A program made the translations under genes and the position numbers. This document shows positions 1-64,000 of a stretch of DNA of 64,000 nt, piece after piece. The notes under the pieces are model-generated. The model was given only the letters and a program-made list of their open reading frames with translations, was not told where the DNA came from and did not search any database. Each line of letters begins with the position of its first letter. Position 1 is the stretch's first letter. This DNA comes from a bacterium (lineage in GTDB: Bacteria; Patescibacteriota; Microgenomatia; UBA1406; GWC2-37-13). The DNA lies in contig JAKBEU010000003.1 of the NCBI GenBank assembly GCA_021833625.1, positions 62,001 through 126,000 on the forward strand, in the 5' to 3' direction.

Positions 1-2
1 AA

Positions 3-1286
3 TTTTTTTTTGAAAAATCAAGCCTTCTCCCTACAGATGAAATAGAGACACGGAAAAAAGAGCTTTCGACATATCTTGAAAAGTTGACAGCTGTTTTAGA
101 GAGTGGCACATATGAGGAAAACGAGAGCTCAATTTGTCTTCCTGGAGATAACAAAATGACAGAGCGCGTCATGCAGTTATTAGCGGAAAAAGGAATAGAA
201 AAATTAAAATACATCATCGATGTTGGAATTGGAGGATCAAACTTGGGGACAAAAGCGGTTTATGATGCGCTTTACGGGTACGCCGATACGGTCGAACCGG
301 AACGCATGCCCAAAATATTGTTTTTTGATACCTGCGATCCGGAGTATGTGGAAAAAGCACTACACGTTATAAAAAAAATACAAAATAAGGAAGAACTTTT
401 AATAACTATTATCAGTAAATCCGGAGGAACGACAGAAACGATTGTGAACGCTGAGATGGTGCTAAGCGCATTTCTTCAAGCTGGAGAGGAAATATTGGAA
501 AGGGTAGTTGTCACTACGGACGAAGACTCCCCACTGTGGAAAACTGCAGTTGAGAAAAACATTACGGTACTTGCAATACCGAAGTTAGTAGGAGGAAGAT
601 ATTCTGTTTTATCACCTGTCGGCCTTTTTCCCCTTGCTGCTGCAGGAGTTGATATAAAAGAGGTGCAAAGGGGAGCACTTGCCGCGCGGGAACTGTGTGT
701 AAAAAATGGGGATGATGAAAACCCGGCACTTATTTCGTCAATCTTCCTTTCCTTCTTCTATAAACAGGGAAAAAATATTCATGATCTGTTTGTTTTCCAC
801 CCCGAATTTGAATCCCTCGGAAAATGGTATCGACAACTTATGGGAGAAAGCATTGGGAAGGATGGAAAGGGGATAACTCCGACCGTTTCTGTCGGTTCGA
901 CCGATCTTCACTCGGTTGCGCAGCTTTATTTGGGCGGTCCAAAGGATAAAACCACCTGTTTCCTTTCAACGGCGGTATCTAAAAAGATAAAAATGCCGGA
1001 AAAACTTCACTTTCCGCTTGTTAAGGATATAGGAGGAAAAAAACTTTCGGACATTATGGGGGCAATACAAGAAGGAGTGATGGCGACCTATTATAACCAA
1101 AAAATTCCGGCCATTTCAGTCATACTGGATGACGTCTCGGCATTTTCCTTAGGAGAGTTTATGCAATATAAAATGATCGAAATAATGCTTCTGGGACAGC
1201 TTATGGGGGTGAACGCATTTAACCAACCCCACGTGGAGTTGTATAAAACAGAAACAAAAAAAATACTCAGTAAAACGACGCTGTAA
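3..1286 (+). CDS. pgi: Glucose-6-phosphate isomerase, 5' truncated by window edge
   Basis: This cytoplasmic enzyme interconverts glucose 6-phosphate and fructose 6-phosphate in glycolysis. The reading frame is open to the left window edge, so the start lies outside; 427 codons are visible. The TTG at 84 is not a convincing start, because the codons before it continue as ordinary helical protein. Family landmarks appear in order: GIGGSNLG, ISKSGGTTET, GGRYSVLS, the catalytic-region ESIGKDGKG, and FNQPHVE near the C-terminus. The gene ends 31 bp before the next one, which has its own promoter. Confidence is high from the complete set of motifs. Confidence 0.95.
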   Translation, partial: FFFEKSSLLPTDEIETRKKELSTYLEKLTAVLESGTYEENESSICLPGDNKMTERVMQLLAEKGIEKLKYIIDVGIGGSNLGTKAVYDALYGYADTVEPERMPKILFFDTCDPEYVEKALHVIKKIQNKEELLITIISKSGGTTETIVNAEMVLSAFLQAGEEILERVVVTTDEDSPLWKTAVEKNITVLAIPKLVGGRYSVLSPVGLFPLAAAGVDIKEVQRGALAARELCVKNGDDENPALISSIFLSFFYKQGKNIHDLFVFHPEFESLGKWYRQLMGESIGKDGKGITPTVSVGSTDLHSVAQLYLGGPKDKTTCFLSTAVSKKIKMPEKLHFPLVKDIGGKKLSDIMGAIQEGVMATYYNQKIPAISVILDDVSAFSLGEFMQYKMIEIMLLGQLMGVNAFNQPHVELYKTETKKILSKTTL

Positions 1287-1305
1287 GTTTGATTTATAAA
1301 TCGGG

Positions 1306-1311
1306 TATAAT
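1306..1311 (+). promoter_or_regulatory. -10 box TATAAT for a leaderless prenyltransferase mRNA
   Basis: A perfect TATAAT ends 6 nt before the GTG start at 1318, so transcription would begin at or next to the start codon. No Shine-Dalgarno sequence is present. The same layout recurs at many genes in this window. Confidence 0.6.
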
Positions 1312-1317
1312 AGAGAC

Positions 1318-2241
1318 GTGTTTCATTTTTCCTCAATCAAAACGTACGCACGCGCTATGCGGGTGAACCAATGGATAAAGAACTTCCTTGTTTTTACTGC
1401 CATTATTTTTTCCGGCCAACTATTTAATGGATATTTGTTTTGGCAAACTTGTATTGCGTTTGGTATTTTTTGTCTTCTGTCCTCGACATCTTATTTGTTG
1501 AATGATATTATCGATTATCCGTACGACAGAAAGCACCCGATAAAGCGATATCGCCCTATTGCGGCTGGCGAAATATCCATTCAGCAGGCAACGTTTGCTG
1601 TCTTTATCCTCACCTTTGTTTCGCTTTTACTTTCGCTTCTTTTCTCAGTCGGATTTTTCTTCCTTTCTCTTACGTTTATCCTCCTTCATTTCTTCTATTC
1701 TCTTTATCTGAAAAAATTGCCCACATTTGATATTTTTTCCATTTCTTTTTCATTCATTATCCGTGCCATTGCCGGTGAGGTGGTCACGGGATATCACATT
1801 CCCATTTGGCTGCTTCTTACCATATTTTTCATCTCCCTTTTTATGGCGACAATCAAGCGACATGCGGAACTCATCTCACATGGACGCGAAACGAGGGAGT
1901 CACTCTACAGATATAAGGAGCATTATCTTGATTTTCTCTCCAACACGTTTGCAACAGGAACAATTTTGGCATATGCTTTTTACACTTACATGGAGCGGAT
2001 TCCCCAGGTCCCGACCTTCATTACTCCCCTCATGACACGATTATTGCCGGGATTTGAAGCACGGAAATGGATGATGGTAACAATTCCATTAGTCGTATAC
2101 GGTGTTGCCCGCTACGCTCAGCTTTTATATGAAAAGGTAGAGGGAGAGCGTCCCGAAAAGCTAATAACAACAGACATCCCGCTTGTCACCACAATTTTGT
2201 TGTGGATAAGCGTCATTATATCGTTTATATATGTTTTATAG
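1318..2241 (+). CDS. UbiA-family prenyltransferase, decaprenyl-phosphate phosphoribosyltransferase-like
   Basis: This is an integral membrane protein of 307 aa with about eight hydrophobic segments. It carries the aspartate-rich NDIIDYPYDRKHPIKRYRPI block, which matches the NDxxDxxxDxxHPxKRxRPIA pattern of enzymes that transfer phosphoribose from PRPP to polyprenyl phosphate (DPPR synthase, the first step to decaprenyl-phosphoryl arabinose). A second acidic and basic loop (IKRHAELI) fits the family. The GTG at 1318 is preferred because TATAAT ends 6 nt upstream; an ATG at 1357 is the alternative. The substrate is inferred from the motif and no arabinan genes are adjacent. Confidence 0.85.
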   Translation: MFHFSSIKTYARAMRVNQWIKNFLVFTAIIFSGQLFNGYLFWQTCIAFGIFCLLSSTSYLLNDIIDYPYDRKHPIKRYRPIAAGEISIQQATFAVFILTFVSLLLSLLFSVGFFFLSLTFILLHFFYSLYLKKLPTFDIFSISFSFIIRAIAGEVVTGYHIPIWLLLTIFFISLFMATIKRHAELISHGRETRESLYRYKEHYLDFLSNTFATGTILAYAFYTYMERIPQVPTFITPLMTRLLPGFEARKWMMVTIPLVVYGVARYAQLLYEKVEGERPEKLITTDIPLVTTILLWISVIISFIYVL

Positions 2242-2244
2242 GCC

Positions 2245-2274
2245 TTGACAGGCTGTCTTTGTATCTATTAGAAT
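2245..2274 (+). promoter_or_regulatory. Sigma70-type promoter, leaderless
   Basis: TTGACA at 2245-2250, an 18-bp spacer and TAGAAT at 2269-2274 precede the ATG at 2283 by 8 nt. The predicted transcription start falls on or beside the start codon. Confidence 0.65.
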
Positions 2275-2282
2275 AGACTCAT

Positions 2283-2687
2283 ATGAAAAAAATCTTGAAC
2301 GTACTCAATGGACTTATTTTTCTTGGAATTGTAAAGGCGACAATGGCTGACGTTTCCGGAACGACAAAAGTTGCAGTCGGGTGGACAATTCCTTCATTTG
2401 CAGACGTTATAGGATTTCTCATAAAATTCTTATTCTTCATCGGCGGACTTGTTGCCCTTTTGTTCTTACTTCTCGGAGCTCTCGCATGGGTGACATCATC
2501 TGGAGATAAAGAGGCGGTCAAGAAGGCACAGGACAAGATTCAGGCAGCAGTTGTCGGACTTGTCGTTATCGTCGCAGTATTGGTTGTTATCGCAACACTT
2601 GAACAGGTTGTGCTTAAGGGAACATTCTGTGTCGGCTTGACATGTAACATCGCAGTACCGCAACTTATTAACGGAACAACTCAGTAA
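2283..2687 (+). CDS. TrbC/VirB2-like pilin, first of a pair
   Basis: This small membrane protein of 134 aa has a hydrophobic N-terminus resembling a signal peptide, then two long hydrophobic helices (around residues 35-60 and 80-103) separated by a charged loop SGDKEAVKKAQDK. The two-helix layout with a K-rich cytoplasmic turn is typical of TrbC/VirB2-type pilin subunits, which are abundant in Patescibacteria. Two cysteines near the C-terminus could form a disulfide. It lies 3 bp upstream of a second, similar gene, so the two are co-transcribed. No conjugation ATPase is nearby, so the role (pilus or envelope structure) is inferred. Confidence 0.7.
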   Translation: MKKILNVLNGLIFLGIVKATMADVSGTTKVAVGWTIPSFADVIGFLIKFLFFIGGLVALLFLLLGALAWVTSSGDKEAVKKAQDKIQAAVVGLVVIVAVLVVIATLEQVVLKGTFCVGLTCNIAVPQLINGTTQ

Positions 2688-2690
2688 GAC

Positions 2691-3053
2691 ATGAACCTAC
2701 CATTTTTCTCTCCCGTTTATGCACAGCAGGTGCAGGATTGGAATACGCCAGGCTCAAGTTGTATGGTTGACGGCGTCCCTACCTTAAAATGTTTTGAAAT
2801 TGTTTTCAGTAATATTTTGGTTCTGGCATCGGGTCTTATCGCAGTCGTTTTGTTCATTATGTTGGTTGTCGGCGCATTCAGCTATCTTACCTCCCTTGGA
2901 AATGCGGAAAAATTAAAGAAGGCAAAAGGAACGCTGCAATATGCAATTGTTGGACTCGTTATTTTTCTTGCATCATTCCTTATCCTCAAAATCATCGACG
3001 TGCTTTTCCTTGGGAATGCAGGAAACCTGTTTAAATTCAAGATAGGGGAATAA
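2691..3053 (+). CDS. TrbC/VirB2-like pilin, second of a pair
   Basis: This 120-aa protein has a short N-terminal hydrophobic stretch ending in YAQQ (possible signal peptidase site), an exported segment with two cysteines, then two transmembrane helices flanking the basic turn GNAEKLKKAKGTL. It shares architecture with the preceding gene and probably arose by duplication. The gap to the upstream stop is only 3 bp, implying one operon. Function in a type IV secretion-like or pilus structure is inferred from the fold class; no partner ATPase is visible here. Confidence 0.7.
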   Translation: MNLPFFSPVYAQQVQDWNTPGSSCMVDGVPTLKCFEIVFSNILVLASGLIAVVLFIMLVVGAFSYLTSLGNAEKLKKAKGTLQYAIVGLVIFLASFLILKIIDVLFLGNAGNLFKFKIGE

Positions 3054-3061
3054 CCTCTTTT

Positions 3062-3208
3062 TTACTTCGTGTTCTGTTTGATTACTTGGGAATATTGGGA
3101 TTCTTCAATGGGGGACAGAAGCTCCTTTTTGACAAAAAAAGTTGAGTAGAGAATGTAAAGAAGAATACCGCATCCAATGCCGAGAAAAACTATCCCTACA
3201 CGCTTCAT
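3062..3208 (-). CDS. 48-aa single-pass membrane protein
   Basis: This short gene starts with MKRVGIVFLGIGCGILLYIL, one hydrophobic helix, followed by a polar tail rich in Glu, Ser and Gln. Its ATG overlaps the stop of the upstream glycosyltransferase gene by 4 bp (ATGA), the coupling used throughout this window, which supports it being real. It may be an accessory subunit of the glycosyltransferase. No family is recognised. Confidence 0.6.
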   Translation of the reverse strand: MKRVGIVFLGIGCGILLYILYSTFFVKKELLSPIEESQYSQVIKQNTK

Positions 3209-4134
3209 ATGTTCTTGGTTTCCTTTATAAGATATTGCGGGCGTCTCTGGATTTCCTTATAAATGCGGCTGATATATTCGCCGATAATACCTATCGTAAG
3301 CAGTTGAACGCCGCCGACAAACATTATACCGACAAACAAGGCAGTCCATCCCGTTACCCAGTAAGAGGGAAGTAAAATGCGGCCGAGAATGGCGTATAAA
3401 ATTCCCAAGAAACCGATACCCGCTGAGGCAAAGCCAAGATAGGAAGCGAGGCGTAGCGGTTTTGTCGAAAATGAGATAATGCCCTCCATTGCAAAATTAA
3501 GCATCTTTGAAAACGTGTAGTGAGTCACTCCCGCATTTCTTTTTTCCCGTTTGAAATAAACATATTCGGCAGGATATCCACCCCATGCGACAAGCCCCCG
3601 CAGGAAGCGCGACTGTTCGGGTAAGTTGTTAAGGAATTGAACAATCTCCCGGTCAAGAAGGCGATAGTCTCCGACCTCCTCCGGAATGGGGGTTTCGGAA
3701 AGGAAATTAATGAACCGGTAAAAACAGGCGGCAGTTTTTTTCTTGAAAAAAGAATCCACTTCGCGGGCCTTTCGTTTGGCGTACACAACCTTTGCACCAT
3801 TTTGCCATTTTTCTACCATTTCATGAATTATTTCCGGCGGGTCTTGAAGATCGGCGTCAATAGTAATGACGCAGTCTCCTTTGCTTGAACGATAGCCATA
3901 GGTGAGCGCCATCTGGTGACCGAAGTTTCGATAAAAACTCGCATATTTTATACGGTCATTTTTTTCGATAGCGTTTTTTATTTCATGGGACGTTTTGTCT
4001 TTCGAGCCGTCATCAATGAATATGATTTCATAGTTATATTGAGCAAGAAGGGGAACAAGACGATCAAGAAGAGGAGTAATATTTTTTTCCTCGTTAAAAA
4101 CAGGGACGACAACGGAAAGCAAAAAGGTTTGCAT
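3205..4134 (-). CDS. Family 2 glycosyltransferase with two C-terminal membrane helices (GtrB/DPM1 type)
   Basis: This 309-aa enzyme likely transfers a sugar from a nucleotide donor to polyprenyl phosphate at the inner face of the membrane. The N-terminal GT-A domain shows VPVFNEEKNI at the start, IDDGSKD, and the metal-binding DADLQDPPE. Two transmembrane helices follow (around residues 230-290) and then a basic tail. This is the layout of GtrB and bacterial dolichol-phosphate-mannose synthase-like proteins. Its ATG begins only 3 nt after the tRNA-Met 3' end on the same strand, so both may share one transcript. The sugar cannot be read from the sequence. Confidence 0.88.
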   Translation of the reverse strand: MQTFLLSVVVPVFNEEKNITPLLDRLVPLLAQYNYEIIFIDDGSKDKTSHEIKNAIEKNDRIKYASFYRNFGHQMALTYGYRSSKGDCVITIDADLQDPPEIIHEMVEKWQNGAKVVYAKRKAREVDSFFKKKTAACFYRFINFLSETPIPEEVGDYRLLDREIVQFLNNLPEQSRFLRGLVAWGGYPAEYVYFKREKRNAGVTHYTFSKMLNFAMEGIISFSTKPLRLASYLGFASAGIGFLGILYAILGRILLPSYWVTGWTALFVGIMFVGGVQLLTIGIIGEYISRIYKEIQRRPQYLIKETKNI

Positions 4135-4137
4135 GTG

Positions 4138-4208
4138 TTACGGGGCCAGGAGTCGAACCGTGGTCTAGGAGATTATGAGCCTCCTGTGCAACCGTACACT
4201 ACCCCGTA
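4138..4208 (-). tRNA. tRNA-Met (anticodon CAT), elongator type
   Basis: The minus strand folds as a cloverleaf with a perfect 7-bp acceptor stem (TACGGGG with CCCCGTA), a short D arm, and an anticodon loop CTCATAA giving CAT. The acceptor T-A first pair and the absence of three G-C pairs next to the anticodon loop argue against the initiator. The isoleucine tRNA with a lysidine-modified CAT anticodon cannot be excluded. CCA is not encoded. The T-stem only pairs well if one base bulges out (CCA-c-GG with CCTGG). A TATAAT box on the same strand (forward 4219-4224) lies just upstream. Confidence 0.85.
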
Positions 4209-4237
4209 ATATAAAGATATTATACCAGGAATGACCG

Positions 4238-4561
4238 TTAAAAGAAGACCTGAAGCCATTGCTGAAAAACGGGGACGGGTGGAGTCACAAGGGGAGCAGG
4301 ACTAGGGGATGGCTGGGGTACGATTATGACGACTTCATTTTCACGCGAGAGGTTCTGTTTATCCCTCAGATTTTTTTCTATTTCAAACGCGGAAGAGTTG
4401 ACAAGCTTTTTTATCTTCAATTCCTTGTTTTGCTCGATTGCCTTGTCAAGATTTTTTTTCGTAAGCGCATAAAAACCGATACTGTTCTGATAATCCATCA
4501 CATTATGGATGAGAGAAATAAGAAGAAACAAAAACACGAACAGGAACAGAAACCTTCTCAT
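4238..4561 (-). CDS. FtsB/DivIC-like septum formation protein
   Basis: This 107-aa bitopic protein starts at MRRFLFLFVF: a short cytoplasmic tail, one membrane helix to about residue 20, then a periplasmic helix with coiled-coil character (LTKKNLDKAIEQNKELK) followed by a short globular part and a proline-rich tail. This matches septum formation initiator proteins (FtsB/DivIC) that link early and late divisome parts. An upstream in-frame ATG at 4633 would add a tail overlapping the YqeY gene; the start at 4561 gives the usual ATGA overlap with the yqeY stop at 4558 and is preferred. Confidence 0.75.
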   Translation of the reverse strand: MRRFLFLFVFLFLLISLIHNVMDYQNSIGFYALTKKNLDKAIEQNKELKIKKLVNSSAFEIEKNLRDKQNLSRENEVVIIVPQPSPSPAPLVTPPVPVFQQWLQVFF

Positions 4562-5001
4562 ACTGATTGAATTCGTTTGAGCGTTGAAAGGATGCGACTT
4601 GAGTCTGCTTTTCCTCTCAACTCTTTCATACAAAGTCCTATGGCTGTTTTTGGGTTTTGAGCAATAAGAACGGCATTTTTTTCAAGGATGGATTGTATGG
4701 ATGACTCAAGTTCTGCATTTGATATCTCAGCCGGAAGATAGGCCACAACTATCGCAAGTTGTTCTTTTACCTCTTCAAGAAGATCTGTTCTTCCGCCTTT
4801 CGTAAATGAATCAATTGATTCGGCGTATTCCTTCTTTATTTTCTTGATGACCTCAAAACATTCTTCCTCCGTAAGGGGGGCGTGTTTGTCGATTTCTTTG
4901 TTCTTTATTTGTGAGATAATGCCTCGTATGGTCTGAAGTTTGAGTGTCTCTTTTGACTTGAGCGCTGTTATTTGTTCGGCTTGCAATTGTTGTAGTATCA
5001 T
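4558..5001 (-). CDS. YqeY/GatB-related domain protein
   Basis: This 147-aa helical protein resembles the YqeY family, related to the C-terminal tRNA-binding domain of GatB, the amidotransferase that corrects mischarged tRNAs. Visible features are the N-terminal LKSKETLKLQTIRGIISQIKNKEID and the typical YLPAEIS segment. The ATG at 5001 is preferred because a TATAAT box (forward 5008-5013) ends 6 nt upstream, giving a leaderless message. The longer frame to 5052 would run into the divergent gene. Precise function is unproven even in model organisms. Confidence 0.85.
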   Translation of the reverse strand: MILQQLQAEQITALKSKETLKLQTIRGIISQIKNKEIDKHAPLTEEECFEVIKKIKKEYAESIDSFTKGGRTDLLEEVKEQLAIVVAYLPAEISNAELESSIQSILEKNAVLIAQNPKTAIGLCMKELRGKADSSRILSTLKRIQSV

Positions 5002-5013
5002 ACAATAATTATA
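5001..5013. promoter_or_regulatory. Overlapping divergent -10 boxes
   Basis: The 16 bp between the divergent genes starting at 5001 and 5018 hold TATAAT on the minus strand (forward 5008-5013) and TACAAT on the plus strand (5001-5006). The two promoters share nearly all their bases, so RNA polymerase bound for one gene should exclude the other. Confidence 0.45.
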
Positions 5014-5017
5014 CTCT

Positions 5018-5434
5018 ATGAAAAAAATGAAAAAAACAGGATCAAGGGACATCTTGAGACTGTTTAAATATTTTCAGGCGAACGTGTTGGAAAAGCAGCC
5101 ATTATTTGAGAAGATGCTGCAGGACGTGAGGATGATGCAGTATAAAATCCGCCCGCTTCAGGGAGATATTTCTATTATCAATTTTTCAAACAAAACTCTC
5201 GTCCAAACCTTGTGGCAATTGGGCAAAATGGAGGATTTTATCACGACAAACAGCAAGGCGATAAAGAAAGGGCAGGAACAGACGTTCTTCCAATATTTTG
5301 ACGGTTTGTACAGTCAGCTCCAGGAACGGCTGAACAATCTGCAGCTCGTTGAGAAAAGAACAACCCAACAATCTAAAGGAATACTTGAGATGGAAATATT
5401 CAAAGAGAGAAAATTGAAAAAGCGCCTCAACTGA
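5018..5434 (+). CDS. Conserved hypothetical helical protein
   Basis: This 138-aa (or 135-aa from a second ATG at 5027) soluble protein is rich in Lys, Gln and Leu and reads as mostly helical. It has no signal peptide, no membrane segment and no motif I recognise. It ends 1 bp before the nuclease gene at 5436, so the two are probably translated from one message and may work together on nucleic acid. It diverges from the yqeY gene through a shared promoter region. Confidence 0.6.
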   Translation: MKKMKKTGSRDILRLFKYFQANVLEKQPLFEKMLQDVRMMQYKIRPLQGDISIINFSNKTLVQTLWQLGKMEDFITTNSKAIKKGQEQTFFQYFDGLYSQLQERLNNLQLVEKRTTQQSKGILEMEIFKERKLKKRLN

Positions 5435-5435
5435 C

Positions 5436-6014
5436 ATGAAAAAGCACCCCATTATTATCGACCTGGAAACAAAACATACGTTCCGTGAATTCAGTGAACC
5501 CGAGCAACTCGGCATCTCCGTTATGGCAATGTATGACTATGGCTCAGGGCAAGGAATGGTGTTGGAGGAAAAAGAACTTTCAAAATCATTTCCGCTTCTT
5601 GAAAAAGCATCCTACATCATCGGCTACAATAGCAACAGTTTTGATTTGCCGGTACTTCAGGCCTATTATCCCGGAGACATCCTCAAGCTTTCGAAGTTTG
5701 ATATTTTGGAAGACGTACGAAGCCTTATTGGAAGGCGCCTTGCTCTAAATGACCTGGCATCGGCGACGTTGGGGAAGAAAAAAACAGGTCACGGTCTTAT
5801 GGCAATCGATTACTACAAGGAGGGGAAAATAGAAGAATTGAAGAAATATTGTTTGGGGGATGTCATGATCACAAAGGAACTTTTTGACTTCGGAATAAAA
5901 TACGGGGAGATATATTATGTCAATGAATTCGGGCGAAATATCGTAAAAGTAAACTGGAAAAAGTATCTGGAGGGAAACGGAAATACGGAGACCGAATTGA
6001 CGCTTCCATTTTAG
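5436..6014 (+). CDS. RNase H-like 3'-5' exonuclease domain protein (YprB type)
   Basis: This 192-aa protein has the DnaQ/RNase H-like exonuclease fold. The first acidic motif is DLETK near residue 10, the second is GYNSNSFDLPVL around residue 65, and the third lies near YCLGDVMITKELF around residue 145. Such proteins trim single-stranded DNA or RNA ends. The close spacing to the upstream helical gene suggests a pair. It is the last core gene before tRNA-Asn and the integrated island. Substrate is unknown. Confidence 0.8.
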   Translation: MKKHPIIIDLETKHTFREFSEPEQLGISVMAMYDYGSGQGMVLEEKELSKSFPLLEKASYIIGYNSNSFDLPVLQAYYPGDILKLSKFDILEDVRSLIGRRLALNDLASATLGKKKTGHGLMAIDYYKEGKIEELKKYCLGDVMITKELFDFGIKYGEIYYVNEFGRNIVKVNWKKYLEGNGNTETELTLPF

Positions 6015-6068
6015 GCCTTCAAAAAAGGGCGCCTCTTTGGTATCATTGGAGCTTAGAGCACACGGAAT

Positions 6069-6140
6069 TCCCCTGTAGCTCAACGGTAGAGCAGGATCCT
6101 GTTAAGATCAAGGTTCGTGGTTCGAATCCACGCGGGGGAG
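6069..6140 (+). tRNA. tRNA-Asn (anticodon GTT)
   Basis: The 72-nt cloverleaf has a 7-bp acceptor stem (TCCCCTG with CGGGGGA, one G-T pair), D stem GCTC/GAGC, anticodon loop CTGTTAA, T stem CGTGG/CCACG with loop TTCGAAT, and discriminator G. CCA is not encoded. The outermost anticodon-stem pair is a G-A mismatch. The 3' part is the presumed attachment site of the integrated element, because the recombinase gene on the opposite strand ends inside it. Confidence 0.93.
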
Positions 6141-7826
6141 CAAGGAAGGATTTTGGTCATACAACTGCATGATTTGGGTTATTGGGACGCTCTCTTCAGC
6201 TGGTTCTAACCTTTCAGAAACCATAATTACCGCATTTTGTTTCTCTTGAATATACTGAAATGGCTTTAGAAGGTCCAGACTTATTCTTTTATCCTTTAAG
6301 ATTAAGTTCGAACCAATACCTTGCAGAATTGCTTTTTTTGTTTTTAAATCTCCATCCTTGAACCAAGTATGAGCATACCTGGCAAAATTGAAAGTCTTTT
6401 CGGATAGCTCCAACCACTTTTCAACCTGTTCTCCTTCCTTTTTCATTTTATCCTCAAGCTCTCGCTTTTCCTGCATCAGGGGAAGCTTCTGACTAACAAA
6501 CTCCTCATCAGTAAGAAGCGTTCCATCGCTATTCTGTGGGCATATTTTGAGCTTATTGAGGTTGTTTAGTTTTTGTAAGCAGTCCTTGTAAGCATTTTGG
6601 AGTGAGCTTATTACAGAGGTTTGTGATTGTACTTCCAGGTCGTTCAGTTTGTTAAGCTTTTTTATCGCCCACAGCTTGAAACTTTCAGGTATCTCAATGG
6701 TTGAAATAAGCTCATTTATTTGTTTTTCAAGAGTTGTAGCATCTACCCATTGTTGACTGCAGTTGGCATCCTTTCTTTTTGTACAATGATAATAAATGTA
6801 ATGTCCGATTTTTGGGTTGGTCATTTCGCTGATTTTTGTTTTGCATTTGGGACATTCGGTCCTATTTAGTGAGGAAAACTTATGTCTACATGAAGAACAT
6901 TTTGTTTGCCATTTTTCTTCAGCAGTAACCGCTGCCCCACAACCACCACATTTCATCATTCCAGTAAAGGGAAATTCATGTGTTTTTGGTTTAGGCTTAT
7001 TAACTCCTCCAATCAGTATTTGTACTCTTTCAAATTGTTCTTTGGTAATCATTGGATTATGTTTTCCTCGATACCAAACACCGCTTCCTTCAGGATACTC
7101 AAACATACCGTAATAAAAAGGGTCTGAAAACACCTTGTAAATAGCACTTCTCGACATTGGATTTCCACCTATTTTTCTATGTTTTGGTGTCCTAAACCCC
7201 CATTCATTATTGAGCTTTTCTAATACTTGAGGAGGATTGTAGAGCCCTGAAATCATGAGCTCCCAAGCCTTTTTAATAAGGGGAAAGCGTTCAGGGTCAT
7301 CCATTATGGTCTTATTTCCTTTTTCTGCAAATTTATCGTTAATATATCCTGGCTTTGCCCCACTTGGTAAGTGCCCTTTTTCTGCTTTTGTTTTAAGTCC
7401 TCTTTTAACACTGATGCTTTTATTATCATTATCCAGTTTTGCCTGGCTACACAACAGACTTAAGAGAAATTTGTCATTGGGGGTATTTTTGAAAGTTTGA
7501 CTTGGGGTAACTATCTCGGTTAATTTTTCAATATCCAATAGGTAAATCAATGCTCCAGTGTCAACAGAATTACGCGACAACCTGTCAGCATTCCAGACAA
7601 CAATTTTACTGCCTTCCGTGCTTTTTTCTATTTCCTTAAGCATTTGAGCAAATAAAGGTCGTTTGTTTGGATATTTTGCCGATTTTGCTTCCCCAAAGTC
7701 AAAATCAGGAGCTTCAACATGCAAAGCAGTGCATAAATCCTGTAATTCTGCTGCCTGTGATTCAAGGGATAACGCCTGTCTGTCCTCCTGCTCGCTCGAC
7801 TTCCTTCTATAGATAAATACTTTCAT
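6108..7826 (-). CDS. Large serine recombinase (site-specific integrase)
   Basis: This 572-aa protein cuts and rejoins DNA through a serine nucleophile to integrate or excise the island. The N-terminal resolvase domain shows FIYRRKSSEQ (catalytic Ser near residue 10) and WNADRLSRN. A recombinase domain follows, then a zinc ribbon with CGGCG, CSSC and CPKC pairs (about residues 290-340), and a C-terminal coiled coil. The start at 7826 is chosen because the protein there begins at the resolvase fold; the longer frame would run into the leader repeats. The last residues, RVDSNHEP, are encoded by the antisense strand of tRNA-Asn, which marks the integration point. Confidence 0.92.
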   Translation of the reverse strand: MKVFIYRRKSSEQEDRQALSLESQAAELQDLCTALHVEAPDFDFGEAKSAKYPNKRPLFAQMLKEIEKSTEGSKIVVWNADRLSRNSVDTGALIYLLDIEKLTEIVTPSQTFKNTPNDKFLLSLLCSQAKLDNDNKSISVKRGLKTKAEKGHLPSGAKPGYINDKFAEKGNKTIMDDPERFPLIKKAWELMISGLYNPPQVLEKLNNEWGFRTPKHRKIGGNPMSRSAIYKVFSDPFYYGMFEYPEGSGVWYRGKHNPMITKEQFERVQILIGGVNKPKPKTHEFPFTGMMKCGGCGAAVTAEEKWQTKCSSCRHKFSSLNRTECPKCKTKISEMTNPKIGHYIYYHCTKRKDANCSQQWVDATTLEKQINELISTIEIPESFKLWAIKKLNKLNDLEVQSQTSVISSLQNAYKDCLQKLNNLNKLKICPQNSDGTLLTDEEFVSQKLPLMQEKRELEDKMKKEGEQVEKWLELSEKTFNFARYAHTWFKDGDLKTKKAILQGIGSNLILKDKRISLDLLKPFQYIQEKQNAVIMVSERLEPAEESVPITQIMQLYDQNPSLLPRVDSNHEP

Positions 7827-7830
7827 ATGA

Positions 7831-7915
7831 AATGCCCTCGCTTGGTTGCACACAGAACGGTTGAGTCCTGTACCAAACGAGGGCATTAAAAAACTCAACC
7901 TGTCAATCTGTGTGC
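7831..7915 (-). repeat. Two interlocked inverted repeats in the recombinase leader
   Basis: Arm pair A is 16 bp, 7831-7846 with 7872-7887, matching at 15 of 16 positions. Arm pair B is GCACACAG...GGTTGAGT (7848-7855 and 7859-7866) against ACTCAACC...CTGTGTGC (7893-7900 and 7908-7915). The pairs interleave, so they could form a pseudoknot or alternate with each other in RNA, or act as a recombinase binding site in DNA. They fill nearly the whole 5' leader between the predicted transcription start and the ATG. Confidence 0.75.
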
Positions 7916-7921
7916 ACAAAT

Positions 7922-7950
7922 ATTATATAAAAAAATCAATGTCAAATCAA
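7922..7950 (-). promoter_or_regulatory. Predicted recombinase promoter
   Basis: On the minus strand TTGATT (forward 7945-7950), a 17-bp spacer and TATAAT (forward 7922-7927) predict a transcription start near 7915, exactly at the outer edge of the inverted-repeat block. Confidence 0.55.
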
Positions 7951-7951
7951 G

Positions 7952-8329
7952 TTATTTAGCCTCCTTTTTGTGTAATTTTATATATAACCACGCATAGTAT
8001 GCCGCTGGATTCCTAATTGCATATTTTGTGCCCTTTTTCCTTCTTATATCGTCATTTACGACACTTAAAATACGTTTTGCCTCACCGCATCCTACTGTAT
8101 CCACAGCTTCACGATGGAAGGCAAAGTTTTTTGTATCATTTAATGCTTCCGCTATTTCAATAGCACAAGCAGCCTCTGGAGTATTGGGTTTGAAGCTTGA
8201 CCTATCAAGAGCATAATTTTCCTTATTACTATTGTATTTAACGTTAGTAACGATATTTAATTTATTATCGTTATTAACGTTAATATATGCAGGTGTCTTT
8301 TTTTTGATTATATCTTGTAGGTTCTCCAT
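7952..8329 (-). CDS. 125-aa protein of the recombinase cassette
   Basis: This 125-aa protein has a polar N-terminus rich in Asn and Lys and a helical C-terminal half ending in NPAAYYAWLYIKLHKK. I recognise no named family. Its ATG overlaps the stop of the upstream 49-aa gene by one base (TAATG), and it lies directly before the recombinase. The three genes 8713 to 7952 therefore look like one transcription unit that travels with the integrase. A role in element maintenance or excision is plausible but only inferred from position. Confidence 0.65.
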   Translation of the reverse strand: MENLQDIIKKKTPAYINVNNDNKLNIVTNVKYNSNKENYALDRSSFKPNTPEAACAIEIAEALNDTKNFAFHREAVDTVGCGEAKRILSVVNDDIRRKKGTKYAIRNPAAYYAWLYIKLHKKEAK

Positions 8330-8478
8330 TATTTTTTCTTTAGTATCGGTTTATAAACATGTTTAAACAGAGTAATCAAACTGACAGCCTGTTTTAATGC
8401 CTCTTCCTTGCTTATCTCTTTACCAAATTCCAACTTAAACAACGTCTGGAATTCGGTAATATCTTTATCATCCAACAT
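8329..8478 (-). CDS. 49-aa small protein of the recombinase cassette
   Basis: The frame reads MLDDKDITEFQTLFKLEFGK and continues through ISKEEALKQAV to a basic end. It overlaps the upstream gene by 11 bp and its stop overlaps the next ATG by one base, which is strong evidence of translation. Small proteins of this shape (a DxxI...LFKxxFGKEISKEEA core) are, from memory, common beside CPR recombinase genes. It is probably a helical DNA- or protein-binding factor, but the role is unknown. Confidence 0.7.
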   Translation of the reverse strand: MLDDKDITEFQTLFKLEFGKEISKEEALKQAVSLITLFKHVYKPILKKK

Positions 8479-8713
8479 GGTCTCTTATCATGCCTTTTAC
8501 CAACCGTAATTGAGCATTAAAGGCATATATCTCAACTTTTAATGTCCGCAACCTTGCTTTGTTGATTATTTTTTTAATCCCAGGAGTCAAGAGTATTGAA
8601 AAAACAGCTTTCTCTGAACTGGATTCAATTTTGAAATCAGTTTTGGGGAGAAGTAAAAATATGGAGGTGAATAGGATTATGTCAGTTGTTTTCAAATATT
8701 CTTTGGTTTTCAT
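8468..8713 (-). CDS. 81-aa DUF5659-like protein
   Basis: From MKTKEYLKTTDIILFTSIFLL this short protein follows the pattern of DUF5659-like proteins: a Lys-rich start, TTDIILFTSIFLL, a strand block SSSEKAVFSILL, then a C-terminal basic helix. A longer start at 8752 is possible; the start at 8713 matches the family length better. It heads the three-gene cassette in front of the serine recombinase and overlaps the 49-aa gene by 11 bp. The family is of unknown function and linked to mobile elements in CPR genomes by memory only. Confidence 0.6.
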   Translation of the reverse strand: MKTKEYLKTTDIILFTSIFLLLPKTDFKIESSSEKAVFSILLTPGIKKIINKARLRTLKVEIYAFNAQLRLVKGMIRDHVG

Positions 8714-8804
8714 ATGGTTAATGTTGGAATACCCAACATCTCCATTATCCAAAAATAGAAAAATGAATCTGTGACATTAAGCTATATTAGACTGTTATGA
8801 CAAT

Positions 8805-9614
8805 CTATTTATGATTTTGAAGAAGGTCTCTTAAAAACGGAAACTCTTTATGAAGACGCTCAACCTGTTTACGAATTGCAGCTGCTTTCTTATTTGCTGT
8901 TTTTAGTGAAATATCCGTATTGCCAGCATTAATTTGAGCTATATCTTGACTTGTTTTTTTCTTATATAAACGAACCATTCTTGCTTTCGTTTTTGGACTT
9001 CTTAAGGGGCGTATTTTTCTTTGATAAGTTTTGATTTGTTTAATAAACCGATGAAGAAATTCATCTTTTTGGTCCTTTGTTTCCAACCAATCCATGTTTT
9101 TGACAAGCTTTGCTGCTTCTTGAATGAGGTAGTCAATTTCTTTTGTGGTGTAGCCAGTGTACTCATCGGCAAAGTGTGTTCCCAAGGTAATATCGTAAAT
9201 AAGGTCGATTATTCCGTAAAGCGGATACATTCCCAAGTCCTCATCATAAAGTATCCAGTATTTAAGACTTTCGGTTGCATTAATAGGGAGTATGAGGTGT
9301 TTGAGATAGTGGTCGACTTCATTATTTATTTGTTTTTCAAGACCTGATTTGCTTAACCAAGCATAATCATCAAGCTCAACGTTATCATCACCAATTGAAC
9401 GGTCATAGAAAATATGGTCCTCGATTGATGTGAGTTTAGGAATATTATATTTTTTTCTAACTTCTTTGCCGATTGCCTTGAAAATACCTGCTTCTTTGTA
9501 GAAATCCCAGTAGCTTTTTATGGTTTTTGTTCTTCTATCCAAAGGCTTAAAATCATTTTTTGTTTTTTCTCTTATCAGTTTGTCAAACGCATACCAGCGA
9601 TGTTTGTTTCTCAT
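8805..9614 (-). CDS. 269-aa hypothetical protein divergent from the defence operon
   Basis: This soluble, helical protein of 269 aa has basic ends and an acidic middle. I see no signal peptide or membrane helix and recognise no catalytic motif. It diverges from the SNF2 helicase gene across a 95-bp gap that must hold both promoters. Its AT-rich composition matches the island. Position suggests a regulator, immunity or phage-resistance accessory factor, but nothing in the sequence proves this. Confidence 0.6.
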   Translation of the reverse strand: MRNKHRWYAFDKLIREKTKNDFKPLDRRTKTIKSYWDFYKEAGIFKAIGKEVRKKYNIPKLTSIEDHIFYDRSIGDDNVELDDYAWLSKSGLEKQINNEVDHYLKHLILPINATESLKYWILYDEDLGMYPLYGIIDLIYDITLGTHFADEYTGYTTKEIDYLIQEAAKLVKNMDWLETKDQKDEFLHRFIKQIKTYQRKIRPLRSPKTKARMVRLYKKKTSQDIAQINAGNTDISLKTANKKAAAIRKQVERLHKEFPFLRDLLQNHK

Positions 9615-9709
9615 TTTATCTGGTCAAATTGTACCAAAAGAAGTATAATTACGGAATAGTTTGTATAAGTATTTTTCCTATACTGTCAAGCTATATCAAA
9701 TAATATAAG

Positions 9710-12607
9710 ATGAAAATCACCGACTATCATGCTAAATATTTTGCTCATGAATTAACCAAGCGTTTTTCTTCTGATAAATTCGAAAAAATAGCCTCCACCT
9801 TAATTGACGCACGAGTTGATTTGAACCCTCATCAGGTTGATGCAGCTTTATTTGCGTTCTACTCACCCCTTTCAAAAGGGGCGATATTGGCAGATGAGGT
9901 TGGTTTAGGAAAAACAATTGAAGCAGGAATAGTTATCTCTCAAAAATGGGCAGAACGGAAGCGAAAAATACTTATTATTGTCCCTTCCAGTTTACGGAAA
10001 CAGTGGAGTCAAGAGCTTCAGGAGAAATTTTTTATATCCTCGTCCATCTTGGAAGCGAAATCATTCAATGAACAGATAAAGAAAGGAAATCTCAACCCAT
10101 TTATTCAAGAAAATGTTGTTATTACTTCTCTTCATTTTGCAAGAAATAAAGCTCCTTACATAAAGTCAATTTCATGGGATTTGGTTATCATAGACGAGGC
10201 ACACAGGTTAAGAAACGTATATAAACCTTCAAATAAAATCGCAAAGGCAATAAAGGATGCAATTATGCACGCTCCAAAACTACTTCTTACTGCTACTCCT
10301 CTCCAAAACTCGCTTTTGGAACTGTACGGATTAGTGAGCATTATTGATGATTTTGTGTTTGGAGACTTAAAAAGCTATAAAATCCAGTTTTCTCATTTGG
10401 ATGACACAAAAAAGCAATTTGCAGACTTAAAAAATAGACTGAAGCCAATTTGTAAACGAACATTACGGCAAGACGTTCACGAATACATACAATACACCAA
10501 CAGACAATGCATCACTCAAGAGTTTATTCCCTACAACGATGAACAGGTTTTATATGACAAAATATCAGAATACTTACAGCGACCCAATCCCTATGCTCTA
10601 CCAGCAAGCCAGCGTAAATTGATGACAATGATATTGAGGAGGCTACTTTCATCTTCCAGTTTCGCCATAGCGGTGACTTTAGAAAATTTGGTTAAACGAC
10701 TCAAGATATTGGTAGAAAAACAGGAACAAAATCAAGCCCAAGTGGAGTTATTTACCACGGAAATATCATCAAATTATGAAGCCCTTCCTGAAATTGCTGA
10801 TGAGTGGGTAGATGATGAGGAAGAGGAGGGAGAAGAAAAACCCCACAATACGGATAAACCATTGACAAAAGAAGACCTGATAAAAGTAAAGGAAGAAACG
10901 ACAGAGTTGGAACAACTTGCCTCAATGGCAAAAGCAATTAGCCGTAACTCAAAAGGAGACTCATTGGTTAAGGCGTTAAGAATGGGGTTTGCAAAAATCA
11001 AAGAATTAGGCGGTCAGCAAAAAGCCCTTATTTTTACCGAATCTACCAGGACACAGCAATATATTTTGGACATTCTTTCAGCTACAGAATATAAAGACAA
11101 AATCGTATTGTTTAATGGCACAAATGCCGACCCTCTTTCCAGGAAGATTTATAAAGAATGGCTTGAACGGAATAAAAATACCGATGAGGTGAGTGGTTCA
11201 ATGACAGCAGACAAAAGAGCGGCAGTTGTCGAATATTTCAAAAATGAAGCAACTATTATGGTTGCAACAGAGGCTGCAGCAGAAGGAATCAACCTTCAAT
11301 TCTGCTCATTAGTGGTCAATTTTGACCTTCCTTGGAATCCACAACGTATTGAGCAGCGAATTGGAAGATGTCACAGATATGGACAAAAAAATGATGTCGT
11401 TGTCGTCAACTTTCTGAATAAGAAAAATGAGGCGGATATTCGTGTGTATGAAATTCTGTCAGAGAAATTCAAACTATTTGATGGCGTATTTGGGGCAACA
11501 GATGAAGTATTGGGAGTTATTGAAAGTGGGGTTGATTTTGAAAAGAGGATTGCAGAAATTCTTCAGAATTGTCGGACTCCTGAAGAGATAAAACTATCAT
11601 TTGATACATTGCGAAAAGAACTTGATGAACAAATCGATGAAACAATGAAAAGCACCAGAAGAAAACTTCTTGAAAACTTTGATGAAGAGGTCCACCAGAA
11701 ATTACGCCTATACAAAGCCCAAACGGAAGACTATTTAAGCATTTATGAAGATTGGCTTTGGAAAGTAACAAGACATTACCTTGAACCGTTTGCTGTTTTT
11801 GAAGGGGAATTTTCTTTCTATCTCAACAGAAACCCTTTCCCCCAAGAGATTATTTCCCCTGGTCCATATAAGCTTGGAAAGAACATTTCAGATGCTCATG
11901 TGTATCGAGTCGGTCATCCATTAGCAGCAAAAGTTATCGAAAAGGTAAAAGAAAAGCAGATGGAAGACGCATCACTCATTTTTGACTATTCAAATAGTGG
12001 TAAAAAAATATCAATATTGGAAAAATATATAGGGAAAAGCGGTTGGTTGATTGCTTCAAACTTTACCATATCAGCCTTGGAAGAGGAAGATTATGTGGTT
12101 CTGTCGGCAATTGATGATGATAAGAAAGAGTTGGACGATGAACAGTGCAAGAGGATGTTTTCGCTTCCAGCAAAAGTACAAGGGAACATAACCCTTCCTT
12201 TAGAGGATTTCGATTTATTGCAACAAGTGAATGAATATAAGAAAACAAGCATTCTCAAAACTGTTTCAAGCAGAAATTCAAAGTATTTCGAAATTGAAAT
12301 GGAGAAGCTGGAAAAGTGGGCAGATGATGTAAAAGAGAGCCTTGAAATACAGATTAAACAGTTAGACAAAGACATAAAGACACTTAAAACAGAGAGTAAA
12401 CGCATTCTTAAGTTGGAGGATAAAGTGAAGGCGTATAGACATATAAAAGACCTTGAAAAAAAGCGGAAAACCATGAGGCAGCAACTATTTGATGAGCAAG
12501 ACAGGGCAGAAGAACGAAAAGATAAGCTACTTTCTGAATTGGAGGGAAAGATAAAACAGAGCACCAGAACAGAAAAAATATTTGCGGTGAGATGGACTAT
12601 AATTTAA
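9710..12607 (+). CDS. SNF2-family (RapA/HepA-like) helicase of the type III-like operon
   Basis: This 965-aa ATPase probably translocates on double-stranded DNA in a defence complex. It shows Walker A DEVGLGKT (about residues 62-69), Walker B box DEAH near 160, ATPLQNS, and the C-terminal helicase motifs EAAAEGIN and QRIGRCHRYGQ. An acidic insert (EEEEGEE) sits between the two helicase lobes and a long coiled coil occupies the last 100 residues. It is the first gene of a plus-strand run with 14 bp to the Mod gene. SNF2 helicases of this type are known, from memory, beside type III Mod/Res pairs. No nuclease domain is seen in it. Confidence 0.88.
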   Translation: MKITDYHAKYFAHELTKRFSSDKFEKIASTLIDARVDLNPHQVDAALFAFYSPLSKGAILADEVGLGKTIEAGIVISQKWAERKRKILIIVPSSLRKQWSQELQEKFFISSSILEAKSFNEQIKKGNLNPFIQENVVITSLHFARNKAPYIKSISWDLVIIDEAHRLRNVYKPSNKIAKAIKDAIMHAPKLLLTATPLQNSLLELYGLVSIIDDFVFGDLKSYKIQFSHLDDTKKQFADLKNRLKPICKRTLRQDVHEYIQYTNRQCITQEFIPYNDEQVLYDKISEYLQRPNPYALPASQRKLMTMILRRLLSSSSFAIAVTLENLVKRLKILVEKQEQNQAQVELFTTEISSNYEALPEIADEWVDDEEEEGEEKPHNTDKPLTKEDLIKVKEETTELEQLASMAKAISRNSKGDSLVKALRMGFAKIKELGGQQKALIFTESTRTQQYILDILSATEYKDKIVLFNGTNADPLSRKIYKEWLERNKNTDEVSGSMTADKRAAVVEYFKNEATIMVATEAAAEGINLQFCSLVVNFDLPWNPQRIEQRIGRCHRYGQKNDVVVVNFLNKKNEADIRVYEILSEKFKLFDGVFGATDEVLGVIESGVDFEKRIAEILQNCRTPEEIKLSFDTLRKELDEQIDETMKSTRRKLLENFDEEVHQKLRLYKAQTEDYLSIYEDWLWKVTRHYLEPFAVFEGEFSFYLNRNPFPQEIISPGPYKLGKNISDAHVYRVGHPLAAKVIEKVKEKQMEDASLIFDYSNSGKKISILEKYIGKSGWLIASNFTISALEEEDYVVLSAIDDDKKELDDEQCKRMFSLPAKVQGNITLPLEDFDLLQQVNEYKKTSILKTVSSRNSKYFEIEMEKLEKWADDVKESLEIQIKQLDKDIKTLKTESKRILKLEDKVKAYRHIKDLEKKRKTMRQQLFDEQDRAEERKDKLLSELEGKIKQSTRTEKIFAVRWTII

Positions 12608-12621
12608 GAATATAAAACCAT

Positions 12622-14259
12622 ATGAAACAAAAGAAATTGGAGCTTACGTGGATAGGAAAGGATGAGGAAATTAAACTTGAGCCACGTATCCTTATTGAAG
12701 ACCCCTCAAAATCATATGGAGATAAGAATACAGAGAATATGCTCATACATGGAGACAACCTTCTTGCCCTAAAGGCTCTTGAGTCAGAATTTACTGGAAA
12801 AATAAAGTGTATTTATATTGACCCTCCATATAATACAGGCAATGCCTTTACTCAATACGATGACAATCTTGAACACTCAATTTGGTTGAGTCTAATGAAG
12901 CCCAGAGTTCAGATGCTCCATACGCTCCTTTCAAACGAGGGGAGCATTTGGATATCCATCGATGATGATGAACAAGCTTATATGAAAGTACTATGTGATG
13001 AAATTTTTGGGAGGAATAATTTTGTTAACAATGTAATTTGGGAAAAGAAATATTCTCCTCAAAATGATGCAAAGTGGTTGTCTGATAGTCATGATTTTAT
13101 TATGGTTTATGCAAAAAATAAATCGATTTGGAGACCAAACCTTCTTCCAAGAACAGAGGAAGCCAATGCAAGATATAAAAACGTTGACAATGATTCAAGA
13201 GGTCCATGGAAATCGAGTGACCTATCGGTCAAGACTTATTCTGCCAAGTATGATTATCCCATAACTACTCCAAGCGGAAGAGTTGTTAAACCGCCCCAAA
13301 GTCGATGTTGGAGGTGTTCAAAAGAAAGATTTAGCGAATTGGTATCTCAAAATAGAATTTGGTTTGGTCCAGACGGAAATAGCGTACCATCAATAAAAAG
13401 ATTCTTGTCAGAAGTAAAAGATGGCATGACAAGTAAAACTATTTGGTTCAGAAGTGATGTTGGAGATAATCAAGAAGCAAAAGCAGAAATAAATATGCTT
13501 TTTGATACTTTTTCGTTTGACACACCAAAACCAGAAAGACTACTGAAGCAAATATTAATTTTGGGTAGTAGTCCTGGAGATTTGGTATTAGATTCGTTTT
13601 TGGGAAGCGGCACAACATCTGCCGTTGCCCATAAAATGGGTAGGAAGCATATAGGAATTGAGCTTTTTGACCATTGCTACACGCATTGTGCTGTTCGTTT
13701 GAAGAAGGTTATTGATGGTGATGATGGTTTAGAGTTAACAAAAACACTTGATTGGAAGGGTGGAGGCGGATTTAGGTATTATGAGCTTGCTCCAAGCCTG
13801 TTAAACAAAGATAAACATAATAATTGGGTAATAAGCAAAGAATATCAGCCTGAAATGCTTGCGGCTGCAATGGCAAAGCAAGAGGGGTTCAAATATCATC
13901 CAGACCCAGACATCTATTGGAAACAGGGGCAATCAACTGAAAAAGATTTCATCTTTACCACTACCAACTTCATAACGGTTGAAATGCTGGATAAAATTCA
14001 TGAAGAAATGAAAAGCGATGAGAGCCTTCTTATCTGCTGTAAATCATATAAAGAAGCGTGTGATGGGCTGTATCCTAATATAAGTATCAAAAAAATACCA
14101 AATATGCTTCTTGGTCGTTGTGAATTTGGGAAAGATGACTATAGCCTTAATATTGTGAACTTACCAAGTTTTGAAGAAGTAGTTGAGCCTGAAGAAGAGC
14201 CGAAAAAAGAAGCAAAGAAAAAGAAACTACCTCAAGATACATTATTTCCAGAAAAATAA
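12622..14259 (+). CDS. Type III-type adenine-N6 DNA methyltransferase (Mod)
   Basis: This 545-aa enzyme methylates adenine in the recognition site, protecting self DNA, and provides target recognition for Res. The order of motifs is beta class: DPPYNTG (residues 67-73) comes first, a variable target-recognition region follows, and the AdoMet-binding FLGSGTTSA block lies near residue 325. A cysteine-rich patch (RCWRCSKERF) within the target-recognition region is unusual and could bind metal. The C-terminus is a charged Lys/Glu tail. It is followed one base later by the Res gene. Confidence 0.92.
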   Translation: MKQKKLELTWIGKDEEIKLEPRILIEDPSKSYGDKNTENMLIHGDNLLALKALESEFTGKIKCIYIDPPYNTGNAFTQYDDNLEHSIWLSLMKPRVQMLHTLLSNEGSIWISIDDDEQAYMKVLCDEIFGRNNFVNNVIWEKKYSPQNDAKWLSDSHDFIMVYAKNKSIWRPNLLPRTEEANARYKNVDNDSRGPWKSSDLSVKTYSAKYDYPITTPSGRVVKPPQSRCWRCSKERFSELVSQNRIWFGPDGNSVPSIKRFLSEVKDGMTSKTIWFRSDVGDNQEAKAEINMLFDTFSFDTPKPERLLKQILILGSSPGDLVLDSFLGSGTTSAVAHKMGRKHIGIELFDHCYTHCAVRLKKVIDGDDGLELTKTLDWKGGGGFRYYELAPSLLNKDKHNNWVISKEYQPEMLAAAMAKQEGFKYHPDPDIYWKQGQSTEKDFIFTTTNFITVEMLDKIHEEMKSDESLLICCKSYKEACDGLYPNISIKKIPNMLLGRCEFGKDDYSLNIVNLPSFEEVVEPEEEPKKEAKKKKLPQDTLFPEK

Positions 14260-14260
14260 T

Positions 14261-16930
14261 ATGAATAAAATTGCAGCTTCTATAAGAAATCGATTAAGTT
14301 TACGTCCTCCACAGGCAGATAGTCTTGAGATTCTATCTGTCCTTGCGGATAAACTTACCTTAAAGAAAGGAGTGGATTTGGTTGTCGAACTGGAGAAAGT
14401 AAAAAAACTTTATCCCACATGTAGTGATTTTGAAAGGTTATTTCCTTCCATCTGTTTTTCTCTTGCCACAGGAGTTGGAAAAACTCGTCTTATGGGAGCA
14501 TTCATCTCCTATTTATATTTGTCAAAAGGAATAAAAAATTATTTTGTTCTTGCTCCAAATCTGACTATTTACAATAAGCTGATAGACGACTTTCAGACAA
14601 TAACAAGCCCTAAATATGTATTTCAGGGAATAGGCGAATTCGTGGGAAATCCTCCAGAGATAATTACAGGTGACAATTACAACGAACAAGGTGGACTCTT
14701 TAAAAAGGATGGAGTTAAGATAAACATATTTAATATTTCCAAAATAAATGCAGAGACACGAAAGGATAAACTTCCTCGAATCAAACGTCTTTCTGAATAT
14801 CTTGGAGACTCATATTTCAACTACCTTTCAAACCTGGATGAGTTGGTCGTCATAATGGATGAATCACATCACTATCGAGCAGATAGAGGAATGGATGTAA
14901 TAAATGAATTAAACCCAATTGTAGGTCTTGAGCTTACTGCAACGCCACAAACAGAACAGGGGGGAAGAGCTATTAAGTTTAAAAATGTGGTTTTTGAATA
15001 TTCTTTAGCAAAAGCAATCAAAGATGGTTTTGTGAAAGAACCAGCCGTTGCGACAAGAAAGGATTTTAATCCTGACAAATACTCGGCAGAAGACCTTGAC
15101 CGCATTAAGCTTGAGGATGGAGTAAAGATACACGAGGATACGAAAGTATCACTTGATATTTTTGGTCGTGATAACAAAACAAGAATTGTAAAACCATTCG
15201 TACTGGTAGTTGCCAAAGACACAATTCATGCAGGCAAACTGAAGGAGCTCATCATCTCACCATCATTTTTTAATGGGTATTATGCCGATAAGGTCATGGA
15301 GATACACTCCAACCAAACAGGGGAAGAAAAAGATGAGAACATTCAGAAGCTCCTTTCGCTTGAGAGCTTTGATAACAAAATCGAGATTGTCATTCATGTA
15401 AACATGTTGAAGGAAGGATGGGATGTGACAAATTTATACACCATCATTCCATTGAGAACGTCTGCTTCACAAACGCTTACAGAACAGACGATAGGAAGAG
15501 GATTACGCCTTCCATATGGCATGAAAACCAATAATCCAAAAGTTGATAAGCTAACTATTGTTTCACACGACAGATATCAAGAGATTATTGATGAAGCCAA
15601 TAAGCCTGGGTCGATAATTAAGAAAGAGAACATTATCGAAATAAATGATGAAGAATTAAACCAACCAAAGGAAGCGGTGACATCACTTTCGGTAATGAAT
15701 GAGCGGATTTTGAAGGAAGAACAGCATGTACAAACAATGACGAATGAAAAAGAAAAAGCAAAAGCACAGACGAATCTTGAGGTCAGAAAGGCATTCGTGT
15801 GGGCTATTCCAGAAATGAATACGCAAGTAACCAATATAAACGACCTTAAGAAACCAGAGATAAAGAAGATTGTTTTATCAAAGATAAAGGAGCGAATTTA
15901 TAACACCCCCCAGCAGCAACTTTTTGCAGGAGAACTGGTCAAAGAAGCAGAGAATGCATATGATGCCAACATTGATGAATTTACAAAACACAGTATTGAA
16001 ATTCCTCGTATCACCATTCAGCAAAGTAACCAGGTCACTTCAAACTTCAAAGATTTTGATTTGGATACAAAGAGTCTGAATTATCAGCCAAGTGACCAAA
16101 AAATAGTAATAACAACGTTGCGAGATGGTCATATCGAAATAGTTGATGCCACAGGAAATAAAGTCAAGTATGACAAAGTGGAAAACATTCTTGTTAATGA
16201 GTTGATGGGATATTCAGAGATTGATTATGATAGACAATCTCCACTTCTTTTTAAGTTGGCTAATCAAGCAATAGACAAGCTCAAAACATACCTTAATGAA
16301 GAGCAGATAATCAATGTTGTTCAATCGAATAAAAGAGAAATAGGACGACTAATATACGCACAGTTAATGGAGCATTTTTATTACGAATCTCCACGCTTTG
16401 AAACCCCAGTCGTTAAGCCTTTTACTGAAATAGAACCTCACAATTTTTCAAAGAACTTGCAAGAGCAGATTTACTTTTATAAAGAAACAATCACACCTAC
16501 AAATAGTATTCCAACAAAAGTATTTTCAGGTTTCCAAAAAGCGTGTCATCAAATGTATAAATTTGCCAATAAAACAGAGAAGGACTTTGCCACTCTTTTG
16601 GAACAGGATGATGATGTAATAAAGTGGTTAAAGCCTGCACAGAGCCAGTTTCATATCTATTGGGGGAGAGAGCAAAGAAGATATCAACCTGATTTTGTGG
16701 TAGAAACAATAAATGAAATACTTCTCATTGAAACGAAAAAGGAAATAGACATTAATACTACAGATGTCCAAGAAAAAAAGCGTGCTGCTTTTGAATACTG
16801 TAAGCATGCGGCAGAGTTTACATCAAAACATGGGGGTAAACCGTGGAAGTATCTACTTATACCCCATACGGAAGTACAGTTTAATATGGGTTTGAAATAT
16901 CTATCGGAACATTATGGAGTTACTAATTAA
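14261..16930 (+). CDS. Type III restriction endonuclease Res subunit
   Basis: This 889-aa ATP-dependent subunit moves along DNA and cleaves. The helicase core has ATGVGKTRL (near residue 68), DESHH near 200, LTATPQ, and TIGRGLRLP as motif VI. The C-terminal nuclease shows PDFVVET followed by LLIETKKE, the PD-(D/E)xK arrangement, near residue 815-830. The start at 14261 follows the mod stop by one base; a longer frame from 14183 overlaps mod and reads as a low-complexity lysine tail, so it is rejected. With Mod it should form a type III restriction-modification complex. Confidence 0.92.
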   Translation: MNKIAASIRNRLSLRPPQADSLEILSVLADKLTLKKGVDLVVELEKVKKLYPTCSDFERLFPSICFSLATGVGKTRLMGAFISYLYLSKGIKNYFVLAPNLTIYNKLIDDFQTITSPKYVFQGIGEFVGNPPEIITGDNYNEQGGLFKKDGVKINIFNISKINAETRKDKLPRIKRLSEYLGDSYFNYLSNLDELVVIMDESHHYRADRGMDVINELNPIVGLELTATPQTEQGGRAIKFKNVVFEYSLAKAIKDGFVKEPAVATRKDFNPDKYSAEDLDRIKLEDGVKIHEDTKVSLDIFGRDNKTRIVKPFVLVVAKDTIHAGKLKELIISPSFFNGYYADKVMEIHSNQTGEEKDENIQKLLSLESFDNKIEIVIHVNMLKEGWDVTNLYTIIPLRTSASQTLTEQTIGRGLRLPYGMKTNNPKVDKLTIVSHDRYQEIIDEANKPGSIIKKENIIEINDEELNQPKEAVTSLSVMNERILKEEQHVQTMTNEKEKAKAQTNLEVRKAFVWAIPEMNTQVTNINDLKKPEIKKIVLSKIKERIYNTPQQQLFAGELVKEAENAYDANIDEFTKHSIEIPRITIQQSNQVTSNFKDFDLDTKSLNYQPSDQKIVITTLRDGHIEIVDATGNKVKYDKVENILVNELMGYSEIDYDRQSPLLFKLANQAIDKLKTYLNEEQIINVVQSNKREIGRLIYAQLMEHFYYESPRFETPVVKPFTEIEPHNFSKNLQEQIYFYKETITPTNSIPTKVFSGFQKACHQMYKFANKTEKDFATLLEQDDDVIKWLKPAQSQFHIYWGREQRRYQPDFVVETINEILLIETKKEIDINTTDVQEKKRAAFEYCKHAAEFTSKHGGKPWKYLLIPHTEVQFNMGLKYLSEHYGVTN

Positions 16931-16939
16931 TACTTATCT

Positions 16940-19072
16940 ATGGCAAAAATAGCGGAATTATTAAATGCAATTAAGGATAAAGACATCGTTGTTCCAGAGT
17001 TTCAAAGAGAATATGTTTGGTCATTGGAGCAGTCAAAAGAGCTTATGATTTCGCTATTTAATAAATATCCAACAGGAAGTATTCTTGTTTGGTCAACAAA
17101 TGAACCACCAGAGATTAAAAATAATGCGGTAAGGACAGAACAGATGGGCTGGGTAGACGTATTATTGGATGGTCAACAAAGGCTTACAACTCTGTATTTA
17201 TTTATCAAGGGTCAAATTCCTCCTTATTACATTGAAAGAGACATTACTCATGACCCTCGTCACTTGTATTTTAATCTTCAAACAGCCGAATTCAGTTATT
17301 ACCAAGAGAAACGAATGAAAGACAACTTACTATGGCAGAAAGTGACAGAGTGTTTTAATGCAGACAAAATCGATGCCATTGATATTGCAGATTCATATTG
17401 TAAGTCTCATCCAGAGGTCGATTATAGACAACTGACAAGAGAGCTGAACACAAACCTTAATAAATTACGTTTTATTGAAGAAATCGACTACTTTAAACAA
17501 ACCGTTCCACAAGGAGTAAACATTGATAAAGCGATTGATATATTTGACCGTGTTAACTCAATGGGAACGAAATTAACGGATGCAGAACTGGTTCTTACAC
17601 ATGTTGGTGGTCGTTGGTCACAAGCAAGAAGAGTAATGAAAGACAAGATGGCTGATTATGAAAAAGTTGGGTTTAAGTTTGACCTTGATTTTTTCACCAG
17701 ATGTTTAGTTGTCATACTTACTGATTCTGCTTTATTTGAAAAGATGACGACAGACGTGTATCTCCAGACACAAGGGGAGGCATATAAAAATGCATGGGAA
17801 AAATTGGTGAAGACTCTCGACTATCTTATTCCTATTCTCAAGCAGTCTGCATATTTATCAGGAAGTAAAGACATGAACACCATCAATGTTTTAGTTCCTT
17901 TGGTGGCATATTTGTCTAAACATGGGGGCGTGTTCACATCAACACTTAAGAACAAATTCTTATACTGGATGTTTTTGGCACTTATATGGGGTAGATATAG
18001 TGGTCAGACAGACCAACGCATGGACAGAGACGTTTATATAGCAATAAATAGTTCTTCTCCAGTTGAAGAACTTATCAACGAAATTAAAGACCAAAGAGGC
18101 AGAATTGAAATAAAACACTCTGATTTAGAGGGCAGAGGGTCAGGAAACCCACTTCACCGAATGCTCTATATCATTGCGAAATATAATAAGGCAATTGACT
18201 GGGCAAATGGCGGTTCATTACAAGATACTTTGGGTGACTACTACAGTATTCAAAGCCATCATATTTTCCCTCAAGCATTTCTCTACAAAAACGGTTATGA
18301 ATCTGAAAATCACATAGATAAACAGAAGGTCAATGAAATTGCCAATCGTGCATTTATAACAAGAGATGCAAATTTCGACATATCTGATAAGAACCCAAAA
18401 GATTATCTCAAGGAAATAAAGGAAAAATACCCAGAAGCACTGCAGCAGCAACTTATTCCAGAAGACAGTATGTTGTGGGACATCAACATGTATGAATCCT
18501 TTCTCGTTGCAAGAAGGAAAAAGATTGCTGACGCCATAAATCAATTTCTTGAAGAATTAAAAGGAAAAGAAGTAAAAGAAGAGGTTGTCAACTATGATGA
18601 CATTATTGCAAAGGGTGAGAATGATTATGTGGAATTTAAATCATCTTTACGTTGGGATTATGCAATAAATGCGACAAACAAGAAACTCGAAATGGTAATT
18701 GCAAAGACAATTTCTGCTTTTATGAATTCTGAAGGTGGAATGCTTCTTATTGGAGTAAACGATTCAGGTGAAATTTTGGGTTTGGATAAAGATTATTCGG
18801 TAGTAAAAAACAACAATAGAGATGGATTTCTATTACAGGTGGTTCAGACAATAAACACCTATTTAGGAAGAGAGTTCAATCAGTATGTATCGATTGAAAT
18901 TGAGAAAATTGGTGGAAAAGATGTCTGTGTAATAAGTATGACAAAAAGCGACCTCCCTGTATTCCTTAAGGCTGACGGAAAAGAAGATTTTTATATCAGA
19001 GCCTCTGCATCATCTCAACCAATGAGTGTCAGAGAGGCTAATGAGTATATAAAAACACATTGGGAGAATTAA
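16940..19072 (+). CDS. GmrSD-like DUF262/DUF1524 nuclease fused to an AlbA_2 (Schlafen-type) domain
   Basis: This 710-aa protein joins three modules. Residues 1-120 are DUF262, with VPEFQREYVW and the nucleotide-handling DGQQRLTT. Residues about 420-500 are the DUF1524 HNH nuclease, with SHHIFPQAF and a following NRAFIT. Residues about 555-705 are AlbA_2, starting with VEFKSSLRW and containing NSEGGMLLIGV. DUF262/DUF1524 pairs (GmrSD) cleave modified DNA in an NTP-dependent way. The AlbA_2 tail is unusual and may add nucleic-acid binding or cleavage. The gene starts 9 bp after Res, so it belongs to the operon. Confidence 0.85.
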   Translation: MAKIAELLNAIKDKDIVVPEFQREYVWSLEQSKELMISLFNKYPTGSILVWSTNEPPEIKNNAVRTEQMGWVDVLLDGQQRLTTLYLFIKGQIPPYYIERDITHDPRHLYFNLQTAEFSYYQEKRMKDNLLWQKVTECFNADKIDAIDIADSYCKSHPEVDYRQLTRELNTNLNKLRFIEEIDYFKQTVPQGVNIDKAIDIFDRVNSMGTKLTDAELVLTHVGGRWSQARRVMKDKMADYEKVGFKFDLDFFTRCLVVILTDSALFEKMTTDVYLQTQGEAYKNAWEKLVKTLDYLIPILKQSAYLSGSKDMNTINVLVPLVAYLSKHGGVFTSTLKNKFLYWMFLALIWGRYSGQTDQRMDRDVYIAINSSSPVEELINEIKDQRGRIEIKHSDLEGRGSGNPLHRMLYIIAKYNKAIDWANGGSLQDTLGDYYSIQSHHIFPQAFLYKNGYESENHIDKQKVNEIANRAFITRDANFDISDKNPKDYLKEIKEKYPEALQQQLIPEDSMLWDINMYESFLVARRKKIADAINQFLEELKGKEVKEEVVNYDDIIAKGENDYVEFKSSLRWDYAINATNKKLEMVIAKTISAFMNSEGGMLLIGVNDSGEILGLDKDYSVVKNNNRDGFLLQVVQTINTYLGREFNQYVSIEIEKIGGKDVCVISMTKSDLPVFLKADGKEDFYIRASASSQPMSVREANEYIKTHWEN

Positions 19073-19092
19073 ATCTGTAGAGAATCAATAAA

Positions 19093-19515
19093 ATGACCGA
19101 TATTTATCTCGACATCGATGGAGTCTTGTTGGCTAACGATGCAAATCCAGCAAAACATGCAGATGCATTTATAAAGCATGTGGTGACGAATTTTCCTACC
19201 TATTGGCTTACAACACATTGCAGACAGAAAGAAAATTATACCGTGGAGTTGATGAGTAGGTTTTTTTCAGAGGAAACAATGAAGTATGTAAGACAAATTA
19301 AGCCAACGGAATGGGATATTAATAAAACTGAAGGAATTAACTTCTCAAATCCCTTTCTCTGGTTTGATGACGACCTCTATGAGGGTGAAAAAAGGGAATT
19401 AGTAAAGCGAAACATGCTTGACAACTGGATTGAAGTAGACTTAAGTAAGGATGTGGATGCTTTGGAGAAATTTCTTGTGAGTTTTCCTATTCCAATTCAG
19501 GAAATAAACAAATGA
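19093..19515 (+). CDS. HAD-like small phosphatase-type protein in the defence operon
   Basis: This 140-aa protein opens with IYLDIDGVLLAND, the nucleophile motif of the HAD fold (DxDxV). A threonine-rich TTHCRQ follows as the likely second motif, and WFDDDLYE provides the acidic third site. The protein is short and lacks an obvious cap domain. It sits 20 bp after the GmrSD-AlbA gene and overlaps the next gene by 4 bp (ATGA). It could dephosphorylate nucleic acid or nucleotides as part of the system, or be a passenger; the sequence does not decide. Confidence 0.75.
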   Translation: MTDIYLDIDGVLLANDANPAKHADAFIKHVVTNFPTYWLTTHCRQKENYTVELMSRFFSEETMKYVRQIKPTEWDINKTEGINFSNPFLWFDDDLYEGEKRELVKRNMLDNWIEVDLSKDVDALEKFLVSFPIPIQEINK

Positions 19516-20042
19516 TAACCAAACTAATTCGTAAACGATGGATAATTATTACAGTAGTGCTTATTTTTGCGTTTCTCTTAATACTTAATCAGACATCAAG
19601 ACCAAAGGTCATTATAAACAACAAGGTTGTCATTCCAACAATTATTCCCACAGTAACAGATAAACCGTATAAGTATTGGCTTGAAGAATCTCATCGCGGT
19701 GTACCTCGTTTACTTTTCATGGAAAAAAGCCTAAATCTCGTTGCTGGTAATGAGTATTATGATATTTTGAAACAAAGAATAGAGAATGACCATTTAAGTG
19801 CAAAAATATGGTTTGAAAGTAGGTGTAATGAGTTTTGGATTTTTGATAAACCTACAGATGAATTTATTTCAATTGAGCGTCATGGATACCACCAGGATGG
19901 TTGTCCTGGTGACCCAAACTTTGCACCTCGTATGGATACGTTTAATATAGACAAAAAAACAAAAGAGATATTCTGGCTGGATGTTGGAAGGAATAGGAAT
20001 ATTCCCTATGCAGAATGGGCTAAAACCGTAAGTAAAGAATAA
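19512..20042 (+). CDS. 176-aa membrane-anchored hypothetical protein
   Basis: A basic N-terminus is followed by one hydrophobic helix (residues about 12-28), leaving a likely extracytoplasmic domain of about 140 aa with two cysteines in the middle and one near GCPGD. No family is recognised. It overlaps the HAD gene by 4 bp, so it is translationally coupled to the tail of the defence operon. It may be an envelope-located accessory or simply cargo. Confidence 0.6.
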   Translation: MITKLIRKRWIIITVVLIFAFLLILNQTSRPKVIINNKVVIPTIIPTVTDKPYKYWLEESHRGVPRLLFMEKSLNLVAGNEYYDILKQRIENDHLSAKIWFESRCNEFWIFDKPTDEFISIERHGYHQDGCPGDPNFAPRMDTFNIDKKTKEIFWLDVGRNRNIPYAEWAKTVSKE

Positions 20043-20101
20043 GTAATGAAGTATAATCACAACGATTATTAGTTTGCGGATGGGAAGAACTAAATGACAA
20101 T

Positions 20102-20461
20102 ATGGATAATTTAGATGAAGGTTTACCAATTTTTCCGATTGGGCGAGCAATAGAATATAGGAGGAAAATACTTAAGCTGACGCCTGAAGAGCTTGCAAAA
20201 AAGGTTGGGATGAAAGAACAACAAATAGTTGAAATTGAAGATGATTTAAAAAATCAAAGTCTTTTACTTGGCACGCTTATCAAAATAGCAAAGGCATTGA
20301 ACATTTCTATATACAGGCTTATAAAAGCGGCTGAAGAACATGCATACGAGATAAATCCAAATGAGCTTGATGGATTCGGAAGTGAAGACTGGTTTCTTGA
20401 CGATTTAATTACATCTGATGGAACAGGAAGTAAAGATGGGATTTTGGCTATTTCTGAATGA
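20102..20461 (+). CDS. XRE-type helix-turn-helix regulator
   Basis: The 119-aa protein has an HTH_3 domain: GRAIEYRRKILKLTPEELAKKVG, then EQQIVEIED and TLIKIAKALNI (residues about 14-70). The acidic C-terminus carries no other known domain. It is probably a repressor of the island or its operon. It converges on the terminase-like gene with a 14-bp overlap at the 3' ends. Confidence 0.8.
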   Translation: MDNLDEGLPIFPIGRAIEYRRKILKLTPEELAKKVGMKEQQIVEIEDDLKNQSLLLGTLIKIAKALNISIYRLIKAAEEHAYEINPNELDGFGSEDWFLDDLITSDGTGSKDGILAISE

Positions 20462-20873
20462 TTATCTGCAATCCTGTCATTACACTTGGCTGGTTGCCTC
20501 TGTTTTCTTCCTTATTAACCAGCTTGTCATACACTTCAACAGCTCGTAAGCGTGTTGTATGGTCTGGATAGTCATGAATACCCTTATAAATTACCTGTTT
20601 CTTGGCTTTCATTGCCCCTTTAATGACCGCTGATATCAATCTGGCATTAAGACCAGCATTTTCGTAATATAACCTATCCAGATTGTGTATTTTCTGCTTT
20701 AATTTGGAAGCCAGAACAGTTGCAGAATGATATCTGCTTTTGGGTACATTGAACGCTTTAATATACGATTGTGTGGCATTTCCTGTCAGGACATATTCGT
20801 TGATGAAGATGAGTTCCTTTGTATTCAGGTACTCCTCGTCTTTGGCTAATTTGTTTTGTGGTTGTATGAGCAT
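20448..20873 (-). CDS. Phage terminase small-subunit-like protein
   Basis: This 141-aa protein contains ELIFINEYVLTGNATQSYIK followed by a Ser/Ala-rich helix and a basic stretch. That is the N-terminal DNA-binding layout of terminase small subunits (FxxEYxxxGNATxAYxxA). No large terminase, portal or capsid gene is present, so it is a phage remnant or a recruited DNA-binding protein. It converges on the XRE gene with a 14-bp overlap. It supports a phage-related history for the island. Confidence 0.6.
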   Translation of the reverse strand: MLIQPQNKLAKDEEYLNTKELIFINEYVLTGNATQSYIKAFNVPKSRYHSATVLASKLKQKIHNLDRLYYENAGLNARLISAVIKGAMKAKKQVIYKGIHDYPDHTTRLRAVEVYDKLVNKEENRGNQPSVMTGLQIIIQK

Positions 20874-21145
20874 ACAAGATGATTATAACACTCTATATTA
20901 TGGGATTAGTCAGAGGCAGTAAGTATCCGCTATTCGCATATATATGTACCCATGGATAGTATCTTTTATGGTTGATAACCGTCACTCCATAATCAAGAAA
21001 ATATACTGTTGTATAGCTCTGGACTATCACTTTTGTAGCATATAATGCACAATTTGAGGCTAAACCATAAGTAATTAGCCATGATATTTATACATAAAAT
21101 ATCAAGACATATAAACAATCAGGTAATAGTTGATATCATTATGGT
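20874..21145. other. 272-bp AT-rich intergenic region without a gene
   Basis: No open frame of note, no strong hairpin with a T-run and no clear direct repeat is seen. It must contain the start signals of the terminase-like gene (minus strand) and of the FtsK-like gene (plus strand). Confidence 0.5.
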
Positions 21146-21811
21146 ATGAAGCAATCATCTGAAGCCTCTAAAAAGGTTTTTCCAATTAAAGAACACTCTG
21201 AAATCATTGAAAAAACACTGGATTCTTATGGAATAAGAGTTCGTGTAGCTGAAGTAAATTATCTGCCAGACGATGCAATTCAATATTGTTTGGAGATTGT
21301 AACAGGAACAAAATTAGAAGATATTGAAAAGCGAAAAAGAGAATTGGCTCTTGCATTAGCATCTTCAACTGGGACAGTTGAAATCCAAGCTCCTATTCCT
21401 GGGAGGGCACTTGTTGGGATAACAGTGCCAAAAGTTATGAAAGTAGATGCTTTTAGACCAAATCCAAACACGCCCAAAACAATACTTGGAAAAGTGGTGA
21501 ATATGATTGCAGAGATACTCGGAATGACTGCTGCCATACTTCTTTTTTCAGTAGAAAAAATTGAAGAAAATAAGAACATCGGAAGGCAAATATTGGTTGT
21601 ATTCCTCGTGCCTATAGCTTTAACAGTATTATTGTTTGGTAACTTTGATTTATCAAAAATATTTGAGTTTATGACTGTATCGTTTATCACCTGGGTATTT
21701 GTATTAGGGCTTCAAGTGGATAAGAAGAATAAGGGTATTAATAAAAAAGAAGAGTCAGAAAAAGCAGGTCAGAAGCTTTTGGTTAATCAAGAAGTAAACA
21801 AAGGAGAATAA
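21146..21811 (+). CDS. Orphan FtsK alpha-beta-domain protein with two C-terminal membrane helices
   Basis: Residues about 14-100 match the FtsK alpha-beta region that lies before the motor: SYGIRVRV, then LEIVTGTKLEDIEKRKRELA, ALASSTGTVEI, and APIPGRALVGI (FtsK pattern IxxPIPGKxxVGIEVPN). The motor itself is missing, with no Walker A. Instead, two hydrophobic helices (about residues 150-170 and 175-195) and a basic tail follow. The 221-aa protein is therefore either a truncated FtsK relic or a distinct small membrane protein able to contact an FtsK hexamer or chromosomal DNA. Expression start is uncertain but the ATG is clear. Confidence 0.65.
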   Translation: MKQSSEASKKVFPIKEHSEIIEKTLDSYGIRVRVAEVNYLPDDAIQYCLEIVTGTKLEDIEKRKRELALALASSTGTVEIQAPIPGRALVGITVPKVMKVDAFRPNPNTPKTILGKVVNMIAEILGMTAAILLFSVEKIEENKNIGRQILVVFLVPIALTVLLFGNFDLSKIFEFMTVSFITWVFVLGLQVDKKNKGINKKEESEKAGQKLLVNQEVNKGE

Positions 21812-21898
21812 AGTAGTTGATTTGAGGCTGAATTAGTTAAATAGTAGGTTCTAATGTCGTCCACAAGGTGGAGCACTTCAAAGACACAAACATTGGCC

Positions 21899-22627
21899 TT
21901 ATATGCTTAAGAAGAGAAGTGGTATAGTTATTCCTGAACAAATCATTAAAAAGCCCGTACCATAGTCTGCCATTGTCGTCCTATTTCCATATCTACTTGA
22001 AATTGGTTTGGCAAAGATAAAATAAAAACCAAGAACAATTAGGTAAATAGTAAACGCAATTATTCCAATCTTGATATTCTGATAACTCAAAATTGGAATC
22101 AACTTACAGACATATACACCAATAAAGCTTATTGGCAAACCCAATAATGAATAAAATAGAGGGTGGTCAAAGTCTATGGGTTCGCGTATTTTCTCTATTT
22201 TGACATTCTTATCAAGCCTTCTTAATAAATCTTTCTTAAATTCTTCAAAACCGTCTAGGGCAGAAATAAAAACTGCTCTTCCATCGCTGAGCCAAACATA
22301 CATTTCTCGGATAGTGTTATTAGTTGTCCACTTAACTATTATGCGATCAACATTTTTTAGCAGGTATTTTTCCGAACCTCGATTATTCACCCGATCAAGT
22401 GATAGATCGGATAGACTGACTATCGTTTTGGTCAAAATATGTAAAAATCTAAAAGAGAAAATACCTAATAAAAATAAGATAAATACAACCAACAAATAGC
22501 CACCGATAGAAACAGGGAAATTGAGAATTGCAGATGCTAGAATAACTCCCATTATTAAACTAACAGAGAGTGTTGTGTATGCTTTTTTACGTCTGGTGAT
22601 TTCTGCTTGTGAGATTGTATAGGCCAT
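21899..22627 (-). CDS. 242-aa polytopic membrane protein
   Basis: Four to five hydrophobic segments are visible: two near the N-terminus (residues about 20-60), a soluble middle region with a strand pattern around VDRIIVKWTTN, then three helices toward the C-terminus. The middle resembles a PH-like or bPH_2-type sheet, but this is only a visual impression. No enzyme motif is seen. It is transcribed opposite its neighbours within the AT-rich island. Confidence 0.6.
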   Translation of the reverse strand: MAYTISQAEITRRKKAYTTLSVSLIMGVILASAILNFPVSIGGYLLVVFILFLLGIFSFRFLHILTKTIVSLSDLSLDRVNNRGSEKYLLKNVDRIIVKWTTNNTIREMYVWLSDGRAVFISALDGFEEFKKDLLRRLDKNVKIEKIREPIDFDHPLFYSLLGLPISFIGVYVCKLIPILSYQNIKIGIIAFTIYLIVLGFYFIFAKPISSRYGNRTTMADYGTGFLMICSGITIPLLFLSI

Positions 22628-22814
22628 TATTTTAAGTATATAAAATTACAAGTAACAAATAAAATTAGTAAATTCCTTGAGTGTTTGTTCTGGATGTATA
22701 AGTTTCTGTAGCCAATAAATTTTTCCATAATCGTTCCATCGAATGAGCCAGCAAAGTTAGCTCCATTTTTTGCCTACTCCAAACGAAATTTAAACTTCTT
22801 GACATAGTTTCTTC

Positions 22815-23510
22815 ATGAAAATGAAGCTGGTAGTTACTAGAATAACTATTCTTCTATGTGGGTTTTTACTCTTCCAAATAAGCAAATCTAGAACTTTTCA
22901 ATTTTTTGGAGGGCTTACTGCAAGAGTAAACACGAAACAAAAAGTAGTTGCTCTTACTTTTGACGATGCTCCCTCTCCATATGTTAATAAGGTTCTCGCT
23001 ATCCTAAAAGAAAAACAAATAAAAGCAACACTTTATGAAATTGGGAAGGCGATTGAACAGTACCCTGAAGAAGCCAGATCCATAGTTGAAGAGGGAATGG
23101 AAGTTGGGAATCATTCGTATTCGCATGAACGAATGGTTTTGAAATCGCTTTCTTTCATAAATACAGAAATTCAAAACACCAATAGATTAATCAAAAGCTC
23201 TGGTTATCAGGGAGAAATCACGTTTCGTCCTCCAAATGGAAAGAAACTTTTTGGGTTACCATGGTATTTACTACAACATAATATAAAGACAATTATGTGG
23301 GATATTGAGCCTGATACTTATGTAACTGGTAATTCGGATACAATAGTAAAGTACACACTTAGTCATGTTCAGCCTGGCTCAATAGTACTCCTGCACCCAT
23401 TTTGTGATAAAGAATTCGTTGCAGATCGAGAAGCACTACCAAAAATTATTGAAGGCCTTTTATCAAAAGGCTATAGATTTGTCACAATATCAGAACTTCT
23501 TAAATACTAA
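22815..23510 (+). CDS. Secreted polysaccharide deacetylase (NodB domain)
   Basis: This 231-aa protein has an N-terminal membrane anchor or signal segment, then a NodB deacetylase domain. Motif 1 is TFDDAPS (usually TFDDGPS), motif 2 is HSYSH, motif 3 is RPPNGK, and the last motif is LLHPF (usually LLHD). It probably removes acetyl groups from peptidoglycan or another envelope glycan in a metal-dependent way. The Asp-to-Pro change in the last motif could lower activity. Its upstream gap of 187 bp holds a TTGACA near the start but no clear -10. Confidence 0.85.
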   Translation: MKMKLVVTRITILLCGFLLFQISKSRTFQFFGGLTARVNTKQKVVALTFDDAPSPYVNKVLAILKEKQIKATLYEIGKAIEQYPEEARSIVEEGMEVGNHSYSHERMVLKSLSFINTEIQNTNRLIKSSGYQGEITFRPPNGKKLFGLPWYLLQHNIKTIMWDIEPDTYVTGNSDTIVKYTLSHVQPGSIVLLHPFCDKEFVADREALPKIIEGLLSKGYRFVTISELLKY

Positions 23511-23543
23511 TTCAAAGATAGTATGTCCTAATTGCCTCGGCTT

Positions 23544-23551
23544 GGGGGAGC
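23544..23551. repeat. Weak candidate right attachment site
   Basis: The 8-mer GGGGGAGC here repeats the 3' end of tRNA-Asn at 6134-6141. It lies in the gap between the last island-like gene and the next secreted-protein gene. Eight bases can match by chance, so this is only a lead for locating the right end of the island. Confidence 0.15.
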
Positions 23552-23726
23552 CAGTTGTGACTTAATATACCAAGTTTAGCCTCATTTAAAACTTGAAGCG
23601 CTGAAGTGTATCCATAACTAGCTGCTATAAAGTTGTTTCACCAGTTTTTATGTTTTTTAAATTTTGCTATACTTATTCTATTGGTTACAAATAGTTATAA
23701 ACTATGCAAAAGGGGGTGAAAAAAAT

Positions 23727-24461
23727 ATGAAGAAAATAATATCTGGCGTGTCAGTTTTTACGTTGTTATTGGTTGCTATGCCGGTCTTTGCTGCTAATAA
23801 CGGTGCAGGAGCGCAGGGGACAAGTTCCCAACAAGGAACAACGACCCAAACCCAGCAGCGGTTACAGCAGGTATCGCCATCTCCTACGGGGAATACGATC
23901 CAAAATCAAAATCAAGTTAAAACGCAAAATGAAGGTGAAGATTCAGAGATTAAAACAAAGACTCAGGAACAGGAGTCTCAAGGAGATGAGCAGGAGACAC
24001 AGGGTCAGGGTATGCCGAAAGAAACCCCTCCACAAAGTGAAGCGGCTCAAGAACACATGAGTAACGTAGCAACTGAAGTTGAAGACCTGTTGAAGACCAA
24101 GACGATGCAGGGTGGAATTGGTCAGCAAGTCAAGACAATTGCCCAAGAGCAAAAAACTGCTCAGCAAGAAATCCAAACCGAATTGGGAAAAGTTGATAGC
24201 CGAGGTGGATTACTTAAATCCATTATCGGTCCTGACTTTAAAGCCCTGAAGAATATGCAGAAGCAAATGGAGCAGAACCAACTGCGTATTCAACAGCTTA
24301 CACAGTTAAAGGATCAACTAACCAATCAAGGTGACATCACTCAAGTACAACAGATGATTCAAGCCTTAACGGATCAGGACACTGTCCTACAAGACAGAAT
24401 CAATCTTGAAAAGCAATCGGGCAGTTTGTTGGGTTGGCTGTTTAAGTTACTGGTAAAATGA
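23727..24461 (+). CDS. Secreted Gln-rich coiled-coil protein
   Basis: The start at 23727 is fixed by the strong ribosome binding site GGGGGTG at 23712-23718. A signal peptide (MKKIISGV...PVFAAN) leads into a low-complexity, Gln/Thr/Glu-rich segment to about residue 110. A helical region with coiled-coil heptads follows (IQTELGKVD, MQKQMEQNQLRIQQL), and the protein ends in a hydrophobic tail GWLFKLLVK. It is likely surface-exposed or envelope-associated. No enzymatic motif is seen. A strong terminator follows. Confidence 0.75.
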   Translation: MKKIISGVSVFTLLLVAMPVFAANNGAGAQGTSSQQGTTTQTQQRLQQVSPSPTGNTIQNQNQVKTQNEGEDSEIKTKTQEQESQGDEQETQGQGMPKETPPQSEAAQEHMSNVATEVEDLLKTKTMQGGIGQQVKTIAQEQKTAQQEIQTELGKVDSRGGLLKSIIGPDFKALKNMQKQMEQNQLRIQQLTQLKDQLTNQGDITQVQQMIQALTDQDTVLQDRINLEKQSGSLLGWLFKLLVK

Positions 24462-24480
24462 ACGGATTGTAAAAACAAAT

Positions 24481-24510
24481 AACCCACCATATGCAGAGGT
24501 GGGTTGTTTG
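24481..24510 (+). terminator. Rho-independent terminator
   Basis: An 8-bp stem AACCCACC / GGTGGGTT with a 9-nt loop is followed by a T-rich stretch (GTTTGTT). It ends the secreted-protein gene. Confidence 0.8.
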
Positions 24511-24549
24511 TTAACGATATCGTTCCATTTTGGCTTATACTTTTAGTAT

Positions 24550-26385
24550 ATGGTGTTATCTTCATTACTTTCACTTGTCATCGTATTTACCTGTTTTGGT
24601 ATTTACACATTGTTTCCTGGTTTTTCTGCAGTTGCTATTGCTGGATTGTTATCCTCTTTATTTCCTTATTACATCTCAATTTGGCAGGGCTTACGAAAAA
24701 AACAAATAGACCTGTCTCTCCCGTCAGTTGCTACTATCTATCTGCTCCTTTTTTTAGGGAAGACAAATATCGCCATACTCTATATTTTTATTATTCTTCT
24801 TGGGCATTTGTTTAAAAGTGTCATTCTGGAAAGAATTAAATCGTCCATTACTTCAATTTCTAAAAAGCTACCTAAAATCGCCCACATAAAAAGAGGCTCT
24901 GTAGATAGGGAAATTCTGATATCTGAGATACACATAGATGATCTTTTATTGGTTAAAAGCGGTGATCGAATTGCTGTTGATGCTTGCTTAACGACAGAGA
25001 GGGCAACTCTGGACGAGTCTGTGGTAACGGGTGAATCAAGACCAATATTAAAGGTACGGGGAGACAATTTGTTTGCTGGGTCGGTTAATATCGGAGATTA
25101 TTTTGAAGCGAAGGCAATATCAAATTCAGAAAATTCGACTATTGTCCAAATCCAGAAGTTGGTGACAGAAGCCCAGAATGATAAGCCTCCTCTGGCGTAT
25201 GCGGTAAGCAAGTACGCATGGATAACAACTGTTGGCGCCTTGTTGGGAGTCATCATCATCTACCTCATTACCCAAAACATATTACTGGCACTTTCGTTTT
25301 GGATTGCCGTAGTTCCGGTTATTTTTGCGATCATCGTTCCGGTTGCTACGACAATCGGTATTGCGTTATTGGCAAAACAAGGCGTGTTGGTAAAAAACAG
25401 CACCTCACTTGAACATCTCACAAAAGCATCAATATTCTTTTTTGATAAGACCGGCACCATCACCTATGGGGAGCCGCAGATTGGAGAAATTGTTGAATTG
25501 AACGGATCAAGAAATGATATCTTGCAATTAGCCGCCAGCTTGGAGTCCTATTCAAATCATCCCTTGGCGATTCCGATTTTGGAAGAAGCAAAAAATCAGC
25601 ATATTGAAACGATTCCATTAAGAGATGTGGAAACTCACGTGGGACAAGGGATAACAGCGTTCAAAGATGCGTCCAAAGTGTATTTGGGTAACATGGATTT
25701 ACTCCATGTGGAGAATATTAATTTAGATAAAAATACCGAAATGGTAGTGGCAAATTGGGAGAAAAAAGGAGCCACACCGGTTTTTGTCGGTCAAAACAAT
25801 ACGATTATTGCCGTCATCATTCTGGTTGATCGGTTAAGAGTAGAGGCGCCAAAACTCTTTTCGTCTTTACATAGTTTAGGGTATAAAACAATTGTTTTAA
25901 CTGGCGACAAGCAAGAAGTAGCGGAGGCGATTGTCAAAGACTTGCCTTACACCCAAGTAATTGCAAATTTGCTTCCGCAAGGCAAGCTTCAAGAAATGGA
26001 GAAAAAGAATAAGGAGGGTAACATAACCGTTATGGTTGGTGACGGCATAAATGATGCGCCAGTGTTGGCTAAAGCTGATGTGGGTATAGCCATGGGAGGA
26101 AAGGGGGTAGATTTAGCGATCAATGCCGCCGATATTGTATTACTCAATAATGACATTTCCTCAATCCCATCAATGATTGAGTTGTCAAAAAAGACATTCC
26201 AAATCATAAAACAAGACGTATTATTGGCATCTGTTATCCACACAATTACGGCAGCCTTCGTGTTGATCGGTGCTGTTTCTTTGGTGCAGACCACAATTAT
26301 TCATGAGATTTCTTCCGTTCTTGTTCTCTTAAATATACTTAGGATTTTTCGTCTTCAGAATACAAACCAGAAGAAAACCTTTTGA
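24550..26385 (+). CDS. P1B-like P-type ATPase lacking HMA domain and CPC motif
   Basis: This 611-aa membrane ATPase has the conserved TGES actuator motif, DKTGTIT phosphorylation site, the HP locus SYSNHPLA typical of heavy-metal (P1B) pumps, TGDK, and GDGINDAPVLAKADVGIAMG. The transmembrane metal site, normally CPC in the ACPCALGLATP stretch, reads VPVIFAIIVP, so both cysteines are gone. No N-terminal metal-binding domain is present. Substrate specificity is therefore unclear and could differ from Cu/Zn/Cd. It stands alone, flanked by a terminator and a 232-bp gap. Confidence 0.88.
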   Translation: MVLSSLLSLVIVFTCFGIYTLFPGFSAVAIAGLLSSLFPYYISIWQGLRKKQIDLSLPSVATIYLLLFLGKTNIAILYIFIILLGHLFKSVILERIKSSITSISKKLPKIAHIKRGSVDREILISEIHIDDLLLVKSGDRIAVDACLTTERATLDESVVTGESRPILKVRGDNLFAGSVNIGDYFEAKAISNSENSTIVQIQKLVTEAQNDKPPLAYAVSKYAWITTVGALLGVIIIYLITQNILLALSFWIAVVPVIFAIIVPVATTIGIALLAKQGVLVKNSTSLEHLTKASIFFFDKTGTITYGEPQIGEIVELNGSRNDILQLAASLESYSNHPLAIPILEEAKNQHIETIPLRDVETHVGQGITAFKDASKVYLGNMDLLHVENINLDKNTEMVVANWEKKGATPVFVGQNNTIIAVIILVDRLRVEAPKLFSSLHSLGYKTIVLTGDKQEVAEAIVKDLPYTQVIANLLPQGKLQEMEKKNKEGNITVMVGDGINDAPVLAKADVGIAMGGKGVDLAINAADIVLLNNDISSIPSMIELSKKTFQIIKQDVLLASVIHTITAAFVLIGAVSLVQTTIIHEISSVLVLLNILRIFRLQNTNQKKTF

Positions 26386-26407
26386 AGCTGAAACCAATCC
26401 AGTTATC

Positions 26408-26453
26408 AAATCAATAGAGAGCGTGATGTAATCTTTCTTTCTTCTATTGATTT
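26408..26453 (+). repeat. Inverted repeat downstream of the P-type ATPase
   Basis: AAATCAATAG (26408-26417) and CTATTGATTT (26444-26453) form a 10-bp dyad with a 26-nt pyrimidine-rich loop. No T-run follows the second arm, so it could be a weak terminator or mRNA-end structure. The rest of the gap 26386-26603 has no gene. Confidence 0.45.
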
Positions 26454-26617
26454 CAATTCATGAGATTTTATACTTAACAATTCTTATAGAATTAGCAGAA
26501 GCTAAGGAATCGATTAACTTCTTTCAATGCGTACTCTGGATAATCGAGTTCTATGGTCCAGTCAGTTGTCCGAAATTGTACCCATTTCTCGAGCCAGGTT
26601 TGTTATAATCAACTCAA

Positions 26618-26923
26618 ATGACGAAGAGTCCTCTCATCAACGCTCTAAGCGCATCAGCTTATATCATTATCGGAGTTGTAACGATGATTTTTGTGACACA
26701 GCCTTTAAAGAATAAGCCCGACACTCTTTTTGCACCTATTATATTTCTCTCATTACTGACTCTTTCCGTTGCTGTCATGGCATTCTTATTTTTCTATCAG
26801 CCGGTGATGCTTTTTATTGACGGGAAGAAAAAGGAGGCGGTTAATCTTTTCGTTAAAACAGTGGGAATCTTTGCGGCTTTTACGATCCTAGCTCTCATCC
26901 TGTTCTATTTCCGCGTAATCTAA
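26618..26923 (+). CDS. 101-aa membrane protein
   Basis: Three hydrophobic segments of about 20 residues are visible (residues 8-28, 38-62, 80-98). There are no charged motifs and no known domain. TATAAT at 26604-26609 ends 8 nt before the ATG, giving a leaderless message. Function is unknown. Confidence 0.65.
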   Translation: MTKSPLINALSASAYIIIGVVTMIFVTQPLKNKPDTLFAPIIFLSLLTLSVAVMAFLFFYQPVMLFIDGKKKEAVNLFVKTVGIFAAFTILALILFYFRVI

Positions 26924-26950
26924 TCTTTTTGGGTAAAACTCCCACAGGCA

Positions 26951-27163
26951 ATGCGTACCTTACTGCACGAAAACCCGGGAGTTTTTAAGAAAGTTGCCTT
27001 TTATTGTACGATGGGAGGCTCCGGCTATGAAAAATTATTTGAAGAAATGAAGCAGTTAAGCTGCGTAAAGCCCCTTGCGACAGTTGTCATTACCGACGAA
27101 GAAATAAATAAGAGTGCATATAAGGATGTGGTGGGGGAGTTTGTGAAGAAAATAGCTGTTTGA
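26951..27163 (+). pseudogene. Flavodoxin C-terminal half, remnant
   Basis: The 70-aa frame reads VAFYCTMGGSGYEKLFEEM, then ATVVITDEEIN and a C-terminal helix VGEFVKKI, which matches the second half of flavodoxin-like proteins. The FMN-phosphate-binding N-terminal half (SxTGNT loop) is absent here and upstream. It therefore looks like a decayed flavodoxin gene; a small stand-alone product is possible but unlikely to bind FMN. Confidence 0.55.
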
Positions 27164-27190
27164 TATACTCATACTTATTGTAATTATCAT

Positions 27191-27433
27191 ATGAGAATAT
27201 TGTGGTTCAAACTGTTTTTTTTCTGCGGAATTCTTTCTTTCTTGCTTTTTTTCGGCACTCTGGTCGGACAACAGGCTCCCCGAGTGGCGGCACAATTGCC
27301 AACGCCCTGGATGGGAGTGATGGAACGGATTAGTGTATACGCTCCCATGCTTTGGGTCTCCACATTAGCTATCATTCTTTTTCGAGCTGAAAAAGAATCG
27401 ATTAAAAAAAGAAAAACACATGCAAAAAAATAA
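27191..27433 (+). CDS. 80-aa membrane protein
   Basis: Two hydrophobic helices (residues about 5-25 and 48-65) flank a short polar loop with a PTPWMGV segment; the C-terminus is strongly basic. It overlaps the next gene by 14 bp in another frame, indicating a two-gene membrane unit. No family is recognised. Confidence 0.6.
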   Translation: MRILWFKLFFFCGILSFLLFFGTLVGQQAPRVAAQLPTPWMGVMERISVYAPMLWVSTLAIILFRAEKESIKKRKTHAKK

Positions 27434-27842
27434 CCGCACTGTAAATGGGAAATGGGCAAAAAGAGGGGTGGTAGGAGCGATTGTTGCTATTCTCATACTT
27501 ACCTTACTGGAATTTCCCGCACCCGTTGGTTTTGAGACACGTCCTCAAAACAACGTATCAATATTGTGGCTTTTCTTCTTTTTAACAATCGTAGTGAGCG
27601 AAATTGCGACTATTCCTCTCGCACTTAAAAAACCCCGATTGGGTGCAAAATTTGGGATTTTGGCAGGAATATTGAACATACTGCAGGTTGTTGCCGATCA
27701 ACTGCATTTACTACAACCCGAAGTTGCTGCCCTCCAGTATTCGCTTCTTGAATACTCTGTCGCGTTTGTATCTTTGGGCCTCATCTACTTTTCTTTTAAA
27801 ATGGCAAAGTCAAACGGACAAAATCACAAAACATTTAAATGA
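27420..27842 (+). CDS. 140-aa membrane protein
   Basis: The protein has four hydrophobic segments (about residues 15-35, 45-62, 72-92, 105-125) and a basic N-terminus. It overlaps both neighbours (14 bp and 4 bp), so it is coupled to the epimerase gene. It may be a small transporter or envelope factor; no motif decides this. Confidence 0.6.
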   Translation: MQKNNRTVNGKWAKRGVVGAIVAILILTLLEFPAPVGFETRPQNNVSILWLFFFLTIVVSEIATIPLALKKPRLGAKFGILAGILNILQVVADQLHLLQPEVAALQYSLLEYSVAFVSLGLIYFSFKMAKSNGQNHKTFK

Positions 27843-28771
27843 GTCAGAACACATTTCTTGTAACTGGGGGCTCCGGTTTTATCGGCTCCGTCTTACTGCG
27901 CAGACTGATAGGTGCAAAACAAAACGTTCACATACTGCTAAGAAAAGAATCCCAGACCTCGCGGATTAATGATCTTTTGGGGTATGTTAAGGTTCATGTT
28001 TCCGATCTTTCAAACATTCGTGAACTCACCAAGATAGTCAGAAAAATAAGGCCAAACGTTATTTACCATCTTGCAACCAACGGCGCCTATTCGTACCAGA
28101 AGGATATGGGTCAAATAATCCAAACGAATATTTTGGGCACGGCGAATTTGCTGCAAGCATGCGACACAGTTGATTTTGATTTGTTTGTAAATACCGGCAG
28201 TTCGTCGGAATATGGTTTCAAGCAGTCCGCCATGCGGGAAACTGACTCCCTCGACCCAACGAGCTATTATGCCGTTGCCAAATGCGCTCAGACGCTCCTT
28301 TGCAGTCATATCGCAAGACAGGAACACCGACCCATCGTAACGCTGCGGCCTTTTTCAGTATATGGTCCTTACGAAGAACCACGCCGTCTTGTGCCTACTC
28401 TTTTGAAAGCATTACTGCGGAGCGGAAAAATGGATTTAGTTTCTCCGGAAATCGCCAGAGACATGATCTATGTTGAAGATGTTGTTGATGCCTATCTGAA
28501 AATAGATAAGCTCAAAAAATATCCCGGCGAATGTTTTAATATCGGAACTGGGGTTCAGTCTACAATAAAAGAAGTCGTAGACATTGCGGTTAAAGTGACG
28601 GGGAGAAGGGCTCAGTTTAACTGGGGAAAAATGAAAAACAGAAGTTGGGACACAAATAACTGGGTTGCGGATATTTCCAAAGCGAAAAAATTTTTGGAGT
28701 GGAAGCCAAAAACAAATCTGGAGCAAGGATTGGCCCTCACCTGGAAATGGCTTTGTGACCGTACCACTTGA
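27839..28771 (+). CDS. NAD-dependent sugar epimerase/dehydratase (extended SDR)
   Basis: This 310-aa enzyme has the nucleotide-binding TGGSGFIGS at residues 8-16, the catalytic Ser in NTGSSSEYG and the YxxxK motif in SYYAVAKC, then RPFSVYGPYE and the C-terminal substrate region. It acts on nucleotide sugars, probably dTDP- or GDP-hexoses, in cell-envelope glycan synthesis. It starts 4 bp inside the upstream membrane gene (ATGA overlap). The exact sugar is not readable. Confidence 0.88.
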   Translation: MSQNTFLVTGGSGFIGSVLLRRLIGAKQNVHILLRKESQTSRINDLLGYVKVHVSDLSNIRELTKIVRKIRPNVIYHLATNGAYSYQKDMGQIIQTNILGTANLLQACDTVDFDLFVNTGSSSEYGFKQSAMRETDSLDPTSYYAVAKCAQTLLCSHIARQEHRPIVTLRPFSVYGPYEEPRRLVPTLLKALLRSGKMDLVSPEIARDMIYVEDVVDAYLKIDKLKKYPGECFNIGTGVQSTIKEVVDIAVKVTGRRAQFNWGKMKNRSWDTNNWVADISKAKKFLEWKPKTNLEQGLALTWKWLCDRTT

Positions 28772-28864
28772 TATTTGCAAAAAACAAGATTACACTCACG
28801 TTAAGTAGATGTATCCGTAGGACAATTGTTAATAATTTTCTCGTATGAGAAATATTAAAAACAT

Positions 28865-29506
28865 ATGAAAAAACTAATCACTGTCCTTAGCTTCATTTGC
28901 GTCCTGGCTCTTGTTCCTTCTGTTTTTGCTCAAAAAGGCGATACGGAGTTACCGTATCCGGGACTTTTGCCCGATTCTCCCATTTATTTTTTAAAATCGG
29001 CAAGAGACAAAGTCATAGGATATTTTATTTTCGGAGAAGACAAAAAAGCTCTCTACGCACTTACGTTAGCCGATAAACGGTTAAGCGAAGCGAAGGCTCT
29101 CTTTGACAAAGGTGAGGATGGACTGGCCTCGGTTACAGCCGAGCAGGCGGGAGTTGAGAACGAGAACGCCCAGGAACATCTTGTAAAAGCAGAGGTAGAA
29201 GAAAAAAACGTAACCGCAATTATTGAGAAACTTGCGGCTAATTCGGCAAGACAACAAGCTGTTCTGGCTAGGATTCTTGAGAAAGCGCCCGAACAGGCGA
29301 AGGCCGCGATTGAGCACGCTATGGAGATGTCAAAACGGGGTCTCACAAAAGCTCAGGAAATGCAGATAAAGGAAAAAGGAAAAGCCAATGGTGTAAGTTT
29401 GCCCGATGATGAGGCTGTCTCAAATACGACAGTAACCCCAACTGGGACACAAAAGAAACCGAGCGGAGTCGGGAAACCGACAAATCTACCCGGTAACAGG
29501 CCATAA
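28865..29506 (+). CDS. Secreted DUF5667 protein
   Basis: This 213-aa protein has a signal peptide (MKKLITVL...SVFAQ) and then the DUF5667 signature PYPGLLPDSPIYFLKSARDK, followed by a long helical, Glu/Ala/Lys-rich bundle to about residue 170 and a Thr/Pro-rich tail. DUF5667 proteins are characteristic of CPR envelopes and their role is unknown. It is probably surface-attached or periplasmic. Confidence 0.85.
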   Translation: MKKLITVLSFICVLALVPSVFAQKGDTELPYPGLLPDSPIYFLKSARDKVIGYFIFGEDKKALYALTLADKRLSEAKALFDKGEDGLASVTAEQAGVENENAQEHLVKAEVEEKNVTAIIEKLAANSARQQAVLARILEKAPEQAKAAIEHAMEMSKRGLTKAQEMQIKEKGKANGVSLPDDEAVSNTTVTPTGTQKKPSGVGKPTNLPGNRP

Positions 29507-29547
29507 GAAGTTATAAATTTATTCAAAGGAACGGGGGTGAAAAATAA

Positions 29548-29814
29548 ATGAAGAGAATACTAGTAAGTGCAATAGCGGGGGCTATGATTTTTGGTGGTAT
29601 AGCGCTTCCTGTGCTCGCAGGAAATTCAGGTAATGGTTCAGAGTATGGAACACAACCCGGATACTCAGTTGCTATGGAAAATACAGCATGTGCGGGGCAT
29701 GGAGCTTTTGGAGCTTTTGGAAAAGATAATAGTCTGGCAGGTGGTGCAAATGGTTATCAGACAGGTATAAACAACGGCACGCTCTGTGGAAACAGACAAG
29801 GGAATCTTCCATAA
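29548..29814 (+). CDS. 88-aa secreted Gly-rich protein
   Basis: The start is set by a GGGGGTG ribosome binding site at 29534-29540, nearly identical to that of the secreted gene at 23727. A signal peptide (MKRILVSA...PVLAG) precedes a short mature part rich in Gly, Asn, Ala and Tyr with a pair of cysteines. It is likely an abundant small secreted or surface protein. A perfect terminator follows. No family is recognised. Confidence 0.7.
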   Translation: MKRILVSAIAGAMIFGGIALPVLAGNSGNGSEYGTQPGYSVAMENTACAGHGAFGAFGKDNSLAGGANGYQTGINNGTLCGNRQGNLP

Positions 29815-29828
29815 GTAAGTTATTCCAC

Positions 29829-29860
29829 CAACCCATCGAATTTTCGATGGGTTGTTTTTT
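29829..29860 (+). terminator. Rho-independent terminator
   Basis: A 10-bp stem CAACCCATCG / CGATGGGTTG with a 6-nt loop AATTTT is followed by six T residues. It closes the small secreted gene. Confidence 0.9.
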
Positions 29861-29913
29861 GATATGGCGATTGTTTGACTTGTGCGCTCATATAAAGGTG
29901 GTACCATAAAAGT

Positions 29914-30486
29914 ATGAAAAATACCAACATCAGCAATGAATTATCTTCAGAACAAAAGGAAAAATTATTCACAACCTTAAAAACCCGTTTTGAAAAAAAC
30001 ATGGGCCGGCACAAGGGTCTTGAATGGGCGAAAGTGCAGACAAGATTGGAAAAAGTCGGAGAAAAATTATGGTCTTTAAATGAAATGGAACGGACTGGTG
30101 GGGAGCCGGACGTTGTGGATTTTGATAAAAAAACGGGCGAATATATATTTTATGATTGCTCTCTCGAAACTCCCACAGGACGGCGAAACGTGTGTTATGA
30201 CCGTGAAGCACTGAATGCGCGCCAATCATTCAAACCGAAAAACACAGCTGTCGATATGGCAACTGCCATGGGGATAGAGATTCTGACGGAAGAGGAATAT
30301 CAGGCGTTCCAGAAGCTTGGAGCATTTGATACAAAGACATCAAGTTGGCTCAAAACTCCGTTAGACGTCAGAAAACTCGGCGGAGCAATTTTTGCCGATA
30401 GGCGCTATAACCGCGTCTTCGTATTCCACAACGGCGCAGATTCTTACTATGGCGTCAGGGGATTCCGTGGCGCGCTCAGAGTGTAG
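29914..30486 (+). CDS. DUF4256 protein
   Basis: This 190-aa soluble protein matches DUF4256: LFTTLKTRFEKNMGRHKGL, the central CSLETPTGRRNVCYD, and the C-terminal FVFHNGADSYYGVRGFRG. The family is widespread and conserved over its full length, but its activity is unknown. The start fits a leaderless promoter (TACCAT at 29902-29907, 6 nt before ATG). Confidence 0.85.
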   Translation: MKNTNISNELSSEQKEKLFTTLKTRFEKNMGRHKGLEWAKVQTRLEKVGEKLWSLNEMERTGGEPDVVDFDKKTGEYIFYDCSLETPTGRRNVCYDREALNARQSFKPKNTAVDMATAMGIEILTEEEYQAFQKLGAFDTKTSSWLKTPLDVRKLGGAIFADRRYNRVFVFHNGADSYYGVRGFRGALRV

Positions 30487-30497
30487 TACAATAAGGT

Positions 30498-30752
30498 ATG
30501 AATAATATCACCTATTTGTTAAGTCAACCCCAGTTCTACGTGCCCTTTTTATTATGGTCTATTTTTTGGAAAGGATTTGCCCTTTGGAAATCCGCAACAA
30601 AAAAGCAGCTTGTTTGGTTCATTCTTCTTTTGAATATAAACACATTGGGACTTTTGGAAATAGTGTATGTTTTTTTTCTTAACCGATGGGATATTGATAA
30701 CGGAAGGATTCTTAGTTTCTTAGAAAAAAAATTTAAACGAAATAAAAAATAA
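30498..30752 (+). CDS. DUF5652-like membrane protein
   Basis: An 84-aa protein with two hydrophobic helices around residues 15-30 and 40-60. The segment FWKGFALWKSA followed by a QLVWFILLL helix resembles DUF5652, a small CPR membrane family of unknown function. Its stop overlaps the next ATG by one base. Confidence 0.7.
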   Translation: MNNITYLLSQPQFYVPFLLWSIFWKGFALWKSATKKQLVWFILLLNINTLGLLEIVYVFFLNRWDIDNGRILSFLEKKFKRNKK

Positions 30753-31657
30753 TGAAAAATATGTCGCCCGGCAATAAGTCGGATGTTTTTTTTACGAAAG
30801 ATATCAGTGTGGAAGGATTGCTAAAAATCTATTCTCACATAAATAAGGGGATAACGGGGAAGATCGGAATAAAACTCCATACCGGTGAACCACACGGTCC
30901 CAATCTTCTCCCGATAGAGCTTATCAAAGGGTTGCAAGCAACGGTCCCCAACAGTACCATTGTCGAATGTAATGTTCTTTATAAAAGTCCTCGTTACGAG
31001 ACGGCGACCCATCGGGAAGTAATAAAGACAAACGGTTTTGATTTTTGCCCCGTCGATATTATGGATGAAGAAGGGGACGTTATGTTGCCGATTCCCGGAA
31101 TGAAAGAATTCTTGGCGCGTGGAAAGGACTTTACTCCCGGAACGCATTTGACCGAGGTGGCTGTAGGAAAGCATTTATTAAACTACGATTCGTTACTTGT
31201 ATACACGCACTTTAAAGGTCATATTATGGGGGGATTTGGAGGATCACTGAAAAATATCGGTATCGGTATTGCATCCGGACATGTCGGAAAAGAGATGGTT
31301 CACGGAAAAGGATGGCCAACTGGTTCTAATTTTCTTGAGCGTATGGTTGAATCGGGGAAAGCAACAACAGAGCATTTTAAAGGTCATATCACCTACATCA
31401 ACGTATTGAAAAACATGTCAGTTGATTGTGATTGTGACGCAAAGGGGGCTCCCCCGAAATGTGAAGATATTGGCATTCTCGGATCGACTGATATTCTTGC
31501 AATCGATAAAGCGTCGGTTGATCTTGTATATGGGATGCCCGCAGAAAAAAAACACGATATTGTTGAACGCATAGAATCCCGTAGCGGCCTTCGCCAACTT
31601 GAGTATATGAAAATACTGGGAATGGGGAACAGCGACTATTCCATTGTTCGAGTGTAA
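30752..31657 (+). CDS. DUF362 protein
   Basis: This 301-aa protein follows the DUF362 pattern: IGIKLHTGEPHGPN, NSTIVECNVLY, the central HFKGHIMGGFGGSLKNIGIG and a Cys-containing DCDCDAKGAPPKCEDIG near residue 225. Some DUF362 members carry ferredoxin domains; here only a cluster of four cysteines is seen, so a metal site is possible. The gene is coupled to the small DUF5652-like gene by a 1-bp overlap. Confidence 0.85.
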   Translation: MKNMSPGNKSDVFFTKDISVEGLLKIYSHINKGITGKIGIKLHTGEPHGPNLLPIELIKGLQATVPNSTIVECNVLYKSPRYETATHREVIKTNGFDFCPVDIMDEEGDVMLPIPGMKEFLARGKDFTPGTHLTEVAVGKHLLNYDSLLVYTHFKGHIMGGFGGSLKNIGIGIASGHVGKEMVHGKGWPTGSNFLERMVESGKATTEHFKGHITYINVLKNMSVDCDCDAKGAPPKCEDIGILGSTDILAIDKASVDLVYGMPAEKKHDIVERIESRSGLRQLEYMKILGMGNSDYSIVRV

Positions 31658-31717
31658 TATTGCAAAAGACTGGGCAAGCCGAACTATCCTATTCGAATTG
31701 AGTTATAATTAACCCAA

Positions 31718-32347
31718 ATGGTCACTTCTCGCGTTAAGGAAGGGTTTGCGTTGATTGAAGTGCTAATCGTCATTGCACTTCTAGCTCTCATCACCGTCCT
31801 TTCAGGTATTGTTGTTCCGAAATACATAAACAAAGCGTTTGATGCGCGTCGGAAAACTGATCTGTATAAACTAAGAAACTATCTTGAGGTGTATTTTGAC
31901 AATGCCGGCGATTACCCAAAAAAATTACCGGACTGTGGACAACCGTTCATGTATAACAATCTTACGATTTTGAACGCCATGTTCTGTGACCCCGTCACAA
32001 GGAAGCCCTATGCCTATCAGACGAAGGGGGAGAATTGGCAGTCATATCGGCTCTATACGGTGTTGTCAGACAGTCAGGATATTTCTATTTCAGACGTGGG
32101 GTGTCTTGGAGGGTGTGGGCCAGACTGCTCTTACAACTATGGGGTCTCAAGTCCCAACATAGGACTTATCAGATGTTCCTATGTATGTGCTCCCGGTGGA
32201 GGGTCAACAGGAGTATGTGAACTCTATCAAAATCCAGACATCAGCCTTTGTCCGAGATTATATGGACAAGACTCAACATGTAAAAATGAGTGCTCAAGTC
32301 CTAAAAATAAATGTAAAAACGCCAGTGGAAAGTATGTTCCTTATTAG
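31718..32347 (+). CDS. Type IV pilin / pseudopilin-like protein
   Basis: This 209-aa protein has the prepilin motif GFALIEVLIVIALLALI just after a short basic leader, with the conserved Glu at mature position 5, a long hydrophobic helix and the RRKTDLYKLRNYL amphipathic part. The C-terminal half is Cys-rich and likely disulfide-bonded. It is probably cut by a prepilin peptidase and assembled into a pilus. TATAAT at 31704-31709 is 8 nt before the ATG. Confidence 0.85.
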   Translation: MVTSRVKEGFALIEVLIVIALLALITVLSGIVVPKYINKAFDARRKTDLYKLRNYLEVYFDNAGDYPKKLPDCGQPFMYNNLTILNAMFCDPVTRKPYAYQTKGENWQSYRLYTVLSDSQDISISDVGCLGGCGPDCSYNYGVSSPNIGLIRCSYVCAPGGGSTGVCELYQNPDISLCPRLYGQDSTCKNECSSPKNKCKNASGKYVPY

Positions 32348-32384
32348 TTTTCTCTTCCATTTTTCCGTGCTATAATTTTTTTAT

Positions 32385-32561
32385 ATGAAACACGTACATA
32401 ATCACTCAGGAGGGACAATCTATGGACTAGGTTTTGTTGGAGCGGTAGTATATTATTTACAACATGCTTCCTCTTTTTGGCCGGTAATCCTAGGGATACT
32501 TAAGGCAATAGTGTGGCCCGCACTCTTAATCTACAAAGTCTTTACGTTGATAAAGATGTAA
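32385..32561 (+). CDS. 58-aa His-rich-start membrane protein
   Basis: The frame starts with MKHVHNHSGGTIYGLGFVGA and continues as two hydrophobic segments to VFTLIKM. TATAAT at 32371-32376 sits 8 nt before the ATG, a leaderless start. Similar very small proteins with a His-rich head are, from memory, frequent in CPR genomes. Function is unknown. Confidence 0.65.
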   Translation: MKHVHNHSGGTIYGLGFVGAVVYYLQHASSFWPVILGILKAIVWPALLIYKVFTLIKM

Positions 32562-32570
32562 GAGAGATAT

Positions 32571-33077
32571 CTATCCAGAGCAGGATTCGCTATGCTTCTC
32601 TACGTCGATGATATGACTTTTTGAAACTGTTTTTGAAAAATCAATACTCGAATTTTTTCCAACGATAATAACGACACTGTCATATGCTCTTATCGGATAG
32701 GCAAGTATATTCTGTGTCGTCTTTCCGTTCACATACCCTGTAACCGGTTCTCCAAAGGGGAATGTGTAGTGTATATTGGTAAAAAGGTCGCCCCACACTG
32801 CACCTGTTCTGTGGACATGGACAACATCTCCCACGTGATCGTGGAGGTGCGCTTTTCCTATTTGTGTTTCCTCAGGTGTCTCTTTTGCCTTTGATACAGA
32901 ACAGAACTCTATATTCATATAATTATCGGGTGAAAAATCCTGGAGCTTGCCGTTCACGTAGACCAAAAAACCGGCATGAATATGTATTTTAGCAGGGGGA
33001 GACGGTCTGGTTTTGACATAGGTAAAACCGACAATGACGGCAAGAATAAAGAAGAGAGGGAAAATAATTTTTTTCAT
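32571..33077 (-). CDS. 168-aa membrane-anchored His-rich protein
   Basis: The start at 33077 gives a clean signal anchor (MKKIIFPLFFILAVIV). The exported domain has several His-containing strands: IHIHAGF, KAHLHDHVGDVVHVHR and GDLFTNIHY, suggesting a metal-binding or cupin-like site. An alternative start at 33098 adds seven residues. No named family is recognised. It is divergent from the methyltransferase at 33177. Confidence 0.7.
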   Translation of the reverse strand: MKKIIFPLFFILAVIVGFTYVKTRPSPPAKIHIHAGFLVYVNGKLQDFSPDNYMNIEFCSVSKAKETPEETQIGKAHLHDHVGDVVHVHRTGAVWGDLFTNIHYTFPFGEPVTGYVNGKTTQNILAYPIRAYDSVVIIVGKNSSIDFSKTVSKSHIIDVEKHSESCSG

Positions 33078-33176
33078 ATGAGAACTATTTGCGCTCATTA
33101 TCTAAGAAACCCACATGTTTTACAACCATCAAAATGCGGAGACAGAGCCCTTTGTTATACTAAAAGTGCAAAAGAT

Positions 33177-33854
33177 ATGAAAACACTGTGGATAAGGACA
33201 CTTTTAAGCGTAATAGGAACGGCGCTTTTTCTGTGGGTTCTCCTTTTTCTTCCCGCACAATCCCTAACGTTTTGGCAAGCATGGATTTTTTGGAGTATTT
33301 TTTCGGTTGCGGTAACCATTATCTCTTTCTATTTCTTGAAAAAAGATCCCAACTTTATGGAAAGTCGACTTAAAGCAGGCCCCATAGCGGAGAAAGAAAA
33401 AAGTCAAAAAATCATTCAAGCATTTTCTTCCCTTTTTTTCATGGCTCTTCTTATAATTCCCGGATTTGATTTTCGTTTTCACTGGTCTTCTGTTCCACTT
33501 GTTTTAGTGATATTTGGAAACGCATGTGTTCTTGCCGGATTTTGGATTGTTTATTTGGTATTTTCAGAAAACAATTTTGCTTCAGCAACTATCCAGATCG
33601 GGAAAGGGCAGAGGGTAATATCAACCGGGCCATACCGTTTTATCAGACACCCCATGTATGCAGGAGCCGGGCTGATGGTGGGTGCCATGCCGCTTGCACT
33701 TGGGTCGTATTGGGCGTTTATCCCCGTTTTGTTAATGGGAGTTGGTATAGTTTTACGAATCTTTCATGAAGAAAAATACTTAACAAAAAATCTAAAAGGA
33801 TACGGGGATTATTGCCGCAAAGTTTCCTATCGCATCATTCCATTTGTTTGGTGA
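33177..33854 (+). CDS. Isoprenylcysteine-type membrane carboxyl methyltransferase family
   Basis: The 225-aa protein has about five membrane helices and the ICMT/PEMT signature GPYRFIRHPMYAGAG around residue 150, followed by a Glu-Glu pair in FHEEKYL. These form the SAM-binding tunnel of membrane methyltransferases. The start at 33177 is used because upstream in-frame codons read as non-membrane sequence. The substrate (lipid, small thiol or amine) is unknown. Confidence 0.85.
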   Translation: MKTLWIRTLLSVIGTALFLWVLLFLPAQSLTFWQAWIFWSIFSVAVTIISFYFLKKDPNFMESRLKAGPIAEKEKSQKIIQAFSSLFFMALLIIPGFDFRFHWSSVPLVLVIFGNACVLAGFWIVYLVFSENNFASATIQIGKGQRVISTGPYRFIRHPMYAGAGLMVGAMPLALGSYWAFIPVLLMGVGIVLRIFHEEKYLTKNLKGYGDYCRKVSYRIIPFVW

Positions 33855-33943
33855 ATCTCCCTGTTGTCATTTATCTTTCAGGAATTTTTCAGGAAAAAAG
33901 TATATATATTGATTTGAACGCGAATAAAAATTACACAACTCAT

Positions 33944-34792
33944 ATGAAATCCGATGCACGTTTTCTCATTGTCATGATTTTTGTTGCTCTGCTTTTCGGG
34001 CAGGTAAACGGATTAATTCCGACTCTTCCCCCTTCCCGCACTCTCCCTCCTGTGGATAAAAAAGTTGTTACCGCACGCGTGCAGCCGGTATTAAGTGGGG
34101 TTAATGTGGTAAAAAAAACTATTCCGTCAGTCGTAACGATTAAAATTTCCCAACAGGTTTCCAATTATTCTCTCGAGGTAGACCCCTCAAATCCTTTCAG
34201 TCTGTTCAGAAGAGTGTTGAGGGGCACTGAACAGACTGCCCAAAATATTGGGAGCGGCTTTGTCGTGGGAGCGCAAGGATTAGTGGTAACGAATAAACAT
34301 GTAGTAACGACTGATCCGAAAGCAACGTATAGCGTTATCACAAACGATGGGAAAGAATATCCCGTGAAAAACATATATCTCGATCCTGCCGGCAACGATA
34401 TCGCGCTGTTGAAAATCGACGCAAAAAATCTGAAACCCATTCAGATAGGAGATTCGGCGGGGCTTCAACTGGGGGAGCCGGTATATGCAATCGGAACGCC
34501 GCTTGGTGAATTTACAAACACGGTTACCTCCGGGATAATATCGGGTCTTGGACGGGGGATTACCGCGGGCTCGGTGTATGAAAATTATGTCGAAAAGCTT
34601 GATAATGTCATACAGACTGATGCCCCGATAAATCCCGGCAACTCGGGAGGTCCCCTTATCGATGCGCAAGGAAACGTTATTGGGATAAACACGGCAGTAT
34701 CGAATCAGGGACAGAATATCGGGTTTGCAATTCCTATCAGTGTATTGAGAACAGTCCTCATGAAATATCCGGGTGTTGTAAAAGCTCAGTAG
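33944..34792 (+). CDS. HtrA/DegP-like serine protease without PDZ domain
   Basis: This 282-aa secreted or anchored protease has an N-terminal hydrophobic segment (MKSDARFLIVMIF) and a trypsin-like S1C domain. The catalytic triad is visible as His in VVTNKHVV, Asp in GNDIALLKI and Ser in GNSGGPLID. The protein ends right after the protease domain, so the PDZ domain usual in DegP/HtrA is missing. It probably degrades misfolded exported proteins. Confidence 0.9.
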   Translation: MKSDARFLIVMIFVALLFGQVNGLIPTLPPSRTLPPVDKKVVTARVQPVLSGVNVVKKTIPSVVTIKISQQVSNYSLEVDPSNPFSLFRRVLRGTEQTAQNIGSGFVVGAQGLVVTNKHVVTTDPKATYSVITNDGKEYPVKNIYLDPAGNDIALLKIDAKNLKPIQIGDSAGLQLGEPVYAIGTPLGEFTNTVTSGIISGLGRGITAGSVYENYVEKLDNVIQTDAPINPGNSGGPLIDAQGNVIGINTAVSNQGQNIGFAIPISVLRTVLMKYPGVVKAQ

Positions 34793-34837
34793 AAGTGCGG
34801 TTGCAATACCGTACCCATTTGTCTTTAATATCATCAT

Positions 34838-35575
34838 ATGACAAAACCGTCGTTTGATCTTACCCAACATCTTGCACAAGAACATAAAATGACTCCACTC
34901 ACTACGTATTTGAAAGAAATCGTGTACGGAGGAAATGACGGCATTGTCACGACGTTTGCGGTTGTTGCAGGTTTTGCGGGCGCACAGGCGAATGTAGTGT
35001 CCCGACTTCCGATGGTTGCCGTATTGTTATTCGGGTTCGCCAATCTTTTTGCGGATGGAGTGTCGATGGCTCTTGGCAATTTCATTTCCACCCGTTCTGA
35101 GCAGGATGTGTATAACAGTGAAAAACAAAAAGAACAATACGAAATAGTTCATAATACTCAGCTTGAACAACTTGAGTCTGTTGAAATCCTTATAAAGAAA
35201 GGGTTTACGCGCGAACAGGCAAATGATCTTGTAGCTATTTATATGAAAAATAGCTCTTACTGGACGGACTTTATGATGAGTCAGGAACTGGAACTTGCGA
35301 ATCCCGAAGGGGGGAATGCGCTCCTTATGTCCCTGGTAACCTTTTTTTCATTCCTTATTTTTGGGTTTATTCCCCTTGTCCCCTATGTTTTCTTCAGGGG
35401 ACCGGAACTATTTGGCCTATCGATAGGCGCGACAGCAACAGCTCTCACTCTGCTTGGTGTTATAAGGTGGAAAGTAGGGAGGCAGGGATTTGTGCAGAGT
35501 GTGGGCGAAACGCTCCTTTTGGGAGGGGCTGCCGCCCTTGTTTCCTATTTTGTGGGGACGCTGTTTAGGATTTGA
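34838..35575 (+). CDS. VIT1/CCC1 family iron/manganese transporter
   Basis: This 245-aa membrane protein carries the family landmarks DGIVTTFAVVAGFAGA near the N-terminus and FADGVSMALGNFISTRSEQD. A cytosolic Glu-rich helical region (about residues 90-150) should bind divalent metal. It likely exports Fe2+ or Mn2+ from the cytoplasm. No metal regulator lies next to it. Confidence 0.9.
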   Translation: MTKPSFDLTQHLAQEHKMTPLTTYLKEIVYGGNDGIVTTFAVVAGFAGAQANVVSRLPMVAVLLFGFANLFADGVSMALGNFISTRSEQDVYNSEKQKEQYEIVHNTQLEQLESVEILIKKGFTREQANDLVAIYMKNSSYWTDFMMSQELELANPEGGNALLMSLVTFFSFLIFGFIPLVPYVFFRGPELFGLSIGATATALTLLGVIRWKVGRQGFVQSVGETLLLGGAAALVSYFVGTLFRI

Positions 35576-35689
35576 CGACTGGAGTCTTCAGTGAGGCTCT
35601 CCAGCCACAAAGAAAAAGAACCCGCAGGCACAAAAATGATCCGCTTTTCAGCAGGAAAGAATATCTTATAGTATTGACTATATTAGTTT

Positions 35690-36018
35690 GTGTGGTATAA
35701 TAAATAATAGAATATACATATCCAATATGTATATATAAATAACAAGGGGGTCTCCTACAAGCGTGGCGACCCGCACTTTGATTTTGGTTGTTTCTCTCTG
35801 GTATAGGCTTAAGCAATAGCTGCTTTTCCCCTTAATCATTTGAGAAACGTTCTTTGAAAACTAGGGATAGACAGATTTGATTCAACTAAAAAACACCTCA
35901 TCGTCTCTTCCGTTGGGGGCCCTTTTTAAAGGGCTCCAAACGGAAGAGAGGTGATGAAGTGTCGATTCGAAGAAGTGAAAAAGAAAGTCAACCAATCAGT
36001 TAAGGAGCAATTAGCATC
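35690..36018 (+). promoter_or_regulatory. Long structured leader with boxA-like signal upstream of the GC-rich gene
   Basis: GGTATAAT at 35695-35702 gives a promoter about 320 bp before the ATG. The leader contains a hairpin GGGTCTCC/GGCGACCC (from 35748), AAGCA/TGCTT (35811-35825), then TTCTTTGAAAAC at about 35850, which resembles the boxA of rRNA antitermination leaders, and a strong hairpin at 35894-35961. A clear Shine-Dalgarno TAAGGAG lies at 36001-36007. No protein is encoded in this stretch. Confidence 0.5.
35894..35961 (+). repeat. Long near-perfect hairpin in the leader
   Basis: The inner arms CTCTTCCGTT (35905-35914) and AACGGAAGAG (35939-35948) plus GCCCTTT/AAAGGGC (35919-35934) form a stem with one mismatch. 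The outer arms CACCTCATC and GATGAAGTG add eight pairs. No T-run follows, so it is not a terminator; it may be an RNase III-type processing stem or an mRNA stabiliser. Confidence 0.75.
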
Positions 36019-36768
36019 ATGAACAAGAACAAGAACGGAAAGCGTGTTTTGTGGACCCTTATCGCGGCGGCGATTCTTATCGCTTTCGCAGTCTGTGTCC
36101 AGCAGGTCACAAACCAGTCGCAGGTTGTTGAGGCCTCGTTCAAGTGGAGCGATGGCACAACGACCCAGAAGCCCTGGCATGTGATCTTTGGAAGCGACGA
36201 GGCCATCGACGGCGTCGTTAGCTACGATCAATACCTGTATTTTGTAACGAAAACCGGCGACCTTGAGGCAGCCGGGATACAGGTAAAGAATGAGTTGGCG
36301 GTAACCCCCGGAAAGCCCTGGACAGTTGTTTGGGGGAGTGACCGGGAGTTGAGCGGTGTCATCGTGATGGACGGTGTTGTTTATCTGACGTCAAAGACTG
36401 ACGTTCAGAATACTGCTCATTGCGGATGCACACCGACTTGCGAACAGGTGGTTGTGGAGATTGCAACCCCCACGCCAACCAACACGTACGTCCCGAGCGT
36501 TACGAATACGCCCGGTGCGACCTCAACCCCAGGAAACCCGACGGCAACGTCGACCCCTGGGACCCCGCCCACCCTGACCCCCGTTGTCCCCACCTCAACC
36601 CCCGTGAAACCCACAGAGCCGCCCGTTGTTCCAACGGTTAAGGCTAAGAATGGGAATTGCGGAGTCGGCAATGGAGTCGATCCGAACACCCCAGGGTGTT
36701 CGAACTGGCCCAATGACGGCGCAGGTTCAGGCAAGGGTAATCCCGGTCATCGCGGCGGCAAGAAGTAA
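36019..36768 (+). CDS. GC-rich P/T-rich secreted protein with two tandem repeats
   Basis: The 249-aa protein has a signal anchor (VLWTLIAAAILIAFAVCV), then two related modules KPWHVIFGSDEAIDGV and KPWTVVWGSDRELSGV, a Thr/Pro-rich stalk (residues about 145-205), and a C-terminal NCGVGNGVDPNTPG...NPGHRGGKK segment. Such VGNGVDPxxPG tails recur, from memory, in secreted bacterial proteins and may be an anchoring or processing signal. The gene is visibly richer in G and C than all neighbours, with C-ending codons, suggesting high expression or transfer. It has a strong Shine-Dalgarno, unlike most genes here. Confidence 0.75.
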   Translation: MNKNKNGKRVLWTLIAAAILIAFAVCVQQVTNQSQVVEASFKWSDGTTTQKPWHVIFGSDEAIDGVVSYDQYLYFVTKTGDLEAAGIQVKNELAVTPGKPWTVVWGSDRELSGVIVMDGVVYLTSKTDVQNTAHCGCTPTCEQVVVEIATPTPTNTYVPSVTNTPGATSTPGNPTATSTPGTPPTLTPVVPTSTPVKPTEPPVVPTVKAKNGNCGVGNGVDPNTPGCSNWPNDGAGSGKGNPGHRGGKK

Positions 36769-36803
36769 GTACCGAATGTAGTGAGTCACAGTTGATCATC
36801 TCT

Positions 36804-36912
36804 CTTCCCTAGAAGGGAAGGATGGCAGGAGCATCACACGCTCCGGTGGATGAGACGGCACTAACCGTCTCTATTGCACTTTCGCAATAAAAAAATCTAC
36901 CCCATCCTTCCC
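36804..36912 (+). ncRNA. Candidate structured RNA with stacked three-way junctions
   Basis: P1 is an 11-bp perfect pair (36815-36825 with 36902-36912). Inside are P2 (36828-36832/36840-36844), P3 (36845-36851/36895-36901), P4 (36852-36858/36865-36871) and P5 (36873-36877/36884-36888). Helices are separated by 0-2 bases, except an A-run next to P5. A competing hairpin, CTTCCCT/AGGGAAG (36804-36820), would break P1, giving a two-state switch. It lies 46 bp after the GC-rich gene and before a terminator at 37065. No Rfam class is recognised. Confidence 0.6.
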
Positions 36913-37064
36913 ATCTTCCCCCAGCTACACTTGAAAAATAGCGTATCAGGGAGAAGATACATAAAAACACCTCTCTCTATCTTTTTTTGTGCAAGTAGAT
37001 TATTATAAGAGTAATGATTAGTGAGCGTGCTATTTATCTAACCATTATCGGGTGTAGTTTTTAA

Positions 37065-37089
37065 GACAGCGAAAGCTGTCTCTTTTTTT
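37065..37089 (+). terminator. Rho-independent terminator
   Basis: GACAGC-GAAA-GCTGTC followed by a T-rich tail with seven consecutive T. It would end the transcript that includes the structured RNA at 36804-36912, or act as a switchable terminator for the gene at 37117. Confidence 0.8.
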
Positions 37090-37116
37090 ATCTATTAATA
37101 ATTTGAAAGAAAATAT

Positions 37117-37590
37117 ATGAGTATCAAAAGAACGTTGTTGGGAGTGTTGATGGGAATTTTAGTACTAGGAATATTTGCGGTTCCAACGTTAGCAACAAAC
37201 AAGATGACTGACAAGGTGCGACTGAAGTCGCTTGGCACTATGACAATAGGCAACTTAATTGGCACAGTAAACGGGATAAGCAGCTCCATCATTATGGACG
37301 GAAATTATATTGAGATATATTGTGACTCCGTACAGCGCATTCAAATTTTTAAAAACTATTTTGAAGACAAACAATCCTGTAAGATTGTCTCTACAGAGAA
37401 TATCCCCAACAGATCATCTATCTCTTTTTTTTCGAGCAAAGGTGAAAATTGCCCAGCAATAGGGAGTGATCAATGTTGGTATTCGGACTATGTTTATGCA
37501 ACAACTCAAGAATATCAATTGGCAAACTGGGGTACACGAGTTGTTAAATCTGATGGTACGGTAAACATCATTTCATTTTATAACCTTTGA
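37117..37590 (+). CDS. 157-aa secreted hypothetical protein
   Basis: A signal peptide (MSIKRTLLGVLMGILVLGIF...LAT) leads a mature part of about 130 aa with beta-rich character and four cysteines (C near residues 69, 88, 112, 119) that may pair. No known domain is recognised. It lies 27 bp after a terminator, so regulation by the upstream structured RNA is possible. Confidence 0.65.
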   Translation: MSIKRTLLGVLMGILVLGIFAVPTLATNKMTDKVRLKSLGTMTIGNLIGTVNGISSSIIMDGNYIEIYCDSVQRIQIFKNYFEDKQSCKIVSTENIPNRSSISFFSSKGENCPAIGSDQCWYSDYVYATTQEYQLANWGTRVVKSDGTVNIISFYNL

Positions 37591-37618
37591 TTTTTCAATG
37601 TGTTATTGTGTGTCGATA

Positions 37619-37834
37619 ATGAAAATTTTTGTTAAAGTAAAACCGAAAGCACGTGAGGCAAAAGTGGAAAAGACAGGCGAGGACCATTATCGCGTGTGGG
37701 TTACGGAAGCACCCGAAAAAGGGAAGGCAAATAAAGAAGTGGTAAAACTTCTGGCAAAATTCTTTTCCGTTTCACAATCGAAAATATCGATTATTTCCGG
37801 GTTAAAATCCGCAAATAAAATTCTGTTGGTATAA
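37619..37834 (+). CDS. DUF167 (YggU-type) protein
   Basis: This 71-aa protein from MKIFVKVKPKAREAKVEK through the conserved APEKGKANKEVVKLLAKFF and ISGLKSANK matches DUF167 over its full length. The family is small, soluble and of unknown function. It is followed 2 bp later by the Ogt-like gene, so the two share an mRNA. Confidence 0.88.
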   Translation: MKIFVKVKPKAREAKVEKTGEDHYRVWVTEAPEKGKANKEVVKLLAKFFSVSQSKISIISGLKSANKILLV

Positions 37835-37836
37835 CC

Positions 37837-38151
37837 ATGAAACTGTCTTTTAAGGAAAAAGTCTATAAAGTTGCACACGACATTCCGAAAGGAAAGGTGG
37901 CAACATACGGACAACTTGCGTGTCTTGTCGGAAACAAAAAAGCCGCGCGGGCAGTCGGTCTATTTATGAAAAATAACAGCGACCGCTCCGTCGTTCCCTG
38001 TCACAGGGTAGTTGCGGCAAATGGGGCCCTTACCGGCTATTCCTTCGGACGGGGAAGCGCAACGAAAAAGAAGATGTTGGAGAAAGAAGGGGTCATCTTC
38101 AAAGGACAAAAAGTTGATCTTTCGAAATCACAATGGAAGAAAATCGTGTAA
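37837..38151 (+). CDS. Ogt-like alkylguanine-DNA alkyltransferase domain
   Basis: This 104-aa protein is the DNA-binding and active-site domain of O6-alkylguanine alkyltransferases: GKVATYGQLA, then the alkyl-accepting cysteine in PCHRVV, and GYSFGRG. The N-terminal ribonuclease-H-like half of Ogt/Ada is absent, which is normal for short family members. Because the cysteine is present, it can act as a suicide repair protein rather than a mere alkyltransferase-like binder. Confidence 0.9.
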   Translation: MKLSFKEKVYKVAHDIPKGKVATYGQLACLVGNKKAARAVGLFMKNNSDRSVVPCHRVVAANGALTGYSFGRGSATKKKMLEKEGVIFKGQKVDLSKSQWKKIV

Positions 38152-38193
38152 TATAGATAAAACCCTTACTACTTATTTTTAAATTCACACTCT

Positions 38194-38976
38194 ATGACGG
38201 AAGTTGAAGAACTTGTGTTTCTTTTAAAGAAGAAGGAAAATCTTGCCGCAATGGTTGCCCCCACCTTTCCCATACTCTATTCAAAAGAAGAACTGATTAC
38301 AAAACTACGGTCTTTGGGGTTCCAATATATCGTTGAAGTATCGGCTGGAGCAGTGCGGACAAATGAAACGATAAAAAAGCTCCTCCAGGAGAATCCGACG
38401 TCCCGCTATATCACCAGTCCCTGTGCAAGTTTTGTCCGTCTGGTAAGGGCAAAATATCCGCACCTCCTTAAATATCTGACCCTCCAGGCGGATACCCCCA
38501 TGTCGGCAACGGCAAAATTGGTGAATGAAAAATATCCGGGGTACCGGCCTGTTTTTATCGGTCCCTGTATCGCAAAAAAGAAAGAGGCAAGTGAAGACTA
38601 TTCCGGGCTGAACATGCTTGTTATCACATTCAAAGAGCTGGAAGAAATACTCAAGGCGACACCTCTTCCGTCTCCTGAAACAGGCCATGAATATGCCTTT
38701 GACCTTGAAGAAAAATCAACCCGCATTTATCCCTTTGACGGAGGGCTTACGGAAAGCAGCGGTATCCGGTCACTATTAAAAGAAAATGAAATTCGGATAG
38801 TGTCAGGCTACCTCAACTGCGAAACGGCCTTGAAAGAATTTGAGACAAATAAGACAATACGTTTTTTGGATATTCTTTTTTGTGAGGGCGGATGCATAAA
38901 CGGAACGGGAATTCAAAGCACTCTTTCTCTTTCCGAGCGCAAAAGCAAAGTAGTGGAATATTCGTTAATCCGTTGA
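38194..38976 (+). CDS. Minimal [FeFe]-hydrogenase-like H-domain protein
   Basis: This 260-aa protein is the large-subunit C-terminal domain only. H-cluster-ligand regions are visible: TSPCASF (L1), GPCIAKKKEA (L2) and FCEGGCINGTG (L3), four cysteines in all. The N-terminal iron-sulfur ferredoxin modules of true hydrogenases are missing, and the small-subunit-like region is absent. It may be a sensory or scavenging relative, or a degenerate enzyme. No HydE/F/G maturation genes are in this window. Confidence 0.8.
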   Translation: MTEVEELVFLLKKKENLAAMVAPTFPILYSKEELITKLRSLGFQYIVEVSAGAVRTNETIKKLLQENPTSRYITSPCASFVRLVRAKYPHLLKYLTLQADTPMSATAKLVNEKYPGYRPVFIGPCIAKKKEASEDYSGLNMLVITFKELEEILKATPLPSPETGHEYAFDLEEKSTRIYPFDGGLTESSGIRSLLKENEIRIVSGYLNCETALKEFETNKTIRFLDILFCEGGCINGTGIQSTLSLSERKSKVVEYSLIR

Positions 38977-39002
38977 CCCGCGTACCCTCTCTCTGTTAGC
39001 AT
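38973..39002 (+). promoter_or_regulatory. Promoter of the GT39 gene
   Basis: TTGACC (38973-38978), an 18-bp spacer and TAGCAT (38997-39002) lie 9 nt before an ATG at 39012. This supports that ATG, not the GTG at 39065, as the real start. Confidence 0.55.
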
Positions 39003-39011
39003 AAGAAGCAA

Positions 39012-39064
39012 ATGCGGGGAAAAATAATCATCATTTTTTTAGTATTTTCGTACTTTCATTTGTC
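39012..39064 (+). other. Out-of-frame N-terminal coding segment, apparent frameshift at a T-run
   Basis: From the ATG at 39012 the reading begins MRGKIIIIF and would continue as a signal anchor if one T were added to the T7 run. The promoter at 38973-39002 points to this ATG. A sequencing error, transcriptional slippage or a real mutation would all look the same here. Confidence 0.55.
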
Positions 39065-40549
39065 GTGCACCTTATCGATCTTAACGCGGAAGGGCGCACG
39101 TGGGATGAACAGTTTAAAACGGATACGGGGATTGCGGCACTAAAAAATATCTCTTCCAGAAAGTTTGGCTATAATGATTGGGCAGTCGGATTTGAACATC
39201 CGCCTCTTGCCAAATATCTGTACGGACTTTCTTTTTTACCGGAACTGAAAACAATTAATCCGAAAAGTGTTTCTCAGGACGAATATGATTATCTGTTAAA
39301 CGGCAACTACTATGCCGGCATGAATGGGAGCGGTCTTATAAAAATACAACCGTATGATTTTACCACTCCCCGTGTTGTTTCTGCGGCACTCAATGCGGGA
39401 ACTGTTGCTCTCACTTTTTTAATTGCCTATTTTTGTTTCCAACAAATACTTCCCGGAATAATAAGCGCGCTCATTCTTCTCTCCCTTCCGCGATTTGTGG
39501 CAATGGGGAGGCTTATGACGTTTGAGTCCATCTCCGGTTTTCTGGTTGCGCTCTTATTTACATATCTTTTAAGTAGAAAAAAAAAGAACGGAGACGTTAT
39601 TTCCTCAATTATTCCCGGCATCCTCTTGGGAGCGCTTTTGTGGACACGATATAATAATATTTCCGTTTTTATTACCTATGCCGGATGGATAGGTATTGCC
39701 GAACTGTTTAAAAAACAAAGGGAGTGGAAAAAAGCCCTTCTTCATATTTTTCTTACTTTTTTCATTGCAGGAATTCTCGGGTTTATTGTCTGGCCGTTTT
39801 TGTGGATTGATTTTCCGAGAGGAATTTTTGCAACGGTTGCGGAACATAAGACGCGAATAATCGTGTCTTCGTTTTATCACGTTCTTTCATTTTTACAGAC
39901 AACACCGGCCATTTATCTGGGACTTCTGTTTGTTGGGTGTGTTGTCTGTATTAAAAACAGGACGCGTGAGCACGTTCTTTTTCTGTGGTGGTTTTTCTCA
40001 ACTGCCGTTTTTTTCATGCTTTTTTCCTCTCCAGGCGGAGCGACGCGCTATATGTTTGTCATTTACCCGGCAACAGCCCTCATTGCCGCAACCGGAGCAT
40101 CCTGGTTGCTGTCCGGCACCAAAACTTTTGGGAAAGCGTTTGCGCTTTTTTGTTTGGCATCTTACGGAGTAGTGACGCTTTCTTCCGTTCATCCCTATTA
40201 CCTTGACTACTACAATGCATTTGTAGGTGGGATAAAAGGGGCTAAGCAGAAAAAACTGGAGGTAAGCTGGTGGGGAGAGGGGCAGCGGGCAGCAGGATTG
40301 TGGTTAAGAAAAAATGCCGCTCCAAACGCGAAAATTGGATTAATGGTGACGCCAAAATACGTTTTTCCGCGTATCCGCACCGATGTGGTACTCCTTCCGT
40401 ATGGCGAACAGATTGAGGTGGCAGACTACGCCGTAGTAAGCAAGACAGATCTTGCGGCATTCAGGAAAACGAAAGGCATTTGGAAGCAGGTGTATACTGT
40501 AAATGCGGAAGATGTTCCCCTCATCTATGTGTTTCAAAGGGAGAAATAG
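39065..40549 (+). CDS. Membrane glycosyltransferase (GT39/PMT-like), N-terminus interrupted
   Basis: This large polytopic protein of 494 visible aa carries an acidic, exported N-terminal loop with WDEQF and GFEHPPLAKYLYG, then about eight to ten helices and a C-terminal soluble domain. It resembles GT39-type transferases that use polyprenyl-phosphate sugars to decorate proteins or lipids. The first transmembrane helix is encoded in another frame from the ATG at 39012 (MRGKIIIIF); the two join if the T7 run at 39034-39040 were T8. The annotated start at 39065 is therefore only the readable part. Confidence 0.85.
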   Translation: MHLIDLNAEGRTWDEQFKTDTGIAALKNISSRKFGYNDWAVGFEHPPLAKYLYGLSFLPELKTINPKSVSQDEYDYLLNGNYYAGMNGSGLIKIQPYDFTTPRVVSAALNAGTVALTFLIAYFCFQQILPGIISALILLSLPRFVAMGRLMTFESISGFLVALLFTYLLSRKKKNGDVISSIIPGILLGALLWTRYNNISVFITYAGWIGIAELFKKQREWKKALLHIFLTFFIAGILGFIVWPFLWIDFPRGIFATVAEHKTRIIVSSFYHVLSFLQTTPAIYLGLLFVGCVVCIKNRTREHVLFLWWFFSTAVFFMLFSSPGGATRYMFVIYPATALIAATGASWLLSGTKTFGKAFALFCLASYGVVTLSSVHPYYLDYYNAFVGGIKGAKQKKLEVSWWGEGQRAAGLWLRKNAAPNAKIGLMVTPKYVFPRIRTDVVLLPYGEQIEVADYAVVSKTDLAAFRKTKGIWKQVYTVNAEDVPLIYVFQREK

Positions 40550-40579
40550 GCTGATTGCGCGCTCTAAATTGCTGAACTC

Positions 40580-40608
40580 TTGACATATTAAGTTGAGGTA
40601 GGTATAGT
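40580..40608 (+). promoter_or_regulatory. Thioredoxin promoter, leaderless
   Basis: TTGACA (40580-40585), a 17-bp spacer and TATAGT (40603-40608) stand 8 nt before the ATG at 40617. This is the cleanest near-consensus promoter in the window. Confidence 0.7.
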
Positions 40609-40616
40609 TTTAACCT

Positions 40617-40937
40617 ATGGCGACATTATCCACATCACAAACAACATTTAAAAAGGATGTCCTTGATAAAAAGGGCGTTGTGTTTGTTGACTTTTTTGCA
40701 GAATGGTGCGGTCCTTGCAAGATGACCGGCCCCATAATCGAGCAACTTTCAGAGGAAAAAAAAGACATAGCCTTCCTTAAGGTAAACGTGGATGAAAATA
40801 ACGAACTGGCATCCCAGTATTCCATTTTTTCCATCCCGACGTTCGTTATTTTTAAAGACGGACAAGTCGTATCACAGTTCTCAGGCGCAATGGGAAAAGA
40901 AGGGTTTGAAGAAGAGCTGAGAAAAATCAGTATTTAA
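40617..40937 (+). CDS. trxA: Thioredoxin
   Basis: This 106-aa protein is a full-length thioredoxin: FVDFFAEWCGPCKMTGP contains the redox CGPC pair near residue 30-36, followed by KVNVDENNELASQYSI and the cis-proline region IPTFVIFKDG. It reduces disulfides in cytoplasmic enzymes such as ribonucleotide reductase, whose B12-dependent form lies a few kb away. Its 3' end overlaps the converging gene by 11 bp. Confidence 0.96.
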   Translation: MATLSTSQTTFKKDVLDKKGVVFVDFFAEWCGPCKMTGPIIEQLSEEKKDIAFLKVNVDENNELASQYSIFSIPTFVIFKDGQVVSQFSGAMGKEGFEEELRKISI

Positions 40938-41358
40938 TTATTCGCACCACTTTTCCGCCTATCTCCTTCAGTGCAAGATGAGCTTTTAAAAGAAGATATT
41001 TTGCCAATTCCCCCAGCCACCTCTTGGTTGAGGTAGGGGGTTCCTTCAGGTCTTTTATCACTTCCTCGTCACTTATCGGGAGCTTGACGTTTTGATAGGA
41101 AGGAAACTGAGTTTTGTTAATTGTCTCAAGCCCCATTTTTTTTAAGTCGGGAGGGAGTTGAATTGATTCGGGTTTTGGAGTGACAAACGGTTTTACCTCG
41201 GCGTCTTTCGGTTCGTGTTCTACTATTTCTTGCACAGTCGTTTGTTCCGTTTTTTTAAAAAAAGGCTCCGACTCTTTTGTAAAAGAAGAAACGGCATTTT
41301 TGGAGACAGCGTGTTTTTTTACGACATCATCAATAGTGGTAAAGTTGGTGTTGCTCAT
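40927..41358 (-). CDS. 143-aa hypothetical protein
   Basis: The start at 41358 (MSNTNFTTIDD) is chosen because a TATACT box lies 9 nt upstream on the minus strand, as in other leaderless genes. The protein is acidic and low-complexity to about residue 60, then has a basic helical end (WLGELAKYLLLKAHLALKE). No family is recognised. It follows the unknown 417-aa gene on the same strand with a 34-bp gap and could be co-expressed with it. Confidence 0.6.
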   Translation of the reverse strand: MSNTNFTTIDDVVKKHAVSKNAVSSFTKESEPFFKKTEQTTVQEIVEHEPKDAEVKPFVTPKPESIQLPPDLKKMGLETINKTQFPSYQNVKLPISDEEVIKDLKEPPTSTKRWLGELAKYLLLKAHLALKEIGGKVVRIIKY

Positions 41359-41392
41359 TTTTTTACTAGTATATTTGATTATACATATTTTC

Positions 41393-42646
41393 TTAGCACG
41401 CATAGGGAGCGCTTTTACCGCACTCTTTTCTCGGACAGGTGATGGTCCCGTTTGCGATAACTGCCTTCACTTTCTGCTTGCAGTACGGGCACGTACAATC
41501 GAGAGTATCCGCCTTTATTTTCTGTAAAGATTGTTCTGGGGGTGTTCCTTGCGTGAGAGACTGGAGTATTTCGGCGTTTGATATGACCCTGTTCTCAAGA
41601 GGATTGACGCCCGGAATGGTGGGACAGCTTCCTGCCGCGGCTGTTGGAAGGCGCGAAGCGTTGCTTTGAAGAACGGCAACTCTATCGTAAAGTCTTTTTT
41701 GGTCTAGTTGTGTCTGTACTCTAACACCGCTTTCAAATACCGGAGAAGGGTTAGGTTTTTCATCCCTTATTTCTTCGGCGTTTTGATAGATGGTGAGCAA
41801 TATTTTTTTTGCCTCAATAAGTCCTTGTTGATATAAAAACGAGTGGGGATCAAATGCGGCGAGAGAACACATTATTTCGCTATATTTCCGAATCCATATA
41901 CCCAAACGGGCATCGACTGACTGTTCGAACTGGCGCGAGAACTGTATTTTTTCTTCGTCAATCCCGATAAGGCGCATCACTTCTTCAACATTTTCTTTTT
42001 TGTCTACATGTTTTCCGAAAATAGGATGAAGCAAATATTCGTCGGTACTTAAAGGAGAGGAGTCTTGGGCGCTTATATTGGAAAAAAGTCGGGAGCTTTT
42101 TGTAAGTTCGCCCCGCTTTTCCGGATATCGGAGAATATATTCTTTTACGAATCCCTGATTGTCTTTTTCAAGAACGAAAACAAAACCGTAGTCCGCGATT
42201 TTCGGAGGGGATACCCAAAAAGCGGAGGTGTCACCACTGCCTTTTTTAAATTCCTGTTCAATCTGTTCAAATCCGTTTGTTTCCGCTTTTTCCCGTTCTC
42301 CCCCGAGTCGTGCGGCAGTTCTGTAGGAATCCATGACGTGAAGTCCCGCATACGAAAAACCCTCGCCATCTACTTCATAGGGAATGGTCGTGTAGGGGAT
42401 TTTTCCCACAAACTCTCCCAGAAAGCGTTTTACGTTTTCTTCCACATAGTATGTTTTTTTAGAAAGAGAAAGATTCTCCGCTTTCTTAAGAAACGCAACT
42501 TCATTCTCGAGTGAATAATAGTGGAAAATCGAGTCAGACCGTTTTTCGTAATCGCTTAGCCAGTGAGGGCTTTTACTTTCATGAAAATGATGCGGAAAGG
42601 TTTCGGGTAAGGGGTTTCGAGTTCTGACTGCTTCAAGATACGGCAT
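41393..42646 (-). CDS. 417-aa hypothetical protein with C-terminal zinc ribbon, behind a cobalamin riboswitch
   Basis: The protein is soluble, with no signal peptide. The N-terminal half carries His-rich HHFHESKSPHW and mixed strands and helices; the C-terminus has a four-cysteine zinc ribbon (CPYCKQK and CPRKECG). I recognise no family. The start at 42646 is used because AGGG sits 9 nt upstream inside the riboswitch expression region. Riboswitch control suggests a role linked to B12 supply, use or replacement, but nothing in the sequence identifies an enzyme. Confidence 0.65.
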   Translation of the reverse strand: MPYLEAVRTRNPLPETFPHHFHESKSPHWLSDYEKRSDSIFHYYSLENEVAFLKKAENLSLSKKTYYVEENVKRFLGEFVGKIPYTTIPYEVDGEGFSYAGLHVMDSYRTAARLGGEREKAETNGFEQIEQEFKKGSGDTSAFWVSPPKIADYGFVFVLEKDNQGFVKEYILRYPEKRGELTKSSRLFSNISAQDSSPLSTDEYLLHPIFGKHVDKKENVEEVMRLIGIDEEKIQFSRQFEQSVDARLGIWIRKYSEIMCSLAAFDPHSFLYQQGLIEAKKILLTIYQNAEEIRDEKPNPSPVFESGVRVQTQLDQKRLYDRVAVLQSNASRLPTAAAGSCPTIPGVNPLENRVISNAEILQSLTQGTPPEQSLQKIKADTLDCTCPYCKQKVKAVIANGTITCPRKECGKSAPYAC

Positions 42647-42680
42647 ACCATTTTTCCCTGCACGGGGATGCGAACAATTC

Positions 42681-42792
42681 TTGTCTTGATCGGTCTTCGG
42701 ACTTTTTGAAATGAATCAAATTACCGCTGCGGCACAGTCACTGATTTACACAGTGTTCCCAACGCATCTTATGTATGATGCCATCAAGACAA
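42681..42792 (-). promoter_or_regulatory. Cobalamin (B12) riboswitch
   Basis: On the minus strand a 10-bp P1 (TTGTCTTGAT/ATCAAGACAA, forward 42783-42792 and 42681-42690) encloses the known core. GGGAA (forward 42756-42760) is followed by the CACTG/CAGTG hairpin with TGTAAAT loop. Then come ACTGTGCCGCAGCGGTAA (forward 42721-42738), a hairpin, and AGTCCGAAGACC (forward 42692-42703). These match the cobalamin riboswitch consensus (GGGAA...GGTGAAAATCC...CTGTCCCGCAACGGTAA...AGTCCGGAGACC). A downstream CCC/GGG pair near 42656-42666 overlaps the ribosome site of the next gene, so control may be translational. Confidence 0.85.
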
Positions 42793-43332
42793 ATAATAAT
42801 CGGACAATCGACTCACGAATAATACCACTTTTTTCGACAAGAAAAAGAGTAAACGAAACCCAACATAAAAAAGGATATTAAAAAACAGATCGCCCACAAG
42901 TGTATTTCGGAAGAAAGGGAGCCCCATTACATAAGACTCAAGAAGTCCGGATGCATTTTTCGCATACATCGTACCCGTTGCCCAGACACCAAAATTTGTT
43001 ATGAGGAAAAAAAGCACCGATCCTACCAAACTTACACCCCCGACTCTTAAGGGGCTCATTTTTTTGCGGATTAAATATCCCATTCCGACAATAAGAGCAA
43101 AGCTACCGTATACATAGGGGAGTGTCAGGTGAAAGCCAAGGAATGCATCAGAAATGCCCATAGAGACAAAAGGAATAGCAATGGCCCACAAAGATGGCAC
43201 TGTCATCCCCGAAAAGAGGGCAAGGGCCCCGATAGGGGTTATGTTGGGGATATGAGGGATGAGTCGCATGAAAACTGCACAGGCAATGATTGCGACGAAT
43301 GCGATATATGTTTCGAGTTTATTTTTTTTCAT
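42784..43332 (-). CDS. DUF6580 / ECF-type substrate-binding membrane component
   Basis: This 182-aa protein has five to six hydrophobic helices and short loops, the size and shape of an S component of ECF vitamin transporters. It lies at the end of the B12 operon, one base after the DUF4430 gene, so it likely brings cobalamin or a precursor into the cell. The matching EcfA/EcfT energising subunits are not in this window. Its final codons overlap the riboswitch P1 5' strand. Confidence 0.75.
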   Translation of the reverse strand: MKKNKLETYIAFVAIIACAVFMRLIPHIPNITPIGALALFSGMTVPSLWAIAIPFVSMGISDAFLGFHLTLPYVYGSFALIVGMGYLIRKKMSPLRVGGVSLVGSVLFFLITNFGVWATGTMYAKNASGLLESYVMGLPFFRNTLVGDLFFNILFYVGFRLLFFLSKKVVLFVSRLSDYYLS

Positions 43333-43733
43333 TATCTAAATGCTTCAATTTTCCACTCAATTGTATCATTATTCTTGAGGGTATAGCTCCCGGCTCCAAC
43401 CGTTGCTTGTTTTCCGTTTACGTAAAAGCTCCAAAACTCCTTAGTGCTGTCTGCTACTACTCCATCTATTGCCGTTACAAAGGCGTTTTCCTTCTGACCC
43501 TTTGCCGTTACCTTGTGCGTACCGCTCAGCAGTTGCAGTGCTGTTTCTCCGTTTTTAAAAGCAAGGGAAGTCGTGTCTTTCCTGTCTTTTACTATCACAG
43601 TCTGTGTAACGTGAAGGGCAGCAACTATTGCCGTCTTTGTTTGGGTTGAGGGGACGGGATTTTTTCCCCATAAAAAAAGGGCCACGAAAAAAACGACGAA
43701 AATTCCTGCCAATAAAATTAATTTTTTATTCAT
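43332..43733 (-). CDS. DUF4430 transcobalamin-like exported protein
   Basis: This 133-aa protein has an N-terminal membrane anchor (MNKKLILLAGIFVVFFVALF) and the DUF4430 fold with LQLLSGTHK, then SFYVNGKQATVGAGSY and KNNDTIEWKIE, similar to the C-terminal domain of transcobalamin and intrinsic factor. It probably binds cobalamin at the cell surface. It overlaps both neighbours (4 bp with the adenosyltransferase, 1 bp with the S component), which firmly places it in the operon. Confidence 0.85.
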   Translation of the reverse strand: MNKKLILLAGIFVVFFVALFLWGKNPVPSTQTKTAIVAALHVTQTVIVKDRKDTTSLAFKNGETALQLLSGTHKVTAKGQKENAFVTAIDGVVADSTKEFWSFYVNGKQATVGAGSYTLKNNDTIEWKIEAFR

Positions 43734-44263
43734 TTTTTTATGGTAACTTCTTTTGCTTTATTGAAAGCGCGTGCATAGGTAAAAAGCAAATCAGACAATC
43801 TATTCATATAAACAACAACAGTGCCGGTATTTTTTTTGTCTTCTTTGTCCCTCTGTTTAAGGGAAAGAACTATAGCCCGTTCCGACCTTCTACAAACGGT
43901 TCTTGCAATGTGGGACCAACAGGATGCTATGGATCCATTGGGAAGGATAAATGTTTTTAATGGATCAAGTGTTTTTGAAAGTGTATCAATCTTTTTTTCA
44001 AACAGTGCAATCTTTTTTTCCTGTTGTGACAAATCGCTTGGGGCATGTGCCAAAAACCCCATAATGGTATACAAATCGCGCTGGATATCTTCAATAAATG
44101 CTTTTTCCTGTCCGTCCTCGATGTAAAACATGAGGGCTCCCAAAACACTCGTCAGTTCATCGACCGATCCGTACGCTTCAATATGCGGGTCCGCCTTTGA
44201 GAGTCTTTTTCCTCCATACAGGGCGGTTGTGCCATCATCACCGGTTCGCGTGTAAATAGCCAT
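43730..44263 (-). CDS. pduO: Cob(I)alamin adenosyltransferase (PduO type)
   Basis: This 177-aa enzyme attaches adenosyl to cob(I)alamin, forming adenosylcobalamin, the cofactor of the next-door ribonucleotide reductase. Features are MAIYTRTGDDGTTALYGGKR at the N-terminus, YGSVDELTS, and the basic catalytic patch TVCRRSERAIV around residue 120. It starts 3 bp after nrdJ ends. This gene order lets the cell charge cofactor where it is used. Confidence 0.93.
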   Translation of the reverse strand: MAIYTRTGDDGTTALYGGKRLSKADPHIEAYGSVDELTSVLGALMFYIEDGQEKAFIEDIQRDLYTIMGFLAHAPSDLSQQEKKIALFEKKIDTLSKTLDPLKTFILPNGSIASCWSHIARTVCRRSERAIVLSLKQRDKEDKKNTGTVVVYMNRLSDLLFTYARAFNKAKEVTIKK

Positions 44264-44266
44264 ACG

Positions 44267-46624
44267 TCACGAGCATTCGGAATATCCACATGAATAACAC
44301 TTTTTACATCCTTCTTCGTGCGCTAAGGACGCCTCGCCACAAGAGGGACAAATATCAAAAAATCCTTTTGGCTGCGGAGGAGGGATAAGGGATGCTTGCG
44401 TTGTTTCCGTCACCAAGCGTGGACTGTCCTTCTTTTCTTCAGGAGTACTGCCGACGTTGTAGTGCATTTTAAGTACTTTGGCTACTGCATCGGGAAGACT
44501 CTTAATTCTGTCTTTCCCAAATCCCATTGTGCGCGCTCCGCCAATTCCTTCCAATTGATTGATGATTTCCTGAACACGCTGCATTGCCGGCATACCGGAT
44601 GCAAAGCGAAGGGCGAGGGAAATAGTGCGGGCAAGTCCTTCAGCCATGGCGGAAATATCACTTCCCGGTTTGCTAATACTGATAAATACTTCCAACGGTT
44701 CCGGAGGCGTTCCTCCGTTTGTGTTGATCGTGATGAACGCGGTTCCAACAGGCGTGTTCATGCGGTATGTCGAACCATGTACGACCATCGGACGCGGTTT
44801 TACCTGTGGCTGTGGCACTACTACGGCTTCTTTCTTCTCTTCTTTTTTATCCGTTCTTTCAAGTACCCCTGCACGTGATCCTTCTCTCATGTAGGCAATT
44901 CCTTTAAGGCCTTTTTTGTACGCCATCATGTAGAGATTTTTTACGTCCTCAATCGTATGGGACTGCGGAGCGTTGACCGTTTTTGAAATGGAGGCATCCA
45001 CATATTTTTGAATAACTGCCTGAACGTCGATATGTTCTTCCGGGGTTAATTCCTGAGCGGACACAAACCATGCCGGCCGTTTCAGCTTTCCTTCCTTCAC
45101 TTCTTTCTCATGTTTCTTCACCCATTTTTCGTACAGATGATGACGCATGAAATGTTCGCCCAATCGGTCGCGTCTTATGAATTCAAATTCAAACACCGGT
45201 TCGATTCCGGACGTGGTATCAACCATGAGTGATGTTGATCCTGTTGGCGCCTGCATGAGGAGAAGGGAGTTGCGGATTCCTTTATCCGCGATTTCTTTTT
45301 GGACTTCTTTCGGAAGTTGCTGGATAAATTTTCCTTTCAGATACAACTCCTTGTCAAACTTCATGAACGACCCTTTTTCTTTTGCAAATTCGGCGGAGGC
45401 CTTATATGCTTCGTCTCTGATTATCTTATATACCTTATCGATAAAGACGAGGGATTCTTTTGAACCGTATTTTAAATGCAGTCTGATAAGTGTATCACCA
45501 AGCCCCATGGTACCAAGTCCTATGCGGCGCTCTCCCTCAAGTTGTGTTTTTCTTATGCCTTCAAAAAAATACTGATCCATGTCGATGACATTATCCTGGA
45601 ATCTGACTCCTGCACGGACTATTTTTTTAAGTTCTCCAAAGTCAAATGTCGCCTTTTTGTCGATGTCGCTTCCTTTTACAAGAGCGGAGAGGTTAATAGA
45701 TCCCAAATTACAAACGCCCCAAGGAGGAAGTCCTTCTTCTCCACAAGGATTGACGCAGTTAATGCGGTTCCAATACCAGTTGTTGTGCCACTTATTATAC
45801 CGTTCCATGAATACGAGACCCGGCTCAGCAGAGCGCCAAGCGGCTTCTGCAATAAGTCCCCATAATTTTCGTGCTTTAAGGGTCTTGCGGACGACAACAG
45901 CTTTTCCGAGAGCCTTCCAGGCAAATATATCGCCGTTCCATTTTTCGTCATATTCGGGGTCGGTCGTGTCGGGGAAGACAAGATCCCAGTCAGCATCCTT
46001 ATCAACCGCTTCCATGAAGCTGTCCGAAACGCAGACTGACAGGTTCGCTCCATTTATACGTTTCAGATCCTGTTTTACCGTGATGAATTCCTCAATATCT
46101 GGATGCCAGTCCCACAGCATAAGCATGAGGGCGCCGCGTCTTGTTCCTCCCTGTTGAATAATATCCTTTGTTGCAACGGAGAACAATTCTGCCCAGTTAA
46201 TGGGGCCTGAAGAAAATCCATTCACTTTTTTTACCCGTGACCCGCGGGGACGAAGGGAGGAGAGATTTATTCCAACGCCGCCTCCCCGAGCCATAATCTC
46301 CACCATCTGTTTTAATGTTTCAATGATGCCGTCGCGTGCATCTTTGGGGCTTGGGATAACAAAACAGTTATAGAATGTGACGTCAAATCCTGTTCCGGCA
46401 CCTGCCAAAATACGACCCCCCGGCACGTATTTAAAATCTTTCATCGCACTGTTAAACTCTTTTGCCCATTTTTTCTTATCCTCCGGAGTTTTCTCATTGT
46501 CCGCAACCGCTTTTGAAATCCGTTTCCACATTTCTTCTGGTTTCTTTTCGATAGGCTTGCCCAGCTTGTCTTTTAGGGCATAACGATCTGAAAATACCTT
46601 TTCCGCGACACCAGTGAGTTTCAT
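44267..46624 (-). CDS. nrdJ: Adenosylcobalamin-dependent ribonucleotide reductase (class II)
   Basis: This 785-aa enzyme reduces ribonucleotides to deoxyribonucleotides using adenosylcobalamin to start radical chemistry. Motifs are FYNCFVIP and the NPCGEE catalytic cysteine loop (near residue 300), GGGVGINLSSLRPRG, and QAPTGSTSLM. The C-terminus has four cysteines in CPSCGEAS and CYSCGYS, a zinc ribbon that probably shuttles reducing power. It stands 27 bp downstream of nrdR, its likely repressor. Confidence 0.96.
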   Translation of the reverse strand: MKLTGVAEKVFSDRYALKDKLGKPIEKKPEEMWKRISKAVADNEKTPEDKKKWAKEFNSAMKDFKYVPGGRILAGAGTGFDVTFYNCFVIPSPKDARDGIIETLKQMVEIMARGGGVGINLSSLRPRGSRVKKVNGFSSGPINWAELFSVATKDIIQQGGTRRGALMLMLWDWHPDIEEFITVKQDLKRINGANLSVCVSDSFMEAVDKDADWDLVFPDTTDPEYDEKWNGDIFAWKALGKAVVVRKTLKARKLWGLIAEAAWRSAEPGLVFMERYNKWHNNWYWNRINCVNPCGEEGLPPWGVCNLGSINLSALVKGSDIDKKATFDFGELKKIVRAGVRFQDNVIDMDQYFFEGIRKTQLEGERRIGLGTMGLGDTLIRLHLKYGSKESLVFIDKVYKIIRDEAYKASAEFAKEKGSFMKFDKELYLKGKFIQQLPKEVQKEIADKGIRNSLLLMQAPTGSTSLMVDTTSGIEPVFEFEFIRRDRLGEHFMRHHLYEKWVKKHEKEVKEGKLKRPAWFVSAQELTPEEHIDVQAVIQKYVDASISKTVNAPQSHTIEDVKNLYMMAYKKGLKGIAYMREGSRAGVLERTDKKEEKKEAVVVPQPQVKPRPMVVHGSTYRMNTPVGTAFITINTNGGTPPEPLEVFISISKPGSDISAMAEGLARTISLALRFASGMPAMQRVQEIINQLEGIGGARTMGFGKDRIKSLPDAVAKVLKMHYNVGSTPEEKKDSPRLVTETTQASLIPPPQPKGFFDICPSCGEASLAHEEGCKKCYSCGYSECS

Positions 46625-46651
46625 AGTGGATTAATTAATTGGATAAATAAT

Positions 46652-47098
46652 TCATAATATTTTTTTAATTTCTTTCTGGAAATCATCAAGCTCTACGAAC
46701 CGTTTGAACACTGACGAAAATCGAATGTATGCTATTTTATCAAGTCGTTTCAGTTGTTTGGCAACAAGCGCGCCTATTGCGCTACTTTCCGCCTCTGCCG
46801 CATCGTTTTGCTTTAATTCTTGTTCAATGGATGAGATTATCTGCTCTATCTGATCTGCGCTTATGACCGTCTTTTCACATGCCTTCTGCAATCCTACCCG
46901 CAGCTTTCCTCTGTTGAACCGCTCCCTCTTGCCGTCCCGCTTTATGACGAGAATAGGGAACTCCTCGATTCTCTCGTACGTGGTAAACCGTTTCTGGCAC
47001 TTCGGACAGGACCTGCGTCTTCGAATTGCCTCCCCCGTATCGACGAGTCTCGTTTCGATAACTTCGGTATCGGGATTCTTGCAAAATAAACAATTCAT
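46652..47098 (-). CDS. nrdR: NrdR transcriptional repressor
   Basis: This 148-aa regulator represses ribonucleotide reductase genes when dATP is high. The N-terminal zinc ribbon is MNCLFCKNPDTEV...SCPKCQKRF and an ATP-cone follows (VIKRDGKRERFNRGKLRVGLQ). It is the first gene of the operon and presumably regulates its own unit. I see no convincing double NrdR box upstream. Confidence 0.96.
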   Translation of the reverse strand: MNCLFCKNPDTEVIETRLVDTGEAIRRRRSCPKCQKRFTTYERIEEFPILVIKRDGKRERFNRGKLRVGLQKACEKTVISADQIEQIISSIEQELKQNDAAEAESSAIGALVAKQLKRLDKIAYIRFSSVFKRFVELDDFQKEIKKIL

Positions 47099-47261
47099 AG
47101 TGTCAGAAAAAAATGTAGAACACTAGCAGTAGAAATGCAATGGCACAATATGCTACAAAATACATCAAATGTTTTTGTTAGCCATGATTGGCAAAAGGCG
47201 CGTTTATATGCCATATTATTTGTGAACAAAACCATCGATTTGGGTGATATGATATATCTAT

Positions 47262-47903
47262 ATGGATCGTTACATTCTCGATACAAACCTCTTTTTTAAC
47301 ATGCAGGCGGGTCTTAATATGGGCCAAACGACGGAAGAGGTTGTCAAATATGTTACAGAGGTTGCGCGGGAGGGTAAAAAAACGGGATCCGTTCAACTCT
47401 ATATGCCTCCCCGAATAGTGGAAGAGTTGTTGAGTTTTTTTGAAAACAAGGAGCAGTTGTTTCTAAAAGAATTTTTGGCGGAGGTTTTGGTGAAGTCTCC
47501 AACTGTTGATTCGTTGCAATTTCCGGCATCTGCGTTTTATGCTCTTGTTGATGATATCAGACAAAGAAGTTATCGCGGACTGCGGGTCGGGGAAGAAGAA
47601 ATAGAGCAGGCGGCACATTCTCTTCAAAATACGGCCGGGCTGTCAAAAATGGAGTTTCAAAAAAAAGTGGGCGTACAGATAAAAGGATTCCGTGACCGTT
47701 ATCGCCAGGCAACAAGAGTCGGCTTTTTGGACAGCGTTGCGGACCTGGATATCATCGTACTCGCAAAAGAACTGGAGGGAACAGTTGTTTCAACGGATGA
47801 AGGACTTCTTAAATGGTCGCGGCTTTTTGGGGTACGAGAGATGGCCCCGAATGTTTTTGGTCAGAAGATGAAACTTCTTCATCATCATCAGGAACAAGGT
47901 TAG
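47262..47903 (+). CDS. HARP-type protein-only RNase P (RNA ligase partner family PIN)
   Basis: This 213-aa PIN-domain protein resembles Aquifex Aq_880: LDTNLFF at the N-terminus with the first active Asp, YRGLRVGEEEIEQA in the helical insert, RDRYRQATRVGFLDS, and VADLDIIVLAKELEGTVVSTDEGL with the further acidic residues. HARP proteins cut tRNA 5' leaders without RNA. It overlaps the converging membrane gene by 95 bp at its 3' end. TATGAT at 47248-47253 sits 8 nt before the ATG. Confidence 0.85.
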   Translation: MDRYILDTNLFFNMQAGLNMGQTTEEVVKYVTEVAREGKKTGSVQLYMPPRIVEELLSFFENKEQLFLKEFLAEVLVKSPTVDSLQFPASAFYALVDDIRQRSYRGLRVGEEEIEQAAHSLQNTAGLSKMEFQKKVGVQIKGFRDRYRQATRVGFLDSVADLDIIVLAKELEGTVVSTDEGLLKWSRLFGVREMAPNVFGQKMKLLHHHQEQG

Positions 47904-48387
47904 AAAGCCAGTTAATAGCCTTGTCTGTGAAATTTCTTTGCGGTTTTTCTACATACATGAGGTGGTGTGAAAGAATCTCGGTAACTCTTTGCTTGGTTTC
48001 TTCATCGGGGACAACAAGGTAGACGTGATAATAATAAGGAGCATGGCTGACGAGGGTAAGGACGGAAAAGTTGAATTTTTTCACATAGAAGAAATGGGAG
48101 AGGAATTCCCAGCGGAGTGAAATTCCGGCAGTCTCGATACCGAAGGTGGTCACGATATTTTCGACTTCCGGAGGAGGAGTTATCGTCAGGACGTAAAACA
48201 GGAAAAGAAGGGTCAAAATGGGGATAAGGAGTACTTTGTCACCGAAAAAGAAGACAATAAGGGATAAAAGGAGGGACAGCGCCAAATAAAACCTCAACAC
48301 GCCCCCGCTTCGTCTTTTATAGGCACGAAGAGGCGCCTTCCACGAATAAATGAGCTGCGGATTGGCAGCCTTGTCTTCTCCTTGCAT
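47809..48387 (-). CDS. 192-aa membrane protein, convergent overlap with HARP gene
   Basis: Two or three hydrophobic helices lie around residues 35-70, then a soluble beta-rich part with LTLVSHAPYYYHVYLVV and an acidic Ser-rich tail. It has no known family. Its last 31 codons are antisense to the HARP C-terminus; both ends read as plausible protein, so the overlap seems genuine. Confidence 0.65.
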   Translation of the reverse strand: MQGEDKAANPQLIYSWKAPLRAYKRRSGGVLRFYLALSLLLSLIVFFFGDKVLLIPILTLLFLFYVLTITPPPEVENIVTTFGIETAGISLRWEFLSHFFYVKKFNFSVLTLVSHAPYYYHVYLVVPDEETKQRVTEILSHHLMYVEKPQRNFTDKAINWLSNLVPDDDEEVSSSDQKHSGPSLVPQKAATI

Positions 48388-48430
48388 ATTTATTCATTGT
48401 TCCTCATTTTTGCGCAAAAGTCAAATTGAG

Positions 48431-48459
48431 TTGATATTTATATCCTATAATGATATAAT
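48431..48459 (+). promoter_or_regulatory. Promoter, leaderless
   Basis: TTGATA (48431-48436), a 17-bp spacer and TATAAT (48454-48459) stand 9 nt before the ATG at 48469. Confidence 0.6.
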
Positions 48460-48468
48460 AAGCGCACT

Positions 48469-48852
48469 ATGGAACAATTTAATAAAGCCCTATCTTTTAT
48501 CCTAGGTTTAATTGTCGTTGCAGTATTCATTGTCGTTGCAAGCGGCAAAATTAATCTTAAAAATATCGGATTTCCAAAGGCAAAAACGACCACGAAAACG
48601 GTCGCAAGCCCTACGCCGACACCTAAAAAGACCCCAACAACTGCCGGAACAACTTCAAACTCCCAGACGGGAACAAGCACGCAGCAAAACGCAAATTATC
48701 ACTCGTATGCCTCAAACGGGACGACAAAAGGCGGAGCACCTGTTCCGTCCTCAATCCCGAACACTGGGGTGCCTATAGTATTGTTTCCTGCTTTACTATC
48801 TTCGCTTTCAGCGGGGATATTCCTCCGTTCCTCAGGAAAGAAACAGTCTTAA
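48469..48852 (+). CDS. Surface protein with IPNTG motif and C-terminal helix
   Basis: This 127-aa protein begins with an N-terminal helix (LIVVAVFIVVAS), then a Thr/Pro/Ser-rich linker, and ends PSSIPNTGVP, hydrophobic stretch, SGKKQS. That resembles a sortase LPxTG signal with an I in place of L, although no sortase is in this window. It may be attached to or span the envelope. Confidence 0.6.
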   Translation: MEQFNKALSFILGLIVVAVFIVVASGKINLKNIGFPKAKTTTKTVASPTPTPKKTPTTAGTTSNSQTGTSTQQNANYHSYASNGTTKGGAPVPSSIPNTGVPIVLFPALLSSLSAGIFLRSSGKKQS

Positions 48853-49469
48853 GGAGTTGAAGCGCCTGTCATGCCGGGAATATGAAGTATTCCCGATCCG
48901 ATGAGGTTTACCAAGAACACGGATCCAAGTGTGAACAGAAGTCCTATTACCGCTCCATAAATAAGCCGTTTCCCGTAGTTAAGTCTCTCCGGATCAGCCC
49001 GTGACGTGAGAACAATAAACCCTCCATACATGAGATAAAGAAGAGCCGCGCCTCCTGCGAGCGAAAACACGACATTCAACATTGCCTGAACGAAGCTCGG
49101 AGCTCCTTGCTGACTTGAAAAGCCGACACCCGCATCTGTTTTTATACACCCAAGCAAAGTAAACTGACGCCCGACCGCGACAGGATAGACGGGGAGGTTT
49201 GTTGCATCATCAACCAGAAGAGTGTCACAGTTGGTAGGGTCCGGCGTACTCTCTGCCGGAAACTTGGTGGGATAGAGGCATTTGACGCAGCTTTTCCAGT
49301 CGCCAGGAGGAGTACCGGCCGTACAGGAGGGGTTTGAGCCGTTCACGACAGTGGGGCAAAAGCCGCATGCATCACAGGTTGCATACCGTTTTGTCGCAGC
49401 AAAAGAGGAACTTGATACAACAAGAAAGAGCGCACTTAAAACAAGAAACGGCAAAAATACCTTTCGCAT
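48849..49469 (-). CDS. Cys-rich TrbC/VirB2-like membrane protein
   Basis: The start at 49469 gives a signal peptide (MRKVFLPFLVL...SFAAT). The exported segment has several Cys pairs (CDACGFC, CVKC), and two hydrophobic helices follow with the basic turn ADPERLNYGKRLI. That two-helix end is the same layout as the pilin pair at 2283-3053. TATACT (forward 49476-49481) lies 6 nt upstream of the ATG. Confidence 0.7.
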   Translation of the reverse strand: MRKVFLPFLVLSALFLVVSSSSFAATKRYATCDACGFCPTVVNGSNPSCTAGTPPGDWKSCVKCLYPTKFPAESTPDPTNCDTLLVDDATNLPVYPVAVGRQFTLLGCIKTDAGVGFSSQQGAPSFVQAMLNVVFSLAGGAALLYLMYGGFIVLTSRADPERLNYGKRLIYGAVIGLLFTLGSVFLVNLIGSGILHIPGMTGASTP

Positions 49470-49559
49470 ATTTTCAGTATACAAGAAGATAAAGCCAATA
49501 TTCAATTTACAATACATATTGCCGCTTTTTTAGCGGCGGCGTTTCGGTATAATGGTTGC

Positions 49560-51311
49560 ATGAAACGGGTGTTGTTACTGTGTCTCTCATTCTTCCTCTT
49601 TGTCGCAATTGCGGTCCCCTTACGGGCGGATCAGCTCGATGATGTCACAAAGCAACTGGAGGATTTGAAAAACACATTTTCGCAAATAAACAGCGCAAAT
49701 CAAACAAACGAAAAACAACTTGCTGATTTGCAAAAAAGACTTGATAGTATAAAGGCGCAGGTATCGGTTCTTGAAGACTCCATTCAGACGAAGGAAGAGC
49801 AGATAAAGGTAGGAGAAAAGGCGTTTGACGAGCAGCAAAAGCTGCTTCGGGTACGGGCACGTTCGTACTACAAAAATATCGGGAAGAATTCTTTTTCCGT
49901 CGTCAATCTTCTCCTGTCCGACAACATCTCAACCTCGCTGCAGAATTTTTTCTATCAAAAAACGCTTGTGGATGAAGACAAAAAAGCAATAATCAAAATA
50001 GTCATGTTTATTAAAGATGTCGAAGACAAAAAGAAAGCACTTGAAAGTGAAAAAGCTTCCCTTGCCGCGGTGAAGGCGGAGGTAGACAAACAGTCGACCT
50101 TTTTGGCGGGGGAGGTGGCGAAATCGACCAAATATTTAGGCGAATTACAAGGCAAAATTGCAGAATTAGCAGCTCAACGAGACAGTTTAATAGCTGGTCG
50201 TTTGGCAGCCTTAAATCTTCCTCAATCCGCATACACAACAACAGGCGGTTGTTCAAGCGATTTAACTAATGGAAAAGATCCGGGATTTTCTCCGCGCTTT
50301 GGCTTCTTCACTTTTGGGGTTCCGCATAGAGTTGGTTTAAGCCAATATGGAGCAAAGGGAAGAGCAAATGATGGAAAAAACGCAGAAGACATAATGAAAT
50401 TCTATTTCAATGCCGATTATTCTACTGGATATAGAACCGACGTAACCATCCACGTGGTGGGAACTAACGAATACGGACAGACATTTGACAACCAATGGAA
50501 TATTGACGAATATCTTAAACATGTTTATGAAATGCCCACTGATTGGCCAATGGAAGCTTTAAAAGCACAAGCAATCGCAGCACGCTCATATGCCCTTGCA
50601 TACACAAACAATGGCTCTGGTTCTATATGTCCGAGTCAACACTGTCAAGTAGTGAAGCAGGAAGAAAATAGCGATAGTTGGAAATCTGCGGTTGACGCAA
50701 CGAAAGGAATTGTTCTAACAAACGGAGGTAATCCAATTTCGGCATATTTTTCTTCGACTGCCGGAGGTTATACTTACGCTTCGGGAAGTGATATAAGTTC
50801 TCGGCCTTGGACAAAAAACACTCAAGATGGAAGTGGAGGCTATAACAGTTTTGATGATATAAAAAATAATGCATATGACGGACCTTCTCACGGAAATTCT
50901 CCGTGGTTCTATTGCGATTGGGGTTCACGATCAAGCTATGGAGGGACAGCGTGGCTAAAGAGCGATGAGGCTGCTGATATAGTGAACGTTGCGATGTTGG
51001 CTTTAAAAGACGGATCAACTATTGGAAATCTATATCAAACGGATAAACCAAATCCCGCAGGCAAAGAAACATGGGATGCAAACAAAGTCAAGGTCGAAGC
51101 AAAAAACAGGGGATTATCACCGTTTAACTCTATCGACTCAATTTCGGTAAGTGCAGACTTCGGAGGAGGTCGAAGCACCTCTGTCACAGTTTCTGGTGAC
51201 GCTGGGACAAAGACATTTGACAATGCTAATGATTTTAAAACGTACTTTAACCAAAGGGCACCGGCAAATATTCAGATAGTCGGACTTTTGTTTAATGTTG
51301 AGAAACGGTAA
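49560..51311 (+). CDS. SpoIID/LytB-domain protein with N-terminal coiled coil
   Basis: This 583-aa exported protein has a signal peptide (MKRVLLLCLSF...PLRAD), a coiled coil to about residue 215 with a RARSYYKNIG block typical of cell-wall hydrolase activators, then a SpoIID domain with RVGLSQYGAKGRA, the catalytic region EALKAQAIAARSYAL and YFSSTAGGYT. SpoIID family enzymes are peptidoglycan lytic transglycosylases. Codon usage becomes more AT-ending from about 50140, near the domain border. TATAAT at 49548-49553 is 6 nt before the ATG. Confidence 0.88.
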   Translation: MKRVLLLCLSFFLFVAIAVPLRADQLDDVTKQLEDLKNTFSQINSANQTNEKQLADLQKRLDSIKAQVSVLEDSIQTKEEQIKVGEKAFDEQQKLLRVRARSYYKNIGKNSFSVVNLLLSDNISTSLQNFFYQKTLVDEDKKAIIKIVMFIKDVEDKKKALESEKASLAAVKAEVDKQSTFLAGEVAKSTKYLGELQGKIAELAAQRDSLIAGRLAALNLPQSAYTTTGGCSSDLTNGKDPGFSPRFGFFTFGVPHRVGLSQYGAKGRANDGKNAEDIMKFYFNADYSTGYRTDVTIHVVGTNEYGQTFDNQWNIDEYLKHVYEMPTDWPMEALKAQAIAARSYALAYTNNGSGSICPSQHCQVVKQEENSDSWKSAVDATKGIVLTNGGNPISAYFSSTAGGYTYASGSDISSRPWTKNTQDGSGGYNSFDDIKNNAYDGPSHGNSPWFYCDWGSRSSYGGTAWLKSDEAADIVNVAMLALKDGSTIGNLYQTDKPNPAGKETWDANKVKVEAKNRGLSPFNSIDSISVSADFGGGRSTSVTVSGDAGTKTFDNANDFKTYFNQRAPANIQIVGLLFNVEKR

Positions 51312-52275
51312 TTGCCCTTTTTATCCCGTTAAAGAGAAGTTGTATCAGCGCACTTATTGCCGTAACCGAAAGGAAAAATGTCACCCACGTAAATCTGATG
51401 TGGAAAAAAACCGTAACGGCGTAGATGACGAGAATATGAATGAAAAATATTTGGTACGAATAAAGACTAAAAAAATGGATAACCGACCGGATAATCTTGT
51501 GAGAAAAAACCCCCCGCTTTGAGAGAAAAAATAAGATGTTGATGGACAAAAACCCGTAGGCCAAGTGATAGAGATTCGGCGGATATTTGTTGTCATACAT
51601 GTAGAGCGAATGGTGGAAAATGGGAAGAATAAGCTGCTGGGTGCCAACAAAAAGTCCCGCAAAAAGAAACGTCATCCAAAAAAATATTTTTTTGTTGTTC
51701 CACATTTTGTCGAAATAATACGTATAGATAAGAACGAGCGACCAGGGAAGCCACATGATTGAGCGGTAATAAGAGAGCGGCGTATACTTCAAAAAGAGAA
51801 GGGAAGAAACAACTGCGACTGCAAAGTAAACAGCGAGCAATTTTTTTCTTTTTTCGGCTAAGTAGGCAATAAACGGCATAAGTATTGCCATCTGGATAAA
51901 AAGCAAAACAAGCCAGTTAAAGTCAAGTCCGCCCACAACAAATATATTCTGCAGAACGTAGGAGGATGTCAGTTTGTGCGGTTCTTTAAGAAGGAGAAAT
52001 AAATAATAAACGGCAAAGAAAAAATAATAAGGAACGATTAACCGCTTAACACGTTTCCATAAATGCAGAAAAAAAGTTTTCCAGGAATACTCCTGTTTTT
52101 TTTGGAAAAAAAGATATGCGGAACAAAAAATAAACGCAACCACCGCAAACTGACTTATTTCAAGAGTCGCATATGAAAGGGGATATTGGAGAAAATAGAC
52201 ATTCGTGTGGATGAGAATCATGACGATAATCGATATGCCGCGGATGTCATCAATTTCAAAGAGTCTTTTTTTCAT
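51292..52275 (-). CDS. Membrane acyltransferase (acyltransferase 3 family)
   Basis: This 327-aa polytopic protein (about ten helices) matches the OafA/acyltransferase-3 family: EIDDIRGISIIVMILIHTN has the conserved DxxRxxxxxxVxxxH pattern at its start. It likely adds acyl groups to an envelope glycan. The start at 52275 fits a TACTAT box 9 nt away and overlaps the ligase gene by 20 bp. Confidence 0.85.
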   Translation of the reverse strand: MKKRLFEIDDIRGISIIVMILIHTNVYFLQYPLSYATLEISQFAVVAFIFCSAYLFFQKKQEYSWKTFFLHLWKRVKRLIVPYYFFFAVYYLFLLLKEPHKLTSSYVLQNIFVVGGLDFNWLVLLFIQMAILMPFIAYLAEKRKKLLAVYFAVAVVSSLLFLKYTPLSYYRSIMWLPWSLVLIYTYYFDKMWNNKKIFFWMTFLFAGLFVGTQQLILPIFHHSLYMYDNKYPPNLYHLAYGFLSINILFFLSKRGVFSHKIIRSVIHFFSLYSYQIFFIHILVIYAVTVFFHIRFTWVTFFLSVTAISALIQLLFNGIKRAITVSQH

Positions 52276-53503
52276 ACTGTACATATAGTATCCCAAAAAT
52301 AACGGGTAAAAGGAGCGCATTTTGCTGCAAAGTTATCCAATAATGATCAATGCTTCCCGTAATAAGAACACAAAGGAGGGGAAGAAAGAACGGCAGTTTC
52401 AGCTTTAGGAGGCGGAGGAATTTATACATAAAACCGAATAAAAGCGCGGAAAGAGGAAGCCCCAACTCCGTGACAATAAGGAAAAATATGTTGTGCACCG
52501 GCTGTTCAAAAAAAATAGAGTAATGTTGGGGAAATTTATTTTGTGCGATAAGATAACTGCCCATTCCTACCCCGGTAAGTGGATGCGTCTTTATTATTTC
52601 AATTGAATTATCAAGAAAGGTGAGGCGTTTTTGAAAACTGAACTGGTCCCCTTTTATATTGAAAACGAGGAGTAAAAGGAAAAGGGAAAGGAATATTTTT
52701 GAAACAGTGCACGGTCTGCAGTCGATGTTTTTTCCGAAGAAATAAATAAGGTTAATAAGCACGTACACAACAACTGCAGTGCGGGAAAATGAGACAAGGA
52801 CAAGTATAGATGAAAAGGAAAGGAGCGCTATTTTTAAAAAAACGTTCGTTATCTTTTTTTGTGTCAGGATAAAGGTATAGATGAGAAGGTAAAATCCTCC
52901 CATGGAGTTGGGATGGGAAAATGTACCGTAAGGACGCAGGAATTCGACTCCCAACATACGGGCTTTTGCAATTCCGGGCGTAAAAATTGAGAATTGCCGT
53001 TCGCCGAAAAAATACCACAATCCTTGAAGACTGTGCCGGAGGGACAGTTGGGAAATTGACAGTGCCAACTGGACAAGCGTACCAAAAAAAAGACCCAAGA
53101 CGAAAGAAGAAAAGACCCGTCGTTTGTCCCCATTTTTTCGGAAGAAATAAAAGAGAAGCACCGCCTCAAGAACACGCGCAAAACGATAAACCCATAATGG
53201 TTTGGAAAGAGCGGATACATAATTCGCCCCCAAGAGAAGGAGAACTGCAAAAAAAAGCAACGCTATTTTTTTGGAAGGCAGACGCAATTTTTTTACGTCC
53301 TTCATATGTTGAAAGAGAAAAATTACCAGGAGAAAAATGGACAGAATATCCGTCAGATACAGAGTCGGCGCGAGGTAATCGATGCGGATTCCGGAAAGAT
53401 AAGAGAAGGGGAAAAAGAAGTGTTTGCCAAGTTGTGTGGAAAGTAAAAATGAGAAAATAAAAACGCCAATGGGCAATACAGTACGCACGAATCGGGAATA
53501 CAT
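52256..53503 (-). CDS. O-antigen ligase/polymerase-like membrane protein
   Basis: This 415-aa polytopic protein has the Wzy/O-antigen-ligase layout: repeated helices, a large exported loop with RPYGTFSHPNSMGGFYLL and HPLTGVGMGSYLI, and a C-terminal Pro-rich region. It likely links or polymerises glycan units at the outer face of the membrane. The start at 53503 is preferred, with TACAAT 6 nt upstream on the minus strand. It overlaps the acyltransferase start by 20 bp. Confidence 0.85.
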   Translation of the reverse strand: MYSRFVRTVLPIGVFIFSFLLSTQLGKHFFFPFSYLSGIRIDYLAPTLYLTDILSIFLLVIFLFQHMKDVKKLRLPSKKIALLFFAVLLLLGANYVSALSKPLWVYRFARVLEAVLLFYFFRKNGDKRRVFSSFVLGLFFGTLVQLALSISQLSLRHSLQGLWYFFGERQFSIFTPGIAKARMLGVEFLRPYGTFSHPNSMGGFYLLIYTFILTQKKITNVFLKIALLSFSSILVLVSFSRTAVVVYVLINLIYFFGKNIDCRPCTVSKIFLSLFLLLLVFNIKGDQFSFQKRLTFLDNSIEIIKTHPLTGVGMGSYLIAQNKFPQHYSIFFEQPVHNIFFLIVTELGLPLSALLFGFMYKFLRLLKLKLPFFLPLLCVLITGSIDHYWITLQQNALLLPVIFGILYVQYEKKTL

Positions 53504-53532
53504 AGAGTTATTGTAACAAAGAGGAAGATTGG

Positions 53533-53538
53533 TATAAT
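53533..53538 (+). promoter_or_regulatory. -10 box TATAAT for the Nudix gene
   Basis: TATAAT ends 6 nt before the ATG at 53545, which opens in a different frame from the Nudix body. It supports transcription start at that ATG. Confidence 0.55.
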
Positions 53539-53581
53539 ACCTAAATGGACTATTACAAAAAAAAAGCAATATATCGCGGAA

Positions 53582-54088
53582 GTGAACGAAGAAGATACGG
53601 TTGTGGGAAAAATTGAGAAATGGGAAGCACATAAAAAAGGCATTCTCCATCGCGGATATACCGCAATTCTTACCTTTGAAGATCAGTTTATTTTGCAGTA
53701 CCGGAAGCACCCCGTTTTTGACAATGTCCTTGATCTTTCGTTCTCATCCCACCAGTTGTATGACGGAGAAACAATGCAATCGGGAAGTGAAGCGATTGCG
53801 GAGGGGTTGGAAAGAGAATGGGGAATTAGAGAAAGCGATCTGGTAAAATCGCCGGTGTTTGTGGCAAAATTCCAGTATAAAGCGTTTGATGATGTCTCGG
53901 GATATTATGAACACGAAATCGACCATATATTTGCGGTTCACTTGAATAAAATGCCCCGCCCGAACTACGATTTTGCTTACGGATTTTTGGCCCTTCACAA
54001 AGAAAACGTCAAGTCTCTTGCTGATGTGCGGTTCTTTACTCTCCTTGCTCCATGGGTCCATGAACTTCTGAAGCGAAACTTATTCTGA
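53582..54088 (+). CDS. Nudix-family hydrolase, N-terminus apparently frameshifted
   Basis: This 168-aa frame starts at a GTG and matches the isopentenyl-diphosphate isomerase-like Nudix family: KGILHRGYTAIL, DLSFSSHQ and the helical SEAIAEGLEREWGI (Nudix-box helix, GxxxxREWxI). The extra N-terminal residues belong with ATG 53545 (MDYYKKK) in another frame. Deleting one A from the A9 run at 53557-53565 joins them. Substrate is unknown; IPP isomerase and dNTP-type hydrolase are both possible. Confidence 0.82.
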   Translation: MNEEDTVVGKIEKWEAHKKGILHRGYTAILTFEDQFILQYRKHPVFDNVLDLSFSSHQLYDGETMQSGSEAIAEGLEREWGIRESDLVKSPVFVAKFQYKAFDDVSGYYEHEIDHIFAVHLNKMPRPNYDFAYGFLALHKENVKSLADVRFFTLLAPWVHELLKRNLF

Positions 54089-54102
54089 TACAATAGTGAT
54101 TA

Positions 54103-54549
54103 ATGAAAGTCTTTAATCGTTCGTTCGAGCGCAACTATGAAAAACTGGAAACCTTTGAGGTGGGTATTTCTTTGACTGGGGCAGAGGCAAAATCCGTTTT
54201 TCAGGGACACATCCGCCTGGATGATGCATTCGTCCGGATGATGGACGGACAAGCGTATCTCATTAATGGAGATATTATGCGGTATCCGTTTGCGACCCAA
54301 AAAGGGTATGACGCAAAACGAAGCAGACGTCTTCTTCTTCACAAAAAAGAACTGCTGAAGCTTGCCATAAAAACGGCAGCAAAAGGACTTACTCTCGCTC
54401 CCGTTTCCTGCTATACAAAAGGCCCTTTTATCAAACTTGAAGTCGCACTTGTCAGGGGACGGCGCGATATCGAAAAGAAAAATGTCGAGAAAAAAAGGGA
54501 TATCGTACGCGAACAAAAGCGGGAAGCAAAAGAGTGGATGAAAGGATAG
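54103..54549 (+). CDS. smpB: SmpB, SsrA-binding protein
   Basis: This 148-aa protein binds tmRNA and brings it to stalled ribosomes. It has the family core NRSFERNYEKLETFEVGI, LTGAEAKSVFQGHIRL, and a basic C-terminal tail (RGRRDIEKKN...REAKEWMKG). The tmRNA gene lies 1.25 kb downstream. TACAAT at 54089-54094 sits 8 nt before the ATG. Confidence 0.96.
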   Translation: MKVFNRSFERNYEKLETFEVGISLTGAEAKSVFQGHIRLDDAFVRMMDGQAYLINGDIMRYPFATQKGYDAKRSRRLLLHKKELLKLAIKTAAKGLTLAPVSCYTKGPFIKLEVALVRGRRDIEKKNVEKKRDIVREQKREAKEWMKG

Positions 54550-54569
54550 GAATGTGAGAGAATAAAAAT

Positions 54570-55085
54570 ATGAAACTCCCAAAAGAACTCACAACCGTTA
54601 CCCGTCTGTCAAAAGCGCTTGCTCTGACGCTCTTTATTACTCTTCCCATTCTCGCATTTTCGTTCGGAATGAACTATCAAAAAGGTCTTGATGAACAGGC
54701 TCCATTTGTTACCTCTCCCACTCCTGAAAACCCGGTTGCGTGTACTCTTGAAGCAAAAACATGTCCGGACGGCACTGCCGTTGGACGAATTCCCCCCAAC
54801 TGTGAATTTCAAGCGTGTCCTCCCTCAGGCAAGAAGGTGACGTGTGGAGGAATTGTCTTCAAGTCCTGCCCGACAGGATATTTCTGCAAATACGATGGTA
54901 CGTACCCCGATGCAGGAGGGACATGTGAAAAAGACACAACAATCCCAAACGGATATGTGTGTCCTCAAGGCGAATATGTTAATTGTATGCCCGGACCCGA
55001 AAGTCGGATAATCCTACAATGTACAACCGACTATCTCCGCTGGGCACAACAAAATTGCCCCAATTTTAAGGGCGCAGCCTATTAA
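54570..55085 (+). CDS. 171-aa Cys-rich anchored protein
   Basis: An N-terminal membrane helix (LALTLFITLPILAFSFG) precedes a Cys-rich exported domain with 13 cysteines. Two segments, CTLEAKTCPDGTAVG and CEFQACP, look like a short disulfide module. No known family is certain. It converges on the HAD hydrolase gene with a 4-bp overlap. Confidence 0.65.
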   Translation: MKLPKELTTVTRLSKALALTLFITLPILAFSFGMNYQKGLDEQAPFVTSPTPENPVACTLEAKTCPDGTAVGRIPPNCEFQACPPSGKKVTCGGIVFKSCPTGYFCKYDGTYPDAGGTCEKDTTIPNGYVCPQGEYVNCMPGPESRIILQCTTDYLRWAQQNCPNFKGAAY

Positions 55086-55723
55086 CGAATGAGGTCTGAA
55101 AGGGAATTAATACAGTGAGTTTTATGTATGAGAAATTCTTCCTTGGAGGTTAGCCCATTTGGGAGAGCAATAAAATCTATCCCCGCTCCCTTTGCAGCTT
55201 TCATGTCTCTTAAATCATCTCCCACATATAAAGTCTGGGAGGGCAGAATATTTTCTTTTTCCAATAGTGAGAGAGCAGTGTTAAACACGCGGGGATCCGG
55301 TTTATGGAACGAGGAATCCATCGATCCTTGGATGAGGTTTAATTTTTCATAGGGCATCGCACACTCTTTCATATCTTTGATAATCGATTCTTTTGTCATG
55401 CTCGTGATGATGCCGGTCCAGTAAGAATGGTTCTGCAAATAGGTGAGTACGGGAATAGTGTCTGCAAATGGATACTTTGGATATTTATGGTCAAGTGAGT
55501 GATAGTTATTTTTCATATTTTCAACGGTGTCCTTGTGATCGTAGAATAGCTCAATCATGGGTTCAAACGGCATGCCCCAATATTGTCGGATTGTCTCCTC
55601 AGTAAGCTCGTGGTTGTAGAATTGCTTCGCTGCAGCCTGGTGTTGTTTCCATTTTACGTTCATAGCCTCAACAAGCGTTTCATCAAAGTCGAACAAAATA
55701 GCCTTGTAGGGGGAGATAAGCAT
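55082..55723 (-). CDS. HAD-superfamily phosphatase
   Basis: This 213-aa enzyme has the HAD nucleophile motif LFDFDETLV, the cap region, TSMTKE (motif II), and KPDPRVFN plus YVGDDLRDMKAA (motifs III and IV). It is a small-molecule phosphatase, substrate unknown, resembling phosphoglycolate phosphatase. The start at 55723 is preferred because TATACT (forward 55730-55735) lies 6 nt upstream; the longer frame runs into tmRNA. Confidence 0.85.
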   Translation of the reverse strand: MLISPYKAILFDFDETLVEAMNVKWKQHQAAAKQFYNHELTEETIRQYWGMPFEPMIELFYDHKDTVENMKNNYHSLDHKYPKYPFADTIPVLTYLQNHSYWTGIITSMTKESIIKDMKECAMPYEKLNLIQGSMDSSFHKPDPRVFNTALSLLEKENILPSQTLYVGDDLRDMKAAKGAGIDFIALPNGLTSKEEFLIHKTHCINSLSDLIR

Positions 55724-55798
55724 ACAAGTAGTATATCGTATTTGGGGTCGATATAGCAGGCTGAAAATGGTATAATAAGACCTTAGGATTTTAAGCAT

Positions 55799-56216
55799 GG
55801 GGATGATAGGTATCGACGAGGAATCGGCACATTTACAAATAGTGAGAGCGGGTCTGTCCGTCAAACAGAAAAAACAACAATTGCTACATCTTTTGATGAC
55901 GCTGTTGCTGATTTGAAAGCATTTGCTTCTGACATGGTCTTCGGATCACGCCAACAAGCTATGCTTTATGCATAATTGCTTTCAAAAAAGCCCCATTTCA
56001 AGGATTCGTTCGGCTCGCTTTGAAAAACGGGGTTAACCAACCGAAATATGTGAACCATCATTCCTGATTGGGTGGGGATCAGACAAAAACAATAATCAGC
56101 TGCCGGGAAAAGGTTTGAATATTTTCCTTTCCCGACATGAGTAAAAATATCCTATCTCTCACTACATATTTGTAGAAGTGTTTCCCCGGATCCGGGTTCA
56201 ATTCCCGGCATCTCCA
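55799..56216 (+). ncRNA. ssrA: tmRNA with a predicted 30-residue tag
   Basis: The ends form a tRNA-like acceptor stem (GGGGATG with CATCTCC). The T arm is CCGGGTTCAATTCCCGG. Pseudoknot PK1 is visible: CGG (55849-55851) with CCG (55858-55860) and loop TCTGT with ACAGA (55865-55869). The resume codon is predicted as GCT at 55883, 13 nt after PK1. The tag begins ATSFDD, ends QQAMLYA, and stops at TAA 55973-55975, 30 residues. TATAAT at 55771-55776 is its promoter. HARP RNase P would cut its 5' end. Confidence 0.9.
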
Positions 56217-56266
56217 CACTTAGATCTAGATTATTACAATAATGTTGAAGTATAGGAAGTTAATAA

Positions 56267-56974
56267 CTACTCTTGTATAGTTTCTATAAGCTTTGACCCT
56301 AAATCGGTAACGATTAAATGACCCACACCGCCTCCCCAGGTTTGATCTGTCCAATCATTAAATATCCCCATTGAATCTAAATCTTTTATAAGTCCTCCTA
56401 TTAAGGGCTTATTTAAGCCTTTTGAAGAGAATTCAGATATTATATTGTCTCTTAACGTCTTCGATCTTTCAAATCTAGTTCCTCTATCTGCTGTTAAGTA
56501 CGTTTCAGCAAATAATAGAATATGCAAATGATCTATAGTAAACCTAAAAAGGAGTTGTTGATAAAAGATTTTATTTTGTTCATCAGAATAGTGTATATCT
56601 AAAAAATATATTAATTGATTTATGTATGAATTACGCAGATCCTCATATTGTTGTAATCCAGCTGCGCTATATACTCTATAAACAAGGATGCTGTATTCCT
56701 CAATGTTTTTAGTAAATTGTTCGTTATCTACTTCAATTTTCTTAATCCTTCTATTGAGTGAATCCATTGTTGCCTCTATTCTTTTTTTGGCAATATGATC
56801 ATAAGGTCCAAAAACAAAAGCGTCTATTACTTGACCCATACTCAAACTCACATTTCCATCGGGAGAAGTATTAAGCGCTTGAAGAAATTTTCTAAACAGT
56901 ACTGTTCCTGCTCTTTCAGATAAATCGATGTACCAATCTTCCATTTTTTTCACGACATCTTTTGTTTTACCCAT
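56267..56974 (-). CDS. 235-aa AT-rich hypothetical protein
   Basis: This helical, Ile/Lys-rich protein has no signal peptide and no known motif. It is AT-rich, like the island at 6-23 kb, and lies just after the tmRNA 3' end, a common integration site. TAAAAT ends 6 nt before the ATG on the minus strand. It may be part of a small second insertion. Function unknown. Confidence 0.55.
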   Translation of the reverse strand: MGKTKDVVKKMEDWYIDLSERAGTVLFRKFLQALNTSPDGNVSLSMGQVIDAFVFGPYDHIAKKRIEATMDSLNRRIKKIEVDNEQFTKNIEEYSILVYRVYSAAGLQQYEDLRNSYINQLIYFLDIHYSDEQNKIFYQQLLFRFTIDHLHILLFAETYLTADRGTRFERSKTLRDNIISEFSSKGLNKPLIGGLIKDLDSMGIFNDWTDQTWGGGVGHLIVTDLGSKLIETIQE

Positions 56975-57118
56975 AGAATAATTTTAACATTAGTTTTAAA
57001 TCTACCCATGACATTGATAGTTTTAGATTGTGAAACAGAGAAGGCTGTGTCTATGTATAAAGATAAATTCGTTCAAAATATTACATAGTCTATTTTTTGC
57101 TATAATGAAATATATCTT

Positions 57119-57382
57119 GTGAATAAATTACTTATCACACTATTTTTTGTAACTACGGTTGTATTTGGCTTCTTATACTACAAAGAGGTTTCTACATTTC
57201 CTATCACACTTTATATTTGTGGTCCTGGGTATACTGATTGCTTTCCTGCAGCAAAATACGACGATAGAACTAGTTGTGAAAATGCTAACAAAAAAGGGAA
57301 TTGGCTATGCGACTCAATCGACAAAAATAATATTAAATGTAAAGAATCAGATAATTCATTTGCCGTTGGTTATTGTAAATAA
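57119..57382 (+). CDS. 87-aa secreted Cys-rich protein
   Basis: From a GTG start, a membrane or signal segment (LLITLFFVTTVVFGFLYY) precedes a short exported domain with six cysteines (CGPGYTDCFPA, CENANKKGNWLCD, IKC, GYC). It is AT-rich and may belong to a small accessory region after tmRNA. No family is recognised. Confidence 0.5.
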   Translation: MNKLLITLFFVTTVVFGFLYYKEVSTFPITLYICGPGYTDCFPAAKYDDRTSCENANKKGNWLCDSIDKNNIKCKESDNSFAVGYCK

Positions 57383-57644
57383 TCACCGATTGATCTCAAT
57401 TACCCCACTTCAGTTACGTGTTTAAATACTTCTATGTGATATGGCTGGGCTTAAATTGTGGAGAGCATGATACCACTTGAATATATACTCTTCTATTTTA
57501 TCCCACGAATTTACAAGTTTGTCCACCCACTTTGCACTCGTTAGCTAAAGGGAGCGTTAACAATCAACAAGTCTTCCCAAAATCATATCTTCCTATTTCC
57601 GTCTAATGGTATAATGAGGCTCTTTTATCAATCTAGACGATACT

Positions 57645-57887
57645 ATGGAGAATGGAAAAAGGTTTGCCCCCCGAGAGAATGTTCCTCTTGAGCAATATGA
57701 CAGAACTCAGCTATTTGCTTTTCAATACTTAACGCGGATTTTCGGAGCAATCAAACTTGCACCACCTGTTCTCATTGCAGCCTCTGCCAATGCAATTACA
57801 AAGAAACAAGTGCGGTGTATGACAAGAGAATATTCAAACTACGGAAGAGTTGACTATCGTCCTCCTTTCACACTAAAACCGCGGTGA
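57645..57887 (+). CDS. 80-aa hypothetical protein
   Basis: The protein is basic, with Ala-rich hydrophobic centre APPVLIAASANAIT and no motif. A TATAAT box (57611-57616) lies about 28 nt upstream. Coding status is uncertain because it is short and has no homologue I can name. The gap before it, 57383-57644, shows nothing else of note. Confidence 0.4.
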   Translation: MENGKRFAPRENVPLEQYDRTQLFAFQYLTRIFGAIKLAPPVLIAASANAITKKQVRCMTREYSNYGRVDYRPPFTLKPR

Positions 57888-57920
57888 TAAAACATAGTCA
57901 TGTTCTGTATATAATTGTTT

Positions 57921-59102
57921 ATGCCTCTTAAGAAAAACATCCTACTGCTGACCTGGTTTAATTTCTTCACCGACTTTAAGTTGTATGCTCCGATTGCCAT
58001 TATTTACTTTGCAAAAGTTACTGGATCGTATGCTTTGGGCATGGGTATTTTTTCGGTTGCGATGATTTCATCCGCGCTATTTGAAATTCCGACAGGTATT
58101 TTCTCCGACAGAATCGGACGGAAGAAAACGATTATATTGGGAGCGGTTGCCGCTGTTTTGTATTCGGTTTTTTATGCCATCGGGCAGTCGTTTTTATTTC
58201 TCGCAATCGGCGCGCTTTTTGAAGGACTTTCCCGCTCTTTTTATAGCGGGAACAACGATGCATTTTTATACGACACACTTGCCGAAACGGGGGAAGAGCA
58301 CAGTTACGACGAATTTTTGGGACGGGTGAGCGCGATGTTCCAGTGGGCGCTTGCGGTATCTGCAGTACTGGGAGGACTTCTTGCTGCCTTTTCATTTCCA
58401 CTCCTTATGTGGCTTTCGGTCGTTCCGCAAGTGGCGGGTTTTTTTATATCCTTGAAACTGACTGAACCGAAAGTACACAGTGCCAAAAGCGGAAATATGT
58501 ATGTCCATTTAAAAGCCGCGTTTGATAATTTCATTCACAACAAAAAACTCCGACTCTTGAGCGTTGCATCGATACTGGGATATGCGTTCGGGGAAGCGGG
58601 ATACCAGTTCCAGTCCGCATTTTACGGTACCCTCTGGCCAATTTGGGCAATAGGAATTGCAAAAACCGTTTCAAACATAGGGGCAGCGATAAGCTTTCAC
58701 TTCAGCGGAAAAATAATAAAAAAATTCGGAGGACTCAAAATTCTTATTATCGACAATGTTACCAATAGAATAGTAAATATTTTTTCAACCGCCATGCCGA
58801 CGGTTTTTTCTCCTGCGCTTATGTCAAGCACTTCAGTATTCTATGGAGTAACGACAATTACGAAAAACTCGCTAATGCAAAAAGAATTTACGAATGCACA
58901 GCGTGCGACGATGGGGTCGCTTAACTCCTTTGCCGGGAGTATCGTCTTTGGCATTTTTGCATTTATATTGGGACTCGTTGCAGACAAGATAGCTCCGTCA
59001 AAAGCTCTACTTACTTTACAATTATTCCAAATAATAAATCTTTATTTTTACTGGAAACTGTTTAAACACGAAGAAAAAGCACAGGCAAAAGTAATCAGCT
59101 AA
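57921..59102 (+). CDS. MFS transporter
   Basis: This 393-aa protein has 11-12 hydrophobic helices and the major facilitator pattern, including GIFSDRIGRKKTIILG after the second helix. It resembles drug or metabolite efflux MFS proteins. The ATG at 57921 is chosen because TATAAT (57910-57915) ends 5 nt upstream. Its end overlaps the converging HAD gene by 8 bp. Confidence 0.9.
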   Translation: MPLKKNILLLTWFNFFTDFKLYAPIAIIYFAKVTGSYALGMGIFSVAMISSALFEIPTGIFSDRIGRKKTIILGAVAAVLYSVFYAIGQSFLFLAIGALFEGLSRSFYSGNNDAFLYDTLAETGEEHSYDEFLGRVSAMFQWALAVSAVLGGLLAAFSFPLLMWLSVVPQVAGFFISLKLTEPKVHSAKSGNMYVHLKAAFDNFIHNKKLRLLSVASILGYAFGEAGYQFQSAFYGTLWPIWAIGIAKTVSNIGAAISFHFSGKIIKKFGGLKILIIDNVTNRIVNIFSTAMPTVFSPALMSSTSVFYGVTTITKNSLMQKEFTNAQRATMGSLNSFAGSIVFGIFAFILGLVADKIAPSKALLTLQLFQIINLYFYWKLFKHEEKAQAKVIS

Positions 59103-59685
59103 GTGCAAGAAGTTGTTTCACAACTTTATCTTCATCATCAAAAACAATTCCCGTCATTCCTAAGTTTTCTGCCGCCTCTACATTTTTTTTCTTGTCATCT
59201 ATAAAGACCGTTTCACTTGGCGGCACTCCCAGTTTCTGAAGAGTGATTTCATAAATACGCGGGTCGGGTTTTATTATTTTTTCAAAACATGAAAATACCT
59301 GTACGTCAAAAAGATGGGCATAAGAAGTGGTCGGGAAATACGTGGCTGTTGGGATTTCGGTATTGGAAAGAAGTGCGATTTTTTTGCCCTTTGCGCGAAG
59401 TGTTGAGACGACGTCTATTATCTTTTTCTTTTCACGAAATAAAATAGGGAGCGCTGCCTCCCAACTGGGGGTCGGAACGGACGGGTCTATTGAAAAATGG
59501 GCATACACTTTTTTCCACAATTTTTCCTCACTCATCCCGAGACTGTAGTCTTTCCCAAAAAGAGAATGCATCTGTCCTAATTTTTCCTTATCAATGTGCA
59601 GTTTTTGCGCAAAATAATCCAGAAAATCTTCATGTGGATTGTCAATAAGGACTCCTCCCCAGTCAAAAATAAATGCGTTTGCCAT
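59095..59685 (-). CDS. HAD-superfamily hydrolase
   Basis: This 196-aa HAD enzyme has FIFDWGGVLID as motif I, SNTEIPT as motif II, KPDPRIYE and FIDDKKKNVEAA as motifs III and IV. The DWGG pattern is typical of class IA phosphatases of the YihX type, which use sugar phosphates. Substrate is unknown. Confidence 0.87.
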   Translation of the reverse strand: MANAFIFDWGGVLIDNPHEDFLDYFAQKLHIDKEKLGQMHSLFGKDYSLGMSEEKLWKKVYAHFSIDPSVPTPSWEAALPILFREKKKIIDVVSTLRAKGKKIALLSNTEIPTATYFPTTSYAHLFDVQVFSCFEKIIKPDPRIYEITLQKLGVPPSETVFIDDKKKNVEAAENLGMTGIVFDDEDKVVKQLLALS

Positions 59686-59730
59686 AAATATAAGTATACA
59701 ACGGGAGGGCTATTTGCTAATATGAACTAT

Positions 59731-60216
59731 ATGAAAAACACAGAAACGCCGGAAACAAAACAAGCAGACAAAAAACTTCTCCGAAAAACGGGAGATAAAA
59801 TGATTGCGGGAGTAGCATCGGGAATTGCAGACTATTTTGATATCGACGCAAACATGGTCCGACTGCTTTTTATTCTTCTCACGATTTTTGGCGGATCGGG
59901 GATATTGCTTTACATCATTTTATGGATTCTTATTCCCTCCGATATTTCAAAAAATATGGGTGGGGGAAGGGATGTGATGAGGGAGAATGTTCGCGAAATG
60001 AAAGAGACCGTTTCCGAGGTTGCAAAAGAATTTAAATCCCGTCCGAAAGAAAAAAAAGAAAGATCCCAATTAGGATTCGGGATAGTTATCGTCGTTGTCG
60101 GAATTCTGTTTTTGCTCAACAACTTAGGGATATTTGAGATGGTTGAGGTACAAAAATTTTGGCCGCTCTTATTGGTATTCTTGGGGATATATATCGTTTC
60201 GAAAAATGAAGAATAA
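59731..60216 (+). CDS. PspC-domain membrane protein
   Basis: This 161-aa protein has a PspC domain (LLRKTGDKMIAGVASGIADYFDID, then one helix) and a C-terminal pair of helices (FGIVIVVVGILFLLN and FWPLLLVFLGIYI). PspC proteins sense or respond to envelope stress. The start at 59731 fits a TAATAT box, 7 nt before the ATG; 59722 is the alternative. It overlaps the M24 peptidase gene by 11 bp. Confidence 0.85.
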   Translation: MKNTETPETKQADKKLLRKTGDKMIAGVASGIADYFDIDANMVRLLFILLTIFGGSGILLYIILWILIPSDISKNMGGGRDVMRENVREMKETVSEVAKEFKSRPKEKKERSQLGFGIVIVVVGILFLLNNLGIFEMVEVQKFWPLLLVFLGIYIVSKNEE

Positions 60217-61297
60217 GAACGATAGTTTTGATGCAGAATATTTTTTAAACAATCACTCAGTCGATGCTTTTTTAGTGTCAAACCACTTCAATATTTTGTA
60301 TCTTTCGCATTTTGAAGGATTGTCGCCGACCGAACGGGAAGCGTTTATTTTCATAACGAAAAAAGATTCCTATTTTATTACTGACGGGCGATATGTGAAC
60401 GAAAAAAGCATATTTCCATTTTTCAAACGGCTCACGATAGATGTTGGTCATTCCGTTTCTTCCTTCATCCAATCGATATGTCTTGAGAAGGGAATAAAAA
60501 CGGTGGGGTTTGAAGCGGGAGACCTGTCGTGGAAAGAAGCGGATACATTGTCGAAAATTCCCGTCACCTTTGCTCCGAAAATTGAACCTTTAAAGGAATT
60601 ACGTGAGCAAAAAATAAATGCAGAATTGGAAGCGCTCACCAAGGCGTGCCGTATTGGCGACAAAGCGTTTGGTGAGATTATTCCCCTTATTGCCGTTGGC
60701 AAGACCGAACGTGAACTGGCATGGCGCCTTGAGGAAATAATCAGGACAAAGTACGGCGCGGAAATCGCATTCGATCCGATGGTGGCGGTAGGCGAAAACG
60801 CGGCACTTCCTCACTACAACACAAAACGGGGAGCGGGAATAATTGAGAAAAACTCTCTTTTGCTTATTGATTTCGGCGTGAAGTGGCACGGATATTGCAG
60901 CGACATGACGAGAATGGTGGCAGTGGGAGAGGTGGGGAGCGAAGAGCGACATGCATACGAAGTATTAAAGGAAGTGCAATCAAATGCAAGGGACGAAATA
61001 AAAGAATTTATATATCTTTCCGATATTGATTTATTTTGTCGGAGTGCGCTTGAGAAAAAAGGGTTTGGTTCGTATCCCCATTCAACAGGACATGGAGTGG
61101 GGCTTGAGATACATGAGGGGCCAAGGATAAGCGCCATTTCAAAAGACAAAAAAAAGACACATCAGGTGTTCACCATTGAGCCTGGGATATATGTCCCGCA
61201 AAAGTGGGGAATGCGAATGGAAGATACGGTTACTGTTCTGCCTTCGGGGGCTGTGGCGGAGTTGACTCGGTTTTCTCGGGAGTTGATTCAGGTGTAG
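60206..61297 (+). CDS. M24 aminopeptidase (Xaa-Pro aminopeptidase type)
   Basis: This 363-aa enzyme has the creatinase N-terminal domain and a C-terminal M24 pita-bread fold. Metal ligands appear as DFGVKWHGYCSDMTR, HSTGHGVGLEIHE and IEPGIYVP, then EDTVTV. It removes N-terminal residues before proline, probably from peptides. The start at 60206 is chosen because it overlaps PspC by 11 bp; the longer frame reads as non-protein. It overlaps the next gene by 68 bp. Confidence 0.92.
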   Translation: MKNKNDSFDAEYFLNNHSVDAFLVSNHFNILYLSHFEGLSPTEREAFIFITKKDSYFITDGRYVNEKSIFPFFKRLTIDVGHSVSSFIQSICLEKGIKTVGFEAGDLSWKEADTLSKIPVTFAPKIEPLKELREQKINAELEALTKACRIGDKAFGEIIPLIAVGKTERELAWRLEEIIRTKYGAEIAFDPMVAVGENAALPHYNTKRGAGIIEKNSLLLIDFGVKWHGYCSDMTRMVAVGEVGSEERHAYEVLKEVQSNARDEIKEFIYLSDIDLFCRSALEKKGFGSYPHSTGHGVGLEIHEGPRISAISKDKKKTHQVFTIEPGIYVPQKWGMRMEDTVTVLPSGAVAELTRFSRELIQV

Positions 61298-63809
61298 TCT
61301 CCGGTTTACTTGGCATTTCCTGACTCATTTCAAGATGCTGCTCTTCGGACGTTGCCTTTGGTTTCTCAAGGTCGACCAGCTCTTCTTCTGACTTCATTTT
61401 CAGTCTCTCGGTAATTTCCTTTTCCTTGTCCATATTTTGTTTTACCATCTTTGCTGCTTCTACCTTTGCTTTGAGGTATACCACCAGCTCTTCTCCCTTC
61501 AGACTGTTGATAAGGAAAATAGGAAGAATATATCCAAGGTCATCAACTCCCTCCTGACGGAGCTTTTCATCGGTCGAGAGAAGTTTGTTAAGAGTGTTGG
61601 TGATAAAGACGACATCCTGTTCAACCCATTGCGTGCGGGAGGTAATATTTTCCGAAACGGGTACTTCACCTTTTTCATATTGAGAAGTCCACATTTTCTT
61701 TACCTCCTCATAATCTTCAATTGAAACGCTCGGCGGGATGGTTACCGACTGTTCGATATTTTTTTCCGGTTCTGTGGCGAGTGCCGATTGAGTCGCGAGA
61801 ACTTTCTCGACATCTTCTTCTTTTACTTTTTCCTTTTCGGCAACCTTCTTTACGATATCTTTATTTTTCTTTGCCACTTCGGAGAGCGCCTTAATTATTG
61901 AAGTGACCGTTTCCGTTGCAATACCCGTTTCTTTTACGATTGAAGAAACAACGCGTCCGGGCGCCTGTACGAGATTGGTCTTGTAAGAAGAAAGAACTGT
62001 TTCTATTTGTTGAGTGGGTGCTTTTGTTGATTGAGAAATTGTCTGCATTACCGAAGAACTGCTGGTGACGGAAGTCACGTAAGACGAATTGACCGAGTTA
62101 AGTTTCTCACCGGTTATATTAACCTTATAGGAAACCGCCTGATTGGTCGCAACAGAATGGGGAACGGTCCGCAGTATTTCTTCTCTTCTGTTTGTCTGCT
62201 CATATTGGGAATTTGAAATGGAGGAGAGGATCTGTTTTGCGACTTTGTCTTCTTTTATTGTTCTGTTAAACAGCTCCGTACGGATATTCATGAACTTTTG
62301 TCGTTCGATAGGAGTTGCGGCCTGTGTCGGTTGCGAAAGGAACTGCAAGTTTTTCTTTACTGTTTCGTTTGTCTGTTTATTTGTTTCAAAACGTGCAATG
62401 TCAGTAATTTTATTCATGGAGAGATTGAGGGTCTTTGTGATGTCTTCCGTTTTTGTTCTTTTGATATCTTCGATTGTTTCAAGCTTTATTTTTATCGGGA
62501 CTTCAACTTCTTTTTTGATGTTCATGGAAGAACTGGTGAATGATGGTACCGGAGAGGAGGGACCTTTCGGAGATTGAGGATTGGTTGCCATTTTGTCATA
62601 CATTGACATCAGAACATTTTTCATTGCAGCAATTCCTTCACAACAATAGTCGCGGAAAATGCGAAGTAGCCACCAGGGGAAGAAAATGACTGCCCAAAGC
62701 ATGATAAGCGAAATAACGTATTCCGTAAACGTATCGACATAATTCCCGTTATTCAAGAAACTGATTATTTGACTTGACACCTGGGCGGGACCCCCATAAA
62801 CGATATTAATTCCCGTCGGATAAATATATCCCGACACCTGTCCTACGCGTGAGAAATCAAACCCGAAAGGAATGCCGCTTTTCCAAAGCCTCGTGAGCGC
62901 ACCGAGAAAGAGTGCAAAAAGGGGGCCATAAAATATCCATTGAAAGAAGACCCCTATCCAAATCCATGCAATATTGCGGATGAAAACAAAAGGCATAAGA
63001 AGTGCGAGGAACGGAGAAACGAATATAAGAAACCAGAGAAGAATTTTTCGCAAAAGGAGCATGCCCCCCATAACGTAATAGGTGATATTCGTTATTTTCA
63101 TGAGGACGTATTCAGACTGAACAGCCTCCTGAACTTTATAGTTCAAATCTCGGCACCCGACAAAGAGTGCATAATTATCTTCCTTGCTTTGAGTAGAGGA
63201 AAAATAAATGTTGAATAATTTGTTTCCGCCGAGCGTTTCAATAAAAAACTTCATAAATATCTCAGACACCTGAATTATCGCCATCGTTATCGCATAGGAA
63301 AAAACGATATACAAAAGACCCGTCGCTATTTTCATGATGGTGGGCCACACCTGTAGTTTCAGCTGGAAGTTTGATTTTTGTCCGACAATGTATCCCAACC
63401 CAAACAGTGCAGCAACTACGATGAAGAGAAATAAGCTTATGTTTTGTGTTACTGACCAAATCTGTCGTATGGCGGGGTGTTGATCTATGGCACTCTTGCT
63501 GAGAGTCCAATACAGAAACTGGCGTGCCCGCTCATTTGCTTTTCCTTGGGAAGTTGTCTGCTCGTCGAGTGACCAGTAGTGGTTCATGAGCGGATTTTTT
63601 TGGAATTCGGCGTAGTCGGTCACGCATTTTTCTCCTTTGTAGAACTTGCTGTTAGTATATATCCCTCCTATTCCGGAGGGGCAACTTCCAAGACGCGGAT
63701 CAATGGAGCAGGGAAGCGGAGGGATGGGAGTTGGATCGGCCGCATGAACAACGCCTAAGACGTTGTAAACGAGGACGAATACAAAAATAAACGAAAATAA
63801 TCTTCGCAT
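61230..63809 (-). CDS. Large VirB6/TrbL-like membrane protein
   Basis: This 859-aa protein has a signal peptide (MRRLFSFIFVF...VVHAAD), an exported Cys-containing stretch, six to seven hydrophobic helices in residues about 110-390 arranged as in VirB6/TrbL proteins of type IV secretion, and a large soluble C-terminal half rich in Glu, Lys, Thr and Ser with coiled-coil parts. It may form a membrane channel with the pilin-like genes elsewhere in the window. Its last 22 codons are antisense to the M24 gene. TAATAT lies 6 nt before the ATG. Confidence 0.75.
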   Translation of the reverse strand: MRRLFSFIFVFVLVYNVLGVVHAADPTPIPPLPCSIDPRLGSCPSGIGGIYTNSKFYKGEKCVTDYAEFQKNPLMNHYWSLDEQTTSQGKANERARQFLYWTLSKSAIDQHPAIRQIWSVTQNISLFLFIVVAALFGLGYIVGQKSNFQLKLQVWPTIMKIATGLLYIVFSYAITMAIIQVSEIFMKFFIETLGGNKLFNIYFSSTQSKEDNYALFVGCRDLNYKVQEAVQSEYVLMKITNITYYVMGGMLLLRKILLWFLIFVSPFLALLMPFVFIRNIAWIWIGVFFQWIFYGPLFALFLGALTRLWKSGIPFGFDFSRVGQVSGYIYPTGINIVYGGPAQVSSQIISFLNNGNYVDTFTEYVISLIMLWAVIFFPWWLLRIFRDYCCEGIAAMKNVLMSMYDKMATNPQSPKGPSSPVPSFTSSSMNIKKEVEVPIKIKLETIEDIKRTKTEDITKTLNLSMNKITDIARFETNKQTNETVKKNLQFLSQPTQAATPIERQKFMNIRTELFNRTIKEDKVAKQILSSISNSQYEQTNRREEILRTVPHSVATNQAVSYKVNITGEKLNSVNSSYVTSVTSSSSVMQTISQSTKAPTQQIETVLSSYKTNLVQAPGRVVSSIVKETGIATETVTSIIKALSEVAKKNKDIVKKVAEKEKVKEEDVEKVLATQSALATEPEKNIEQSVTIPPSVSIEDYEEVKKMWTSQYEKGEVPVSENITSRTQWVEQDVVFITNTLNKLLSTDEKLRQEGVDDLGYILPIFLINSLKGEELVVYLKAKVEAAKMVKQNMDKEKEITERLKMKSEEELVDLEKPKATSEEQHLEMSQEMPSKPETTPESTPEKTESTPPQPPKAEQ

Positions 63810-63837
63810 ATTTTCATATTACTTAAATTTACGTCCC

Positions 63838-63867
63838 TTGACAACTAGTGTGATAAAAAGCTATAGT
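63838..63867 (+). promoter_or_regulatory. Promoter for the right-edge gene
   Basis: TTGACA (63838-63843), an 18-bp spacer and TATAGT (63862-63867) lie upstream of the truncated secreted gene. Its predicted transcription start is about 63874. Confidence 0.6.
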
Positions 63868-63880
63868 AATGAATATTAAT

Positions 63881-64000
63881 ATGAACAAAACTACCAAACT
63901 CGTGGGACAATTTTTATTCGTTTTTCTTGCATCGGTCCTTCTTGCACGCAGCGCCTTTGCTGTGGAGCAACAGGCACGCAGATGGGTCTGTCTTGATGCA
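63881..64000 (+). CDS. Secreted protein, 3' truncated by window edge
   Basis: From ATG 63881 (an in-frame ATG at 63869 is the alternative) the frame begins MNKTTKLVGQFLFVFLASVL and ends a signal peptide near SAFAVEQQ. Only 40 codons are inside the window. It belongs to an exported protein, possibly a secretion-apparatus neighbour of the VirB6-like gene, with which it is divergent. Confidence 0.6.
   Translation, partial: MNKTTKLVGQFLFVFLASVLLARSAFAVEQQARRWVCLDA

Follow-up and report, generated by a model that had tools for sequence, protein, structure and literature searches.

The element at positions 36815-36912 lies in the window, by which we mean the whole 64,000-nucleotide stretch of DNA that was analysed, within a region of the plus strand designated locus A. 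The region begins with a promoter TTGACT-16-TATAAT carrying a TG before the -10 box (35674-35701), which agrees with the consensus at 11 of 12 positions. Between this promoter and the gene lies a leader of 310 nt, which contains a hairpin AAGC-[AAUAGCU]-GCUU in a boxB-like position (35811-35825) upstream of a boxA, GTTCTTTGAAAACT (35849-35862), the leader strand of a leader-trailer helix (35861-35887), a long imperfect hairpin (35893-35962; -45.5 kcal/mol, z -8.3), and the ribosome binding site AAGGAG (36002-36007). The gene at 36019-36768, with a GC content of 57%, encodes an orphan exported protein of 249 amino acids with an N-terminal hydrophobic segment and a Thr/Pro-rich linker. It is followed by the trailer strand of the helix, AGTTGATCATCTCTCTTCCCTAG (36790-36812), by a branched 3′ domain (36811-36916), and by an intrinsic terminator, AGACAGCGAAAGCTGTCT plus a T-run (37064-37088), which is the probable 3′ end. 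Read from the sequence, a predicted transcript runs from the promoter at 35674 to the terminator at 37064 around the 249-aa gene, and the element makes up its 3′ domain. Searches for protein homologues of this gene and of the downstream 157-aa gene found none, and the sequence following the conserved neighbour gene VIT1 differs in genomes of the same genus; the region of locus A is lineage specific.

Folding of positions 36800-36930 (plus strand) recovered the nested fold of the sequence-only reading, in which an 11-bp stem P1 encloses four further helices. P1 consists of 11 perfect base pairs (36815-36825/36902-36912), and the enclosed helices are hp1 (36828-36832/36840-36844), P2 (36845-36851/36895-36901), hp2 (36852-36858/36865-36871), and hp3 (36872-36877/36884-36889), which together form two stacked three-way junctions. 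The domain also includes an A-rich strand ending in AAAATC. The minimum free energy was -54 kcal/mol compared to -26.8 ± 2.9 kcal/mol for shuffled sequences (z -9.4), and none of 200 shuffles was equally stable, which bears out the earlier claim that such nested pairing is improbable by chance. The minus strand of the element also folds, in a less exceptional manner (z -4.3), and the plus strand is favoured as the RNA because of a G-U pair in P2. A terminator had been noted 3′ of the element and was found at 37064-37088. The proposal that a competing hairpin could break P1 held in part: the hairpin CTTCCCT-AGA-AGGGAAG (36804-36820) is present and shares bases with the trailer strand as well as with the 5′ arm of P1, yet P1 is favoured over it in the full-length fold. 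An equivalent overlap of a competing hairpin, AAGCTTCT..AGAAGCTT, occurs in locus B described below and is not clear in the remaining loci. Several other assignments of the element were considered and rejected. It is not an intrinsic terminator, as the sequence from 36913 onward reads AUCUUCCCCCAGC and the true terminator lies at 37064, nor a known riboswitch, there being no Rfam aptamer and the element, in the loci read, lying on the 3′ side of its gene; readings as attC, MITE, or DGR were discarded as well.

A structure scan of the 1.1-Mb genome, whose small size and gene content would fit Patescibacteria, with 110-nt windows and a composition-corrected score, covering 52,000 of 54,768 windows/strands, ranked the element third. 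First place went to the long leader hairpin of the same predicted transcript (35893-35962), which indicates that locus A is extraordinary as a whole, beyond the 98 bases originally reported. Other top-ranked windows were likewise paired at distances of 800-960 nt, and reading them yielded three further loci on contig C2 of the same genome: locus B (273.9-275.1 kb, plus strand), locus C (332.6-334.0 kb, plus strand), and locus D (338.2-339.2 kb, minus strand). Each has a near-consensus promoter (TTGAAA-17-TATAAT, TTGACA-17-TATACT, and TTGAAT-17-TATAAT, respectively), a structured leader with a long hairpin, an orphan gene, and a branched 3′ domain. The encoded lipoproteins or membrane proteins are mutually unrelated, and none matched a Pfam family. 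In their 3′ domains (folding z -7.1 for B, -7.1 for C, and -6.2 for D), an outer P1 of ~7-11 bp surrounds a second stem, P2; the hairpins hp2 and hp3 stand next to each other, and AAAATC recurs in an A-rich strand.

A search for boxA in eight relatives returned three further loci, all in a one-contig genome from another genus of the family (G009), the other matches being rRNA leaders or sites inside genes. Locus L132 encodes a 226-aa membrane-anchored Thr/Pro-rich protein, and L135 a 177-aa lipoprotein. L173 (also L133) has two ORFs; a glycosyltransferase comes after them, as it does at locus C. The 3′ domains of L135 and L173 have a P1 of 11-12 bp and z values of -6.5 and -8.8. The seven loci A, B, C, D, L132, L135, and L173, from two genera, have in common the order promoter, structured leader, boxA, unrelated exported protein, and branched 3′ domain; the long leader hairpin is present in most of them, not in all.

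This recurrence is one of layout, and the searches by similarity gave little. With the element as query, only the element itself scored above chance in its own genome and 144 relatives, and a single-sequence covariance model detected only itself in 280 relatives. On a 60-kb slice selected because it contains B, C, and D, this model of the element, run unfiltered, placed B first (E 0.0014) and D second. A four-sequence covariance model of the own-genome 3′ domains (R2) retrieved from this genome only the sequences it had been trained on, gave no match in 34 relatives, and did not lift the 3′ domains of G009 above noise. In the alignment of the own-genome 3′ domains (A3) the share of paired cells was 98%, a figure that is circular by construction since the domains were stacked by hand, and the pair counts of this covariance model are for the same reason circular and not evidence. 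A search with the exact boxA GCTCTTTGAAAA found no such loci in the two fragmented genomes of the same genus or elsewhere in the family, and an Rfam scan of the window and loci B-D gave no match to GOLLD, ROOL, or OLE.

The boxA sequences of A, C (GCTCTTTGAAAACT), and B (TGCACTTTGACAAG) match those of the organism's own rRNA leaders (TGCTCTTTGAAAAG in the 16S leader and AGCACTTTGAAAAT in the 23S leader), and that of D (GCTCTTTTACATTT) is weak. The strict pattern G[CT][TA]CTTTGA[AC]AA occurs 11 times in 1.1 Mb. Six occurrences are within real ORFs, and the remaining five are those of the 16S leader, the 23S leader, A, B, and C only, the match at B being counted as outside real ORFs as it overlaps only a spurious antisense ORF. 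A relaxed pattern, widened to admit D, was found outside genes behind a strong promoter at seven places, five of which are 16S, A, B, C, and D; the boxA of B and of D were recognised after these loci had been selected. Exact searches for a longer boxA returned none but the organism's own among 57 relatives.

Upstream of boxA, a hairpin with the loop AAUAGCU is present in four of the seven loci (A, B, C, and L173). The loop is invariant and closed by C-G, while the stems differ and are paired in each case (AAGC/GCUU, AAAGC/GCUUU, CUUCUC/GAGAAG, and UGGCC/GGCUA). To our knowledge this loop is not a known boxB, and the exact AAUAGCU-boxA pattern gave only chance matches lacking the stem in genome and viral collections. 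A motif CCTACAAG was noted in or near hairpins of three leaders, A (35755-35762), C, and L132, and might be a second leader element. Separately, the boxA GCTCTTTGAAAA occurs within the first 100 bases of five contigs of genome G004 (C8, C13, C24, C33, and C35), as if a boxA-bearing repeat broke the assembly at these five contig starts. Two genera (L169 in G013 and L181 in G032) also have the boxA-like GCTCTTTGAAAA in front of a glmS-like gene (MCGIFGVV...), at a distance of ~200-270 nt.

Directly after boxA, the leader strand is complementary to a stretch of the 3′ untranslated region between the stop codon and the 3′ domain, so that one or two ORFs for exported proteins lie between leader strand and trailer strand. 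Compared to shuffled sequences, the cognate duplexes were stable in A (-24.2 kcal/mol, p 0.02), B (-27.1 kcal/mol, p 0.001), and C (-30.5 kcal/mol, p 0.001), and that of D (-15.9 kcal/mol) was no better than shuffles (p 0.72). The G009 loci have helices right after boxA of 13/13 (L132), 14/15 (L135), and 12/12 nt (L173). When gapped duplexes were scored for all 5040 permutations of 5′ and 3′ strands over the seven loci, the cognate pairing was the best; it also ranked first of 720 when L173 was left out, because its strand resembles that of locus C. A, B, C, L132, and L135 were each best in their own row of the permutation matrix. Scoring the helices without gaps failed to distinguish A-D because of the bulges that they contain. 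Since the strands differ between loci and match within loci, this permutation test stands in for classical covariation. In the 16S and 23S rRNA units of the same genome, boxA is likewise followed at once by the leader-trailer helix (-37.6 and -44.9 kcal/mol). An alternative pairing between the untranslated regions of locus A was also observed, of 35942-35962 with 36788-36808 (19 of 21 positions paired, one G-U), which competes with the long hairpin and the main leader-trailer helix.

The coding sequences are folded as well. Excess structure was measured against synonymous-codon shuffles, which keep protein and codon usage and were used in place of a regression on GC, where the leverage of the GC-rich A and C made the method unsuitable for them. 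The z values were -7.0 for A, -6.4 for B, -7.3 for C, -3.2 for D, and -3.8 for the second ORF of L173, and 13 control ORFs ranged from -2.4 to +0.8. L132 and L135 showed weak excess structure (z -1.7 and -1.9). When 133 ORFs from this genome were ranked by excess structure (70 chosen for the lowest minimum free energy per base, 60 random ones, and a few extra), B came first, A second, and C fifth.

Taken together, these features suggest that the element is probably the 3′ domain of an mRNA built on the plan of an rRNA precursor. The rrn unit has boxB-boxA-boxC, an antitermination complex, and a leader-trailer helix that begins after boxA (PMC10250234). The loci described here have the same strong promoter, hairpin upstream of boxA, helix directly after boxA, and folded body, but here the body is the gene of an orphan exported protein, and there is a branched 3′ domain beyond the trailer strand. 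The rRNAs of the genome lie elsewhere; with an ORF as the body, the loci would work like rrn units but are not members of them. NusB/S10 and partners would bind boxA and thereby shield RNA polymerase from Rho while it makes an RNA whose heavy folding would keep ribosomes from staying close behind. Decay would be held back by the leader-trailer helix together with the densely structured ends, RNase III may cleave the helix as in pre-rRNA, and the outcome would be an abundant, long-lived mRNA for a surface protein. As the trailer strand of locus A overlaps the competing hairpin, closing of P1 would open this hairpin and may thereby free the trailer strand for the leader.

Other known systems resemble the loci in part. 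The boxA-bearing mRNAs of the suhB type, for which boxA had been looked for no further than 50 bp from the start codon and in which it represses translation (PMC5725501), also carry boxA in the leader. In A-D, however, boxA lies 159-257 nt upstream of the start codon and is coupled to a leader-trailer helix, and because of this distance control of the suhB type does not fit. The lambda nut site has a boxA adjoining a small hairpin with a conserved loop, but here the hairpin precedes boxA, the order found in rrn units, and no N-like protein was identified. GOLLD, ROOL, and OLE are likewise large, GC-rich, multibranched bacterial RNAs, whereas the loci here show no Rfam similarity to them and an ORF fills the body. 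LOOT RNA (RF03000) is a structured RNA in the same genome that differs in sequence and layout and lies upstream of a gene rather than 3′ of one.

Hairpins at the 5′ and 3′ ends that protect mRNAs are common, and judged by their promoters the genes look highly expressed; the element could thus be an ordinary stabilising 3′ untranslated region of a strongly transcribed surface-protein gene, with boxA and the long-range pairing incidental. We give this explanation some weight but consider it unlikely, as it leaves unexplained the rRNA-type boxA at A, B, C, and the three G009 loci, the cognate leader-trailer pairing, and the structured coding sequence. If instead the RNA itself were the functional product, a dual-function large structured RNA like GOLLD, ROOL, or OLE that also encodes protein, the dense structure across leader, ORF, and 3′ domain and the end-closing helix would be accounted for. 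This is quite improbable in our judgement, because the ORFs carry lipoprotein or membrane signals, with a clear ribosome binding site at A, the proteins vary while the RNA frame persists, and the sequence has no Rfam match and is not conserved as in the core of a functional RNA.

A compact stable domain followed by a terminator would also suit an sRNA derived from the 3′ untranslated region, in which a cut by RNase III in the leader-trailer helix or P1 releases the 3′ domain. The loops differ between loci and no conserved unpaired seed region is present, and we see only a slim chance for this explanation. The sequence-only reading had taken the element for a structured RNA, which the fold upholds, and proposed as alternatives such a processed small RNA and a riboswitch-like switch; both leave out the larger unit, a transcript module of rRNA type built around a gene. 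The switch had in its favour the competing hairpin and the terminator in front of the gene at 37117. A riboswitch or attenuator for this downstream gene is nonetheless very improbable: the element is the 3′ end of the transcript of the upstream gene and its counterparts sit 3′ of other, unrelated genes, the isolated terminator that ends the transcript is 150 nt away with no antiterminator pairing seen, and an Rfam scan of the element found no aptamer and no family at gathering level or even at E 5. Next to no credence is left for an element acting at the DNA level (MITE, REP, or integron attC) whose inverted repeats mimic RNA structure. It would explain why an 11-bp terminal inverted repeat lies next to a lineage-specific gene of high GC content, but there is no second sequence copy in the genome, the plus strand folds more strongly and has a G-U pair, and the counterparts have layout and not sequence in common.

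Antitermination at boxA and leader-trailer helices are regarded as a hallmark of rRNA synthesis. Going beyond the reading of the element as the 3′ domain of an mRNA on the rRNA-precursor plan, we tentatively propose, as a possibility that falls somewhat short of an even chance, a class of transcripts for fast-evolving surface proteins with pre-rRNA-like folding and maturation, perhaps served by a host antitermination factor dedicated to the AAUAGCU loop. The features of the class would be the boxB-like hairpin, boxA, the leader-trailer helix, a globally structured coding sequence, and the branched 3′ domain. No precedent for boxA in this bacterial group or for mRNAs with leader-trailer helices was found in the literature searched, which lay outside most subscription journals; as far as we could find, the components are each known and their assembly on mRNAs with a folded coding sequence is new. 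If the proposal is correct, mRNAs can draw on the cell's programme for stable RNAs, with the coding sequence selected for folding. Questions that would then become testable are the roles of leader-trailer helices apart from ribosome assembly, the ability of boxA alone to shield folded mRNAs against Rho, and the existence of a host protein that recognises the boxB-like loop.

Further elements were noted in the genome and the window. The LOOT RNA (C1:7253-7370, L031) is immediately followed by a lipoprotein-like gene (C1:7465-7998), and the coding RNA of this gene also has some excess structure. A Cobalamin riboswitch (RF00174) is located on the minus strand of the window at 42671-42803, upstream of a 417-aa gene (41393-42646, minus strand) and near a ribonucleotide reductase gene (44267-46624). 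A recurrent REP-like palindrome like GCGACCTTTAAGGTCGC is found on contig C2 near 195556, 243521, 275080, and 338161, and also near the ends of cassettes B and D.
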